Below are positions 1 to 39,786 of a stretch of 39,786 nt of DNA, one piece after another (position 1 is the stretch's first letter; every line of letters starts with the position of its first letter). Under the pieces are notes generated by a model. The model worked only from the letters and a program-made list of their open reading frames with translations. It searched no databases and was not told the DNA's origin. The stretch is taken from the IMG/VR virus record IMGVR_UViG_3300020125_000105, positions 1 through 39,786 of that record. One strand, 5' to 3'. Made by a program: the position numbers and the translations under genes. The stretch comes from a virus.

Positions 1-240
1 CGGGAGCCGCGGGCTTCCACCGTAGCGGGCCGTCCATGCCCGGCGCTCGACGATGAACTGCTCGCCGCCCTCAAGGATCTCCCGGACCTTGCGCGCGCCC
101 TGCTGCGCAGCGTCGCCCCACATGCTGTTATCGCGACATCGGTGAGCGTGCGAGCATTCCCACACGAGCCGCTTGCCGTCGCGCAGCGCGCCGTGCCAGC
201 AGCCTTCGCCGCCCGTGTACGAGACGCGCAGGCTAGTCAT
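1..240 (-). CDS. Hypothetical protein, 3' end cut by the window edge
   Basis: The frame opens with ATG at 240 and stays open to base 1, giving at least 80 residues without a stop. The start overlaps the end of the upstream gene by 8 nt, as is usual in this genome. The protein begins MTSLRVSYTGGEGCWHG and contains WECSHAHRCRDNS, a Cys/His cluster, followed by a charged stretch around KVREILEGGEQF that is probably helical. I do not recognise a family. If the window were circular, the frame would run on into bases at 39786; I see no immediate in-frame stop there, so the window end may be an assembly edge rather than a true junction. Confidence 0.55.
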   Translation of the reverse strand, partial: MTSLRVSYTGGEGCWHGALRDGKRLVWECSHAHRCRDNSMWGDAAQQGARKVREILEGGEQFIVERRAWTARYGGSPRLP

Positions 241-436
241 GGCGCCGCTCGCATGCCAGATCGAACTGGTCGGGGCCGTCGTTGAGTTGCATCGGGCGGA
301 GCGTGACCTCGCGCGGATCGAGCGCCTCGCACTCGGCGCGCGTGCCGTACCAGTAGCCGACGCGCTCAGTAGCCTCGTCGAATATGATGGCGTGCCAGCC
401 ACCGGCGTTGATCCCGAGTTCCTTGCTCAGTGCCAT
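233..436 (-). CDS. Hypothetical small protein, 67 aa
   Basis: The start is ATG 436, preceded by GGAAGGAG about 6 nt upstream; that ribosome binding site includes the stop region of the gene before it. The protein begins MALSKELGINAGGWHA and is acidic, with YWYGTRAECEAL in the middle. It is the second gene of the unit read from the promoter repeat at 731-771. The pattern of aromatic and charged residues looks like a real folded small protein, but I cannot assign a family. Its place in a cassette with its own promoter suggests an early accessory gene; that is inference. Confidence 0.6.
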   Translation of the reverse strand: MALSKELGINAGGWHAIIFDEATERVGYWYGTRAECEALDPREVTLRPMQLNDGPDQFDLACERRHD

Positions 437-440
437 GACG

Positions 441-686
441 TCACTCCTTCCCGCAGTTGTAGCAGTTGCCGGAGACATGCGCCGAGAGGATCTCGTGCGC
501 CGGCGTGAACTGCGCGCAGCAGTTGCAGAGCATCCCGTTCACCGTCTCGACGAAGTTCGTCGTCGGCGCGCAAGCGGCGTGCGTGTGCGTGATGCCCGAG
601 ATCACATCCTCGAAGGCCGCGAGGCTGCCCGCTCCGATGAACAGCCCGTCGCACTTGCACCGCCCGCCCGCGTTCGCATTCTTCAT
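441..686 (-). CDS. Cys-rich putative zinc-binding protein, 81 aa
   Basis: ATG 686 sits 5-6 nt after a near-perfect AAGGAGGA ribosome binding site. Three cysteine groups are visible: RCKCDG near residue 10, CNCCAQF near 55, and CYNCGKE at the C terminus. The last two together look like a zinc ribbon (CxCC...CxxC). The gene is first after the promoter repeat at 731-771, with a leader of about 45 nt. Small zinc-ribbon proteins are common phage-encoded modulators of host machinery, but no specific partner can be read from the sequence. Confidence 0.7.
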   Translation of the reverse strand: MKNANAGGRCKCDGLFIGAGSLAAFEDVISGITHTHAACAPTTNFVETVNGMLCNCCAQFTPAHEILSAHVSGNCYNCGKE

Positions 687-730
687 CTCGTTCCTCCTTG
701 CCCCGGCCGGCCCCGTGCCGACCTGAGAAG

Positions 731-771
731 ATTATCGGCCAGCCGGGGCCCGATATGCAAGTGCTATTTTC
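731..771 (-). promoter_or_regulatory. Promoter repeat, copy 1 (TTGCAT-18-GATAAT)
   Basis: On the minus strand, TTGCAT (755-760) and GATAAT (731-736) are separated by 18 nt, with an A-rich AAAATAGCAC block immediately upstream of the -35 that could act as an UP element. The spacer (GGGCCCCGGCTGGCC) is conserved with copies at 2191, 3223 and 3844. Conservation through the spacer suggests more than RNA polymerase recognition. It drives the unit starting with the gene at 441-686. Confidence 0.75.
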
Positions 772-794
772 GGGGGCCGGGGACCGGGCCCCCG
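771..794 (-). terminator. GC-rich hairpin between gene 799-1050 and promoter copy 1
   Basis: Inverted repeat CGGGGGCC / GGCCCCCG (771-778 with 787-794) with an 8-nt loop starts 4 nt after the stop codon of the upstream gene and abuts the promoter repeat. It lacks a U tract on the minus strand (it is followed by AAAATAG), so it may be a weak terminator or an RNA 3'-end stabiliser rather than a full intrinsic terminator. Confidence 0.45.
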
Positions 795-798
795 CCCG

Positions 799-1050
799 TC
801 ACCCGAAGATCTTCAGATGGAGCCTCCGGCGGCGCGAGGCGTCCGTCTCCTGCCCGCGGAACACGACCCGCGTCCGGAACAGCCCGACCGTCTCGCGGTG
901 CTCCCGGGCATCAGCCTCGGCCTCGGTCGCGAAGCTCCCGATCGTGCGCCACGGCGACCAGCGCGTGCCCGTGCCGCCGCGCCGGTAGGGGTTCCGGTAG
1001 AGTCCCGCGTGATCCGATCGCTGGACGAGATACAGCGGCCCCCGGCTCAC
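799..1050 (-). CDS. Hypothetical basic protein, 83 aa
   Basis: GTG 1050 overlaps the preceding stop in a GTGA junction. The protein begins (M)SRGPLYLVQRSDHAG and has WSPWRTIGSFATEAEADARE, a pattern seen in small single-domain phage proteins, then a basic C terminus (RRRRLHLKIFG). The alternating aromatic and charged N-terminal half suggests a small beta-sheet followed by a helix. No family recognised. It ends the unit that begins at promoter copy 2 and is followed directly by a GC-rich hairpin. Confidence 0.6.
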   Translation of the reverse strand: MSRGPLYLVQRSDHAGLYRNPYRRGGTGTRWSPWRTIGSFATEAEADAREHRETVGLFRTRVVFRGQETDASRRRRLHLKIFG

Positions 1051-1187
1051 GACTCGGCCCCCCGGCGCGGCGGCTTCTGCGGCACGATCCCGGCGGCATG
1101 GAGCGCCGCCCACTCGTCCAGCACGAGCGCCTCGGCAGCCTCGAACGCATCGTCGGATTCGTTCGGTGAAAGGTCGCGAGCCTCGTC
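1047..1187 (-). CDS. Downstream part of a candidate +1 frameshift product
   Basis: This frame carries a protein-like acidic sequence, DEARDLSPNESDDAFEAAEA then LVLDEWAALHAAGIVPQ, yet has no usable start codon near its beginning; the only in-frame ATG (1292) would force a long overlap with the 40-codon gene upstream. It lies in the +1 frame relative to that gene and joins it exactly at CCC-TGA-C (1191-1185). A ribosome slipping +1 on CCC would continue at GAC and make a protein of 86 residues. Either programmed frameshifting or a simple indel would explain this. Confidence 0.45.
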   Translation of the reverse strand, partial: DEARDLSPNESDDAFEAAEALVLDEWAALHAAGIVPQKPPRRGAES

Positions 1188-1308
1188 AGGGCTCGCCCAT
1201 CCCGCCGAGCCTGACCGCGAGCGAGACGGCGATCGCCGCGAGCACAGCCTTCGGCATGCGCTCGTAGTCGGTGAGCGCGCCCATGTACCCATTCCGGAGC
1301 TTGCTCAC
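1186..1308 (-). CDS. Small protein, 40 aa, with TGAC stop at a possible +1 shift site
   Basis: GTG 1308 overlaps the previous gene's stop (GTGA). The peptide begins (M)SKLRNGYMGALTDYER and continues with an Ala/Val-rich stretch (KAVLAAIAVSLAVRLGG) that could be amphipathic or membrane-associated, ending GMGEP. The stop is TGA followed by C, the weakest bacterial termination context and the one used in prfB. The frame +1 to it encodes a further 46 plausible residues to 1047. It is either a short gene on its own or the N-terminal part of a frameshifted 86-aa product. Confidence 0.5.
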   Translation of the reverse strand: MSKLRNGYMGALTDYERMPKAVLAAIAVSLAVRLGGMGEP

Positions 1309-1667
1309 TTCGCACCCCCTTCGGTGAGCGGGTACTTCGTGCGCAGCATCTCGGCCTCGATCTCCGGCGCGCGCTTGCGCATGAACGCGAGCCGCGCCTC
1401 GGCGTCGGCCGCGGTGATCGTTGACTCATCGCCGAACTTCGCGAGCATCTCGGCGTGCGCCTGCTCGCCGGCCTCACGGCGAACGACCGCGAACGCGCCG
1501 GTCTTGGCGAGCTTCAGCATGTCGATCGCGCGCGACGCCGCCGACTTCAGCATCTGGCGCCGGAGATCGACGTTCCAGCGCACGACGCAGTTCCTCGTCT
1601 CCGAGATGAGGCGCCGCAGGTAAGCCTCCTGCGCTGCTGTCGCGTAGATCCATTCGTTCCGCTTCAT
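1305..1667 (-). CDS. Hypothetical helical protein, 120 aa
   Basis: ATG 1667 follows AAGGAGGA. The protein starts MKRNEWIYATAAQEAYLRR and is strongly helical and charged, with blocks such as RQMLKSAASRAIDMLKLAK and AEARLAFMRKRAPEIEAEML typical of coiled-coil or helical-bundle proteins. I do not recognise a family. It is the second gene after promoter copy 2, separated from the first by a 70-nt gap containing a perfect 10-bp hairpin, and is coupled (GTGA) to the next small gene. Confidence 0.65.
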   Translation of the reverse strand: MKRNEWIYATAAQEAYLRRLISETRNCVVRWNVDLRRQMLKSAASRAIDMLKLAKTGAFAVVRREAGEQAHAEMLAKFGDESTITAADAEARLAFMRKRAPEIEAEMLRTKYPLTEGGAK

Positions 1668-1704
1668 CGCCCCGTTCCTCCTTGCCTGCTGCCTCGCCGG
1701 CCGC

Positions 1705-1729
1705 GGGCGCCCGGTCGATCCGGGCGCCC
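1705..1729 (-). terminator. Perfect 10-bp hairpin between genes 1738-2145 and 1305-1667
   Basis: GGGCGCCCGG and CCGGGCGCCC form a perfect 10-bp stem around a 5-nt loop. It starts 8 nt after the upstream stop codon. There is no U tract, so it may attenuate or process the transcript rather than end it; the downstream gene has no promoter of its own that I can see. Confidence 0.45.
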
Positions 1730-1737
1730 GGCCTGCG

Positions 1738-2145
1738 CTACCACTTCGAGGTGATGCTCTCGCGGTTGTAGAACCCGATCACGTACACATGACGCCGGCC
1801 ACCATTGCGACCGTCGCGGGATTCGAGCGTGTAGCCGTTCACTTCGTATTCGCCCGCGGCGTTGAGGAATGCATGCACCCAAGCGGCGTGAACCTTCTTG
1901 CCGGTGCGATAGCGGACATTCGCGAGCACCTCGACGTAGCCGCGGCCGTCGCTCGTCGCGCCGAACCAGCACACCTTGACCGTCTTGCGCTCGGTGCGCG
2001 AGTCGAGCCGCAGCGTGATCTCGATCGTCGTGTCGGCCGCGGCCGCCGGCGGGGTGTGCCGCTCCGGCCTCGCGTCGCAATCTGAGCGGTGAATCTGCAC
2101 GCTGCCGCAGCGGCACGTCGCGTTGGCCTTCGTCGTCTCGTTCAT
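1738..2145 (-). CDS. Hypothetical protein with N-terminal Cys cluster, 135 aa
   Basis: ATG 2145 follows GCAAGGAGGA at good spacing, so I chose it over upstream in-frame codons. The N terminus (MNETTKANATCRCGSVQIHR then SDCD) has three cysteines that could bind metal. From residue 39 it becomes beta-rich: TTIEITLRLDSRTERKTVKV, CWFGATSDGRGYVEVLANVR, and HVYVIGFYNRESITSKW at the end. It looks like a compact beta-sheet domain after a Cys-rich tail. Family not recognised. It is the first gene of the unit from promoter copy 2. Confidence 0.7.
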   Translation of the reverse strand: MNETTKANATCRCGSVQIHRSDCDARPERHTPPAAAADTTIEITLRLDSRTERKTVKVCWFGATSDGRGYVEVLANVRYRTGKKVHAAWVHAFLNAAGEYEVNGYTLESRDGRNGGRRHVYVIGFYNRESITSKW

Positions 2146-2190
2146 CTCGTTCCTCCTTGCTCGGGTTCGCTGCCTGACTGCTGTGTAAGG

Positions 2191-2231
2191 ATCATCGGCC
2201 ATCCGGGGCCCGTGTGCAAGTGCTATTTTTC
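2191..2231 (-). promoter_or_regulatory. Promoter repeat, copy 2 (TTGCAC-17-GATGAT)
   Basis: TTGCAC (2214-2219) and GATGAT (2191-2196) are 17 nt apart on the minus strand, with AAAAATAGCAC just upstream. The spacer ACGGGCCCCGGATGGCC matches copies 1, 3 and 4. The transcribed leader down to the AAGGAGG is also similar to that of copy 4 (CGGGTTCGCTGCC motif read on the plus strand), so promoter and 5' leader appear to have been duplicated together. Confidence 0.75.
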
Positions 2232-2239
2232 GCGATCGC

Positions 2240-2423
2240 GAGCAGGTGAGAACCGGCTCCCGGGAGAGCCCCCCGGCCCCGGGGCGCCCCCCTCGGGATC
2301 CGCCGGCAGGCCGCCGTAGAGCCCCGGGCTTGGGCTCCCGGCCGGGCCCGAGGCTCCCCGGCCCCGGAAACGGCGCCGGCCCGGGCTGGAACGCTCCCGG
2401 GCCGGCTCTCCGCTCCGCTTCGC
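2240..2423. other. Very GC-rich non-coding stretch with several hairpins
   Basis: Between the DUF932 gene stop (2424) and promoter copy 2 lie about 180 nt with no plausible gene on the minus strand. The sequence is built of CCCGGG, GGCCGG and GGCTCC blocks. Besides the perfect 11-bp hairpin at 2375-2406, a smaller GAGCCC/GGGCTC hairpin is visible at 2318-2336. It may be a multi-hairpin terminator, a stable 3' UTR, or a protein-binding or packaging-related site. Confidence 0.5.
2375..2406 (-). terminator. Perfect 11-bp hairpin after the DUF932 gene
   Basis: GCCGGCCCGGG pairs perfectly with CCCGGGCCGGC across a 10-nt loop, 18 nt downstream of the stop codon. It is followed on the minus strand by GCCGTTTCC, a poor U tract. 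Together with the neighbouring smaller hairpins it probably ends or stabilises the transcript before the next promoter repeat. Confidence 0.5.
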
Positions 2424-3161
2424 TCAGTTGGCCGCGGCGAACTCCCGGTTGAAGAGCCCGGTCAGGCCGAGCGTCCCGCTCATCTGCGTCGCCGGGCTCG
2501 CGCCCTTCGCGATCTCGGTGAAAGCGTTGAACAGCGACCATGCCGTGCGCGGCTCGAACTCGACGTGCGACGGCTTGTACCACTCATCCAGCACGCGCGG
2601 CAGGCTCGTCACCCTGACGATGCCGGCGCGGAGCGCGAGGCATGCGACGTCATGCGCACGCGAGTCGCTCACCGGGGCGGCCTTGAAGCGATCGACCTGA
2701 GCCGTCATCTCGGCCTTGAAGCCGACCATCTGGCCGACGAGTTCCTCGACCATGGCCGGCAGATCCCGATCGACCGTGCCGACGTGACGGTGCTTGAACC
2801 GGAACTGCCCGTGCATCGCGAGGTTGTCGCAGACGAACACGTTCGTTCCGCCGCAGCCGTCCACCGTCATGCTCTTGTCGTAGGAGTTCCGGAACCCGAG
2901 CGCGATCCCCCAATCGGGCTGGCCCGAGCCGTTGACGACGTTCGCGACGCCGAACAGCCGCTTGCCCTCGTTCGCGAGCCCGAGGCGCAGCCGCTCGATC
3001 TTCATGCCGTGCAGCGGCACGGTGCGGCGGAACTGCTCGATCAGCCGCGAGTGCGGGATCGGCGTGTACGTCTCGGTGCGCTCCGGCACCGACACCGCGT
3101 TCACCTCGGCCTCGCTCGCATCCCATCCGCCCGTGTGCAGCATCATCGTTGCGTTGTCCAT
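2424..3161 (-). CDS. DUF932-family phage/plasmid protein, 245 aa
   Basis: ATG 3161 follows AAGGAGGA at 5-nt spacing. The protein begins MDNATMMLHTGGWDASEAEV and contains HSRLIEQFRRTVPLHGMKIE, PDWGIALGFRNSYDKSM and CDNLAMHGQFRFKHRH, the layout of DUF932 (a plasmid/phage family of about 250-300 aa, thought to bind nucleic acid but of unproven biochemical role). The C-terminal third is helical and ends FNREFAAAN. It is alone in its transcription unit, between promoter copy 3 and a GC-rich hairpin region. The family call is from pattern memory; the function stays open. Confidence 0.65.
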   Translation of the reverse strand: MDNATMMLHTGGWDASEAEVNAVSVPERTETYTPIPHSRLIEQFRRTVPLHGMKIERLRLGLANEGKRLFGVANVVNGSGQPDWGIALGFRNSYDKSMTVDGCGGTNVFVCDNLAMHGQFRFKHRHVGTVDRDLPAMVEELVGQMVGFKAEMTAQVDRFKAAPVSDSRAHDVACLALRAGIVRVTSLPRVLDEWYKPSHVEFEPRTAWSLFNAFTEIAKGASPATQMSGTLGLTGLFNREFAAAN

Positions 3162-3222
3162 CTGAATCCTCCTTGCCGCTCTGCGTTTCGCTCGCCGCCG
3201 GTCGATCCGGCGACTTGAAAGG

Positions 3223-3262
3223 ATCATCGGCCATCCGGGGGCCCGTGTGCAAGTGCTTTTTT
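3223..3262 (-). promoter_or_regulatory. Promoter repeat, copy 3 (TTGCAC-18-GATGAT)
   Basis: TTGCAC (3247-3252) and GATGAT (3223-3228) are 18 nt apart, with an AAAAAAGCAC tract upstream. The spacer matches copy 2 with one extra G. It lies just beyond the terminator hairpin of the upstream gene and drives the DUF932 gene. Confidence 0.75.
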
Positions 3263-3282
3263 CGCCCACCCCGGAAATACTT

Positions 3283-3310
3283 CGGGCCGGGAGCTTTCGC
3301 CCCCGGCCCG
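3283..3310 (-). terminator. 12-bp hairpin with GAAA tetraloop
   Basis: On the minus strand CGGGCCGGGGGC pairs with GCTCCCGGCCCG (one G-U pair) around a GAAA tetraloop, 18 nt past the stop of gene 3329-3796. It is followed by CGAAGTATTTCC, a partial U-rich stretch. This is the best intrinsic terminator candidate in the cassette region. Confidence 0.65.
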
Positions 3311-3328
3311 CGGACCGCGATCCGCTTT

Positions 3329-3796
3329 CTACTGCGTGACCGTGACGGTCCAGTTCGCCGGGCGATTCGAGAGCGCCTGCTTGAGCAGCGGCGCCGCCTT
3401 CGCGAGCGCATCGGCCTCGCATGTCGCCTTGACGACGCGCGACATGAACGATCCGCCATCGGACGTCACGGCCTTGACCGTGAACTCGACCGCGAGATCC
3501 TGCTCCTGCTGCGCGCGGCGCTCGGCCTCGCGGTTCCTCTCAAGTTGCTTGAAGAGGATCCACTTCGCGCGGTTCAGGTACTCGCGGATGCTGTTCTTCG
3601 GGAGATCGCGTTCGAGCATCTCCTGACAGTCGGAGAGGATCGAGCCGACGAGCATCTCGTTCGAGCCCGCCATGCGGACGTTGAACGACTCGGGGCCGTA
3701 GTGCTCCATCATCTCGGCCGGGCTCATCCCGAACATGGTCGCGTAGTTCGTGGCGATCTTCTGCTCGTCCGTCTGCGTCGCCTTCAGGTTCGTCAC
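3329..3796 (-). CDS. Hypothetical protein, 155 aa
   Basis: The start is GTG 3796, set by AAGGAGGA 7 nt upstream. The first two-thirds is helical and charged (QKIATNYATMFGMSPAEMME, SDCQEMLERDLPKNSIREYL, KQLERNREAERRAQQEQ), while the last third is beta-like (DLAVEFTVKAVTSDGGSFMS, ANWTVTVTQ). I do not recognise the family. It is a single-gene unit between promoter copy 4 and a strong hairpin, directly downstream of the large terminase gene. Confidence 0.7.
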   Translation of the reverse strand: MTNLKATQTDEQKIATNYATMFGMSPAEMMEHYGPESFNVRMAGSNEMLVGSILSDCQEMLERDLPKNSIREYLNRAKWILFKQLERNREAERRAQQEQDLAVEFTVKAVTSDGGSFMSRVVKATCEADALAKAAPLLKQALSNRPANWTVTVTQ

Positions 3797-3843
3797 TTTG
3801 ATCCTCCTTGCCTCGGGTTCGCTGCCGAACTGCTGTGGAGAGG

Positions 3844-3882
3844 AGCATCGGCCATCCGCCGGCCGTATGCAAGTGCTATTTT
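3844..3882 (-). promoter_or_regulatory. Promoter repeat, copy 4 (TTGCAT-17-GATGCT)
   Basis: TTGCAT (3867-3872) and GATGCT (3844-3849) are 17 nt apart on the minus strand, with AAAATAGCAC upstream. The spacer (ACGGCCGGCGGATGGCC) keeps the GGATGGCCGAT block found in the other copies but varies in the middle. It drives the gene at 3329-3796. Confidence 0.7.
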
Positions 3883-3897
3883 CGGCGCCCCCGATAA

Positions 3898-3911
3898 CCC
3901 GGGAACCCGGG
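3898..3911 (-). terminator. Short hairpin after the terminase large subunit gene
   Basis: CCCGG-GTTC-CCGGG forms a 5-bp stem with a 4-nt loop, immediately after the TAA stop, followed by TTATC. It is a weak terminator candidate lying just before promoter copy 4. Confidence 0.3.
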
Positions 3912-3914
3912 CCC

Positions 3915-5813
3915 TTACCAGCGGGTTACCCACCCGCCCCCGGGCCGGGGCCCCCCGGGGCGGCCCGCCGGGACCGGCGCGGCCGGCGCCGCGGGCTCGA
4001 CCGTGGCCGGCGCGCTCCAGACGTCGGCCCGGTCGCCGAGCGTCCGGATGAACTGCGGCCCCATGATGTAGAGCGCCCCGAGCGCATAGACCTCCATATC
4101 GAGAGCCTCGTTGCGCTCGCGCTTCTTCACCCACTCGCGCACGGCGCCGCGGCCCTTGACGTACTTGCGCACGGCTTTCTCCGCGGTTAGCTGCGCGAGG
4201 AACTCGTCGTCGAGCCAGTCGGCGATCGGCAGGTGCATGTAGCCGGGCGATCCGGGATCCGCCATCTGGAGCCGCGAGAGCACGATCTCCTTGCCGGTAT
4301 CGACGCACAGCATGAACAGCGGGAGCTTGTAGCGGTTGTGTGTCGTCGGCCGCTCGACGAGCGGCTTGCCCGAGTTGCTCGATCCCTTGATCGCGAGCAC
4401 GAGCGGCTCGCTGCCCTGACGGCCGACGACGTATTCGTACACCCGCTGAGTATGCGCACCGCCGGTGTCGATCACGACGCGCTCGATGAACAGCTTCCGT
4501 CCGCTCTGATGCGTGAGCGGCGCGGCGAGGTATGCGTCGAGCAGCCCCCATGTTTTCGCGCTCGCGGGATCTCCGAAGATCTGGCGGAAGTCGAGCGCCC
4601 ACGATCGTTCGCCGGCGCCGTAGCCGTTCGTCAGCACTTCGAGGCGATCCCCCTGCACATCGACCGACGTGATGATCACGCCGACGCCGTTCGGCACCTG
4701 AGCCGGGTACGTCTCGCAGCGTGAGCGCAGCACATGCGGCTCGATGCTCGTTCCGCTCTCTTCCCACGTCTCGCCGAGCACCGTGTTCACCCACACCTTG
4801 AGCTTGAACGGATCGCTCTTGGATTCGAGGAACTCATCGACGCACGCCGCCCATGACTTCCAGCCGAGCGGCGAGTAGAGGCTGGAGAGATGGAAGCCGA
4901 CCGTCTTGCCGCCGTCCCCGGGAGCGGTCGGGCGCCACTCCCCGCGCGCGAGCATCTCCGTCTTATGCTCTTCGCCGACGAGCCGCTTGCAGCCCGAGCA
5001 CAGCATGCGCGCCGTCTCTGGATTGCGCTCGACGAAGTGAATCGAGTGATGCTCGCCGTCGTTCCCGTAGTAGCCGCCGAGCGACCACTGGAGCCAATCG
5101 AGATGGCCGCAGAACGGGCACGGGATGAAGAACCGCCGCTGATCGCTGCGCTCGAACTCGCGCTCGATCCGGGAGAGCCCGCGCATCGTCGGCGTCGAGC
5201 AGAGCAGCGACTTCTTCCGGACGAACGTGCTCATGCGCTTCTCGGCGAGCGATACCGGATCACCCTGCCCGCCGACGTCGCCCTCGTACTCATCCACCTC
5301 GTCGCAGAACAGCCTGCCGATCGGCATCATGCGCAGCCGGGCCGCGCTCTTCGAGGCGGCCATGATGAGCATGCCGCCCTCGAACTCCTTGAGCATGACC
5401 GTGTTCCCGGAGTCGCGCCGGCGCGCGTCGGTCACACGCTTCCGTAGCTCGGGCGACGCCTCGATCATCGGCGCGATCCGCTGCTTCGATTGCGTCTCGG
5501 CATTGTCGAGCGTCGGCAGCACCATGAGCATCGGCACCGGCGAGTAATGGATCGTGTAGCCGATCCAGTTGTTCCCGCATTCGGTGCCGCCGACCTGCGC
5601 GCCCTTCTGGAACACGACCCGTTCGCAGGGATCGAGCGGCGAGAGCTTATCCATGATCTCGGCGAGGTATGGCGTGCGGCTCGTGCGCCAGTGCCCCGGC
5701 TCTGCGCTCGAAACGGCAGTGAGCCGACGATAGCGGTCGGCCCACTGCGTCACGGTGAGATCTGGATCCCGGCGCCAGCCCGAGGCATCGGCCTCGACGA
5801 CAGCATCGATCAT
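3915..5813 (-). CDS. terL: Terminase large subunit, lambda GpA family, 632 aa
   Basis: This is the packaging motor ATPase and nuclease that pumps DNA into the prohead. Length and layout match the GpA family. A deviant Walker A (FQKGAQVGGTE) lies at residues 68-78 and Walker B (RLFCDEVDEYEG) at about 168-178 with Asp171/Glu172. Two zinc-type Cys pairs follow (FIPCPFCGHL; CSGCKRL), and the C-terminal nuclease region has SVDVQGDRLEV. ATG 5813 overlaps the small gene upstream (ATGA). A Pro/Gly-rich C-terminal tail ends GGGWVTRW; in lambda the end of gpA contacts the portal, so this tail may do the same (inference). Confidence 0.93.
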   Translation of the reverse strand: MIDAVVEADASGWRRDPDLTVTQWADRYRRLTAVSSAEPGHWRTSRTPYLAEIMDKLSPLDPCERVVFQKGAQVGGTECGNNWIGYTIHYSPVPMLMVLPTLDNAETQSKQRIAPMIEASPELRKRVTDARRRDSGNTVMLKEFEGGMLIMAASKSAARLRMMPIGRLFCDEVDEYEGDVGGQGDPVSLAEKRMSTFVRKKSLLCSTPTMRGLSRIEREFERSDQRRFFIPCPFCGHLDWLQWSLGGYYGNDGEHHSIHFVERNPETARMLCSGCKRLVGEEHKTEMLARGEWRPTAPGDGGKTVGFHLSSLYSPLGWKSWAACVDEFLESKSDPFKLKVWVNTVLGETWEESGTSIEPHVLRSRCETYPAQVPNGVGVIITSVDVQGDRLEVLTNGYGAGERSWALDFRQIFGDPASAKTWGLLDAYLAAPLTHQSGRKLFIERVVIDTGGAHTQRVYEYVVGRQGSEPLVLAIKGSSNSGKPLVERPTTHNRYKLPLFMLCVDTGKEIVLSRLQMADPGSPGYMHLPIADWLDDEFLAQLTAEKAVRKYVKGRGAVREWVKKRERNEALDMEVYALGALYIMGPQFIRTLGDRADVWSAPATVEPAAPAAPVPAGRPGGPRPGGGWVTRW

Positions 5814-5956
5814 GGGCTCGTTTCTTCAGACGCTCGAATGTCCGTCTCCAGCGTCGAGATGATCTCCCGTAAGCCCTCGCGATATTCCTCTGGCGAACAC
5901 TTCACGGCCGCCGCGCGCTCCGAGGCTTCGCGAGCGATCTCGTCGAAAGCTCTCAT
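5810..5956 (-). CDS. Small helical protein between the terminase subunits, 48 aa
   Basis: The gene starts at ATG 5956 and ends at 5810, overlapping TerS and TerL by ATGA at both ends, which strongly supports translation. The peptide begins MRAFDEIAREASERAAAVKC, followed by SPEEYREGLREIISTLETDI, an acidic two-helix pattern. Its position suggests a packaging accessory factor, but it may only couple translation of the terminase subunits. No family recognised. Confidence 0.75.
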   Translation of the reverse strand: MRAFDEIAREASERAAAVKCSPEEYREGLREIISTLETDIRASEETSP

Positions 5957-6432
5957 TGAACCGTTCCCTCATTGTCAGCGAGTTCGTCGCACACGCGGTT
6001 GACCTCGGCCTCGATGATCCGCAGGCATTCCTTCGGATCGCTGATGCCGGCCACGACCGGAGCGCAGCGCGCCGGGATCGAGAGCAGCAGATCGCGAGCC
6101 CGGCGCGCGCGCGCGAACGCGATTCGTTTCACCTCGGCCGCCTCGACCAGTTCGCCGGCGAGCCGCCGATATTCCAGTTCTTCGATCCGCGCCTTGAACG
6201 TCTCGCGATAGGTGCGCGCGTCGTTGTAGCTCGGCGCGCCGCCGGCGCCGTTCCCGCCGCCACCATTGCCGCGGCCCGGGTGCGAGTTGTCGCGCAGTTC
6301 CTTCTTCGCCTTCTTCGGATCGCTGCCCGGCGAGACGCGCCCCGCGCGCACGGCTTTCCGAAGCCCCTCATCGGAGATCCTCACGCCGTCTCTCCGCAGG
6401 GCCCGCGCCGTCGCTCGGATGGATTTCGCCAT
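5953..6432 (-). CDS. terS: Terminase small subunit, 159 aa
   Basis: The protein recognises phage DNA and loads the packaging motor. The N terminus (MAKSIRATARALRRDGVRIS then DEGLRKAVRAGRVSP) looks like a winged-helix DNA-binding domain like lambda Nu1. A Gly-rich linker (about residues 50-65) leads to YRETFKARIEELEYRRLAGE, LVEAAEVKRIAFARARRARD and SIPARCAPVVAG, the hallmark C-terminal helices of Nu1-like small terminases. It lies directly upstream of TerL through one small coupled gene. ATG 6432 is the first start after the previous stop; AAGGAG is 12 nt upstream, rather far. Confidence 0.85.
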   Translation of the reverse strand: MAKSIRATARALRRDGVRISDEGLRKAVRAGRVSPGSDPKKAKKELRDNSHPGRGNGGGGNGAGGAPSYNDARTYRETFKARIEELEYRRLAGELVEAAEVKRIAFARARRARDLLLSIPARCAPVVAGISDPKECLRIIEAEVNRVCDELADNEGTVQ

Positions 6433-6437
6433 GCAAC

Positions 6438-6755
6438 CTAGTTTCTCCTTGCCATGAGCGCGTCGCGAACCGGCTTGATCACGTCGCGCCATGCCGGGCT
6501 TTGCTCGATCTGCACGAGTTCCTCGGCCGTCGCCTGCCGCAGCGTGAACCCGACCGCGGTGCCGACCTTCGGTTCGAGGATCGAGATCTTGATGCATGCC
6601 TCACAAATGAGCGGCGCGGCGCCGGCGCCCGTGATATCGCCGTTCGCTGCGAGCACCTCGAACTGAAACCCGCAATGCGGGCAGTTCACGACGCCCCCGA
6701 TAACTGCACGGAAGAGTGCGAGCACGCCCTCATAGTTCAGCCTGAGCACGGTCAT
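6438..6755 (-). CDS. Zinc-ribbon protein, 105 aa
   Basis: The start is ATG 6755, 26 nt inside the preceding gene. After an N-terminal helix (MTVLRLNYEGVLALFRAVIG) two Cys pairs, VNCPHCGFQ and ICEACIK, are spaced about 25 residues apart, forming a likely zinc ribbon. The C-terminal part (GFTLRQATAEELVQIEQ, WRDVIKPVRDALMARRN) is helical. It may bind nucleic acid or a host protein. It sits just upstream of the terminase genes. Confidence 0.7.
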   Translation of the reverse strand: MTVLRLNYEGVLALFRAVIGGVVNCPHCGFQFEVLAANGDITGAGAAPLICEACIKISILEPKVGTAVGFTLRQATAEELVQIEQSPAWRDVIKPVRDALMARRN

Positions 6756-7131
6756 TGATCGGCGCCCCTGTCGCTTGAAGGAACAGATCGGCCTTGCTCT
6801 CGAAATAGAGGAAGATCGTCCCCTTCGAGACTCCGGCGCGCTTCGCGATCTGCGCGAGCGTCGCCTTCGCTCCATGAGTTGCGAACTCGATCCGCGCCGC
6901 AGAGATCAGTTCGCCCGGGCGCTCATCCTTGCGCCGTCTCCACTTCGGTTCGCCCATCTTGCGCCCTCCAAACACGAGGCGATCGACCTCGCGCCAATAC
7001 GCTTCGTTAGCAAGCCGCTCGATCATCTTCGCGAACTCGTCGAGCGTCATGCGAGCCTCGATCACCCGCGTCTGCTCGGCGCTGAGTTCGATCCGAATCG
7101 TGCGATCGTACTCCCACACCTCGGCCTTCAT
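6730..7131 (-). CDS. TetR-type HTH protein without ligand domain, 133 aa
   Basis: The C-terminal half is a clear TetR/AcrR DNA-binding domain: ERPGELISAARIEFATHGA, ATLAQIAKRAGVSKGTIF and LYFESKADLF (residues 70-118). The usual large ligand-binding domain is missing; the chain ends about 15 residues later. The N-terminal 58 residues are a separate charged region. An in-frame internal ATG at 6957, preceded by GGAGGG at 6-nt spacing, could make a 75-aa HTH-only form. ATG 7131 overlaps the upstream stop (ATGA). A DNA-binding regulator of late or terminase-region genes is the simplest inference. Confidence 0.75.
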   Translation of the reverse strand: MKAEVWEYDRTIRIELSAEQTRVIEARMTLDEFAKMIERLANEAYWREVDRLVFGGRKMGEPKWRRRKDERPGELISAARIEFATHGAKATLAQIAKRAGVSKGTIFLYFESKADLFLQATGAPINDRAQAEL

Positions 7132-7295
7132 CGGACGAGCCTCCGAACGAAGTCGAACGCGATCCGCGCCTTGAGCAGCCGGCAGGTGTCAGCGTGCCAC
7201 GATTTCCCGCCGCAGGTGCAATGCGCTGTGCGCAGACAGTCGGCGACCTCGACGAGCCAGTGCAGCGCGCGGATCTGATGCTCTCGGCTTCTCAC
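7128..7295 (-). CDS. Cys/His-rich small protein, 55 aa
   Basis: GTG 7295 overlaps the upstream stop (GTGA), and the stop overlaps the next start (ATGA). The peptide contains VADCLRTAHCTCGGKSWHAD then TCRLLK: Cys, Cys-x-Cys, His, Cys in a compact block that could hold one zinc. The C terminus is helical (ARIAFDFVRRLVR). Unknown family; one of several small putative zinc proteins in this genome. Confidence 0.65.
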   Translation of the reverse strand: MRSREHQIRALHWLVEVADCLRTAHCTCGGKSWHADTCRLLKARIAFDFVRRLVR

Positions 7296-7588
7296 GTTTC
7301 CGCCAGCGCGATCGCCGCGAGGATGAGCGGCTCGGTGCAGCAGGATTCGCAGATCGTCACCGTCACGGGATCCATGACCGGCGTCGCGAGATCCTCGTCG
7401 GCGCTCATCACCTGAGCGAGCACCGCGGATCCGAGCATCATCGCGAGCCCCTGCCGGCGCTCGATCGCCTGCCGATTGATCCCGTATCGCTCGATGCGCA
7501 CGCGCCAAAACAGCGGCAGCCCCGAGGCTCCGATCTTCTTGTGGCAGCGCGCGCACTCCGCGGCCTCGCGCAGTTCCTTCTCTTTCAT
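7292..7588 (-). CDS. Zinc-ribbon-like protein, 98 aa
   Basis: ATG 7588 overlaps the stop of the upstream gene (ATGA). A Cys pair near the N terminus (ECARCHKKIG) and another near the C terminus (ICESCCTEP) flank a region with LFWRVRIERYGINRQAIERR and a hydrophobic helix. This is the usual layout of a small treble-clef or rubredoxin-like knuckle with an insertion. Function unknown. Confidence 0.7.
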   Translation of the reverse strand: MKEKELREAAECARCHKKIGASGLPLFWRVRIERYGINRQAIERRQGLAMMLGSAVLAQVMSADEDLATPVMDPVTVTICESCCTEPLILAAIALAET

Positions 7589-8088
7589 GTCAGCCCCCCC
7601 TCGATCCGGCCCGCTCTCACGGGAAGCGTGCTGATACAGTAGAGCATGCTCGCTGGAACGAAGTACGCCGGCGGTTGATTCTTCACCGGCGCATCGAGCC
7701 ATTCCTGACGCTTCGCATGCGCTGCCAGCATCCAGCCCTGAACCGTGAACACGGGCGCTGCTCCCGTGACACAGACCAACACCTCGCCGTCCTTCTCGTC
7801 CGGCCGACACTTGAGGCGGCCGTCGCGGCTCCATCGAACCTCATAGTCCTCCACGTCGGATTTATTGCGGAAGGTGTTCACGCCAGCGCACCAGTTCAGT
7901 CCGAGCGCCTTCGCGAATGCCTTCTCTGCCAGCGCGCCGACGACGTGCTTGCCCCATGCGAACGGTTCGCCGCCGTACTCATAGCGGTTGCGCCTTCCAG
8001 AGTTCCGCGCCTCAAGCTCGCGGCGCAGCCCGATCGTCGCTGCGAACATGATCTCTGCATCGGTGAGCGTGACGGTCCGTAGCTCCAT
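7585..8088 (-). CDS. Putative PD-(D/E)XK nuclease-like phage protein, 167 aa
   Basis: I prefer ATG 8088, which overlaps the upstream stop as TGATG; ATG 8100 is an alternative. The order GALAEKAFAKALGL, then DVEDYEVRW, then KCRPDEKDGEVLVCVTG, then VQGWMLAAHAK matches a widespread phage family predicted to have a restriction-endonuclease-like fold, in which Glu, Asp and the YEVR strand form the core. A role in processing phage or host DNA is likely but not proven by sequence. The C terminus (PPAYFVPASMLYCI) is also typical of that family. Confidence 0.65.
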   Translation of the reverse strand: MELRTVTLTDAEIMFAATIGLRRELEARNSGRRNRYEYGGEPFAWGKHVVGALAEKAFAKALGLNWCAGVNTFRNKSDVEDYEVRWSRDGRLKCRPDEKDGEVLVCVTGAAPVFTVQGWMLAAHAKRQEWLDAPVKNQPPAYFVPASMLYCISTLPVRAGRIEGGLT

Positions 8089-8324
8089 CACCAATGCCAC
8101 CCCGGCCAGTAGTAGCTATGCGCACCGATCTGCGGCGCCACGCCGTCGATGCGATCCTGCTCGCGCTGCGGCAGCAGCCGCTCCGTGAACCCGATCGCGC
8201 GCCGCATCGGCGTCACGTCTTTCGCGTGCAGCGTCGCGCGGATTGCTTCGCCCGCTTCGTAGCCTTCGAGCATCGAGTCGCGCGGCGGGTTCCCCTCGCG
8301 CATGAGTTCGAGCGCCTCATCCAT
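8088..8324 (-). CDS. Hypothetical protein, 78 aa
   Basis: The protein starts MDEALELMREGNPPRDSMLE and is helical for its first 50 residues, then ends in an aromatic tail (GAHSYYWPGWHW). It overlaps the upstream gene by 8 nt and the downstream gene by TGATG. I see no strong ribosome binding site, so expression is probably by coupling. No family recognised. Confidence 0.55.
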   Translation of the reverse strand: MDEALELMREGNPPRDSMLEGYEAGEAIRATLHAKDVTPMRRAIGFTERLLPQREQDRIDGVAPQIGAHSYYWPGWHW

Positions 8325-8538
8325 GATCCGTCGCCACGAGCCCGATATCGACTCTCATGCTGCCCACGTATTCGCCGACATTGCCGCTCCAACTCACGAG
8401 ACGGACCTGCTTCCCGTTGAGCATGTCGAATAGTCGCTTGTCATGTATCTCGATGACTCCGTTGTTCACGATGACGAGGCACGCTCGCTGATAGCTCTCG
8501 GCCATCGGCGGGCTCGGCTTCCTCCTTCTCTTCATCAC
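8317..8538 (-). CDS. Hypothetical protein, 73 aa
   Basis: The start is GTG 8538 or ATG 8535 (GTGATG, overlapping the upstream TGA). After a basic N terminus (MKRRRKPSPPM) the chain is beta-rich: ACLVIVNNGVIEIHDKRLF, QVRLVSWSGNVGEYVGSMR, VDIGLVATDHG. This looks like a small beta-barrel or OB-like fold. No family recognised. Confidence 0.6.
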   Translation of the reverse strand: MMKRRRKPSPPMAESYQRACLVIVNNGVIEIHDKRLFDMLNGKQVRLVSWSGNVGEYVGSMRVDIGLVATDHG

Positions 8539-9236
8539 AGCCCTCCCATGAAGTCAGCGCAGATCAGTTCGAGCGCGCGGCCGTCCGAGATCTGATCATC
8601 CTGCTCGCGTTCATGCACGATCGCGATCGCGCGCTTCACGACCGCGAACTGCTCCGCGGTGAGCCCTATCGTCTTGCGCTCCGGCGACCCGCCATCGCTC
8701 GATTCGGAGCCGGAGAGCTTCGGCAACAGCCCGCTCAGTTCGCTCGGGCTCCATCCGATGCCGGCGAGCGAGAGCCCGGCGAGCCGCATTGCGTCGAGGT
8801 TCTTGCCCAACTGCTCGCTGTTCCAGCGCGCAAGCTCCGCAGTGCGGTTGTCTGCGAGCCCGAACGCGATCGCATCGGCCTTGGACCCCTGCCAGATGAG
8901 TGCCGCTAGGTGGTCCCATCCCATACCGATCGCTGCCTTGAGCATGCCGTTCCCCGCGATCACGGTGCCGTCCGGCATGGCGACGACCGGCCGCTGCTGG
9001 CCGTGCCTCGTCATGCTGTCGCGAATCGCCTCGATGTTGCGGTCCCCGTGCTCGCGCGCGTTGTCCGGATCAGGTTTCAGCCACGCGATCGGCCGCGCAA
9101 GCTCCGCGAGCCCGGCGTTCATGCATGCGGTGCCAACCTTCATTTTTTCTCTGGCAGTGCTCCCCTCTCGCGCTCGCCGTTTACCCTCGATGATGGCCCG
9201 GCTAGTACCTTTCGATCTCAATCGTGTGCCCTTCAT
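8535..9236 (-). CDS. ParB/sulfiredoxin-fold protein, 233 aa
   Basis: The central region carries the ParB N-terminal-like signature: WLKPDPDNAREHGDRNIEAI, DSMTRHGQQRPVVAMPDGT, VIAGNGMLKAAIGMGWD, then FGLADNRTAEL (about residues 50-140). Phage proteins of this type are often fused or adjacent to DNA methyltransferases or act as nucleases; here there is no methyltransferase domain, but an orphan C5 methyltransferase lies 1.4 kb upstream. The first 30 residues are basic; a later Met (residue 32) could be the true start. The C-terminal region is helical. ATGA overlap with the upstream gene. Confidence 0.75.
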   Translation of the reverse strand: MKGTRLRSKGTSRAIIEGKRRAREGSTAREKMKVGTACMNAGLAELARPIAWLKPDPDNAREHGDRNIEAIRDSMTRHGQQRPVVAMPDGTVIAGNGMLKAAIGMGWDHLAALIWQGSKADAIAFGLADNRTAELARWNSEQLGKNLDAMRLAGLSLAGIGWSPSELSGLLPKLSGSESSDGGSPERKTIGLTAEQFAVVKRAIAIVHEREQDDQISDGRALELICADFMGGL

Positions 9237-9436
9237 GCGAACAGACCTAGCTGTTCGAGCCCGGGCTCACGATGCTTGCGCCTTGGTCGCATGCCAGCAT
9301 GCACTCGACATAGTTGCACCTTCGCCTCCTTGAGAGCGTGAGCATGGTAGCGACAGCGGTGCTCGGGTGTGCCGTCGCGAACGCGGCGCTTCACCCATGC
9401 GATGCACCGGGCTTCATCAGGCACGGGCTTGCGCAT
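9233..9436 (-). CDS. Small basic Cys/His protein, 67 aa
   Basis: ATG 9436 starts inside the end of the CsrA-like gene (20-nt overlap), with GGAGG about 12 nt upstream. The peptide has EARCIAWVKRRVRDGTPEHR, CRYHAHAL and VQLCRVHAGMRPRR: three Cys and three His in basic surroundings, consistent with a nucleic-acid-binding zinc peptide. Its end overlaps the ParB-like gene (ATGA). No family recognised. Confidence 0.6.
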   Translation of the reverse strand: MRKPVPDEARCIAWVKRRVRDGTPEHRCRYHAHALKEAKVQLCRVHAGMRPRRKHREPGLEQLGLFA

Positions 9437-9836
9437 CTGCCGGCGGCCTCCGGTTCTCGCGCCTCTCTTGTTGCCCGAGATGCCATGACAGCGAATAGTC
9501 GTCTCGCGTCACGGCCTCGGTGTTGGGCAGATCGAAGCCGAACCGTGCTTGTCCTCTACCTATGTCAGTGCAGAGGATTGTCCCCATGAGCCCGAGCCTG
9601 ATCTCCCCATCGAGGCGCACGCTGAGCGGGTAGATGAGTGTCCTGTCCGTGCCCGGCGTCATGCTCTGCTGCCGAGCAGCATGCATCTCGAACGGGAGCA
9701 CGCTCGCGAACATATCGGGTGGCACCTCCACGCTCACGGTGACGAACCGATCAGTAGGATCGATCGCGATCACCGTGAGCTTGCCGAGTCGCCCGAAGTA
9801 GATCGATCGCCCCGGCGTGCGCGAGAGCACGAGCAT
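9417..9836 (-). CDS. Tandem CsrA-like RNA-binding protein, 139 aa
   Basis: Residues 1-52 begin MLVLSRTPGRSIYFG and continue LTVIAIDPTDRFVTVSVEVP, closely following the CsrA pattern (ML-L-R--G--i-iG...tV....vtv.v.aP). Residues about 74-118 repeat it: RLDGEIRLGLMGTILCTD, RGQARFGFDLP, then VTRDDYSLSW, where R111 aligns with CsrA R44. CsrA (61 aa) is a domain-swapped dimer in which strand beta1 of one chain and R44 of the other form each RNA site. Here L4/R6 lie in half one and the R44 equivalent in half two, so one chain could form one site. A post-transcriptional regulator of phage or host mRNAs is inferred. TAATG overlap with the upstream gene. Confidence 0.7.
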   Translation of the reverse strand: MLVLSRTPGRSIYFGRLGKLTVIAIDPTDRFVTVSVEVPPDMFASVLPFEMHAARQQSMTPGTDRTLIYPLSVRLDGEIRLGLMGTILCTDIGRGQARFGFDLPNTEAVTRDDYSLSWHLGQQERRENRRPPADAQARA

Positions 9837-10045
9837 TAGAGATCTCCCTCGATGATCGGATGCCTGCGCACGTTGGCGCGGGCTTCGGCCGCATCCGCGC
9901 GATCGTTCGCATCGTCGAGAGCGCAGCAGATCGTGCGCATGGCCTCCGGGAACGTCGTGCCGCGCTCATCGCCCGGTTTGAACAGCCCGAACAGCGTCTC
10001 GACCTTCACGCGGGCGACTGCGATCTCCAGCATTGTCGGCTTCAT
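9836..10045 (-). CDS. Hypothetical protein, 69 aa
   Basis: ATG 10045 overlaps the preceding tiny ORF (ATGA) and has GGAGG at usable distance. The chain is helical (MLEIAVARVKVETLFGLFKP then EAMRTICCALDDANDRADAA), ending VRRHPIIEGDL. Its stop overlaps the CsrA-like start, so the two are translated together. Function unknown. Confidence 0.65.
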   Translation of the reverse strand: MKPTMLEIAVARVKVETLFGLFKPGDERGTTFPEAMRTICCALDDANDRADAAEARANVRRHPIIEGDL

Positions 10046-10110
10046 TGCGAATCCTCCATCTTTTCTCCCATCACCCGCGCCACGAGGGGCTGCTTCGCTC
10101 GCTCGGTCAT
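10042..10110 (-). CDS. Tiny ORF, 22 aa, coupled on both sides
   Basis: ATG 10110 overlaps the previous stop (ATGA) and its own stop overlaps ATG 10045 (ATGA). The peptide is MTERAKQPLVARVMGEKMED-SQ. It is too short to assign, but the two exact coupling junctions argue for translation. It may serve mainly to pass ribosomes to the next genes. Confidence 0.4.
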   Translation of the reverse strand: MTERAKQPLVARVMGEKMEDSQ

Positions 10111-10205
10111 CGGGTGGCCTCCCAGCAGGCGCGTAGGGCGTCGGTGTCCCAATAGCCGAGACGCCAGCGCCACACGAAGAACATCCACGTTCCCCAGAGT
10201 TTCAT
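10107..10205 (-). CDS. Tiny Trp-rich ORF, 32 aa
   Basis: ATG 10205 is preceded by AAGGAGGGG at ideal spacing, one of the best ribosome binding sites in the region, and overlaps the upstream frame's stop (TGATG). The peptide (MKLWGTWMFFVWRWRLGYWD...) has six tryptophans and a hydrophobic N-terminal half that may sit in the membrane surface. It ends in an ATGA overlap with the next tiny ORF. No family recognised. Confidence 0.55.
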   Translation of the reverse strand: MKLWGTWMFFVWRWRLGYWDTDALRACWEATR

Positions 10206-10426
10206 CACCCCTCCTTGTCGAACGCATCGACGGCGGCGCGGGCGGCTTCGATGCGCTGCCTAGATACCACTAACTCAGCGTGCCATTCCTGATGCGACCG
10301 CGCTGGCTCCGCGTCGTACCATCCCCGCCACGCTCGGACCTCCGCCCGGAGCAGGTCGCGCTCGGCGCGGAGACGCTCGACCTCTTGGATGAGCCGCGCT
10401 TCGTTGGCGACGATTAGCCCGGCTCG
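10205..10426 (-). pseudogene. Start-less coiled-coil frame behind an in-frame amber codon
   Basis: 73 codons read ARLIQEVERLRAERDLLRAE, VRAWRGWYDAEP, QEWHAELVVSRQRIEAARAA, then VDAFDKEG: a convincing charged coiled-coil. There is no ATG, GTG or TTG in its first 50 codons. It follows in the same frame immediately after the TAG that ends gene 10427-10654, so it is either the separated C-terminal half of a 149-codon gene, reached by amber readthrough or in a suppressor host, or a decayed remnant. Its end carries the ribosome binding site of the next ORF. Confidence 0.5.
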
Positions 10427-10654
10427 CTACGGCAGGTCGCTCCAGTCGTGCAGGTGGAGAGGCTCGGGCTCGCCCTTGAGTGCATTCGCGGTTCTCGTGA
10501 GCAAGCCAGCCATGCGGTTTCGCAGCACGGCGCGGGTCCAGCACCACGTCGGGCGGTCGAACCATCGCATCGTGACGAAGCCCTTGATCCGCACCCATGG
10601 GCTCGACAGGTCGCCTACCCACCACCGCCATAGTCGTCGCAGCACGCGGCTCAC
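10427..10654 (-). CDS. Basic Trp-rich protein, 75 aa, ends at amber
   Basis: GTG 10654 overlaps the methyltransferase stop (GTGA) and follows GGGAGGTGG. The peptide begins (M)SRVLRRLWRWWVGDLSSPW and continues VRIKGFVTMRWFDRPTWCWT; the N terminus is strongly basic and aromatic, suggesting membrane or nucleic-acid contact. The stop is TAG and the same frame then continues for 73 codons of coiled-coil sequence. No family recognised. Confidence 0.6.
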   Translation of the reverse strand: MSRVLRRLWRWWVGDLSSPWVRIKGFVTMRWFDRPTWCWTRAVLRNRMAGLLTRTANALKGEPEPLHLHDWSDLP

Positions 10655-11301
10655 TTCCCACCTCCCGGCCCGGCTGCGGCCAACTCGTGCTCGCAGGCGA
10701 TGCAAATCGACAAGGCGAGGGCTTCGGGAATCACGGCTCGAGCCGCGGCTCCGGACAATCCTTGAGTTCCGGTCTTGGCTCCACGCGGCGCTGCTTCGTG
10801 GCATGGCCGCCCGTTCTTGCACATCGGCCGCGGTCGCCATGAGTCGGGGAATCCGCCCCAGAGGTCGGTCGGCTTCATGCGCGTATCGCCGTAGGCGCAG
10901 AACGTCACGGTGATCCGCTCGAAATTGTCGAGCACGCCGAGCTTTCGCAAGACGCCGCGCGGATTCTCGATCACCCACCACCGCGGCTTGATGTCGCTGA
11001 TGAGATCGAGCGTGCGCTCGACGAGGCCGATGCTCAATCGTGCGTGCTCCGTCTTGGGCACATACATTCGACGGCCGCCCGTCCAGTGATGGCCGATGCT
11101 CGCCACAGAGAATGCCTCACACGGCGGCGAGGCGAGCACGAGGTCGAACGACCCGAGTGCTGTGGCGTCCAGCGTCATCACGTCGGCGCAGATATCGGGC
11201 TTGAACTTCGGCTCCATGTCCACGCCGACTACTTCGTGGCCGCGCTCGCGGAGTGGCTTGCTCCAGCCCCCGAGGCCGCAAAAGAGATCGAGCACCCTCA
11301 C
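10651..11301 (-). CDS. Orphan C5-cytosine DNA methyltransferase, 216 aa
   Basis: Motif I (LDLFCGLGG, residues 4-12) binds AdoMet; motif IV is LASPPCEAFS with catalytic Cys61; motif VI is VIENPRG (Glu112). The C terminus (RAVIPEALALSICIA) resembles the motif IX/X helix. At 216 aa it is shorter than M.HhaI (327), with a compact target-recognition region containing CKNGRPCHEA. No restriction enzyme is adjacent, so protection of phage DNA from host restriction is the likely role. The start is GTG 11301 (GTGA overlap), with AAGGAG upstream lying inside a 22-nt repeat. Confidence 0.88.
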   Translation of the reverse strand: MRVLDLFCGLGGWSKPLRERGHEVVGVDMEPKFKPDICADVMTLDATALGSFDLVLASPPCEAFSVASIGHHWTGGRRMYVPKTEHARLSIGLVERTLDLISDIKPRWWVIENPRGVLRKLGVLDNFERITVTFCAYGDTRMKPTDLWGGFPDSWRPRPMCKNGRPCHEAAPRGAKTGTQGLSGAAARAVIPEALALSICIACEHELAAAGPGGGK

Positions 11302-11447
11302 GCCCCCGGCTCCTTCTCGGCGGGCGCGAGCCTCTCGTCACGGGCGCTGCCCTCGGCGCATTCGACGCGGCCGCAGGTGAGGTGTCCGTCGAGGGCGAAG
11401 TCGCCGCACGCAACGCAGCGCGGCCAGTCAGTGGGATAGATGCTCAT
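11298..11447 (-). CDS. Zinc-finger-like peptide, 49 aa
   Basis: ATG 11447 overlaps the upstream stop (ATGA) and is preceded by AAGGAG. The peptide has PRCVACGDFALDGHLTCGRV then ECAEG: CxxC...CxxxxC spaced like a compact zinc ribbon. The C-terminal LAPAEKEPGA repeats the end of the upstream protein (LAPAEKETPK) because of a 22-nt DNA repeat. Unknown function. Confidence 0.65.
   Translation of the reverse strand: MSIYPTDWPRCVACGDFALDGHLTCGRVECAEGSARDERLAPAEKEPGA
11310..11331. repeat. 22-nt direct repeat, copy 1 (contains an RBS)
   Basis: These 22 nt are identical to 11456-11477. On the minus strand both encode LAPAEKE near the end of a gene and both include GAGAAGGAG, which serves as the ribosome binding site for the next gene. 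Duplication of a gene end plus RBS is the simplest explanation. Confidence 0.7.
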
Positions 11448-11788
11448 TTCGGCGTCTCCTTCTCGGCGGGCGCGAGCGAGCGGATGGCGGTCTTCAGCGC
11501 CATGACGCGCTCTGGTTGCGAGCAAGTGTCGCAGCACGACTGCGCGCGACACATCCCCTTGCCATCGCAGCCTGTCGTCCATGCCCTCGCCGCTTCGACT
11601 AATGCCCGCGTGCGTTCCCGTTCCGCGACCTCGCCAGCGTGACGAGCGCGGGCGAGCATTTCAGACAGTTCAAGCTCGGGCGCGGCCTTCGCCCCGAAGA
11701 TGTCTCGGACGCGATATTCAACGACGAACTGGCGCGCTCTCGCTTGCTCTTGCGGCGTGGGCTCCGGCGCGGCGGGCGGCGCGCTCAT
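11444..11788 (-). CDS. Hypothetical protein with Cys motif, 114 aa
   Basis: ATG 11788 overlaps the helicase-loader stop (ATGA). A Pro/Ala-rich N terminus (MSAPPAAPEPTPQEQARARQ) precedes a helical region (EMLARARHAGEVAERERTRA, LVEAARAW) and a Cys cluster, TGCDGKGMCRAQSCCDTCSQ. The chain ends LAPAEKETPK. The Cys cluster may bind zinc. Located between the helicase loader and the methyltransferase. No family recognised. Confidence 0.65.
   Translation of the reverse strand: MSAPPAAPEPTPQEQARARQFVVEYRVRDIFGAKAAPELELSEMLARARHAGEVAERERTRALVEAARAWTTGCDGKGMCRAQSCCDTCSQPERVMALKTAIRSLAPAEKETPK
11456..11477. repeat. 22-nt direct repeat, copy 2 (contains an RBS)
   Basis: Exact partner of 11310-11331. Here it encodes the C-terminal LAPAEKE of the 114-aa protein and supplies the AAGGAG for the 49-aa zinc-finger-like gene. 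Confidence 0.7.
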
Positions 11789-12609
11789 CGGACGATCCTC
11801 AGATCCGGCCCGGCCGGAATCGCGATGAGCTTGTTCTCCCCGCACAGTCGGGAGAACAGCCTCGCCCCGTAGCGATCGAGCAGTTCACCGCGCGTGAGAT
11901 TCGTCGTGTACCACGTCGGCAGCATCGAGCCGTGGCGGCGATCGATCAGCAGATCGAGCATGCTCGTCACCCAATCCGCTTCGTACTCATCCGAGCGCAC
12001 GCGCTCGCCGCCGAGGTCGTCGAGCACGAGCGCCGGGATCACCGCGAGTTTCTTCATCGAGCCCTCGGCCTCGGCGTATCCACCCTGATCACGAGCCGCG
12101 ATCACGCGAAGCTCGGCGGCCATCTCCGGCCAGCGTCGCCATGCGAGCCAGTTCTCGGTCACCGTCTCCCGGCTCGGGTTCCTGATCCAGCGCGCGCGCA
12201 CCATGTTCCGGAACGCGCACACGAGCGCGAACGTCTTGCCGGTGCCGACGTTCCCGGTGAGCCCGAACCCCGACCCGGGGATCTCCCCGGCCACCATGCT
12301 CGCGTAGATATCGCCGGCCTCGTGCTTGATCACGCTCGCGACCGCGGCCGGAACGCGCAGCACCTCGGCGAACCGCTCGCGATAGCTCACGCCGGCGCGC
12401 TTGAGCCAGCGGCCGAGCCAATCGTTCAGGTTCGCCGCGAGCGCCTTCTCGTAGCTCTGCCGTTCCTCCTGCTCTCGTGCGCGCTCGACCGCGGCCGGGC
12501 CCTCGACGGCCCTGAACTTGCGCATGAACTCGCTCACCGGATCGCCGATCTCGACCGGCCCCGTGAAGGTTTCCCGTGCAACATTCGGATCAATCCCGTC
12601 ATTGCCCAT
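11785..12609 (-). CDS. DnaC-like AAA+ helicase loader, 274 aa
   Basis: This is an ATPase that loads the replicative helicase. Walker A (GLTGNVGTGKT) is at residues 116-126, Walker B (PALVLDDLGGE) at 192-202, and a sensor-like TNLTRGELLDRYGARLFSRL follows, all as in DnaC/phage loader proteins. The N-terminal 100 residues would contact the helicase or initiator. ATG 12609 overlaps the upstream replication gene by 11 nt; ATG 12636 is an alternative. No phage helicase or polymerase is visible, so host DnaB and polymerase are probably recruited. Confidence 0.85.
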   Translation of the reverse strand: MGNDGIDPNVARETFTGPVEIGDPVSEFMRKFRAVEGPAAVERAREQEERQSYEKALAANLNDWLGRWLKRAGVSYRERFAEVLRVPAAVASVIKHEAGDIYASMVAGEIPGSGFGLTGNVGTGKTFALVCAFRNMVRARWIRNPSRETVTENWLAWRRWPEMAAELRVIAARDQGGYAEAEGSMKKLAVIPALVLDDLGGERVRSDEYEADWVTSMLDLLIDRRHGSMLPTWYTTNLTRGELLDRYGARLFSRLCGENKLIAIPAGPDLRIVR

Positions 12610-13498
12610 TGCCGCCCCCTGCGTTGGCGTCACCATACCTCGCATCTGACCCACGTCGAGCCCCGGCGCGCCGGTTCGATGGCCGCGCCGCCCCGCCCGC
12701 GGCCTTGTCCTGATCGCCGCGGAGCCAGTTGTTCACGAATGCCGCGATGCCCCGCCCGGTCGGCCGGTTCTTCGGGTGCGTCAGCAGCCAGCCCCGCATG
12801 GCCGCGAACGACCGCGCGAGGTTCACCCCGGGATAGAGCGCCTCGAACTCCCCGAGCAGCCGGTCGCCCGGGCGCCACTCGATGCCGGCGCCTGCGAGCG
12901 GCAGCGACGGGCCCGTGTAGGCCTCGGCGGCCGGGGGCGACTCCAGAGCCAGAACTCCGGCCTCGGGCTCAGCAGCGGGCAAGGACGCCCTGACCTGCGT
13001 CGAATCCGGGGGGCCGTCGCGGTGCGGTTCTGGCACCGCGGCGGAAGTCCTTTGATTCTCTGTCTTCTGACTTCTGTCTTCTGTCTTGGGCTCACCTTGA
13101 TCACCGTGAGCCGGCGTGAGCCCGGGCCCGGCCTGACGCTGCCGGTAGCGTTGCGTGGCGGCCCGCGTCTGCTCCTTGCGCGCTTCCTCGTCCCTCATGC
13201 CCCGGTAGAGCGCGTGATTCACGATCCGCCACCCCCAATCCCGGTGCTCGACCAGCCGCAGCAGCCGGCGGCCTTCCTCGGCCGGCGTGCGGCTGTGCGG
13301 ATCCGGGGATTCGAGGTGCTCGATCGCAGCGTTCACCCGGTCGATCGGGATGCCGGTGAGCGCCGAGATGTGCGGCCTTGACTTCTCAACGATGCCCTTG
13401 CCGTCGCTGTGAGCGAGCATGAAGCACCACACGAGTTGAACGTCCGGCTTGCCGCACATCGAGCCTTCCCACGTCTGCGCGAAGATCTTGCCGAACAC
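12599..13498 (-). CDS. Replication organiser / initiator-like protein, 299 aa
   Basis: The start is GTG 13498, directly after the TAG of the previous gene. The N terminus (KIFAQTWEGSMCGKPDVQLV, WCFMLAHSDGKGIVEKS, then ISALTGIPIDRVNAAIEHL) is a winged-helix domain of the kind found in phage replisome organisers and lambda O-like initiators. A basic segment (QRYRQRQAG) and a long polar linker with KTEDRSQKTENQ follow. The C-terminal domain (LLGEFEALYPGVNLARSFAA, AAFVNNWLRGDQDKA) is typical of helicase-binding ends. Pairing with the loader downstream supports the call. The linker DNA (about 13050-13090) has short repeats and might hold the origin, which is inference. Confidence 0.75.
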   Translation of the reverse strand: MFGKIFAQTWEGSMCGKPDVQLVWCFMLAHSDGKGIVEKSRPHISALTGIPIDRVNAAIEHLESPDPHSRTPAEEGRRLLRLVEHRDWGWRIVNHALYRGMRDEEARKEQTRAATQRYRQRQAGPGLTPAHGDQGEPKTEDRSQKTENQRTSAAVPEPHRDGPPDSTQVRASLPAAEPEAGVLALESPPAAEAYTGPSLPLAGAGIEWRPGDRLLGEFEALYPGVNLARSFAAMRGWLLTHPKNRPTGRGIAAFVNNWLRGDQDKAAGGAARPSNRRAGARRGSDARYGDANAGGGNGQ

Positions 13499-13669
13499 CT
13501 AGCGGCCCTCCGACCAGTCGGCGACGCTCATCATCGGGAAGCCGATGAGCAGAGTCAGAGTGAAAGCGAACACGTCCGCGCCCGGTGAAGCGATCCCGAG
13601 CTTGTGCGTGACCGCGCTGCTGAAGTATCCCGCCGCGATTCCCGCGATCAGCTTCTTGATAAATCTCAT
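13499..13669 (-). CDS. Small membrane protein, 56 aa
   Basis: ATG 13669 follows AAGGAGGG. The peptide starts MRFIKKLIAGIAAGYFSSAV and has a second hydrophobic stretch (DVFAFTLTLLIGFPMMSV), so two membrane segments are likely. It stops with TAG, and the replication gene starts with GTG at the very next base in the same frame. It is first after the promoter at 13713-13742. No family recognised. Confidence 0.65.
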   Translation of the reverse strand: MRFIKKLIAGIAAGYFSSAVTHKLGIASPGADVFAFTLTLLIGFPMMSVADWSEGR

Positions 13670-13712
13670 CTCGACCCTCCTTGATCGATCATCCTTGCCG
13701 GCTGCGGCCCGC

Positions 13713-13742
13713 AGCATACTCCGGCCCGATCTGCAAGTTCAA
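13713..13742 (-). promoter_or_regulatory. Promoter TTGAAC-18-TATGCT upstream of the replication genes
   Basis: On the minus strand TTGAAC (13737-13742) and TATGCT (13713-13718) are 18 nt apart. The spacer includes TTGCAGATCGGGCC, which resembles the start of the promoter repeats near 0.7-3.9 kb (TTGCATATCGGGCC in copy 1), so it may be a diverged copy. It would drive the membrane peptide, replication organiser and helicase loader. Confidence 0.6.
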
Positions 13743-14041
13743 GTGTGCGATTCGCGAGGCGCTGTCTCCGGATGGATTGACTCATCCTCGGCGCCTTTTC
13801 GATCGGTGTTGTGGTCTACACCCGTAGCCGCCGCGGCCCCGCGTACTTGAGGCCCGGCAGAATCCGCTTCGCACACGATGCTGCTGATGCCGTTGGCCGG
13901 AACGACCCACCGCTCGCCCTTCAGGCCATTGCAGCCCCACTCGTCATAGAGCGCGTCTCCAACGACGTAGACGTTCCGCGCATAGCTCGCGACGGCGAGC
14001 GTCTCGCGGCGGCCATCTCGAAAGACGATCGTGATCTTCAC
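13739..14041 (-). CDS. Hypothetical protein, 100 aa
   Basis: ATG 14041 overlaps the upstream stop (ATGA). The first 60 residues are beta-rich: MKITIVFRDGRRETLAVASY, ARNVYVVGDALYDEW, GLKGERWVVPANGISSIV. This looks like a small SH3- or OB-like barrel. The rest is a polar, probably disordered tail (GVDHNTDRKGAEDES). It is the last gene of the accessory island; the next promoter overlaps its end. Function unknown. Confidence 0.65.
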   Translation of the reverse strand: MKITIVFRDGRRETLAVASYARNVYVVGDALYDEWGCNGLKGERWVVPANGISSIVCEADSAGPQVRGAAAATGVDHNTDRKGAEDESIHPETAPRESHT

Positions 14042-14226
14042 TCGACCTCGAACCGACGCACGCGCACTGTATCGCGCACGATCACATGCACGGTGTCATG
14101 CTGCACGACGGTTTGCTGCTCGGTAGCGACGCGCACGAGCGCGCATGCTGGCACGAGACAGATCGCGATGATGAGTGCGAGCAGGAACAGCGCAGCCCAT
14201 CGAGCGGCATCGAGACGCACAATCAT
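14038..14226 (-). CDS. Single-TM small protein, 62 aa
   Basis: ATG 14226 overlaps the upstream stop (ATGA). After MIVRLDAARW a strong hydrophobic segment (AALFLLALIIAICLVPACAL) is followed by a beta/valine-rich tail (HDTVHVIVRDTVRVRRFEVE). PACA could be a poor lipobox. The topology suggests an inner-membrane-anchored periplasmic peptide. It may act at the envelope, for example in superinfection exclusion; that is inference. Confidence 0.6.
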   Translation of the reverse strand: MIVRLDAARWAALFLLALIIAICLVPACALVRVATEQQTVVQHDTVHVIVRDTVRVRRFEVE

Positions 14227-14417
14227 CCCTTCGCCCTGCCTTTCTTGCTCCGGCCGATCTTGGCAGCGACCTGAAGCTCGGTGAATAGAATGCGAGCGGC
14301 ATCGTCGCCGCCCATCTCGAATAGCTCGCGATCGAAAAGGATGTGCATCGGACGGCCATCGGCGATCAGGATCATCGTGATCCAGCGCGCGCTCTCGTGC
14401 TCGACTTGGATGATCAT
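14223..14417 (-). CDS. Hypothetical protein, 64 aa
   Basis: ATG 14417 overlaps the HNH gene stop (ATGA). The sequence has beta-like MIIQVEHESARWITMILIAD and then FDRELFEMGGDDAARILFTE, ending with a basic tail (GRSKKGRAKG). Unknown family. Confidence 0.6.
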   Translation of the reverse strand: MIIQVEHESARWITMILIADGRPMHILFDRELFEMGGDDAARILFTELQVAAKIGRSKKGRAKG

Positions 14418-14797
14418 GTGAACAGATCCCCCGATGCCTTCCTCTCGTGCCGCGTGGTCGCCGCGGTGCCGGTCCGGTGATCACGATCGTAGCGGTTGTG
14501 GCAGTCCTGACAGAGCGCGAGCAGGTTCGCATCAGCACAGTTCTCGGGCTCATGGTCGAGGTGAGCGATCGTCAGCACGACGGAGCCGCGGAACGTCGCA
14601 GCGATGAAGCGATCGAGTTCGCAGCAGCGCCCACGCTCGCAGGTGCAAGGTTCTTCGAAGCACACGCAGATCTCCGAGTGCTTGCGCCCGCACTCGCCCC
14701 GGCATTCGCATCGACCGCCGGAGCGCGCAAGGATCCGCTCCCGGATCCGCTTCCACTCCTTCGGATACCTATCGCGGTTCGCCGGCTTGATCGGCAT
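14414..14797 (-). CDS. HNH endonuclease, 127 aa
   Basis: The HNH core is LTIAHLDHEPENCADANLLA then LCQDCHNRYD: His79 and His82 in AHLDH, Asn91, and His100 with the CxxC zinc pair around residues 96-99. A Cys-rich insert precedes it (CECRGECGRKH, CVCFEEPCTC, GRCCELD). Proteins of this form are common phage HNH nucleases, either free-standing homing-type or packaging-associated. It is 8 kb upstream of the terminase genes, so a packaging role is less likely than DNA cleavage in the accessory island. It overlaps the upstream gene by 29 nt with GGAG as RBS. Confidence 0.85.
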   Translation of the reverse strand: MPIKPANRDRYPKEWKRIRERILARSGGRCECRGECGRKHSEICVCFEEPCTCERGRCCELDRFIAATFRGSVVLTIAHLDHEPENCADANLLALCQDCHNRYDRDHRTGTAATTRHERKASGDLFT

Positions 14798-15137
14798 GCG
14801 CGCGCTCCGCTGCCTTCGCCTGCGCGATCAGAGCGCGGCCCTGCGCTCGTCGATGCGCGTTCCGGTCGGCCCGGATAGCCTTGATCGCCAACTGAGGCGG
14901 CACGCATCGCTTGATCACGCGCACGACCTCGGCTTTCTCGCACGACAGCCGGCCCGGCGGATCGTCGGCATACATCAGGCCGGTGATCGAGACGAGATAG
15001 ACGTCGCCGCGAACGAATGAGGCCATCAGTTGAGCCGCGCGCCAGTCGTCTTGGATCTCGACCCGGCCATCGGATTCGGTCGGGATCTCATCACCGGGCG
15101 CGAGGCCGGGCTTGCCGCCGTAGTAGTGGCGCCTCAT
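14769..15137 (-). CDS. Arr-like ADP-ribosyltransferase-fold protein, 122 aa
   Basis: ATG 15137 overlaps the upstream stop (ATGA). The N terminus RRHYYGGKPGLAPGDEI parallels the rifampin ADP-ribosyltransferase (Arr) pattern YYHGTKADLKPGDLI, and the middle DVYLVSITGLMYADDPP followed by KAEVVRVIKRCVP parallels IYIVEPTGPIEDDP...SREPLRVVGEV. At 122 aa it is slightly shorter than Arr (about 140). If it is active it would use NAD+ to modify a small molecule or a host protein; the target cannot be read from the sequence. The C terminus is a basic helix. Confidence 0.5.
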   Translation of the reverse strand: MRRHYYGGKPGLAPGDEIPTESDGRVEIQDDWRAAQLMASFVRGDVYLVSITGLMYADDPPGRLSCEKAEVVRVIKRCVPPQLAIKAIRADRNAHRRAQGRALIAQAKAAERAHADQAGEPR

Positions 15138-15286
15138 CGCTGGGTACCGTTGAATACCCACACTGCGAACGCGAGCCTGATCGCATGCTCTAGCTCGCTC
15201 AGCAGGAATCTCCCCGCGTTGAGCACGACCTCATTGCGCTGCCGCTCGCCCCGGCGTCCCATGCGGGCCGCGTGCCGCGCGCTCAT
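15134..15286 (-). CDS. Hypothetical protein, 50 aa
   Basis: ATG 15286 overlaps the upstream stop and its own stop overlaps the next ATG (ATGA twice). A basic N terminus (MSARHAARMGRRGERQRNEV) leads into an amphipathic helix (VLNAGRFLLSELEHAIRLAF) and AVWVFNGTQR. Possibly membrane-surface associated. No family recognised. Confidence 0.55.
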   Translation of the reverse strand: MSARHAARMGRRGERQRNEVVLNAGRFLLSELEHAIRLAFAVWVFNGTQR

Positions 15287-15381
15287 CGGCCCCGCCATAC
15301 ATCGCGAGCGACCGCGATCACGAGGAACGCGAATGCGATCGTGAGGAACGCCGCGGCGTACTTCAGGATCTCGGTGCTCAT
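15283..15381 (-). CDS. Single-TM peptide, 32 aa
   Basis: ATG 15381 overlaps the protease stop (ATGA). The peptide is MSTEILKYAAAFLTIAFAFL then VIAVARDVWRGR: one membrane segment and a basic end, so the C terminus is likely cytoplasmic. It is coupled on both sides. A membrane anchor or inhibitory peptide is possible. Confidence 0.6.
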   Translation of the reverse strand: MSTEILKYAAAFLTIAFAFLVIAVARDVWRGR

Positions 15382-16052
15382 AGTGGGAACGTCGCGTCGC
15401 CCTGCTCGCGCAGCAGCCGCGAGAGCGTCGCCCACGAGAAGAAGAAGCGCCCGGTGTTCCGGTAGCCCCATCGGCCCCATGAGTTGAGGCACCACACGCG
15501 CCGCTTCTTGACGTCGAGGCCGAGCATCGCGACCTCATGGCCGCCGCGGATGCTGGCCCCGGCCGGGAGCGGGCATTCGCCCGAGGTCGCCGGCTCGTCA
15601 AAAGAATCGTACCAGTTGATCCCGAGGATCCCCGGCTTGAGCACGAGCGCGCCGAGCAAGTGTTCGATCGAGAACGTGTGAGAGTAGCCGGCGATCAGCC
15701 CGAGCTTCTTCGCGGCCTTCATCACTCCAAGCCCGCTCGATCCAGTGTCGTCGGGCGGATACGTCCCCGGGTAGCCGTCGAGCTTCGTGCCGAGCGAGTA
15801 GATCGTGATCGCGTCGTCCTCGCTCATTAGCCGCTGCCCGCGCTTGTGGACCGGCGCGGTGTTCAGCATCTGAGCCACGGCGTTCCCGGTGCATGAGCCG
15901 AGGTTGCCCTGATCGAGCACCGGGCCCGTGTGCCGATGCATGATCGATTGCAGCGCCGCGGTGCCGGCGACGTATGCGAACGATCTCGGATCGTGCTCGA
16001 CATGCCGGCCGAGCCGGCGAATCGGCTGTGTCTCGCGGATGATGCGCTTCAT
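15378..16052 (-). CDS. Papain-like (C1-type) cysteine protease, 224 aa
   Basis: The papain signature is complete: oxyanion Gln48 and catalytic Cys54 in VLDQGNLGSCTGNAVAQML, His172 in GGHEVAMLGLD, and Asn190 in CLNSWGRWGYRNTGRFFFSW. There is no signal peptide and no propeptide of the secreted type, so it probably acts in the host cytoplasm. C1 proteases are uncommon in phages. It sits in a chain of small accessory genes, all coupled, with GGAGG at the start (ATG 16052), suggesting a role against host proteins or defences rather than in virion maturation. That is inference. Confidence 0.85.
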   Translation of the reverse strand: MKRIIRETQPIRRLGRHVEHDPRSFAYVAGTAALQSIMHRHTGPVLDQGNLGSCTGNAVAQMLNTAPVHKRGQRLMSEDDAITIYSLGTKLDGYPGTYPPDDTGSSGLGVMKAAKKLGLIAGYSHTFSIEHLLGALVLKPGILGINWYDSFDEPATSGECPLPAGASIRGGHEVAMLGLDVKKRRVWCLNSWGRWGYRNTGRFFFSWATLSRLLREQGDATFPL

Positions 16053-16243
16053 CGGTTCCCTCCAGTTAGCGCGCGGAGCGGGCGCCTGTCGATGCGCTCC
16101 CTCGTCCTTTGCCCGACAGAGCAGATCGCAGCGCGCAGTCGATCGCCCGCGCACGTACCGCTCCGCAGTTCTGGCCCACGACGCGATTGAGGCCAGCAGA
16201 CTTCAGCCATTAGACGGCCCTTCCCGCTCCGCACGTCCATCAT
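16049..16243 (-). CDS. Hypothetical basic Cys-containing protein, 64 aa
   Basis: I chose ATG 16243, which overlaps the lipoprotein stop (ATGA); ATG 16264 would add 7 residues. The chain has MMDVRSGKGRLMAEVCWPQS, GTCAGDRLRAAICSVGQRTR, and ends overlapping the protease start (ATGA). Composition is Arg-rich and unlike a known family; the two coupling junctions are the main evidence. Confidence 0.5.
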   Translation of the reverse strand: MMDVRSGKGRLMAEVCWPQSRRGPELRSGTCAGDRLRAAICSVGQRTRERIDRRPLRALTGGNR

Positions 16244-16404
16244 CGATTCGAGAGATCCACCCATAGCGTATCGAATGCAGCCTCGGGTGCCGGCATGATG
16301 CCGCCGGCCGCCGCGGTCGCGTGCGGGTTCTTCTTCACGACCGGATCGGTCGCCTTCTTGCAGCTTGCGCAGAGCAGCAGCAATGCGATCAGCATGATCT
16401 TCAT
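16240..16404 (-). CDS. Small putative lipoprotein, 54 aa
   Basis: ATG 16404 has GGAGG 5-6 nt upstream. MKIMLIALLLLCASC is a short signal peptide ending in a lipobox-like CAS-C (position -3 is Cys instead of the usual Leu). The mature part (about 39 residues) begins CKKATDPVVKKNPHA and is Pro/Ala rich. Small phage lipoproteins include outer-membrane spanins (Rz1-like) and receptor-blocking exclusion proteins (T5 Llp). Its position with early accessory genes, away from the lysin, favours exclusion, but this is inference. Confidence 0.65.
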   Translation of the reverse strand: MKIMLIALLLLCASCKKATDPVVKKNPHATAAAGGIMPAPEAAFDTLWVDLSNR

Positions 16405-16493
16405 CGTCAACCTCCGTTCGAGACGGTGCGCGCCAGATTCTTTCCCGTGCCCCACCTCAGAGCCCGAGCCCTCCCTCCGACGCGCACCTTCAT

Positions 16494-17540
16494 TCACTTC
16501 TTTGCCTGCGGTTCCGGATGCGTCTGATGCTGATGATCCTCGCAGTAGAAGCTCCCGACCTTGCTCTCGCGCGTGCAGCCGAGCGCGACACAGTTCGCGC
16601 GCGGCTCGTCGGGATTAGCCGTGCCAGCGGGCGACTCGGGCGCCGGGGCCGCACCGATCGCCTCCGTCGTCCCCGCCAGCACGGGCTTCTGATCCGGCCC
16701 CTTGGCCGGCTTCGTGATCGGCGCCGTCGCAGTCACAGCGGCTTTCAGCCCCGCGGCTCCAGCCGGCTTCTGTTCCGCGGGCGGCGCCGTAGCTCCCGGG
16801 AATGCTTCATCGACGTCGATCTCGTTGTCGCGGATCGCGGCAGTGATGCCGCGCAGCGTCACGAGATGATCGGTCGTCATGTCGTTCGCACCGGAGATCC
16901 CGAGGCGAGCGAAGATCCGTTCGGCCGGCACTCCCATCTTGCCGAGGTGGTCGAGCGCCTTCGCCCGGCGCTTCGCGAACGTCTCCGCGCTGCCGGCCAC
17001 GACCGCGCGGGCGGCCTCGTAGGCTGCCGTCCAGAGCGCCTTGGGCACGCCGGCGAACACGGCATTGCGCTGCGCGATCGAGCATGCCGCGTTCGCAGTC
17101 ACCGCGATCATATCGGCCGAGAAGCGTGCGCCCTTCTTCGTCGTGATGCGGCGCCGCACCTCGCGGGAGATTGCGACGTTGCCCTCCAGATCGTGAAAGA
17201 ACCCCTGAGCGGTGACGAACTCCGGGCCCTCATCCACGACGCGGGCGCCGGCCCGGCAGTTGCCCCATGCATGGAGCACAAGCTCGGCGAACCTCGCGCT
17301 CGGGCCCTCGATCATCTTGTCCTTGCCATCCTCCTTCCTCGGGATGGCGTAGATGCATTCGTCGGCGACTGTCTCGTTGATCGCGGCCAGCCGGCCGAGT
17401 TCTTCGAGGAACGTCTGCACGCTCCGCGGGTACGCCTTCGCCGTGCTCACCTGCTGATCGATCTCAGCCCTCACGAGCGACGCGCTCATGCTCTCTGTCG
17501 GAACTCCGAGCACCTGCACGTCACCGTCATCCCTTGCCAT
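16494..17540 (-). CDS. Putative single-strand annealing protein partner of YqaJ exonuclease, 348 aa
   Basis: ATG 17540 follows GGGGAGG and overlaps the exonuclease gene by 14 nt. The conserved-looking core (FLEELGRLAAINETVADECI, IYAIPRKEDGKDKMIEGPSA, ARFAELVLHAWGNCRAGARV, VRRRITTKKGARFSADMIAV, SIAQRNAVFAGVPKALW) resembles phage recombination proteins found beside exonucleases. A Pro/Ala-rich linker (residues 270-315) leads to a C-terminal zinc ribbon (CVALGCTRESKVGSFYCEDH). I infer ssDNA annealing (Red beta/RecT-like role) mainly from context. It does not match RecT or Erf clearly by eye. Confidence 0.6.
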   Translation of the reverse strand: MARDDGDVQVLGVPTESMSASLVRAEIDQQVSTAKAYPRSVQTFLEELGRLAAINETVADECIYAIPRKEDGKDKMIEGPSARFAELVLHAWGNCRAGARVVDEGPEFVTAQGFFHDLEGNVAISREVRRRITTKKGARFSADMIAVTANAACSIAQRNAVFAGVPKALWTAAYEAARAVVAGSAETFAKRRAKALDHLGKMGVPAERIFARLGISGANDMTTDHLVTLRGITAAIRDNEIDVDEAFPGATAPPAEQKPAGAAGLKAAVTATAPITKPAKGPDQKPVLAGTTEAIGAAPAPESPAGTANPDEPRANCVALGCTRESKVGSFYCEDHQHQTHPEPQAKK

Positions 17541-18543
17541 TGGTAGCCTCCCCGGAAAGCTCTGTGATCCTGAACCGACGCGAACCCGGCGAGATCGACG
17601 TCGCTCGCTCTCGCGCGTCTGCGAACACCCTTTGTGCCTCGCCAACGCCGGCCGCCTCGGCCAGCTTGCCAGCAATGATCGATGCCGCCTCTTGCCAATC
17701 GATCTTGCGCGCGTCGGCGCTCCGCTTCCATGTCGCCTTCCACCCGTCGCCCGCGATCCCGGTCGCCTCGCCGATCATATCCTTGAGCGTGTTCTCGACG
17801 AGTTCGGCATCGCGCTCGTAGATCCCGAGCGTCCGCTTGAGCGCGAGCAGTTCCTTCGCGGCGTTGTCGGCCTCGACCGTGGCCGGCATCATCATCGATG
17901 ATGCCTCGATCGGGAATAGGATCTGGAGAGCGTCGCCGCAGTTCGCATCCGCCGGCGGCCTCTCATCGGTCGCGACGTAGGCGTTCCACCAATCGAGCAG
18001 CCTGCGGATGATCGTCACCTCGACCTCGGGATCGCGTGCCCCCGCGTAGATCCCGAGCTTGTTGCCTCCGAACAGCGCGGCGACGTCCCATACCGGGAAG
18101 CCGGTGACGGCCATGTAATGCAAGCACTGGATCGCGTAGTAATGTGGCACCTCGTCGGTCCCGGGGCGGCCCCATTCGTGCGCGGCATGCGCGCCGACGT
18201 TCTTGATCTCGACGCCGCGCTTCTGGCCGATCACGAGGCGATCCGGCGTGCCGAGGATGAGCGGGTGATCCGGATGCTGCATGACCCGGTTCGGCTTCCA
18301 GAGCGCGCGCCCGGTCACCTCGGAGTAGCGGCGCGCGATGATCTCTTCGAGCGCGTCGCCCCACCACATCGGTTCGGTCTGCTCGATTGCAGGCTTGCGG
18401 CCCGTCTTGTCGAGCCAGACGTCAAGCTGGCTTCCGTATTTCCCTACGCCGAGGATCGTCGCAGCATCGGATCCGCCGATGCCAGCACGGCGATCTTCGA
18501 GCCATAGGGCCCGCCCAGCGTCACGCTCTGCGGCCTGTCCCAT
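17527..18543 (-). CDS. YqaJ-family phage recombination exonuclease, 338 aa
   Basis: PD-(D/E)XK nuclease of the YqaJ family, like lambda exonuclease, which resects dsDNA ends. Signatures: GIGGSDAATILGVGKYGSQL near residues 21-40; core LILGTPDRLVIGQKRGVEIK with Asp101, Glu112 and Lys114; and a QCLHYM motif (Gln139) that aligns with the QxxxY signature. The C-terminal region is helical and charged. It is upstream of and overlapping the putative annealing protein, the usual arrangement of a Red-like pair, and follows the HTH gene with a 23-nt overlap. Confidence 0.88.
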   Translation of the reverse strand: MGQAAERDAGRALWLEDRRAGIGGSDAATILGVGKYGSQLDVWLDKTGRKPAIEQTEPMWWGDALEEIIARRYSEVTGRALWKPNRVMQHPDHPLILGTPDRLVIGQKRGVEIKNVGAHAAHEWGRPGTDEVPHYYAIQCLHYMAVTGFPVWDVAALFGGNKLGIYAGARDPEVEVTIIRRLLDWWNAYVATDERPPADANCGDALQILFPIEASSMMMPATVEADNAAKELLALKRTLGIYERDAELVENTLKDMIGEATGIAGDGWKATWKRSADARKIDWQEAASIIAGKLAEAAGVGEAQRVFADARERATSISPGSRRFRITELSGEATNGKG

Positions 18544-18784
18544 CCCCCCGTACCTCCTTGCCGTGCTCTACGAGGTCATGCACCGTCACCTGCCCGGCAC
18601 TCAGCTTGATCAACATCTCAGCATGCACCAGCGTCGGCACGCGGCTGCCGGCGAGCCACCGGTAAACGGTTTGGTGTGCCACTGGCATTCCCTGCGCTCG
18701 AAGGCCATCCAAGACCCACGACACACCTACGCTGCCCACCCATCCCGCGAACCGCGTGCCCCGGTTCCATTCCATCGGCGCCAA
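18521..18784 (-). CDS. HTH transcriptional regulator, 87 aa
   Basis: The start is TTG 18784 or ATG 18775; neither has a strong ribosome binding site. The region GVSWVLDGLRAQGMPVAHQT then VYRWLAGSRVPTLVHAEML is a Cro/CI-type helix-turn-helix. It is the first gene behind the promoter at 18829-18857, ahead of the recombination genes. A Cro-like early regulator is likely. No integrase or second repressor gene is visible, so there is no evidence for a lysogeny switch. Confidence 0.7.
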   Translation of the reverse strand: MAPMEWNRGTRFAGWVGSVGVSWVLDGLRAQGMPVAHQTVYRWLAGSRVPTLVHAEMLIKLSAGQVTVHDLVEHGKEVRGDGTGRRA

Positions 18785-18828
18785 TCGGGATCCCCCCCAA
18801 GAAGCTCCGGCTCGCTGGTACGGCCGGC

Positions 18829-18857
18829 ACCTTAGCCCCGGCGACTGCGTTGTGCAA
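18829..18857 (-). promoter_or_regulatory. Promoter TTGCAC-17-TAAGGT for the early operon
   Basis: On the minus strand TTGCAC (18852-18857) and TAAGGT (18829-18834) are 17 nt apart, in the 94-nt gap between the late fibre gene and the HTH gene. It would start transcription of the regulator, recombination and accessory genes. The spacer does not match the repeat promoters near 0.7-3.9 kb. Confidence 0.6.
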
Positions 18858-18878
18858 CTGGAAACTTTCGCCCGCGAT

Positions 18879-19667
18879 TCACGGGGCTCCGGTCGGCGTC
18901 AGCAACAGATTCGGCCGGAGATAGCAGTTGATCAGATCGAACGAGTGATCGCCGCCCGCGGCGTTGAGTGCATTCGAGAGCCCCACCTGCGGAGCCATGA
19001 ACGCCGTCGTGCTCGGCAGGTTCGCGCCGGCGTTCTGCGTGCAGAGCAGCGTATCGGTGCTGACGTTGATCAGGTAGGTGACGATCAGCCCGCCGTTCGG
19101 GTTCGCGAGCATCACGAACTCGTAGACGACGCCGGCCGTGAGCGTGACCGTGATCGAGTTGCCCCCCGTATCCTTGAGCGGGAGCTTCTCGAATGCTCCC
19201 GAGTTGTCCACGTTGAGGATCTTCAGGCTCGCGCCATCCGTGCGGTCGGTCCAGAGCCCGATCGTGTTCGCCGGTCCGCTGCCGCTCACGTCGGCCTTGC
19301 AGACGCCGGTCGCGGAAGCGGAGAGGCCGGCGAAGAGCCGGAGGTTGTTGTTCAGGATCGCGTTCACCATGAACCGCGCCGAGAAGAAGAAGCCGCCGCG
19401 GCTCGCGGCATTCCCGCGCCACGCATAGAACGCCGGACAATGCGCCCCGAGTTCGTTGTTGTTCGAGGCCGCGCTCGTGAACCGCGTGCGCGGGAACTGC
19501 GTCTCGAACGTGTTGCCGAGCGCCGGGTGCGTGATCGCCGGCAGCCCGTCGCCGGCCCAATCGGGCCCCACGCCGCGGCCGACGAGAGAACTGCCGCCGG
19601 CCGGCAGGTAGAGCACCGACGACTCGCGGCGCATGGTCGGCTCGAAGATAGTCGGCTTGTTGCTCAT
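18879..19667 (-). CDS. Putative tail fibre/lectin-like virion protein, 262 aa
   Basis: ATG 19667 overlaps the beta-helix gene stop (ATGA). After MSNKPTIFEPTMRRESSVLY the chain is rich in beta strands and short loops: FYAWRGNAASRGGFFFSARF, LKILNVDNSGAFEKL, GNSITVTLTAGVVYEFVML, GLIVTYLINVSTDTLL. This resembles the concanavalin/lectin jelly-roll domains of phage fibres that bind surface glycans. It is the last structural gene before the early promoter. Substrate unknown. Confidence 0.65.
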   Translation of the reverse strand: MSNKPTIFEPTMRRESSVLYLPAGGSSLVGRGVGPDWAGDGLPAITHPALGNTFETQFPRTRFTSAASNNNELGAHCPAFYAWRGNAASRGGFFFSARFMVNAILNNNLRLFAGLSASATGVCKADVSGSGPANTIGLWTDRTDGASLKILNVDNSGAFEKLPLKDTGGNSITVTLTAGVVYEFVMLANPNGGLIVTYLINVSTDTLLCTQNAGANLPSTTAFMAPQVGLSNALNAAGGDHSFDLINCYLRPNLLLTPTGAP

Positions 19668-20695
19668 CGCGAATAATCCTCCAGCCAGCCGCCACCGCTG
19701 ACGATGTGATTCCCGCCGAGGTTCACGACGTTCGTGCATGTCTCGGAAACGCGCAACACGCCGACTGCACCGAAGCCCTCGTAACGATTGCCCTTGCCGT
19801 AGCTGAGCGCCGTGCAGCCCTGCGCGATCCATGACCGCGTGGCCTTCGAGTTCCCCATCACGAAGTTGCAGCCGATGATGCTCACCGCGTTGGTGTTCTG
19901 GAACTCGACCATCTCGTCGGCTGTGGGAACGGTGAGATTGACGACGTTGGATCGCTCGAAGTCCACACCCTCAAGCTCGACGCACGATGAGTTCTCGCAG
20001 AAGAACTCGCGCGCGGTCGTGCCCGACATGAGCAGACCGTTATCTTCCATGTTGCCACCCTTGAACCGCGCGAGCGTGAGCGAGTTCGTGAGATGCACGC
20101 CATGAAGGCCGTTCTGCACGAACGAACACGTCTGGAAGTCGAGCGTCGTGTTCGGCACGCTCGCAGTCGAATCCACGAGCAGCCCGTAGCCGGTGCAGAA
20201 GGCGCAGGTAAGCTCGTCGCCCATGAGCACGCCGGCGCCGTCGAGTTGGATGCCATCCACCGGACCATCTCCGGCGTTCGCGAAGCTCGCGCCGACGTTG
20301 ACGTTGCGAAAGAACGTACGCGCGAGGAAGTTCCCCGAGTTGAAGATCCGGAGCCCATAAGCGACGTTCGGCGGCCTGATCGCGAGATCGATATAGCCGC
20401 AACTCGATCCGACCTGAAGGATCGGCGAGCCGATGATCGAGGTCGTGCGGCCTCGCCCGCGGAGCCACACGCCGCCGGGGAGCACAAGCGGCGTCGAATA
20501 GGATCCATCCACGGCGACCGACGTGCCGCTCGGCAGATCAATGACCCCGCCGTTAGGGCCGAGCGAATCGACGGCTGCCTGAAGTCCCATGTTCGTTGCC
20601 TCCACGACGACAGCATCCGGCGGCGTCGGGAACCTCGCCCGACCACGCGCGAGCACCGTCAGATCATCCTTGAGCCGTTCCTCGCGATACCCCAT
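19664..20695 (-). CDS. Pectate-lyase-like beta-helix protein, putative tailspike, 343 aa
   Basis: Residues 36-65 (MGLQAAVDSLGPNGGVIDLP, SGTSVAVDGSYS) match the start of the pectate-lyase-3/tailspike fold, and PGGVWLRGRGRTTSIIGSP follows. Short parallel-helix rungs continue to the end (LARTFFRNVNVGASF, GIQLDGAGVLMGDELTC, TLDFQTCSFVQNGLHGVHL, VSIIGCNFVMGNS). Such proteins cut or bind capsular or O-polysaccharide. It is shorter than most tailspikes (500-700 aa) and lacks an obvious particle-binding head, so it may pair with its neighbours. Confidence 0.75.
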   Translation of the reverse strand: MGYREERLKDDLTVLARGRARFPTPPDAVVVEATNMGLQAAVDSLGPNGGVIDLPSGTSVAVDGSYSTPLVLPGGVWLRGRGRTTSIIGSPILQVGSSCGYIDLAIRPPNVAYGLRIFNSGNFLARTFFRNVNVGASFANAGDGPVDGIQLDGAGVLMGDELTCAFCTGYGLLVDSTASVPNTTLDFQTCSFVQNGLHGVHLTNSLTLARFKGGNMEDNGLLMSGTTAREFFCENSSCVELEGVDFERSNVVNLTVPTADEMVEFQNTNAVSIIGCNFVMGNSKATRSWIAQGCTALSYGKGNRYEGFGAVGVLRVSETCTNVVNLGGNHIVSGGGWLEDYSR

Positions 20696-20698
20696 GCA

Positions 20699-22090
20699 TC
20701 AGACCCTCAGCAGGAACCGTGCGTCTTGGAACGGAATGCTCACCGATCCCGACACAGCCGCGCCGTTGTTGACTGCGGTGTTGAACACGCCTTGGATCCG
20801 CTTCCATGAGCCAGTGAGCGGGTGATTGATCGTGCCGCCGGTGCCATTCACGATCACGATGCCGTATTGAAACTCACGCACCCAACAGCCACTAGCGTGC
20901 TTGAAGCCGAACGCAATCGGGCGCCCGAGCCATCCGCGATTGTCGGCGACGGTCCCGGTGCCGTCACTGACGCCGAAGCGATCGACCGTGTATTCATCGG
21001 CCCAGATCAGTTGATCGTTGTTCGATGTGAGCAGGTTATTGTTCACGGAGTTGCCGGTGTAGGCCATGCCGCCAGCGACGCAGGCCGAACCGAGGGCGAA
21101 CCTCGCCATCTTCGCGAAGCTTGAATCGGTCTGAGTAATGCCGCCGCCCGTTGGCAGGGTGATGAAGGCGCTGCCGTCTCCGGTTGGGTCTGTGCCCTGC
21201 CACAGCAGCAGGCGATTCATGCATGCATCGAACGTCGGCAGTAAGAACGAGATCGGCGGCCAGTTCTCGATTAGCTCGCCGTCGTTCAGGAACACGCTCG
21301 CGTCGGTCGAGACGAAGCCGCTGTTGACGATCGTGGTCTTGCCGGCATCCCCTTGCAGCGCGGTCGCGAACGCTTGAAGCGCAGCGGTGAACGCGGCGTT
21401 CATCTCCGCCATGCTGCCATAGCCGGCGAGCGCGTAATCGACCGGGTGATTATTGGGATTGTAGAACTGAGCGGCCGATGGCCGATCGATGAAGTAGTCG
21501 AGCCAGTAGCCATCTCCGAGCGTGCCGTACTTCTTCCAGAGGTTCGCATAGGTCACGCCCCCGATGTGCGGGAGATGATGCATCACACCTACCAGCGGGT
21601 TCTCGCTCGGGTATGCGCCGAGGTGAATGTCTGTGATCGGGAACGTGTCGTACAGGCGCTGGTCGGGCGGCCCGATTGCGAGCAGCCATGCCTCGCGCAC
21701 GAACGACGTTGGATTCGGGCCGAGGTTCTGCGTCAGAAGGCTACAGGTGTTGTAGAGGTATGTCCTGATCGCCGGATTGTTCGTCTTGAGCAAGGCGAAT
21801 ACCGTGTTGTAGAGCGCACGGTCGGAGTCGGTGAACGGCGAGATGTTCATCGTCGTCACATGCCAGCGGGAGATCTTCGCCAAGAGCGCGGTATCGAGCA
21901 ACACGTCCGGCGTGTTCGGCGCGATCACGATCGGGCTCCCGGTGCCGCTGCAATACGAATAGCGCCACATATGCGGGAATCCATTGACGCGGCTCTGTGC
22001 CGCCGGCTCGGGCCCCGGGTACACGTAGGGATGCTCGTGTCCCCGGGGCTTGAGTTGATCCCGGATCTTGTTCCAGAAGGTCATCCTCAC
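20699..22090 (-). CDS. Putative glycoside hydrolase (GHL15-like TIM barrel), 463 aa
   Basis: GTG 22090 overlaps the holin-like stop (GTGA); ATG 22084 is an alternative. The layout ISRWHVTTMNISPFTDSDRA, ALLKTNNPAIRTYLYN, WKKYGTLGDGYWLDYFIDR and NPNNHPVDYALAGYGSMAEM is that of putative TIM-barrel glycosidases such as GHL15, with Asp in YWLDYFIDR as a likely active-site strand. The C-terminal region (FLLPTFDACMNRLLLWQ, DNRGWLGRPIAFGF) continues the barrel, then a beta end domain. With the beta-helix and lectin-like genes downstream it probably attacks host surface glycan. The catalytic residues are not certain. Confidence 0.6.
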   Translation of the reverse strand: MRMTFWNKIRDQLKPRGHEHPYVYPGPEPAAQSRVNGFPHMWRYSYCSGTGSPIVIAPNTPDVLLDTALLAKISRWHVTTMNISPFTDSDRALYNTVFALLKTNNPAIRTYLYNTCSLLTQNLGPNPTSFVREAWLLAIGPPDQRLYDTFPITDIHLGAYPSENPLVGVMHHLPHIGGVTYANLWKKYGTLGDGYWLDYFIDRPSAAQFYNPNNHPVDYALAGYGSMAEMNAAFTAALQAFATALQGDAGKTTIVNSGFVSTDASVFLNDGELIENWPPISFLLPTFDACMNRLLLWQGTDPTGDGSAFITLPTGGGITQTDSSFAKMARFALGSACVAGGMAYTGNSVNNNLLTSNNDQLIWADEYTVDRFGVSDGTGTVADNRGWLGRPIAFGFKHASGCWVREFQYGIVIVNGTGGTINHPLTGSWKRIQGVFNTAVNNGAAVSGSVSIPFQDARFLLRV

Positions 22091-22515
22091 GGCGTCGGCG
22101 CCGCCGGCAGGACGTGATCGAGCCCGGGCTTCGCGAACTTGTCATAGAGCACGCTCACGAACGCCGAGAGGAAGGTGCCATAGAGCACGGTCCCGAATGG
22201 CGACAGCGCGTGACCGATGCTCCCGAACACGCTCGCATTCGCGGGCCCGACCATGAGCACGAGCTTCGTGATGATGTAGCCGATCGCATTGACCCACGGG
22301 ATCACGTCGTTCGGTACCTGCTTCAGCCCCGGCCAGCGCGTCACGGCGAAGCCGACGAGCAGCATGAGCACGCCGGCGATCGAATCGAACCACCCCGTCA
22401 CCTGCCCCGGAGTGACGTGGTGCGTCGCGGTGCTGTCCACCTGAGCGAGCGCGAGCGGCGCGAGAACGACCAGCAGGAAGCAGAAGAACATCCCCATCAG
22501 AGCCCTGAACTTCAT
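22087..22515 (-). CDS. Holin-like membrane protein with signal peptide, 142 aa
   Basis: ATG 22515 follows GGGAGGGG and overlaps the upstream stop (ATGA). MKFRALMGMFFCFLLVVLAP then LALAQVDS is a Sec signal with ALA cleavage. Further hydrophobic segments are FDSIAGVLMLLVGFAVTRWP, AIGYIITKLVLMVGPAN and PFGTVLYGTFLSAFVSVLY. Position two genes after the NlpC/P60 lysin supports a holin or related lysis membrane protein. A cleavable signal is unusual for a holin, so a structural or exclusion role cannot be ruled out. Confidence 0.6.
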   Translation of the reverse strand: MKFRALMGMFFCFLLVVLAPLALAQVDSTATHHVTPGQVTGWFDSIAGVLMLLVGFAVTRWPGLKQVPNDVIPWVNAIGYIITKLVLMVGPANASVFGSIGHALSPFGTVLYGTFLSAFVSVLYDKFAKPGLDHVLPAAPTP

Positions 22516-22889
22516 TGGTCCCCTCCCATCTTGGAAACGACGAGATCCCTGATCTCGCGTTGCCCGTTGGCGACTTCCCTGAACCTTGCATCGAGAGTGT
22601 CGAGCGCGCTCGCAGTCGCCGAGGCATGCACGCGCCACTCGGCGGCCGTGAGGAATACCGGCGGATCTCCGTTGATGCCGACGATGCGCTCGACGCGCGT
22701 GAACCGGCGGTCGATATCTTCGCGGTGATCGGCGAAGCGGGTATCCATAGCCGTCTTATCGCCGGCGATCCTCTGTTCGATCTTGGCGATCGTCACCCTC
22801 ATCGAGATCCATGCACCGAAAGCGGTGAGCGAGCCGGCGATCCCGGCTCCGAGCATCGTGAGCGCGATCTGCTCCGCGAATGGAGTCAA
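22512..22889 (-). CDS. Membrane-anchored coiled-coil protein (spanin- or holin-like), 125 aa
   Basis: I chose TTG 22889 because GGGAGG lies 5 nt upstream; a longer frame starting at 22940 would overlap the lysin by 38 nt. One N-terminal membrane segment (ALTMLGAGIAGSLTAFGAWI) is followed by a charged helical region (IAKIEQRIAGDKTAMDTRFA, HREDIDRRFTRVERIVG, TLDARFREVANGQREIRDL). This is the topology of an inner-membrane spanin or an Rz-like/holin accessory. It lies between the lysin and the holin-like gene. Confidence 0.6.
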   Translation of the reverse strand: MTPFAEQIALTMLGAGIAGSLTAFGAWISMRVTIAKIEQRIAGDKTAMDTRFADHREDIDRRFTRVERIVGINGDPPVFLTAAEWRVHASATASALDTLDARFREVANGQREIRDLVVSKMGGDQ

Positions 22890-22902
22890 TGCGGCCTCCC
22901 TG

Positions 22903-23406
22903 TCAGTTGACCCAAGCGATCCGCGCAGCGATCGCGCCATGCTTCAGGAAGATATCGGCCCCTGTCTCCTGAATGGCGTCATGGTACAGGTTCCAGTTGC
23001 CGAGCGAGCAGTGAATCACCCTGCGCACGCCGCCCTCGGCGACGTTCGAGATGATGCCGATGTGTCCTTGTCGGCCACCCTCGTCCGGGAACACGAGAAC
23101 ATCCGCCGGCAGCGCCTTGCCGAATGCGACCATGCTCGCGAACCCATACGTCGAGAGCGCGTCTCGGTAGACGTTGCCCGTCTCCAGCCAGTCGCCGCCC
23201 GGCAGGTGCGGGATCATGCCGTTCGGCAGGTAGCGATCGACGCCGAGGGCCCACGCCGCGAAGCCCGAGCAGTCGCATGGATTCCCGGGGCCCGCGGCGA
23301 ATGGATCGCGCCCACCCTCGCCGAGCCGATAGACCGTTCCGAGCCCGATCGCGGATCGAGCCCGTGCGAGCACCGCGTCTGCCGCCATCGGTCCGAGAGA
23401 TCTCAT
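22903..23406 (-). CDS. NlpC/P60-family peptidoglycan hydrolase, 167 aa
   Basis: Catalytic Cys46 in NPCDCSGFAAWALG, His115 in GRQGHIGIIS and a third polar His132 in VIHCSLGNWNLY define an NlpC/P60 cysteine peptidase cutting peptide stems in murein. There is no signal peptide or binding domain. It follows the tail genes and precedes two membrane proteins, so it may be the endolysin; tail-tip hydrolases of lambda gpK type are also NlpC/P60, so both roles are possible. ATG 23406 overlaps a 29-codon ORF (ATGA). Confidence 0.85.
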   Translation of the reverse strand: MRSLGPMAADAVLARARSAIGLGTVYRLGEGGRDPFAAGPGNPCDCSGFAAWALGVDRYLPNGMIPHLPGGDWLETGNVYRDALSTYGFASMVAFGKALPADVLVFPDEGGRQGHIGIISNVAEGGVRRVIHCSLGNWNLYHDAIQETGADIFLKHGAIAARIAWVN

Positions 23407-23492
23407 CGCCTATCCCCCATGAGCCACGAGGACACAACGCATCTCCGGCCGGAGCCGGGGCCGACCTCGAACGCGCTGCGCCTCGGGCTCAT
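23403..23492 (-). CDS. Tiny ORF, 29 aa, bridging tail and lysis genes
   Basis: ATG 23492 overlaps the gpZ-like stop and its own TGA overlaps the lysin ATG, both as ATGA. It fills the only 82-nt gap in this part of the operon. The peptide (MSPRRSAFEVGPGSGRRCVV...) has no recognisable fold. It may exist to couple lysin translation to the tail genes. Confidence 0.4.
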   Translation of the reverse strand: MSPRRSAFEVGPGSGRRCVVSSWLMGDRR

Positions 23493-24160
23493 GGATTGAA
23501 TGCCTTGTCGCCGTAGTGCTCGAACTTGAACGCGATCGCCTTCTCGACTTCCTTCGCGAAGTCCTGATAGAACGTCGGCACGAGAGCGGTCGCGATCGGG
23601 ATGAAGCGCAGCCGGCGATCGAGCCGCGCCTCGTGCTTGAAGAGGTAGAGCAGGATCGGCGGCGCCTTCCCGGGCTGCTGCTGGAAGATGCCTCGCCCGG
23701 GCTCGACGAACGTGCGCTTCTTGCCGAGGATCCGCTGCCCTTGCTTCGCGAGTTGGAACGACTCGATGAAGAACCGCGCCGGCACGTTGGCGCTGAACGT
23801 CGGCCGCGCGGTGCCCTGCTTCGGAATCGCGATCGCGCTGCGCCCCGGCTGCGGCAGCTTCGCCTCGCCGCTCTCGAACTTCTGGAGCAGCAGCCGCGGC
23901 GCCTCGCCGACCTTGATCGTCACGGAGAGCGAGCCCTTGCCGCTCGGCCACGGCTTCGGGATCACCGCGACCTGTCGCTTGATGAAGGCGCCGCCGCGCG
24001 GGCGCAGTCGAAAGACCTGCTCCGCATGCGCGCGCTCGGCCTTCTGGATCCGGAGCGCCACCGTGCGCAGAGCGTTCGCAGCCGCAAAGCGGATCGACTG
24101 CTGCCCCTTGCGCATGTATTCGAGCACGCCCGAATCCGAGGTCGAGACGGTGACCTGCAT
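23489..24160 (-). CDS. Minor tail protein, gpZ-like, 223 aa
   Basis: The pattern SIRFAAANALRTVALRIQKA, AEQVFRLRPRGGAFIKRQV, RFIPIATALVPTFYQDFAKE, then VEKAIAFKFEHYG parallels the lambda gpZ family (basic N-terminal helices, a central beta region, and an ending of the type IPMAVPLTTAFKQNIERI). gpZ helps join or activate tails. It is unusually placed, after the hub genes instead of among the head-tail connectors. Overlaps its upstream neighbour by 1 nt (TGATG). Confidence 0.55.
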   Translation of the reverse strand: MQVTVSTSDSGVLEYMRKGQQSIRFAAANALRTVALRIQKAERAHAEQVFRLRPRGGAFIKRQVAVIPKPWPSGKGSLSVTIKVGEAPRLLLQKFESGEAKLPQPGRSAIAIPKQGTARPTFSANVPARFFIESFQLAKQGQRILGKKRTFVEPGRGIFQQQPGKAPPILLYLFKHEARLDRRLRFIPIATALVPTFYQDFAKEVEKAIAFKFEHYGDKAFNP

Positions 24161-24609
24161 CAGACCGGCACCGCGGCGTCCTGCCCGAGTTGCCCCTTGT
24201 CGCTGTCGCCCTCATAAAACACATATGCATCGACCGTGCAGCCCTGCACCGCGACGCCGGCACCGTTGTTGTAGTTGATCGCGGCGAACGGCCACATGAT
24301 ATAATGCATGTTCGAGCTTGCGTTCGATGGCGTCAGAGCGGTGACGAGGCCGTTATTGAATGGATCGCGACCGTTCACGCCGTCGAAGAGGGTGATGCCC
24401 ACGGGCGCGAACCACCCGACGTCGGTCGCGTTGGGATGCGCGCTATACGTCGGAGCGGTGAGAGCCTGATGCGTTCCGGCACCCGTTGCCCGCAGCATGA
24501 ACAGGACGGCCTTCGCGCCGAAGCATGGCACGCGCTGCGTCGTCTGCGAGCCGCTCGCGGGAATATTCCCGCCGGGCATGATGTTCGGGTACTTGATGAT
24601 CTTCGGCAT
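24160..24609 (-). CDS. Small virion protein, paralogue B, 149 aa
   Basis: ATG 24609 follows GGAGG. The protein begins MPKIIKYPNIMPGGNIPASG and shares blocks with the next gene upstream: RVPCFGAKAVLFMLRATG, DPFNNGLVTALTPSNASSNM, VDAYVFYEGDSDKGQLGQD. These two arose by tandem duplication. The short beta-rich chain suggests a tail-tip or fibre-associated decoration protein. No family recognised beyond the pair. Confidence 0.7.
   Translation of the reverse strand: MPKIIKYPNIMPGGNIPASGSQTTQRVPCFGAKAVLFMLRATGAGTHQALTAPTYSAHPNATDVGWFAPVGITLFDGVNGRDPFNNGLVTALTPSNASSNMHYIMWPFAAINYNNGAGVAVQGCTVDAYVFYEGDSDKGQLGQDAAVPV
24301..24340. repeat. 40-nt near-identical repeat, copy 1
   Basis: This stretch matches 24768-24807 with one mismatch over 40 nt and encodes the TPSNASSNMHY core shared by the two paralogues. 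Higher identity here than in the flanks may reflect recent conversion between the copies or strong constraint. Confidence 0.65.
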
Positions 24610-24620
24610 CGTTCCTCCGT

Positions 24621-25076
24621 TTAGACCGCGACCGCGCCATCCTGCCCGAGTTGGCCCTGATCGCCGGAGCCCTCGTAGAACACGAAGGCGTCGCAGGTGA
24701 CGCCTTGAAGGTTCACGCTGCCGCCCGTGGGATTGGCAATGCCGATCGCAAGGTACGGTGCCATGTGATAATGCATGTTCGAGCTTGCATTCGATGGCGT
24801 CAGAGCGACGACGACGCCGTTGTTGAACGGATCCTTTCCCGTCGCGCCGTCGAAGATCTGCACCCCTCCGTAGTTAAAGAAGCCGCCATCGGTCGCGTTC
24901 CCATAGCCGACGACCGCCGTGGTCGTGAGCGCCTGATGCGTGCCGCCAGTCGCGCGGATCACGAAGATCACGGCCTTCGCGCCCCAGCATGGCACGCGCT
25001 TCGTCGTGAGCGTCGTGTTGAAGTTGATCGTCGATCCCGGGGGGACCACATCGGGATATTTCACGATCCTCGGCAT
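24621..25076 (-). CDS. Small virion protein, paralogue A, 151 aa
   Basis: ATG 25076 follows AGGAGG. It begins MPRIVKYPDVVPPGSTINFN and shares RVPCWGAKAVIFVIRATGG, DPFNNGVVVALTPSNASSNM and CDAFVFYEGSGDQGQLGQDG with the following gene. Both copies are intact and of almost equal length, so both are probably expressed. Location right after the hub gene suggests a tail-tip component. Confidence 0.7.
   Translation of the reverse strand: MPRIVKYPDVVPPGSTINFNTTLTTKRVPCWGAKAVIFVIRATGGTHQALTTTAVVGYGNATDGGFFNYGGVQIFDGATGKDPFNNGVVVALTPSNASSNMHYHMAPYLAIGIANPTGGSVNLQGVTCDAFVFYEGSGDQGQLGQDGAVAV
24768..24807. repeat. 40-nt near-identical repeat, copy 2
   Basis: Partner of 24301-24340 inside paralogue A; one mismatch. 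Confidence 0.65.
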
Positions 25077-25084
25077 GTTGCCTC

Positions 25085-28000
25085 CTAGTCGATGTTGATC
25101 GCCATGATCTCGGTGCTCCAGTCGGTCGGCCCGAGGTTCTGCGTCACGTCGATCACGAGCATTGCCTTGCCCGTCCACTTCCCGTCGCTGCCGTACTTCG
25201 GGAACGACGCCTTCGCATCGACGCTCGAATCGATCGGGATCACCTGCATACGCCTGACATCTGGCATGTAGACGGTCGCGAACTTCGCCACGACCCGCGG
25301 CAGCCCGGCGACGTCGAAGCGCCGATTCCGAAGTTGAACAGCCGTGTTCTCGTCGCGGATCCAGTCCGCGGCGATCTGGAGTTCCTCGCGCGGATCGTAG
25401 TAGCTTTCAAAGGCGATCGCCGTCGTCTCGCGGTTCCCGCGCGTATAGTCGCCATGATACATGCCGACCGTGATGCCGGCCGCGTCCGCCTTGATGAAGC
25501 CGAGCACGTCGGCACAGTTCGTGGCGACGTTCGCACCCGTTCCCCAGAGATAGGTATTCGTGTCGCCGGAGTCGCCGTCCCCGATGAAGAACCGCTCTCC
25601 ATAGCGCGCGAGGTTTGAAGTCACCGATGTTGCCGGCGGCGGCGCGAGGCCGGACGCAAAGACGAATCCGGTCGCGGGCAGCGCCGAGTTGACGAGCCCG
25701 ACTGCCGTGTTGATCGATGGAAGTGCGAACGTGCCGCCCGTCGATGTGATCGTGAACTTGTTGGCGGCATGATCATATGTGCATGCGAACACGAGCCCGT
25801 GCCCGGGCACCGCGTTCATCGCGCGCGCGACCTCGGCCGCCAGAGTTTCCGCGGCATAGTCGCCCGGCAGCAGCGTCGCCTGATATGGCGTCGCGCTCAC
25901 GAGGAAGTCGAACAGATGATTGAACCCGGTCTTGATCGAGAAGCCGAACCCGGTGAACTCCGAGTTGTCGGCCTCCTGCGCGCGCACCTTGGAGCGCCAC
26001 TCGGCAGCAAGGTCAATAGCCGCATAGGTGCCGGGCGCCAGCGTCGCCGCATAGGTCGTGGGGCCGGCGCCGGCCTTCCAATCGAACTTGTCGTTGACGC
26101 CCGTGGTGATCATGAGCTTCTGATCGCGCACCGTGGGCTGCGTGAGCCCCTGACTGCTGCCGGCCGAGTTGACGAATGCTTCCCAGAGCGTCGTCTGCTT
26201 GTAGTGATCGAATCCGTACTTGACCCGGATCGCATGCCGCACATCGACGACGCTCGTCTCTTCGACCTTGAAGCCGCCGGTTAGCTCCCACGGCACCGCG
26301 AGCGCATAGTCGATCTGAGCGCCCGGCTTCCATGGGAACGCGAGCCACTTGTTCGTGAATCGATCGAGGTAGACCGCGATCCCGGCATGCTCTGCCATGC
26401 GCTGGACTGCCTGCTGGACCGACATGCGATCGCTGAGATGCACCGCGAGCTTGTAGTCGCTCGGCTGCGCGTTGCGCAGCGTGTTGCGCAGATCCACGAA
26501 GCTACCACTCGCGCCGGCGCCCGTCTCGATCGAGCCGCCGCTGATGCCGACATATGTGACGAGGAAGTGCCGGATGATATCGGCAGGCCGCTCGATCAGC
26601 GCATTCGCGGCGCCAGTGTAGGTGCCGCTGCCGTCGTCCTTGTAGCCGCGCACGTTCCCGTAGAACTGGCCTTCGCGCGAATACTTCGCGGCGACGTCAA
26701 CGAAGCTCACGCGCGGGTACGGACGCGATCCGAGGTGTACGCCCGGGCCCGAGCCAATCGGCGGGCCGCCACTCACGCCGCTCCGCGGGTTCAGGATGCG
26801 CGCGCTCGGAGTCACGAGGCTCCGCTGCGGCCGGTACTTCACGACGAGCGCCGCCCAGAGGATGCTGGCCTTGTTCGTAGTGCCGCCGGCGAAGTCCACG
26901 CGCAGATCGAACACGTTGGTCGAGGTGCCGCCGAAGTTCCATGTCTGATCGTAGTAGGTCGTCGGCCATGTTCCCGTCATCACGGCCGGCGTCGTTCCGG
27001 TCGAAGCCGTCTGGACGGCAGTGCCGCCGCCTGCTCCGACGCCGGGCTTCCAGCCGTCTGCCCGCAGGTTGTGTGTGTTGCCGGCGTTGCCGATGAAGGC
27101 GATCGATACGGTGACGCTCTCGATGCGGCCGAGCGCGCTCAGGTTGGGAAGGATGAGTTGCAGTTCCTTCGCGGTCCCGGATTGATCGAGCGAGGCGAAC
27201 GACGTCTCATCGAACACATCCATCGCACGCCGCGGGTTCGTTGCCGTGTTGATGTGGCCGGCGCCCGCGCTCGTGCGAACGTCGATCGGGATCACTGCGG
27301 CGTAGGCGATCGCGCTCTCATCGGCCAGCGAGAGATACGACTCGCTCGCCCCGAGCGTTTCAGTGAGCCCGCAGACGTCGAGCGGAGCCAGCAGGTTCTC
27401 GCCGACGATGAACGCCGAGCGCCCGTTCGTGCGATCCAGAATGTCGTCGCAGAGATGCGACGCCGCCACGACCTTGACGGTCGCCGCGCCGACGCCGGCA
27501 TCGACCAGCATGAGCGGAACGACTCCGCGCCCGGCGCCAACATCTTCCTGCTTGCTCTTGCTGCCATAGGCGCTCGTCCACGGCGAACGCATCGCGGGCG
27601 CGCTGTGATTCCCGTAGATCACCGGGATCGGCAGCCCCTGCGAGACGTCTGGCGAACTCGGATAACTCACCTTGTCCACGACGGTCGGCGGAACCTGCTT
27701 GTTCCACGAAGTATCCTGAAGCAGCAGCAGACGCATTCCCGCATGATCAATGTCCACGATGCGCGAGACGCGACCCTTGTAGACCTGAAACGCATCGGCC
27801 CATGCGAGGCCGGCCCCGGTCACCCAGAGGTAGATCGTCACCACGGCGTTCGCGAAGAGGTTCGCCGAGAGCAGATCCTGATTCGTCGCCAGCGTCGCGG
27901 GATACGGGAACGCCGGCAGCGCCTGATTCGGATCGCGGCGCTTCGCGATCCAGATGGATGCGTCGCTCGGGTTGACGCCGGGGCTCAGCAGCGCGATCGA

Positions 28001-28186
28001 CTCGCGGATGGGATCCGGCTTGAGCCCCTCGACCCACGTCGATCCATCCGGCGTGTCGATCCCCGCGGTGCCATAGCGGAGCGTCATCGCGCTCGGAGTC
28101 GAGACGTCGATCTGCGCCAGAGCCACGCGACCGACGCGAGTGTGCCGCCATGCGGCGAGGAAGGCTGCTGTCGCCGGGCTGCTCAT
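25085..28186 (-). CDS. Tail hub / tip attachment protein, 1033 aa
   Basis: ATG 28186 overlaps the upstream stop (ATGA); an ATG 7 codons earlier is possible. This is the largest gene and follows the distal tail gene, as expected for the central tail-tip protein. The N-terminal third has TAAFLAAWRHTRVGRVALAQ and VYKGRVSRIVDIDHAGMRLL, typical of hub proteins; a middle region has QQAVQRMAEHAGIAVYLDRF. Near residues 700-800 two repeats, YAATLAPGTYAAIDLAAEW and YQATLLPGDYAAETLAAEV, resemble small beta modules found in phage tail proteins. It may carry the receptor-binding or murein-contact function. Confidence 0.7.
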   Translation of the reverse strand: MSSPATAAFLAAWRHTRVGRVALAQIDVSTPSAMTLRYGTAGIDTPDGSTWVEGLKPDPIRESIALLSPGVNPSDASIWIAKRRDPNQALPAFPYPATLATNQDLLSANLFANAVVTIYLWVTGAGLAWADAFQVYKGRVSRIVDIDHAGMRLLLLQDTSWNKQVPPTVVDKVSYPSSPDVSQGLPIPVIYGNHSAPAMRSPWTSAYGSKSKQEDVGAGRGVVPLMLVDAGVGAATVKVVAASHLCDDILDRTNGRSAFIVGENLLAPLDVCGLTETLGASESYLSLADESAIAYAAVIPIDVRTSAGAGHINTATNPRRAMDVFDETSFASLDQSGTAKELQLILPNLSALGRIESVTVSIAFIGNAGNTHNLRADGWKPGVGAGGGTAVQTASTGTTPAVMTGTWPTTYYDQTWNFGGTSTNVFDLRVDFAGGTTNKASILWAALVVKYRPQRSLVTPSARILNPRSGVSGGPPIGSGPGVHLGSRPYPRVSFVDVAAKYSREGQFYGNVRGYKDDGSGTYTGAANALIERPADIIRHFLVTYVGISGGSIETGAGASGSFVDLRNTLRNAQPSDYKLAVHLSDRMSVQQAVQRMAEHAGIAVYLDRFTNKWLAFPWKPGAQIDYALAVPWELTGGFKVEETSVVDVRHAIRVKYGFDHYKQTTLWEAFVNSAGSSQGLTQPTVRDQKLMITTGVNDKFDWKAGAGPTTYAATLAPGTYAAIDLAAEWRSKVRAQEADNSEFTGFGFSIKTGFNHLFDFLVSATPYQATLLPGDYAAETLAAEVARAMNAVPGHGLVFACTYDHAANKFTITSTGGTFALPSINTAVGLVNSALPATGFVFASGLAPPPATSVTSNLARYGERFFIGDGDSGDTNTYLWGTGANVATNCADVLGFIKADAAGITVGMYHGDYTRGNRETTAIAFESYYDPREELQIAADWIRDENTAVQLRNRRFDVAGLPRVVAKFATVYMPDVRRMQVIPIDSSVDAKASFPKYGSDGKWTGKAMLVIDVTQNLGPTDWSTEIMAINID

Positions 28187-28956
28187 GGCAGTCGCTGAAG
28201 CTCCCATTCGAGATCGTAGGTCGTGCCCGCGACCAGCGATTCGGCGAGCTTGCCCTCGGAGAGAATCGTTTCGTAGACGGCCGGCGTCTCATCGAGCAGC
28301 AGGATCGGCGTGCGCCTCGTCTGCGCATCCCGCATCGCCGTCGTCACCGCGGCCGGCGCCGCGTTCCATGGGAACGAGAAGATCGCCCCGGAATCCCCGA
28401 GGTCGGTGATCATCGGCACCCCGGATGGAAGCGTTAGATCGCCCCGGTTCTGGAACTTGGTCCGCTTGCCGCCGCGCGAATAGACGCCGAGCAGATCGGT
28501 CGTGACGCCGGCCCAGAACTTTCCGAGCCGGAACTGCGTGGGGTTCGAGGTGACGCCGAACTCGAACCGGATCGAATGAATGGATGAGATCGGACCGAAC
28601 TCGATCCAGTCATCCTTGGCGCCGGGGTTCGGCAGGGTTCCTCTGTTCGTCCATGTGCCGCCGAAGCTGTAGGCGCCCGTCTGCGTGTAGACCGTGATCG
28701 ATGGCGCGAGTCCGGCGAGCAGGGTGAAGCAGTGAGCGCCGGCCACGCCGATCGTCGGCGTGCCGCCCATGTTGAAGTCGATCACATAGGTTCCGATCGC
28801 CAGCGAACCGCTTTTCCACCACGCATAGCGGTCAGCGTCAAGCAGATTGGTCGCAAGAAATGGCGCCGTCTCGCTCAGGTCGTTGTGCGCGACCGTGACG
28901 GCAGCGTTCTGCTGAAGCGAGAGCTGGTTCACGACGCTGATCTTCGTGTTGCTCAT
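28183..28956 (-). CDS. Distal tail / minor tail protein, 257 aa
   Basis: ATG 28956 overlaps the tape-measure stop (ATGA). The first 130 residues (FLATNLLDADRYAWWKSG, YVIDFNMGGTPTIGVAGAHC, DDWIEFGPISSIHSIRFEF) look like a discoidin-type beta sandwich; the rest (FRLGKFWAGVTTDLLGVYSR, TRRTPILLLDETPAVYE, LVAGTTYDLEWELQRL) fits a distal tail ring. Position between the tape measure and the hub supports this call. Confidence 0.65.
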   Translation of the reverse strand: MSNTKISVVNQLSLQQNAAVTVAHNDLSETAPFLATNLLDADRYAWWKSGSLAIGTYVIDFNMGGTPTIGVAGAHCFTLLAGLAPSITVYTQTGAYSFGGTWTNRGTLPNPGAKDDWIEFGPISSIHSIRFEFGVTSNPTQFRLGKFWAGVTTDLLGVYSRGGKRTKFQNRGDLTLPSGVPMITDLGDSGAIFSFPWNAAPAAVTTAMRDAQTRRTPILLLDETPAVYETILSEGKLAESLVAGTTYDLEWELQRLP

Positions 28957-30506
28957 CCGCTGGCCGCCGCGATCTCGAAGAGCCGCGAGTTCGCCGCTCG
29001 CATTGCTCCCGTGGGGGATTGAAGCTCGCCGAGCACGTCACGCGGCGAGAGCGTCTGAATGACGTAGGTGTTGCCCGCGCTCGGAGCCAGCGCGCGCCCG
29101 CCGCCGATCACCGGATCCGGGGTGAGATCGCCGCCGACTCCCACGAGTGCGCCGAGCGCGGGATTGAACGCGCCCACCACGAAGCCGAGCAACTGGAACA
29201 GAAACTTGATCGCCTGCGACGCGATCAGTTGGCCGATCGACGCGAGGATCCCCTGAACCATGCTGTCCATGATCGCGCGCATGGCGCTCCCGAACGTCTG
29301 CGTCTTGTTCGTCAGGTTCGCGAAGACGAAGATGAAGCCCTGCATCATCGAACTCGCGATCGTGTCCATGACCTGACGCACGTCGCGCGCGATCTCCTTC
29401 ACCTTCTTCGCCCACTCGGCGAACTTCTCGATCGAATCCGCCGTGAAGTCATGCGCGGTCGCGGTCGGCTGCGGCGGCGTCAGGATCTTCTTGTTGAGCG
29501 CCATCCACAGCCCGAACCCGGATCCGAACTCGCCTCCGAACGGCGTTAGCTCGGGCACGGTCGGCGGCTTCCGGATCTCCTTGAGCTTGGAGCGCCGCTG
29601 CATCTCCCACTCGAACAGCATCTGCTCCGTCCGCTTGAGCGCGTCGGCCGCGGCCTGCTTCTCTGCCGGCGATTCGCCGGTCGGCGCCGCGGGCCCCGCG
29701 CTCGGCCCGGCCTTCGGCTCGCGGATATCCAATCCCATCACGACGCCGAGCACGCGCGCGATCATCGGCGTTCTATTCAGCGTCTCGCCGATCTTGATCA
29801 GGTGATTCAAGACCAGCAGCGTCTTGTCCGCGGTCGGAGCGATCGCGACCGCGGCCGACTTCCAGAACCCATCCCAATTCGCCTTGAGCGTCTCAACCTG
29901 CTCTTCGAGCTTGCCGAGCTTGTCCAACGCGAGTTCATCGAGCACGTTCCCGGTATCGGTCGCGCGCTTCGACACCTCGCCGAACGAGGATGCGAGACGC
30001 AGCAGCACCGGGATCACCTTCGTCCCGCCGCGCGCTCCGAAGATCTCCATCACCGTCGCCGCGCGCTCGGCCGGATTCTGGATCGCCGCGATGCCCTGAG
30101 CGGCCTGCATCAGAGCCGTGAACGTGTCCCGCGAGGTGACGCCGAGCTTCGCGAGCTTGGGATCATGCTCGCTGATCGCCTTGTTCAAGAACCGCAGCGA
30201 CGTCTCCAGCGCATCCGCATTGATCGCATTCACCTTGAACGCGAATTGGAGCACTTGCAGCCGCTGAGCCGAGATGCCGGTCTTCTCGCTGAGGTTCTCC
30301 AGTTCCTTCGCCGCGGTGACCTGCGTCTCGACGAGGCGCACGATCGCCTCGCCGGCCTCCTTCGCCTTCTCCGCGAGCTTGGATAGGATCTCGAACCCGA
30401 CCGCGCCCTTGAATGCGCTCACGAGCCCCTGATAGCTGTGCTCGATGTTCTTGAGCACAGATGAGGCTTCATCGACAGCCTTGATCGTGATCTTCGCTTC
30501 GGCCAT
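28953..30506 (-). CDS. Tape measure protein, 517 aa
   Basis: Long helical protein with the typical N terminus (MAEAKITIKAVDEASSVLKN) and ELENLSEKTGISAQRLQVLQ, a motif common in phage tape measures, then AERAATVMEIFGARGGTKVI. A hydrophobic C-terminal region (FIFVFANLTNKTQTFGSAMR, VQGILASIGQLIASQAIKFL) probably enters the host membrane. Tape length usually gives about 0.15 nm of tail per residue, so a fairly short tail is expected. It follows the chaperone genes directly. Confidence 0.9.
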   Translation of the reverse strand: MAEAKITIKAVDEASSVLKNIEHSYQGLVSAFKGAVGFEILSKLAEKAKEAGEAIVRLVETQVTAAKELENLSEKTGISAQRLQVLQFAFKVNAINADALETSLRFLNKAISEHDPKLAKLGVTSRDTFTALMQAAQGIAAIQNPAERAATVMEIFGARGGTKVIPVLLRLASSFGEVSKRATDTGNVLDELALDKLGKLEEQVETLKANWDGFWKSAAVAIAPTADKTLLVLNHLIKIGETLNRTPMIARVLGVVMGLDIREPKAGPSAGPAAPTGESPAEKQAAADALKRTEQMLFEWEMQRRSKLKEIRKPPTVPELTPFGGEFGSGFGLWMALNKKILTPPQPTATAHDFTADSIEKFAEWAKKVKEIARDVRQVMDTIASSMMQGFIFVFANLTNKTQTFGSAMRAIMDSMVQGILASIGQLIASQAIKFLFQLLGFVVGAFNPALGALVGVGGDLTPDPVIGGGRALAPSAGNTYVIQTLSPRDVLGELQSPTGAMRAANSRLFEIAAASG

Positions 30507-30508
30507 CG

Positions 30509-30754
30509 CTATTGATCCTCGTAGATCGCCGCGAGCGTCAGCAGGATCGAGCCGATCCCCATCTCATCTTTCGACTGCATGCGCGCGAGTTCGATCCCGA
30601 ACGATCGATTGCGATAGGTGCGAGCCGCGCGCCATATGGTCATGTTCTCAGCGAGCCTCGGATCCTTCAGAGCTTGCACCGGCGTCATCCCGAACGCTTT
30701 CGCGTACCTCACTAGCTCCAGAGCCTTCGCTCCCTCCCTTTCGCTTTGAAACAA
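30509..30754 (-). CDS. Tail assembly chaperone, gpT-like frame, 81 codons
   Basis: This frame reads FQSEREGAKALELVRYAKAF, GMTPVQALKDPRLAENMTIW, and ends LLTLAAIYEDQ. It overlaps the end of the G-like gene by 107 nt and is in the +1 (equivalently -2) frame. Its first start candidate is TTG 30754 without a ribosome binding site, two codons after an in-frame TGA, so synthesis by frameshift from the G-like gene is likely, as with lambda gpG-T. The slip site is not obvious; AAGGGAGGGAG around 30737-30747 is a candidate region. Confidence 0.7.
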   Translation of the reverse strand: MFQSEREGAKALELVRYAKAFGMTPVQALKDPRLAENMTIWRAARTYRNRSFGIELARMQSKDEMGIGSILLTLAAIYEDQ

Positions 30755-31187
30755 GAAAGCTCAAGGCTTCGGCCTCCCCGCTGATGAACCCGCTCAAGCG
30801 CAGGATCGTCGCAGACAGAAGTGCGAGATCGGTCGTGCTCAAGAATCGGCCCGGGATCGCGCGAGGGTGCTTGTCGGGGCTCCATGTGAATGCCGGCGCG
30901 ATGCGCTCGCCGTCCGGGAGAACGAACGCGGTTCCGGCCTCGATGATCGGCGGCATCGCATTGCGCACCGACTCGACCGACTGCGTGCGCATGCCGTCGA
31001 GCTTATCCTTCATCTCGGCCTCGCTCATCGACAGCCCCGGGAGCCCGAGCGCCTTGAAGTAGACGAACTCATCGACGCGCTCGCATAGCACTGTCACCGG
31101 CTCGCCGGCGGCTGTCTTGAGATCCTGTAGCTCGACGATCTCGACCGGCAGCGCGATTGCGCTTGGATCGCTCGTTGCCCTTTCCAT
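30648..31187 (-). CDS. Tail assembly chaperone, gpG-like, 179 aa
   Basis: ATG 31187 follows GGGGAGGG. The protein lies between tail tube and tape measure, the fixed position of tail chaperones. It has VEIVELQDLKTAAGEPVTVL then CERVDEFVYFKALGLPGLSM and a helical C-terminal half; the last 30 residues (GSEGSGASEVRESVRDDAGA) are polar and overlap the second frame. The likely longer frameshift product would replace that tail with the gpT-like part. Confidence 0.75.
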   Translation of the reverse strand: MERATSDPSAIALPVEIVELQDLKTAAGEPVTVLCERVDEFVYFKALGLPGLSMSEAEMKDKLDGMRTQSVESVRNAMPPIIEAGTAFVLPDGERIAPAFTWSPDKHPRAIPGRFLSTTDLALLSATILRLSGFISGEAEALSFLVSKRKGGSEGSGASEVRESVRDDAGASSEGSEAR

Positions 31188-31215
31188 TCGTTCCCTCCCC
31201 GGCAGGGGGTTGCGG

Positions 31216-32214
31216 TTAGGTCAGTGCGGCTTCCGTATTCCGGAATCGAGCGAACAGCGCGCTCACATCGGTCGGATCCTGATATGCCTCCATCGTGATC
31301 GTCGAGATCACGACGCCGTAGCCTTGCACCGGCGCACCGAAGTCGGTCACCTGAGCCTTATTCGAGCGAAGCTCGAACTCGCGCTTGCTCGACACGCCGA
31401 TCGTCGTCGGGTGCTGGAAGATGAGTTGTGGCGTCATCAGCGTGAACGCACGCGCGGCATCCCATTGCGTGAGCGTGGTGAACTCCTGCTCCAGCCGCCA
31501 GCGCGCCACAAGGAAGTCCTGCCTCAGCGGCTCGTCCATTGTTAGACTGCCGAGGTAGAACCGATCTTCCGTGTGCGGGTTCTCATAGGTGACCTCGAAC
31601 GAGCGAATGCGCACCGACGAGGCGGCATCGGCAGTGCCGTCGTCCATCGTGATCCCCTGATGGAACAGCACCGGGAACACCGGCGGGAAGTTGAGCGAGC
31701 CAGTCGGCGTCTGATTCGAGACGTAATCCTTGCCGAGCACCGTGAACTCGGCCATCAGCATCGCGTCGTCGCCGGTGCCGGCCTTGCCCGACACCTTCAG
31801 TGCGACGATCTTGGCGCCCAGCAGCCGGAACACCTTGCCTGCCGTCACGTCGCCGATCGCGACCTCGAACGAATACGAGTTGAGAAGCGACGCCTCGCTG
31901 AACTTGTGATCACGAACGCCCGTCTCGATCAGCGTATTCGCATAGGTGCCGAACGCCGCGCGGAAGAGTTCGAGCAGGCCCTCGTAGTTCAGCCGGACCT
32001 TGAACGTCCCCTTCACGTTGTACGGTCCCTGATAGATCGCTCGCCGCGATGGCTGCGCATATAGCGAGGGGTCTTGAATGACCGCGATGTTCGGCTCGAC
32101 GTCCCACGAGATCACTTCCTGCTTGTAGCCGGGGCCGGCCGGGATCTGGAAGGTGCCGTAAGTCGTTTCCTTCAGGCCGAACTGGATGTAACTGCGATGG
32201 CCGAGGCCGGGCAT
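31216..32214 (-). CDS. Major tail tube protein, 332 aa
   Basis: The sequence GHRSYIQFGLKETTYGTFQI, then SRRAIYQGPYNVKGTFKVRL, GLLELFRAAFGTY, SYSFEVAIGDVTAGKVFRLL and ALKVSGKAGTGDDAMLMAEF follows the phage tail-tube fold (beta sandwich with TYG near the N terminus). Residues 190-332 (SSVRIRSFEVTYENPHTEDR, FLVARWRLEQEFTTL) continue the tube fold as a duplicated or extended half. Position after the terminator and before chaperones is standard. Confidence 0.85.
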   Translation of the reverse strand: MPGLGHRSYIQFGLKETTYGTFQIPAGPGYKQEVISWDVEPNIAVIQDPSLYAQPSRRAIYQGPYNVKGTFKVRLNYEGLLELFRAAFGTYANTLIETGVRDHKFSEASLLNSYSFEVAIGDVTAGKVFRLLGAKIVALKVSGKAGTGDDAMLMAEFTVLGKDYVSNQTPTGSLNFPPVFPVLFHQGITMDDGTADAASSVRIRSFEVTYENPHTEDRFYLGSLTMDEPLRQDFLVARWRLEQEFTTLTQWDAARAFTLMTPQLIFQHPTTIGVSSKREFELRSNKAQVTDFGAPVQGYGVVISTITMEAYQDPTDVSALFARFRNTEAALT

Positions 32215-32228
32215 GGATCACACCTCCC

Positions 32229-33443
32229 CTAGTACCACAAGGCCGCGCCGGGCTTCGTGGTGTTATATGACTTGCAGTGACAGGCCGAGAAGATCGGAGC
32301 CATGATCGCGCCGGCACTCACGCCGCTCGTCGCGAACGCTCCGATGAAGAATGGCGTCGCCATGTTCGAGAACTGCGGAAGCTTCGTGAGATCGGTGATC
32401 TCCGCGCCGAGTACGCCGTTCATGTACGCTTGCACTTTGCGGTTCACTGGATCGTAGAGCAGCCGCGCGCGCCCGGTAGCCCCGGGGCCCGTGAACGTGC
32501 CGCTGCCGGTGAGGATGGCGACCTGAGCCGGGCTGCCGTCGCCGGCGGCGCTCACGAGTTCCCATCGCGTGTTGCCGTAGTTCCAGCGCAGTTGCAAGAC
32601 CGCAACGCCGGGGGCGCTCGGGAATGGCGGGCTCTGGCCGAACGTTCCGATCTCGATGCCGGCGAACATCGTCGTCGATCCCTGCGTCGGGAACTGCGGG
32701 CCGATCGTGCAAGCAATCTCGGTCGCGTACTGATACCAGAATTCTCCGCTGGGCCCGGTGAGGAAGTTATAAGTGAGGTTTTCCTCGATTCGCACCTCGG
32801 CGATCTTGTTTGCCGCCGGCGTCACCGTGCCGAGGATCAGCCCCGGGGACTCAAGCACGGCATGCATCTGCGCATCGATGCGCTCGGTCGTGGGCATGAC
32901 GGAGAACGGATAGACGCGCAGCAGCGTCCGCTCAAGCTCGTAGCTCAACAAGGTAGGATCGAAGGTGAGGGAGAGGTCATGCGGCACGGTCGTCTCGATG
33001 CGGACTTCGAGCATGCCGAGATAGGTGCCCGCTCGCTGTCCCGCCTCGCCCGCACTGAACTCGAAGCCGCCCGGCCAGATGCCGCCATCGAACATCGCGC
33101 CGATCGTGCCCTCGGCCGCGAAGATGGCGCGGAGCACGTCGGCCTTGAGATTGAGCGCGTCCGTCGCTCCAGTGTCCGGATCGGTCGAGACGACCCACAC
33201 GCCGAGCCTGACGCTCGCTCGATGCGATGCTGTCGGGCCGCTTGCGCCATCGAGGAACTCCGTCGAGAGGTGCTGAAGGTACATCGACAGCAGGTTCGGC
33301 CCCGGCGGCGAATCGCCGGGCACTCCCCGCTTCAGGATCGGCGGCGACTGCGTGATCCAGTTCGAGAGCGGGTTCGTCCCGATCTTTCCAAGCTCGTAGG
33401 CGAGCGCATCCAGCATCGCATTCTCGATCGCCGGATCCGGCAC
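32229..33443 (-). CDS. Tail terminator-like protein with C-terminal lectin-like domain, 404 aa
   Basis: GTG 33443 follows GGGAGG. Residues 1-175 (NAMLDALAYELGKIGTNPLS, LSMYLQHLSTEFLDGASGPT, RLGVWVVSTDPDTGATDALN, YLGMLEVRIETTVPHDL) fit the slot and size of a tail terminator that caps the tube. Residues about 190-404 form an extra beta-rich domain: GPSGEFWYQYATEIACTIGP, VAVLQLRWNYGNTRWELVSA, GRARLLYDPVNRKVQAYMNG, ATPFFIGAFATSGV, as in concanavalin-type jelly rolls. This places a putative glycan-binding decoration at the head-tail junction. Ordinary terminators are 130-200 aa. Confidence 0.65.
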   Translation of the reverse strand: MPDPAIENAMLDALAYELGKIGTNPLSNWITQSPPILKRGVPGDSPPGPNLLSMYLQHLSTEFLDGASGPTASHRASVRLGVWVVSTDPDTGATDALNLKADVLRAIFAAEGTIGAMFDGGIWPGGFEFSAGEAGQRAGTYLGMLEVRIETTVPHDLSLTFDPTLLSYELERTLLRVYPFSVMPTTERIDAQMHAVLESPGLILGTVTPAANKIAEVRIEENLTYNFLTGPSGEFWYQYATEIACTIGPQFPTQGSTTMFAGIEIGTFGQSPPFPSAPGVAVLQLRWNYGNTRWELVSAAGDGSPAQVAILTGSGTFTGPGATGRARLLYDPVNRKVQAYMNGVLGAEITDLTKLPQFSNMATPFFIGAFATSGVSAGAIMAPIFSACHCKSYNTTKPGAALWY

Positions 33444-33453
33444 GCTCGCCTCC

Positions 33454-33753
33454 CTACGTCAACGCGCAGAAGATCATCGTCCACTTCCCATCATCGACCC
33501 GCTCGTGCCGCATGACTCGGTAGCTCTTTGCGGCCGCGATCCGGGTGAGCAACACGCCTTCCGCGAGAACCCCGGTCCAGTCCGTCGTCCAGACTCGGAT
33601 CCGCATCGCCGGCCCGATGAAGTTGCCGGCGACCGCATCGAGGATCGGTTCCTCGCTGTCGTCAACGATGCCCCGGGCGACGGTCGATCCGATCTGCAAG
33701 TCCTCTCCGAAGTCGCCGAGGAATGCGTCGCGGTCGCCGTCGCCCAGAGCCAT
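33454..33753 (-). CDS. Head-tail connector, lambda FII-like, 99 aa
   Basis: The start is ATG 33753, 5 nt after the previous stop. MALGDGDRDAFLGDFGEDLQ then ARGIVDDSEEPILDAVAGNF and GVLAEGVLLTRIAAAKSYRV are typical of the FII/Gifsy-2-like connector family, about 100-120 aa, which attaches finished tails to filled heads. Its position right before the tail terminator agrees. Confidence 0.75.
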   Translation of the reverse strand: MALGDGDRDAFLGDFGEDLQIGSTVARGIVDDSEEPILDAVAGNFIGPAMRIRVWTTDWTGVLAEGVLLTRIAAAKSYRVMRHERVDDGKWTMIFCALT

Positions 33754-33758
33754 CGCCG

Positions 33759-34127
33759 TTAGCTGATCTTCTTGACCGCGCTCGCCGTGACGGCCACGAG
33801 GATCGAGGTGCCGGCGAACGTGTTCGTGTAGCGGATGAAGCGCCCGCACGACTGGAGATCGAGCACGATCGCATCGACGCGGTTGCCCGCCGTGACGTTG
33901 GGGAACGTCGCGCCGGGCACGTCGGCCCAAGTCGAGTTGTCCGGGCTGGACTGGATCTTGCCGGCGAGCGTGCCACCGACCTGCGCGCCGCAGTTCTGCG
34001 CGACGTGAACGAGCCCGTCGTAGTCGAGCAGATCGACGCCGGTCGGCGTGATCACACCCGTCACGCTCTGCGCCGCCACCACCTGAAGCGGCACATACAG
34101 CGGCGCCGCATTGCTTGCACCGGGCAT
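33759..34127 (-). CDS. Small virion structural protein, 122 aa
   Basis: ATG 34127 follows GGGAGG. The chain is beta-rich: LYVPLQVVAAQSVTGVITPT, GKIQSSPDNSTWADVPGATF, SCGRFIRYTNTFAGTSILVA. The KIQSSPDNSTWADV motif is common in phage structural proteins with a fibronectin- or discoidin-like sandwich. It may be a head decoration or connector protein, given its place between capsid and FII-like genes. Confidence 0.6.
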   Translation of the reverse strand: MPGASNAAPLYVPLQVVAAQSVTGVITPTGVDLLDYDGLVHVAQNCGAQVGGTLAGKIQSSPDNSTWADVPGATFPNVTAGNRVDAIVLDLQSCGRFIRYTNTFAGTSILVAVTASAVKKIS

Positions 34128-34169
34128 CTGTTACCTCCCTGATGAAGTTGCGAATGAGGGTTTCGGGTG

Positions 34170-34481
34170 CTACTCGTGCCCGCGCCTGCCCCGGGCCGGC
34201 TTCTCCGGCGCCGGCTCCGAGTCGGGAGCCGGATTTCCCGGTGCCGGCTGTTCACCGGCACCGGGCTCGGGCGACGCCTCGGGGGGCTTCGGCGCCGCGG
34301 TTTCCTCCATCACCAGCGCGAGCCGCCCCTGACGAACGAGCAGTCGGCTGGTGTATTCGTCCGTCTCGAACACCTCGCCGGAGTAGCGATCCACGCCGGA
34401 GCAGGTGACGCCGAAGCGGTCGATCACCTTGACCTTCACCGGCTTCCCGCCGCTCGACTTCTCGAACTCGTTGACGACCAT
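34170..34481 (-). CDS. Small head-region protein with Pro/Glu-rich tail, 103 aa
   Basis: ATG 34481 follows AAAGGAG. The first 60 residues (GKPVKVKVIDRFGVTCSGVD, YSGEVFETDEYTSRLLVRQG) form a small beta domain; the C-terminal 40 residues are an acidic Pro/Ala/Glu tail (PKPPEASPEPGAGEQPAPGN) ending in RGRRGHE. Similar small proteins follow capsid genes in many phages, with unproven role. Confidence 0.6.
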   Translation of the reverse strand: MVVNEFEKSSGGKPVKVKVIDRFGVTCSGVDRYSGEVFETDEYTSRLLVRQGRLALVMEETAAPKPPEASPEPGAGEQPAPGNPAPDSEPAPEKPARGRRGHE

Positions 34482-34514
34482 GAACCGCTCTCCTTTCTCC
34501 CGGCCTGCGGGTGT

Positions 34515-36416
34515 TTAGACGGCGCCCGTGCTCTTCGAGAAGCTCGCCGGGTGACGGATCAACTCGTCGCACATCTGGAACGAGGTGACCTCGATCACGC
34601 CCTGCTTCTTGAGCGCGTAGGGATCGACGATGATCTCCATGCTCGCGAAGAGCGCGATGATCATGTCCATCCAGTTCCCGAACACGACGCCGAGTTCGGA
34701 TCCGCCCGTGGCCTCGCTGCCGGTCATCGTCGCCGACACCTGATTCGTGCCGAGCGCGCGATAGCCGCCGATCTCGCCGTCGTCGAAGCGTCCCGTCCAC
34801 ACGGGGCGGCCGGCCGCGGCGCCCGTGAAGTCGAGGTTCTGCTTCATCTTTCCGGCAGCGGTCGGGCAGGTGAGGTAGCCCATCGTGCCGGCAAGCGCGT
34901 TGTTGTTCGCGACCGCCGTCTGCATGTCCACGAGCTTGCCGTACTGATACACGTTGCCACCGAACGCGATCGGCGTGACGCCCGTCTGCTTGTAGATGCC
35001 GACCGGCTCGCCGTTCGCGCCGAGCCCGTGAATCGCCGCGCGATCGATCGCCAGACCGTGCGCGATCGCCATCTCGTCGCGGATCCACGCCTCGGCATCG
35101 ATCGAGGCTTGGAGCAGGAACTGCCGCGAGTAGCCGGTCGTGCCCTGCAAGGTCTTGGGCACGAGCGTCGCGAGGCCGAGCGCCGGATCGCTCGCGGTCA
35201 CCGGGTTCGCCGGATTCTCCGCGACCCAGAAGACGGTCATGCCGCCCGTCTGCCGCGGGAAGGCGACCGGGCCCGAGAGCCCGGTGAGCACGCGCGCGCC
35301 CATCTGGATCACGAACGCGCGATTGCGCAGCAACTCGATCAGTTCGCCCGGCTGCTCGAACACGAGTTCGGTGCCCTTCGTCGCCGTCTTGGTGTCGAGC
35401 GTGCGCTGCTGCGTGTTGAGCAGCCGCATCGGCACGAGGATCGAGTTCCCGCGGGCGGCCTTGCCGTTGGGATCGAGATCCCGGGCCGAGAGCCCGGTCG
35501 GCCGCGAGCGCAGCAGTTCCTCGTGAACCTCGGCTTCGAGGCCACTGAGATTGCCATCGGCCGCGCCGAGGATCGCCTTCCGGTATGAGTAGTTGCGGCG
35601 ATCCTTCTCCGGGAACTGCTCGATCGGGTTCACCGGCTGGATCGCCGCACCCTTCGTGCGCAGGTGCTTGATCGCGTCGGCCTGCGCCTGCTCGATCGAT
35701 GCACCGCTCTGGATCCACTCGGTCACGCGCTCGGCCGGCATCCCGGCCGAGGTGGCGATCTCCGCGAGAGCGCGCACACGAGCCCGCTCGGAGTCGATCC
35801 CCTCCTGCTTCAGCTTGTCCTGATCCATCTGACGCACCTCCGGTTTCTGCGGGCTGTCCTCGATCTCGATGTGAGGCGAGGCGGGACCGGCATCCCTTCC
35901 GACGCCGACCGACGGATCGGCCGGCACTCCGACAAGCGACAACTCGACGGGCTCCCATGAGGTGATCCGCCAGAGGTCGCCCTTCTCTTCGTTCTCTTCG
36001 ACCAGCTTCGCGCGCTTCGGGATGTAGCCGACAGAGATGTTCCCCCGAATGCCCGCATCGACGTCCATCTGCGCATCCCTGCCGCGCTGCGTCGGCGAGA
36101 ACTCGACCACCGCGCGACCCATCCCATCGGGATCGATCGAGGCCGATCGCACGACGCCGATCGGCGCGCCGCGGTGCTCTTCGAGAACCGCCGCGCGACC
36201 GGATGTGAAACGGCCCATATCGACCGCGCCGGCGCTGTGATCGAGCACCTCGCGGAACGGACCGAACCACCCGCTTCGCGAGATCTCGTTGTCGCTGGAG
36301 AATGCGACCTCGTAGCGCGCGACGGCTTCGGCCTCGGTCGCGCCGGCGTCGCGCACTTCGACGCGCTTGATCGTTGCGTCGAGGAACCTGATGCCGTTGG
36401 GGATCTGCCTCTTCAC
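34515..36416 (-). CDS. Prohead protease-major capsid fusion protein, 633 aa
   Basis: GTG 36416 overlaps the portal stop (GTGA) with GGAGG upstream. Residues 1-175 are an HK97-type (S78) prohead protease: catalytic His81 in VLEEHRGAPIG, Ser128 in RGNISVGYIP, and WEPVELSLVGVPADPS. A helical linker follows (LKQEGIDSERARVRALAEIA, AGMPAERVTEWIQSGA), which may act as scaffold. From about residue 290 comes an HK97-fold capsid (GPVAFPRQTGGMTVFWVAEN, RQFLLQASIDAEAWIRDEMA, IHGLGANGEPVGIYKQTG). The protease is expected to free the capsid part during assembly. Fusions like this are known. Confidence 0.92.
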   Translation of the reverse strand: MKRQIPNGIRFLDATIKRVEVRDAGATEAEAVARYEVAFSSDNEISRSGWFGPFREVLDHSAGAVDMGRFTSGRAAVLEEHRGAPIGVVRSASIDPDGMGRAVVEFSPTQRGRDAQMDVDAGIRGNISVGYIPKRAKLVEENEEKGDLWRITSWEPVELSLVGVPADPSVGVGRDAGPASPHIEIEDSPQKPEVRQMDQDKLKQEGIDSERARVRALAEIATSAGMPAERVTEWIQSGASIEQAQADAIKHLRTKGAAIQPVNPIEQFPEKDRRNYSYRKAILGAADGNLSGLEAEVHEELLRSRPTGLSARDLDPNGKAARGNSILVPMRLLNTQQRTLDTKTATKGTELVFEQPGELIELLRNRAFVIQMGARVLTGLSGPVAFPRQTGGMTVFWVAENPANPVTASDPALGLATLVPKTLQGTTGYSRQFLLQASIDAEAWIRDEMAIAHGLAIDRAAIHGLGANGEPVGIYKQTGVTPIAFGGNVYQYGKLVDMQTAVANNNALAGTMGYLTCPTAAGKMKQNLDFTGAAAGRPVWTGRFDDGEIGGYRALGTNQVSATMTGSEATGGSELGVVFGNWMDMIIALFASMEIIVDPYALKKQGVIEVTSFQMCDELIRHPASFSKSTGAV

Positions 36417-38026
36417 GGTTGGCCTCCTAAGTTCCGTCTGAGTCTCACGCGCGTCGCCTTGTGTCCATTCACCTCGGCGGTGAATCGACTGCGCCCCGGC
36501 TGCTTCCCGTCTGCGGCGTCGCCGCCATCCGCGGCATCCGTTTCGCCCGCGGCGGTGCTCGGACCGACCTTGCTCGGGCCGTCGATCTCGACGTCGTAAT
36601 CGGCGGCGATCCGCTTTTCCTCGGCGAGTTCCTCGATCACTTCCTCGTAGTCCTGCCCCGTCTCTGCGAGCAGTTGCGTGCGCGAGGCGAGCCCGCTCTG
36701 CACTCCGAGGATGCCGGCCTCCATGTCCTTCAGCGGATCGACCCACGGCCAGCCGCGGCCGGCGAACTTCACCGCGAGGAACTTCCGGAAGTCGCGCGAG
36801 TCGAGCACGAGTTCGCCCGAGAGCACGGCCATCCGCAGCCATTCGGTATAGACCGGGATCAGGAAGCGATCGCGCCACCAATCTTGGCAGGTGCGCCAGT
36901 AGTCGCGCTCCACGAGCAGGCCGCTGCGCATGCTCGAATAGTTCACGCCTTCGAGATCGTTCCCGAGCGCGTTGTAGCTCATGCCGACAGCGGTCGCGAC
37001 CTGACGCATGCCGCCCTTCACGAACTCACCGAACGCCGTGCTCGGGTGATCCGGCGACCAGTCGGCGACCTCGTAGCCGGGCGGCACGATCCCGAACTGC
37101 CCGGGCTGCGCCTCGGTGATGAAGCCGGAGTTGCCGGCGGCCGGCGTCGCCGATCCGTAGGTCGTGTCCCGCTGCTGGAAGAACATCATCTTCGCCGCCG
37201 AGACGCGCGCCGCCACAAGCTCGCTCTCGATGTAGCCGTTCAGGTGCCGGAGCGGGATCATGGCGGCGACGAGCCACGACGGCGCGCGCGTCTGCCCGAT
37301 GCGGTCGGGATCATAGAGATAGATACATTCGTTCGCCGGGATCCGCTGCCGCTTGCGCGGCGCCTGAACTCCGATCGTATCGTCGGGCCGGCTCCATACC
37401 CAATAGGCGATAGGCTTGCGCGTCGTCTCGTCCATCTCGATTCCCATGTGGACGATGCCGACGACAGGCCAGCCGTCGAGCATGCCGCCGCCCTTCGTGA
37501 CGGTCAGCGTCTCGTCGAGTTGATCGACGTCGATCGGTTCGAGAGCGAACTGGAAACGATTGTTGTCGCGCCCGCGCCACATCCGAATGAGAAGCTCGCC
37601 ATCCCGGGCGACGCTCTTGATCCAGAGCCGCGAGGCGCCGTTCAGGCTCATGCGTCCATCGATCAGCGGATCGGCGCACCACTGATCCCACGCCTCGCTG
37701 ATCTTCGCGTTGATCTGCTTGTTGAGGTCGCCGCTATTGTCGCGCACCCGGGGCGAATGCTTGAACCCACACGGGCCGATCACGTTCGTCGCCAGAGCGC
37801 GAAGGAAGTGCCGTGCGATCCCGTTGTTGCGTTCCAAGTCTCGCGCCCGGGCGCGCATCTTCGCCAGCGACCAGCGCAGTTCGTCGTCGGCCGTGCCGCG
37901 CATGCTGATCCAGTCGGCGAGCAGCCGGTCGGTCGTCGCAGCATCGAAGATCGTGCGCTGCTCGATGCCGAGCCATTTCCGGAACCGGCGCTTCATGCGC
38001 TCCAGCATGCCCGGGCGCGCGCTCAA
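36413..38026 (-). CDS. Portal protein, lambda GpB family, 537 aa
   Basis: The portal is the dodecameric ring for DNA entry and exit. Lambda-family signatures: MRARARDLERNNGIARHFLR, NVIGPCGFKHSPRVRD, ISEAWDQWCADPLIDGR, SVARDGELLIRMWRG, FALEPIDVDQLDET, EGVNYSSMRSGLLVERDYWR. Length is normal for the family (about 500-530). The C-terminal tail is Ala/Asp rich (AAGETDAADGGDAADGKQPG). Overlaps the gpW-like gene by ATGA. Confidence 0.93.
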   Translation of the reverse strand: MSARPGMLERMKRRFRKWLGIEQRTIFDAATTDRLLADWISMRGTADDELRWSLAKMRARARDLERNNGIARHFLRALATNVIGPCGFKHSPRVRDNSGDLNKQINAKISEAWDQWCADPLIDGRMSLNGASRLWIKSVARDGELLIRMWRGRDNNRFQFALEPIDVDQLDETLTVTKGGGMLDGWPVVGIVHMGIEMDETTRKPIAYWVWSRPDDTIGVQAPRKRQRIPANECIYLYDPDRIGQTRAPSWLVAAMIPLRHLNGYIESELVAARVSAAKMMFFQQRDTTYGSATPAAGNSGFITEAQPGQFGIVPPGYEVADWSPDHPSTAFGEFVKGGMRQVATAVGMSYNALGNDLEGVNYSSMRSGLLVERDYWRTCQDWWRDRFLIPVYTEWLRMAVLSGELVLDSRDFRKFLAVKFAGRGWPWVDPLKDMEAGILGVQSGLASRTQLLAETGQDYEEVIEELAEEKRIAADYDVEIDGPSKVGPSTAAGETDAADGGDAADGKQPGRSRFTAEVNGHKATRVRLRRNLGGQP

Positions 38027-38565
38027 GACTTCTCCGTGAATGTGAAGTCACCGCTCTGCAAGAACGTGCCCGGGTTCTTCTCCTGAGCGATCACCGTCTC
38101 GCAGTAGGCGCGGAGCTTGAGCAGTTCATCGATCGAGAGCTTGACGAGCGAGCGGTTCCCGATCTGGTAGCTTGCGACGTTCTCGGTGACCTGACCGGCG
38201 AGCGCGGCCTCGACGAGCGGCAGCGTGCGCTGCGCCCAAGTGAGCAGGCTGCCGGCCGTCGCGGTCGTGATGTTCGGCGTCACCTCGACGACGCCGTAAT
38301 CCGCGATGAACGTGCCGAGCGTCGCGTTCACCGCGATCACCTGCCACGAGTAGTTACCGGCGACGAGGTTGGCGCCGGCCGCGGCCGTGATCGTGAACGT
38401 GAACGCGGCGCCGCTCGCGACGCCGACGATCGGCGTGAGCACGCTCGCGCCGGCGAGGTAGAGCGTCGCGGTCCAGCCCGCGTTGGCCGGGAAGTCGCCA
38501 TAGGACGCCGTGAACACGACGGTCGTGCCGGCGGCGAAAGCGTCGGGCATCGTGGTCGCTGCCAT
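38023..38565 (-). CDS. gpW-like head completion protein with N-terminal Ig-like domain, 180 aa
   Basis: Residues 1-95 form a beta-rich Ig-like domain (GTTVVFTASYGDFPANAGWT, ATLYLAGASVLTPIVGVASG, NYSWQVIAVNATLG). Residues 106-165 (LLTWAQRTLPLVEAALAGQV, VASYQIGNRSLVKLSIDELL, LRAYCETVIAQEK) match the gpW pattern of two helices around a beta hairpin. Lambda gpW (68 aa) plugs the portal before FII joins. It sits directly before the portal, as W does in lambda, but here far from the terminase in linear coordinates. Confidence 0.7.
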   Translation of the reverse strand: MAATTMPDAFAAGTTVVFTASYGDFPANAGWTATLYLAGASVLTPIVGVASGAAFTFTITAAAGANLVAGNYSWQVIAVNATLGTFIADYGVVEVTPNITTATAGSLLTWAQRTLPLVEAALAGQVTENVASYQIGNRSLVKLSIDELLKLRAYCETVIAQEKNPGTFLQSGDFTFTEKS

Positions 38566-38585
38566 GCCCGGCAGGAAAACACGAA

Positions 38586-38615
38586 GCCCCCCGGGTGGAC
38601 ATTCACCCGGGGGGC
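38586..38615 (-). terminator. 12-bp perfect hairpin terminator
   Basis: GCCCCCCGGGTG and CACCCGGGGGGC form a perfect 12-bp stem with a 6-nt loop, 22 nt after the stop of the zinc-knuckle gene. On the minus strand it is followed by TTCGTGTTTTCC. It probably separates the small-gene unit from the head operon, whose promoter is not obvious. Confidence 0.7.
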
Positions 38616-38637
38616 GAATCGCGCCGCGGCCCCTGCC

Positions 38638-38820
38638 CTAGCTCGGGCAGGTTGGAGCGTAGTGACCGCGCTTGCCGCACTTCCCGCAGTGCCGCGGCCG
38701 GCTCGCCCCGTCGCTCGCGAGCCCGCCCATGCGGGCAATCTGGCGGCGCCGGCGCCGGCTCAGCTTCTTCGCTCGCGCCTTGCCGCCGGCGCTGTGCCAT
38801 GCCTTCGTCCCGGGCTTCAT
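38638..38820 (-). CDS. Basic CCHC zinc-knuckle protein, 60 aa
   Basis: The C terminus CGKCGKRGHYAPTCPS is an exact CX2CX4HX4C zinc knuckle, as in retroviral nucleocapsid proteins. The first 40 residues are extremely basic (GGKARAKKLSRRRRRQIARM). Start ATG 38820 has only a G-rich (GGGAGGGGG) RBS. The combination suggests single-stranded nucleic acid binding. This motif is rare in phage proteins. It lies just upstream of the head operon and ends at a strong terminator. Confidence 0.75.
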   Translation of the reverse strand: MKPGTKAWHSAGGKARAKKLSRRRRRQIARMGGLASDGASRPRHCGKCGKRGHYAPTCPS

Positions 38821-38851
38821 CGGTTCACCCCCTCCCCCACGCCGCGCGTCA

Positions 38852-39076
38852 TCACGGCTTCGCCTTACGTGCCTCGGCCAGATCCGCCAGCCTCCGGCGC
38901 ACCTCACCGCTCAGCGGTCGCTTCACCGACACGAGCAGCATCCGCTTGCGGCATGTCTCGCAGCGACGCTGCCGGGCCGCCAGTGTCCACGACTCATCCC
39001 ATCCGTGCCTAACCTCGACATTCCGCTGCGAGCACCCTTGCGTCAAGCACACGTAGACGCCGACCGCGTTCGCCAT
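38852..39076 (-). CDS. Zinc-ribbon-like protein, 74 aa
   Basis: ATG 39076 is set by AAGGAGGA 5 nt upstream. The protein begins MANAVGVYVCLTQGCSQRNV and has RQRRCETCRKRMLLVSV: two Cys pairs (CxxxxC and CxxC) about 30 residues apart, likely a zinc ribbon. The C terminus is a charged helix (RRRLADLAEARKAKP). The leader shares the CTTGCCTCGGG element with the cassette leaders near 3.8 kb. Confidence 0.7.
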   Translation of the reverse strand: MANAVGVYVCLTQGCSQRNVEVRHGWDESWTLAARQRRCETCRKRMLLVSVKRPLSGEVRRRLADLAEARKAKP

Positions 39077-39125
39077 CGTGATCCTCCTTGCCTCGGGCTC
39101 CAGCACCGTGCCGTCCCGTGCAAGC

Positions 39126-39134
39126 ATTATCTCA
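39126..39134 (-). promoter_or_regulatory. Possible extended -10 promoter (TGAGATAAT)
   Basis: The minus strand reads TTGACA-ggtgtga-GATAAT. The consensus -35 hexamer is only 7 nt from the -10, too close to work as a pair, but TG-A-GATAAT fits an extended -10. CACTTGACA resembles the CACTTGCA of the promoter repeats, so this may be a rearranged copy. It would drive the zinc-ribbon gene at 38852-39076. Confidence 0.4.
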
Positions 39135-39405
39135 CACCTGTCAAGTGCGATGGCGGCCGGCGATCCTGCCACGGCTTCGCCTTGAGCGTCACGGGGCCCC
39201 CGACTGTTGATTCGCAGATGAGGCGGCATAGCTTCGCGAGGTCAGCGTCGCGGAGAATGCTTTCACCGTATCCCGGAAGCCCTGACCGCGGCGGATGCAT
39301 CGCCCACACTGCGACGTCGGCCGCGGCGCTGCACAGATTGTGTAGAGCGGCCTCCAGTTCCGCGACCCGGAGCTTGAGCGCACGCACTTCGCTCGCCGGT
39401 TTCAT
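39127..39405 (-). CDS. Hypothetical protein with N-terminal coiled coil, 92 aa
   Basis: ATG 39405 overlaps the upstream stop (ATGA). The N terminus has leucine heptads (RALKLRVAELEAALHNLCSA) and the C-terminal half is LRDADLAKLCRLICESTVGG then VTLKAKPWQDRR. No family recognised. Its TAA stop lies within the possible -10 element of the next gene. Confidence 0.6.
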   Translation of the reverse strand: MKPASEVRALKLRVAELEAALHNLCSAAADVAVWAMHPPRSGLPGYGESILRDADLAKLCRLICESTVGGPVTLKAKPWQDRRPPSHLTGVR

Positions 39406-39776
39406 GGAGCCACCGGATCCGGCAGCGGCTCGCGCCAGTCTGCGAGCGCCTCCAGCCTGCGAGCATTCGCGATCACGCCGCCCATGCTGTCGGCGATATA
39501 GCGGGCCCCGTCGGCGACAGCCGTCGCGTGATCCCTGAGCGCGGCGTTCGTGTCGATCAGAGCCCCGATGAGAGCGTACAGCGCGCGGCATTCCTCGGCC
39601 GTGAGCGCCCGCGGCGTCGCGAGCGAGATCAGTTCGGTGCGCCCCGTGGTGATGGCCGGCAGCAGTTCCGCGGGCACTCGCAGTTCGCGAATGAATGCCT
39701 GCGGGCTCGCGAGCTTCTCGTGCAGTTCGGAGATCCGCTGCTCGTATGGCGTCTGTCGCTTCGTGTGCTGGATCAT
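39402..39776 (-). CDS. Hypothetical helical protein, 124 aa
   Basis: ATG 39776 follows GGGGGAAGGG near the window edge. The protein is helical: KRQTPYEQRISELHEKLASP, FIRELRVPAELLPAITTG, TAEECRALYALIGALIDTNA, ADSMGGVIANARRLEALAD. No family recognised. It is the first gene in transcription order in the window and is coupled (ATGA) to the next. Confidence 0.65.
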   Translation of the reverse strand: MIQHTKRQTPYEQRISELHEKLASPQAFIRELRVPAELLPAITTGRTELISLATPRALTAEECRALYALIGALIDTNAALRDHATAVADGARYIADSMGGVIANARRLEALADWREPLPDPVAP

Positions 39777-39786
39777 CCCTTCCCCC

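Follow-up and report, generated by a model that had tools for sequence, protein, structure and literature searches.

The tandem CsrA-like gene and its neighbors

The window, the whole stretch of 39,786 nucleotides analyzed here, is an entire virus record with a GC content of 65.7%, and because it encodes a gpA-type terminase, a portal protein and major head and tail proteins, we assign it to a tailed phage. On its minus strand, at 9417..9836 including the stop codon, lies an open reading frame (ORF) of 139 amino acids, which an initial annotation made from the sequence had described as a single-chain tandem CsrA-like protein. The GC content at codon positions 1, 2 and 3 of this gene is 0.64, 0.49 and 0.77, a gene-like pattern, and a probable ribosome-binding site, GAGGGAG, lies 8–14 nt 5' of the ATG (9844..9850, minus strand). 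A frame artefact was considered as the source of the ORF and rejected.

The tandem gene overlaps the adjoining ORFs at both ends. Upstream is a 69-amino acid ORF with no Pfam match and no assigned function (9836..10045, minus strand), the stop codon of which overlaps the start codon of the tandem gene (TAATG), an arrangement that suggests translational coupling of the two. Downstream, a 67-amino acid Cys/His-containing ORF (9233..9436, minus strand), also without a Pfam match, overlaps the 3' end of the tandem gene, and a similar ORF comes after the homologous gene in contig L088. Next follows a conserved neighbor, a ParB-like protein of 233 amino acids read from the sequence and lacking a Pfam match (8535..9236, minus strand); contig L086 also has a ParB-like gene 3' of its tandem gene. 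This protein stands alone in the window, and its homolog in contig L030 (L030:6354-8324) is 657 amino acids long and reads as a ParB-DNA methylase fusion. Relatives of the ParB-like protein were not found when it was used as a search query. Further upstream, at 11785..12654 on the minus strand, we identified a P-loop ATPase that is DnaC/IstB-like by its Walker motifs and has no Pfam match. Elsewhere on the same strand are a short DNA (cytosine-5) methylase-like protein of 216 amino acids (10651-11301; Pfam DNA_methylase, E 1.4e-8, over its first 120 residues), a DUF932 protein (2424-3422; E 3.7e-8) and a tail-region protein of 1033 amino acids without a PHROG match (25085-28186). No Rfam families or tRNAs were found in the window.

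Evidence for a duplicated CsrA unit

The motifs that the initial annotation had quoted were borne out in the translation: MLVLSRTPG occupies residues 1-9 of the protein and includes L4 and R6, and RGQARFGFDLPNTEAVTRDDY, which includes R111, is present in its second half. Pfam CsrA (PF02599) matched residues 1-42 with an E value of 9.5e-5 and 22.7 bits, below the curated cut-off of 27 bits, which is a matter of the sensitivity threshold, and PHROG 9500, 'CsrA-like regulator', matched with an E value of 0.0022. Half two of the window protein alone gave no Pfam CsrA match, and searches with the window protein by itself returned no relatives from viral contigs, the phage collection or the PDB.

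Homologs were reached instead via the terminase, the upstream P-loop ATPase, PF02599 matches in the records found, and alignments of the tandem proteins. This approach yielded six homologs in other viral contigs, with 25-46% identity to the window protein (L086:1504-1926, L088:6917-7366, L089:7430-7831, L093:5998-6408, L098:7680-8102 and L176:5998-6414). Including the window, the tandem gene is therefore present in seven contigs, mostly adjoining the same ATPase, a homolog of which precedes it directly or within ~2 kb in L086, L088, L089, L093 and L098. Four of the six homologs (L093, L089, L176 and L098) contain two Pfam CsrA stretches apiece, above the cut-off, and a CsrA profile built from four sequences found two domains, some of them weak, in L093, L089, L098, L086 and L088. 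The comparison of each half with CsrA, which the initial annotation had proposed as a check, was positive for half one of the window protein, if below the cut-off, and negative for half two taken alone; half two was matched through its relatives. Tandem relatives were not found among 50,697 phage records, in PLSDB plasmids or in scans of genome contigs.

Two other contigs carry CsrA-like genes of different kinds. L030 encodes a canonical CsrA. In L025, a single-domain CsrA-like ORF (6855-7112, plus strand; VLILAVNRGD...QVTRNATPEAHLAAQ) lies directly 3' of the same ATPase. In this ORF R6 is missing, the Arg at the R44 place is retained, and a tree clusters it with the second halves of the tandem proteins. 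We see it as a possible reduced relative of the tandem protein.

Profile-profile comparison using HHalign aligned half one with half two at a probability of 97.8%, and aligned half one and half two with canonical CsrA at 97.1% and 95.0%, respectively. After column shuffling (n = 200 for each comparison), the maxima were 10.6% for half one against half two, 8.0% for half one against CsrA and 3.5% for half two against CsrA. A profile of all seven sequences searched against the PDB matched E. coli CsrA with half one (E 1.3e-6) and, weakly, RsmN/RsmF with half two (E 0.22-0.28).

AlphaFold2, given the seven-sequence alignment, produced a model with a pLDDT of 92.1 and a pTM of 0.84, in which each chain contains two CsrA-type units; on the window sequence by itself, the pLDDT was 40.7. 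In the model, half one (residues 1-57; 9666..9836, minus strand) has strands at residues 2-6, 11-14, 18-26, 31-38 and, short, 44-45, followed by a helix at 49-57. Half two (residues 67-128; 9453..9638, minus strand) has strands at 67-74, 78-81, 85-93, 96-102 and 109-111 and a helix at 116-128. Both halves thus show five predicted strands and then a helix, which is the CsrA order, with the fifth strand (beta5) of half one being short. A Foldseek search of the model against the PDB returned nothing below an E value of 1e-3, and the top CsrA-family match there was RsmN (4kji; probability 0.96, E 0.12). Against BFVD, Foldseek returned six matches below 1e-3, the best of which is named 'Carbon storage regulator'. 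These are phage proteins of 88-160 amino acids (A0A6J5RUQ1, A0A6G5YEX0, A0A6G5YD98, G8CTD4, A0A1J0MD66 and A0A2I7RQV3), and, judged from these model-based matches, sequence searches may understate how widespread single-chain CsrA-like pairs are. Our assignment of the predicted CsrA fold is based on the sequence profiles and the secondary structure of the model more than on Foldseek.

Two-domain matches in the relatives, HHalign scores far above those of the shuffles and a confident AlphaFold2 model together strongly support the reading of this protein as a single-chain tandem CsrA. The findings that would speak against it, the absence of a CsrA match for either half or a fold without two five-stranded units, were both looked for, and neither was seen.

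Asymmetric conservation of the two predicted RNA-binding surfaces

In the CsrA dimer, each RNA-binding surface pairs beta1 from one subunit with beta5 from its partner, and RNA binding depends critically on L4 and R44 (PMC7652899). We therefore defined surface A of the tandem protein as half-one beta1 with half-two beta5, and surface B as half-two beta1 with half-one beta5. On surface A, Arg6 of half-one beta1 (codon at 9819..9821, minus strand) and Arg111, at the R44 place of half-two beta5 (codon at 9504..9506, minus strand), are both Arg in 7/7 sequences. L4 is present in the window protein and is Ile in several homologs. The R44 place of half one, by contrast, holds V, I, R, A, G, G and D across the seven sequences, with V46 in the window protein. 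The sole Arg is that of L088, so site B may survive in some members. The two surface-A elements have mean pairwise identities of 0.54 and 0.57 among the seven sequences, compared with 0.35 and 0.21 for the surface-B elements. Sequence drift makes the alignments of the surface-B elements uncertain, and of all the elements half-two beta1 is conserved least. In the window protein, the RNA-contact residues (L4/R6 of beta1 and the Arg at the R44 place) are present for surface A and absent for surface B. The initial annotation had suggested from one sequence that one site could be built and the other lost, and conservation across the seven homologs lends this suggestion comparative support.

Each chain contains two CsrA units, and conservation is asymmetric, with half-one beta1 and half-two beta5 kept and half-one beta5 and half-two beta1 diverged. 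Since a site in the CsrA dimer combines beta1 of one unit with beta5 of the other, this pattern points to one working site and one that is dead or repurposed. We consider it fairly likely that the protein is a single-chain CsrA pseudo-dimer that arose by internal duplication of a phage CsrA, with a single functional GGA-binding site. A tree of the halves and single-domain CsrAs was built on short sequences and has few solid branches; in it, the first halves cluster together (62/65), the second halves group with the L025 ORF and Bcep CsrA (89/90), and the phage halves as a whole separate from canonical CsrAs (97/92). One duplication before the divergence of these phages would be the simplest reading.

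If surface A binds RNA and surface B does not, each molecule would hold one GGA-type site and could not bridge two. Being pre-paired, the chain would also require no partner and should therefore neither exchange nor mix subunits with host CsrA. During infection, such a protein could regulate the translation of phage or host mRNAs or compete for host Csr RNAs. A broader proposal, which we hold tentatively and at slightly less than even chances, is that a natural single-chain, single-site CsrA is under selection in this phage lineage as an intramolecular 'dimer' that is insulated from host CsrA, does not bridge, and either overrides or competes with the host Csr network or times phage translation.

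We considered three other readings of the protein. It might bind RNA at two sites of asymmetric specificity, with site B using other residues to read a different RNA, so that the chain bridges unlike sequences. The Arg at the half-one R44 place of L088 fits this idea, as does RsmN, whose equivalent Arg proved dispensable in one assay (PMC3791407). However, the poor conservation of the surface-B elements (identity 0.21-0.35) is unlike that of a second site under shared selection, and we regard this reading as unlikely. It is more doubtful still that the protein no longer acts on RNA and is instead a CsrA relative that associates with virions or binds proteins, its conserved surface serving to hold a protein partner. 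In phage JC1, one unique peptide of the phage's single-domain CsrA was detected with virions (PMC9144972), and other CsrAs bind proteins, for example CesT (PMC5864733). Against this, what is conserved is exactly the RNA-contact pair of CsrA (R6 and the R44 place), and the tandem gene shares its run of genes with the ATPase and the ParB-like protein and does not lie among head genes.

The remaining alternative denies the tandem altogether and posits one CsrA domain joined to an unrelated beta domain or to an extension of the RsmM type. In the window protein Pfam does detect half one only, and F116 gp24 and its phi297 counterpart have one CsrA domain plus an extension without CsrA likeness. This arrangement is ruled out for the tandem protein, with a probability we regard as negligible, by the second Pfam CsrA stretch in four homologs, the HHalign probability of 97.8% between the halves against at most 10.6% after shuffling, and the secondary structure repeated in the AlphaFold2 model. 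We conclude that the protein is a genuine and new single-chain member of the CsrA family and, from its pattern of conserved residues, probably a one-site RNA binder.

The initial annotation had also pointed to GGA motifs in phage leaders as possible targets. AAGGAGG leaders do exist at 693, 2152, 3168 and 3803 on the minus strand, but they are ordinary ribosome-binding sites with no evidence of being CsrA targets, and as the GGA within AAGGAGG would occur in any Shine-Dalgarno sequence, they carry no weight in this respect. Leaders with GCAAGGAGGAWC or a near-identical sequence occur at 693, 1677, 2152, 3168, 3803, 18553 and 39083 (minus strand), mostly with a C before AAGGAGG. A C lies directly 5' of AAGGAG in 7/10 window leaders and is frequent in close relatives too. 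We gave this CAAGGAG bias no weight because the counts are small, the loci are related (the terminases of L006 and the window match at 100%) and Shine-Dalgarno sequences confound it.

Comparison with known CsrA-family proteins

CsrA is the textbook example of a symmetric dimer, in which two RNA sites are thought to be important for bridging and full repression. A natural fused dimer with one decayed site would offer a ready-made test of one-site function, previously approached via engineered heterodimers. It would also point to a way for phages to obtain a Csr-type regulator that is not expected to exchange subunits with host CsrA, and it could serve as the basis for single-chain CsrA tools whose two sites are separately alterable.

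The tandem protein resembles CsrA/RsmA (PF02599), and E. coli CsrA in particular, in having five strands and a helix per unit, L4 and R6 in beta1 and, for one site, the Arg at the R44 place. It differs in carrying two units on one chain of 139 amino acids, whereas CsrA is a homodimer of ~60-amino acid chains, and in lacking the key residues of the second site. It is homologous to CsrA and, judged from these residues, probably works like half of it; because it is not a homodimer and is without the second site, we do not count it as a canonical member. The closest laboratory counterpart is the engineered one-site CsrA, a heterodimer of wild-type and R44A chains (Mercante et al. 2009, as described in PMC7652899); by the same account, one-site dimers carrying R44A no longer bridge or fully repress glgC. 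In both proteins one surface is intact and the other lacks R44, but the engineered version is a construct of two chains and the phage tandem is natural and covalent. RsmN/RsmF of Pseudomonas aeruginosa is likewise a rearranged member of the family, a homodimer with a helix between beta2 and beta3 in which the R44 equivalent is dispensable in some assays (PMC3791407). The AlphaFold2 model of the tandem, in contrast, places a helix after beta5 in both halves (49-57 and 116-128) and none between beta2 and beta3.

Tailed phages carry CsrA-family genes, and Sobrero and Valverde list 30 csrA-bearing phages (PMC7366521); the word 'tandem' is absent from their article, and we found no earlier description of a tandem CsrA in the literature searched. 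The phage CsrAs that we examined from the annotated collection have either a single domain or a single domain plus an extension lacking CsrA likeness. The RsmM proteins of F116 and phi297, the Bcep22-like proteins and the CsrA-like regulators of Vibrio phages contain one CsrA domain, which may or may not be extended, and the tandem differs from the RsmM-type F116 gp24 in that its second half is itself CsrA-like. Plasmid RsmQ is another CsrA homolog on a mobile element; it acts on host translation and forms heterodimers with host Rsm proteins (PMC9928087), whereas the pre-paired single chain of the phage should avoid such heterodimers with host proteins.
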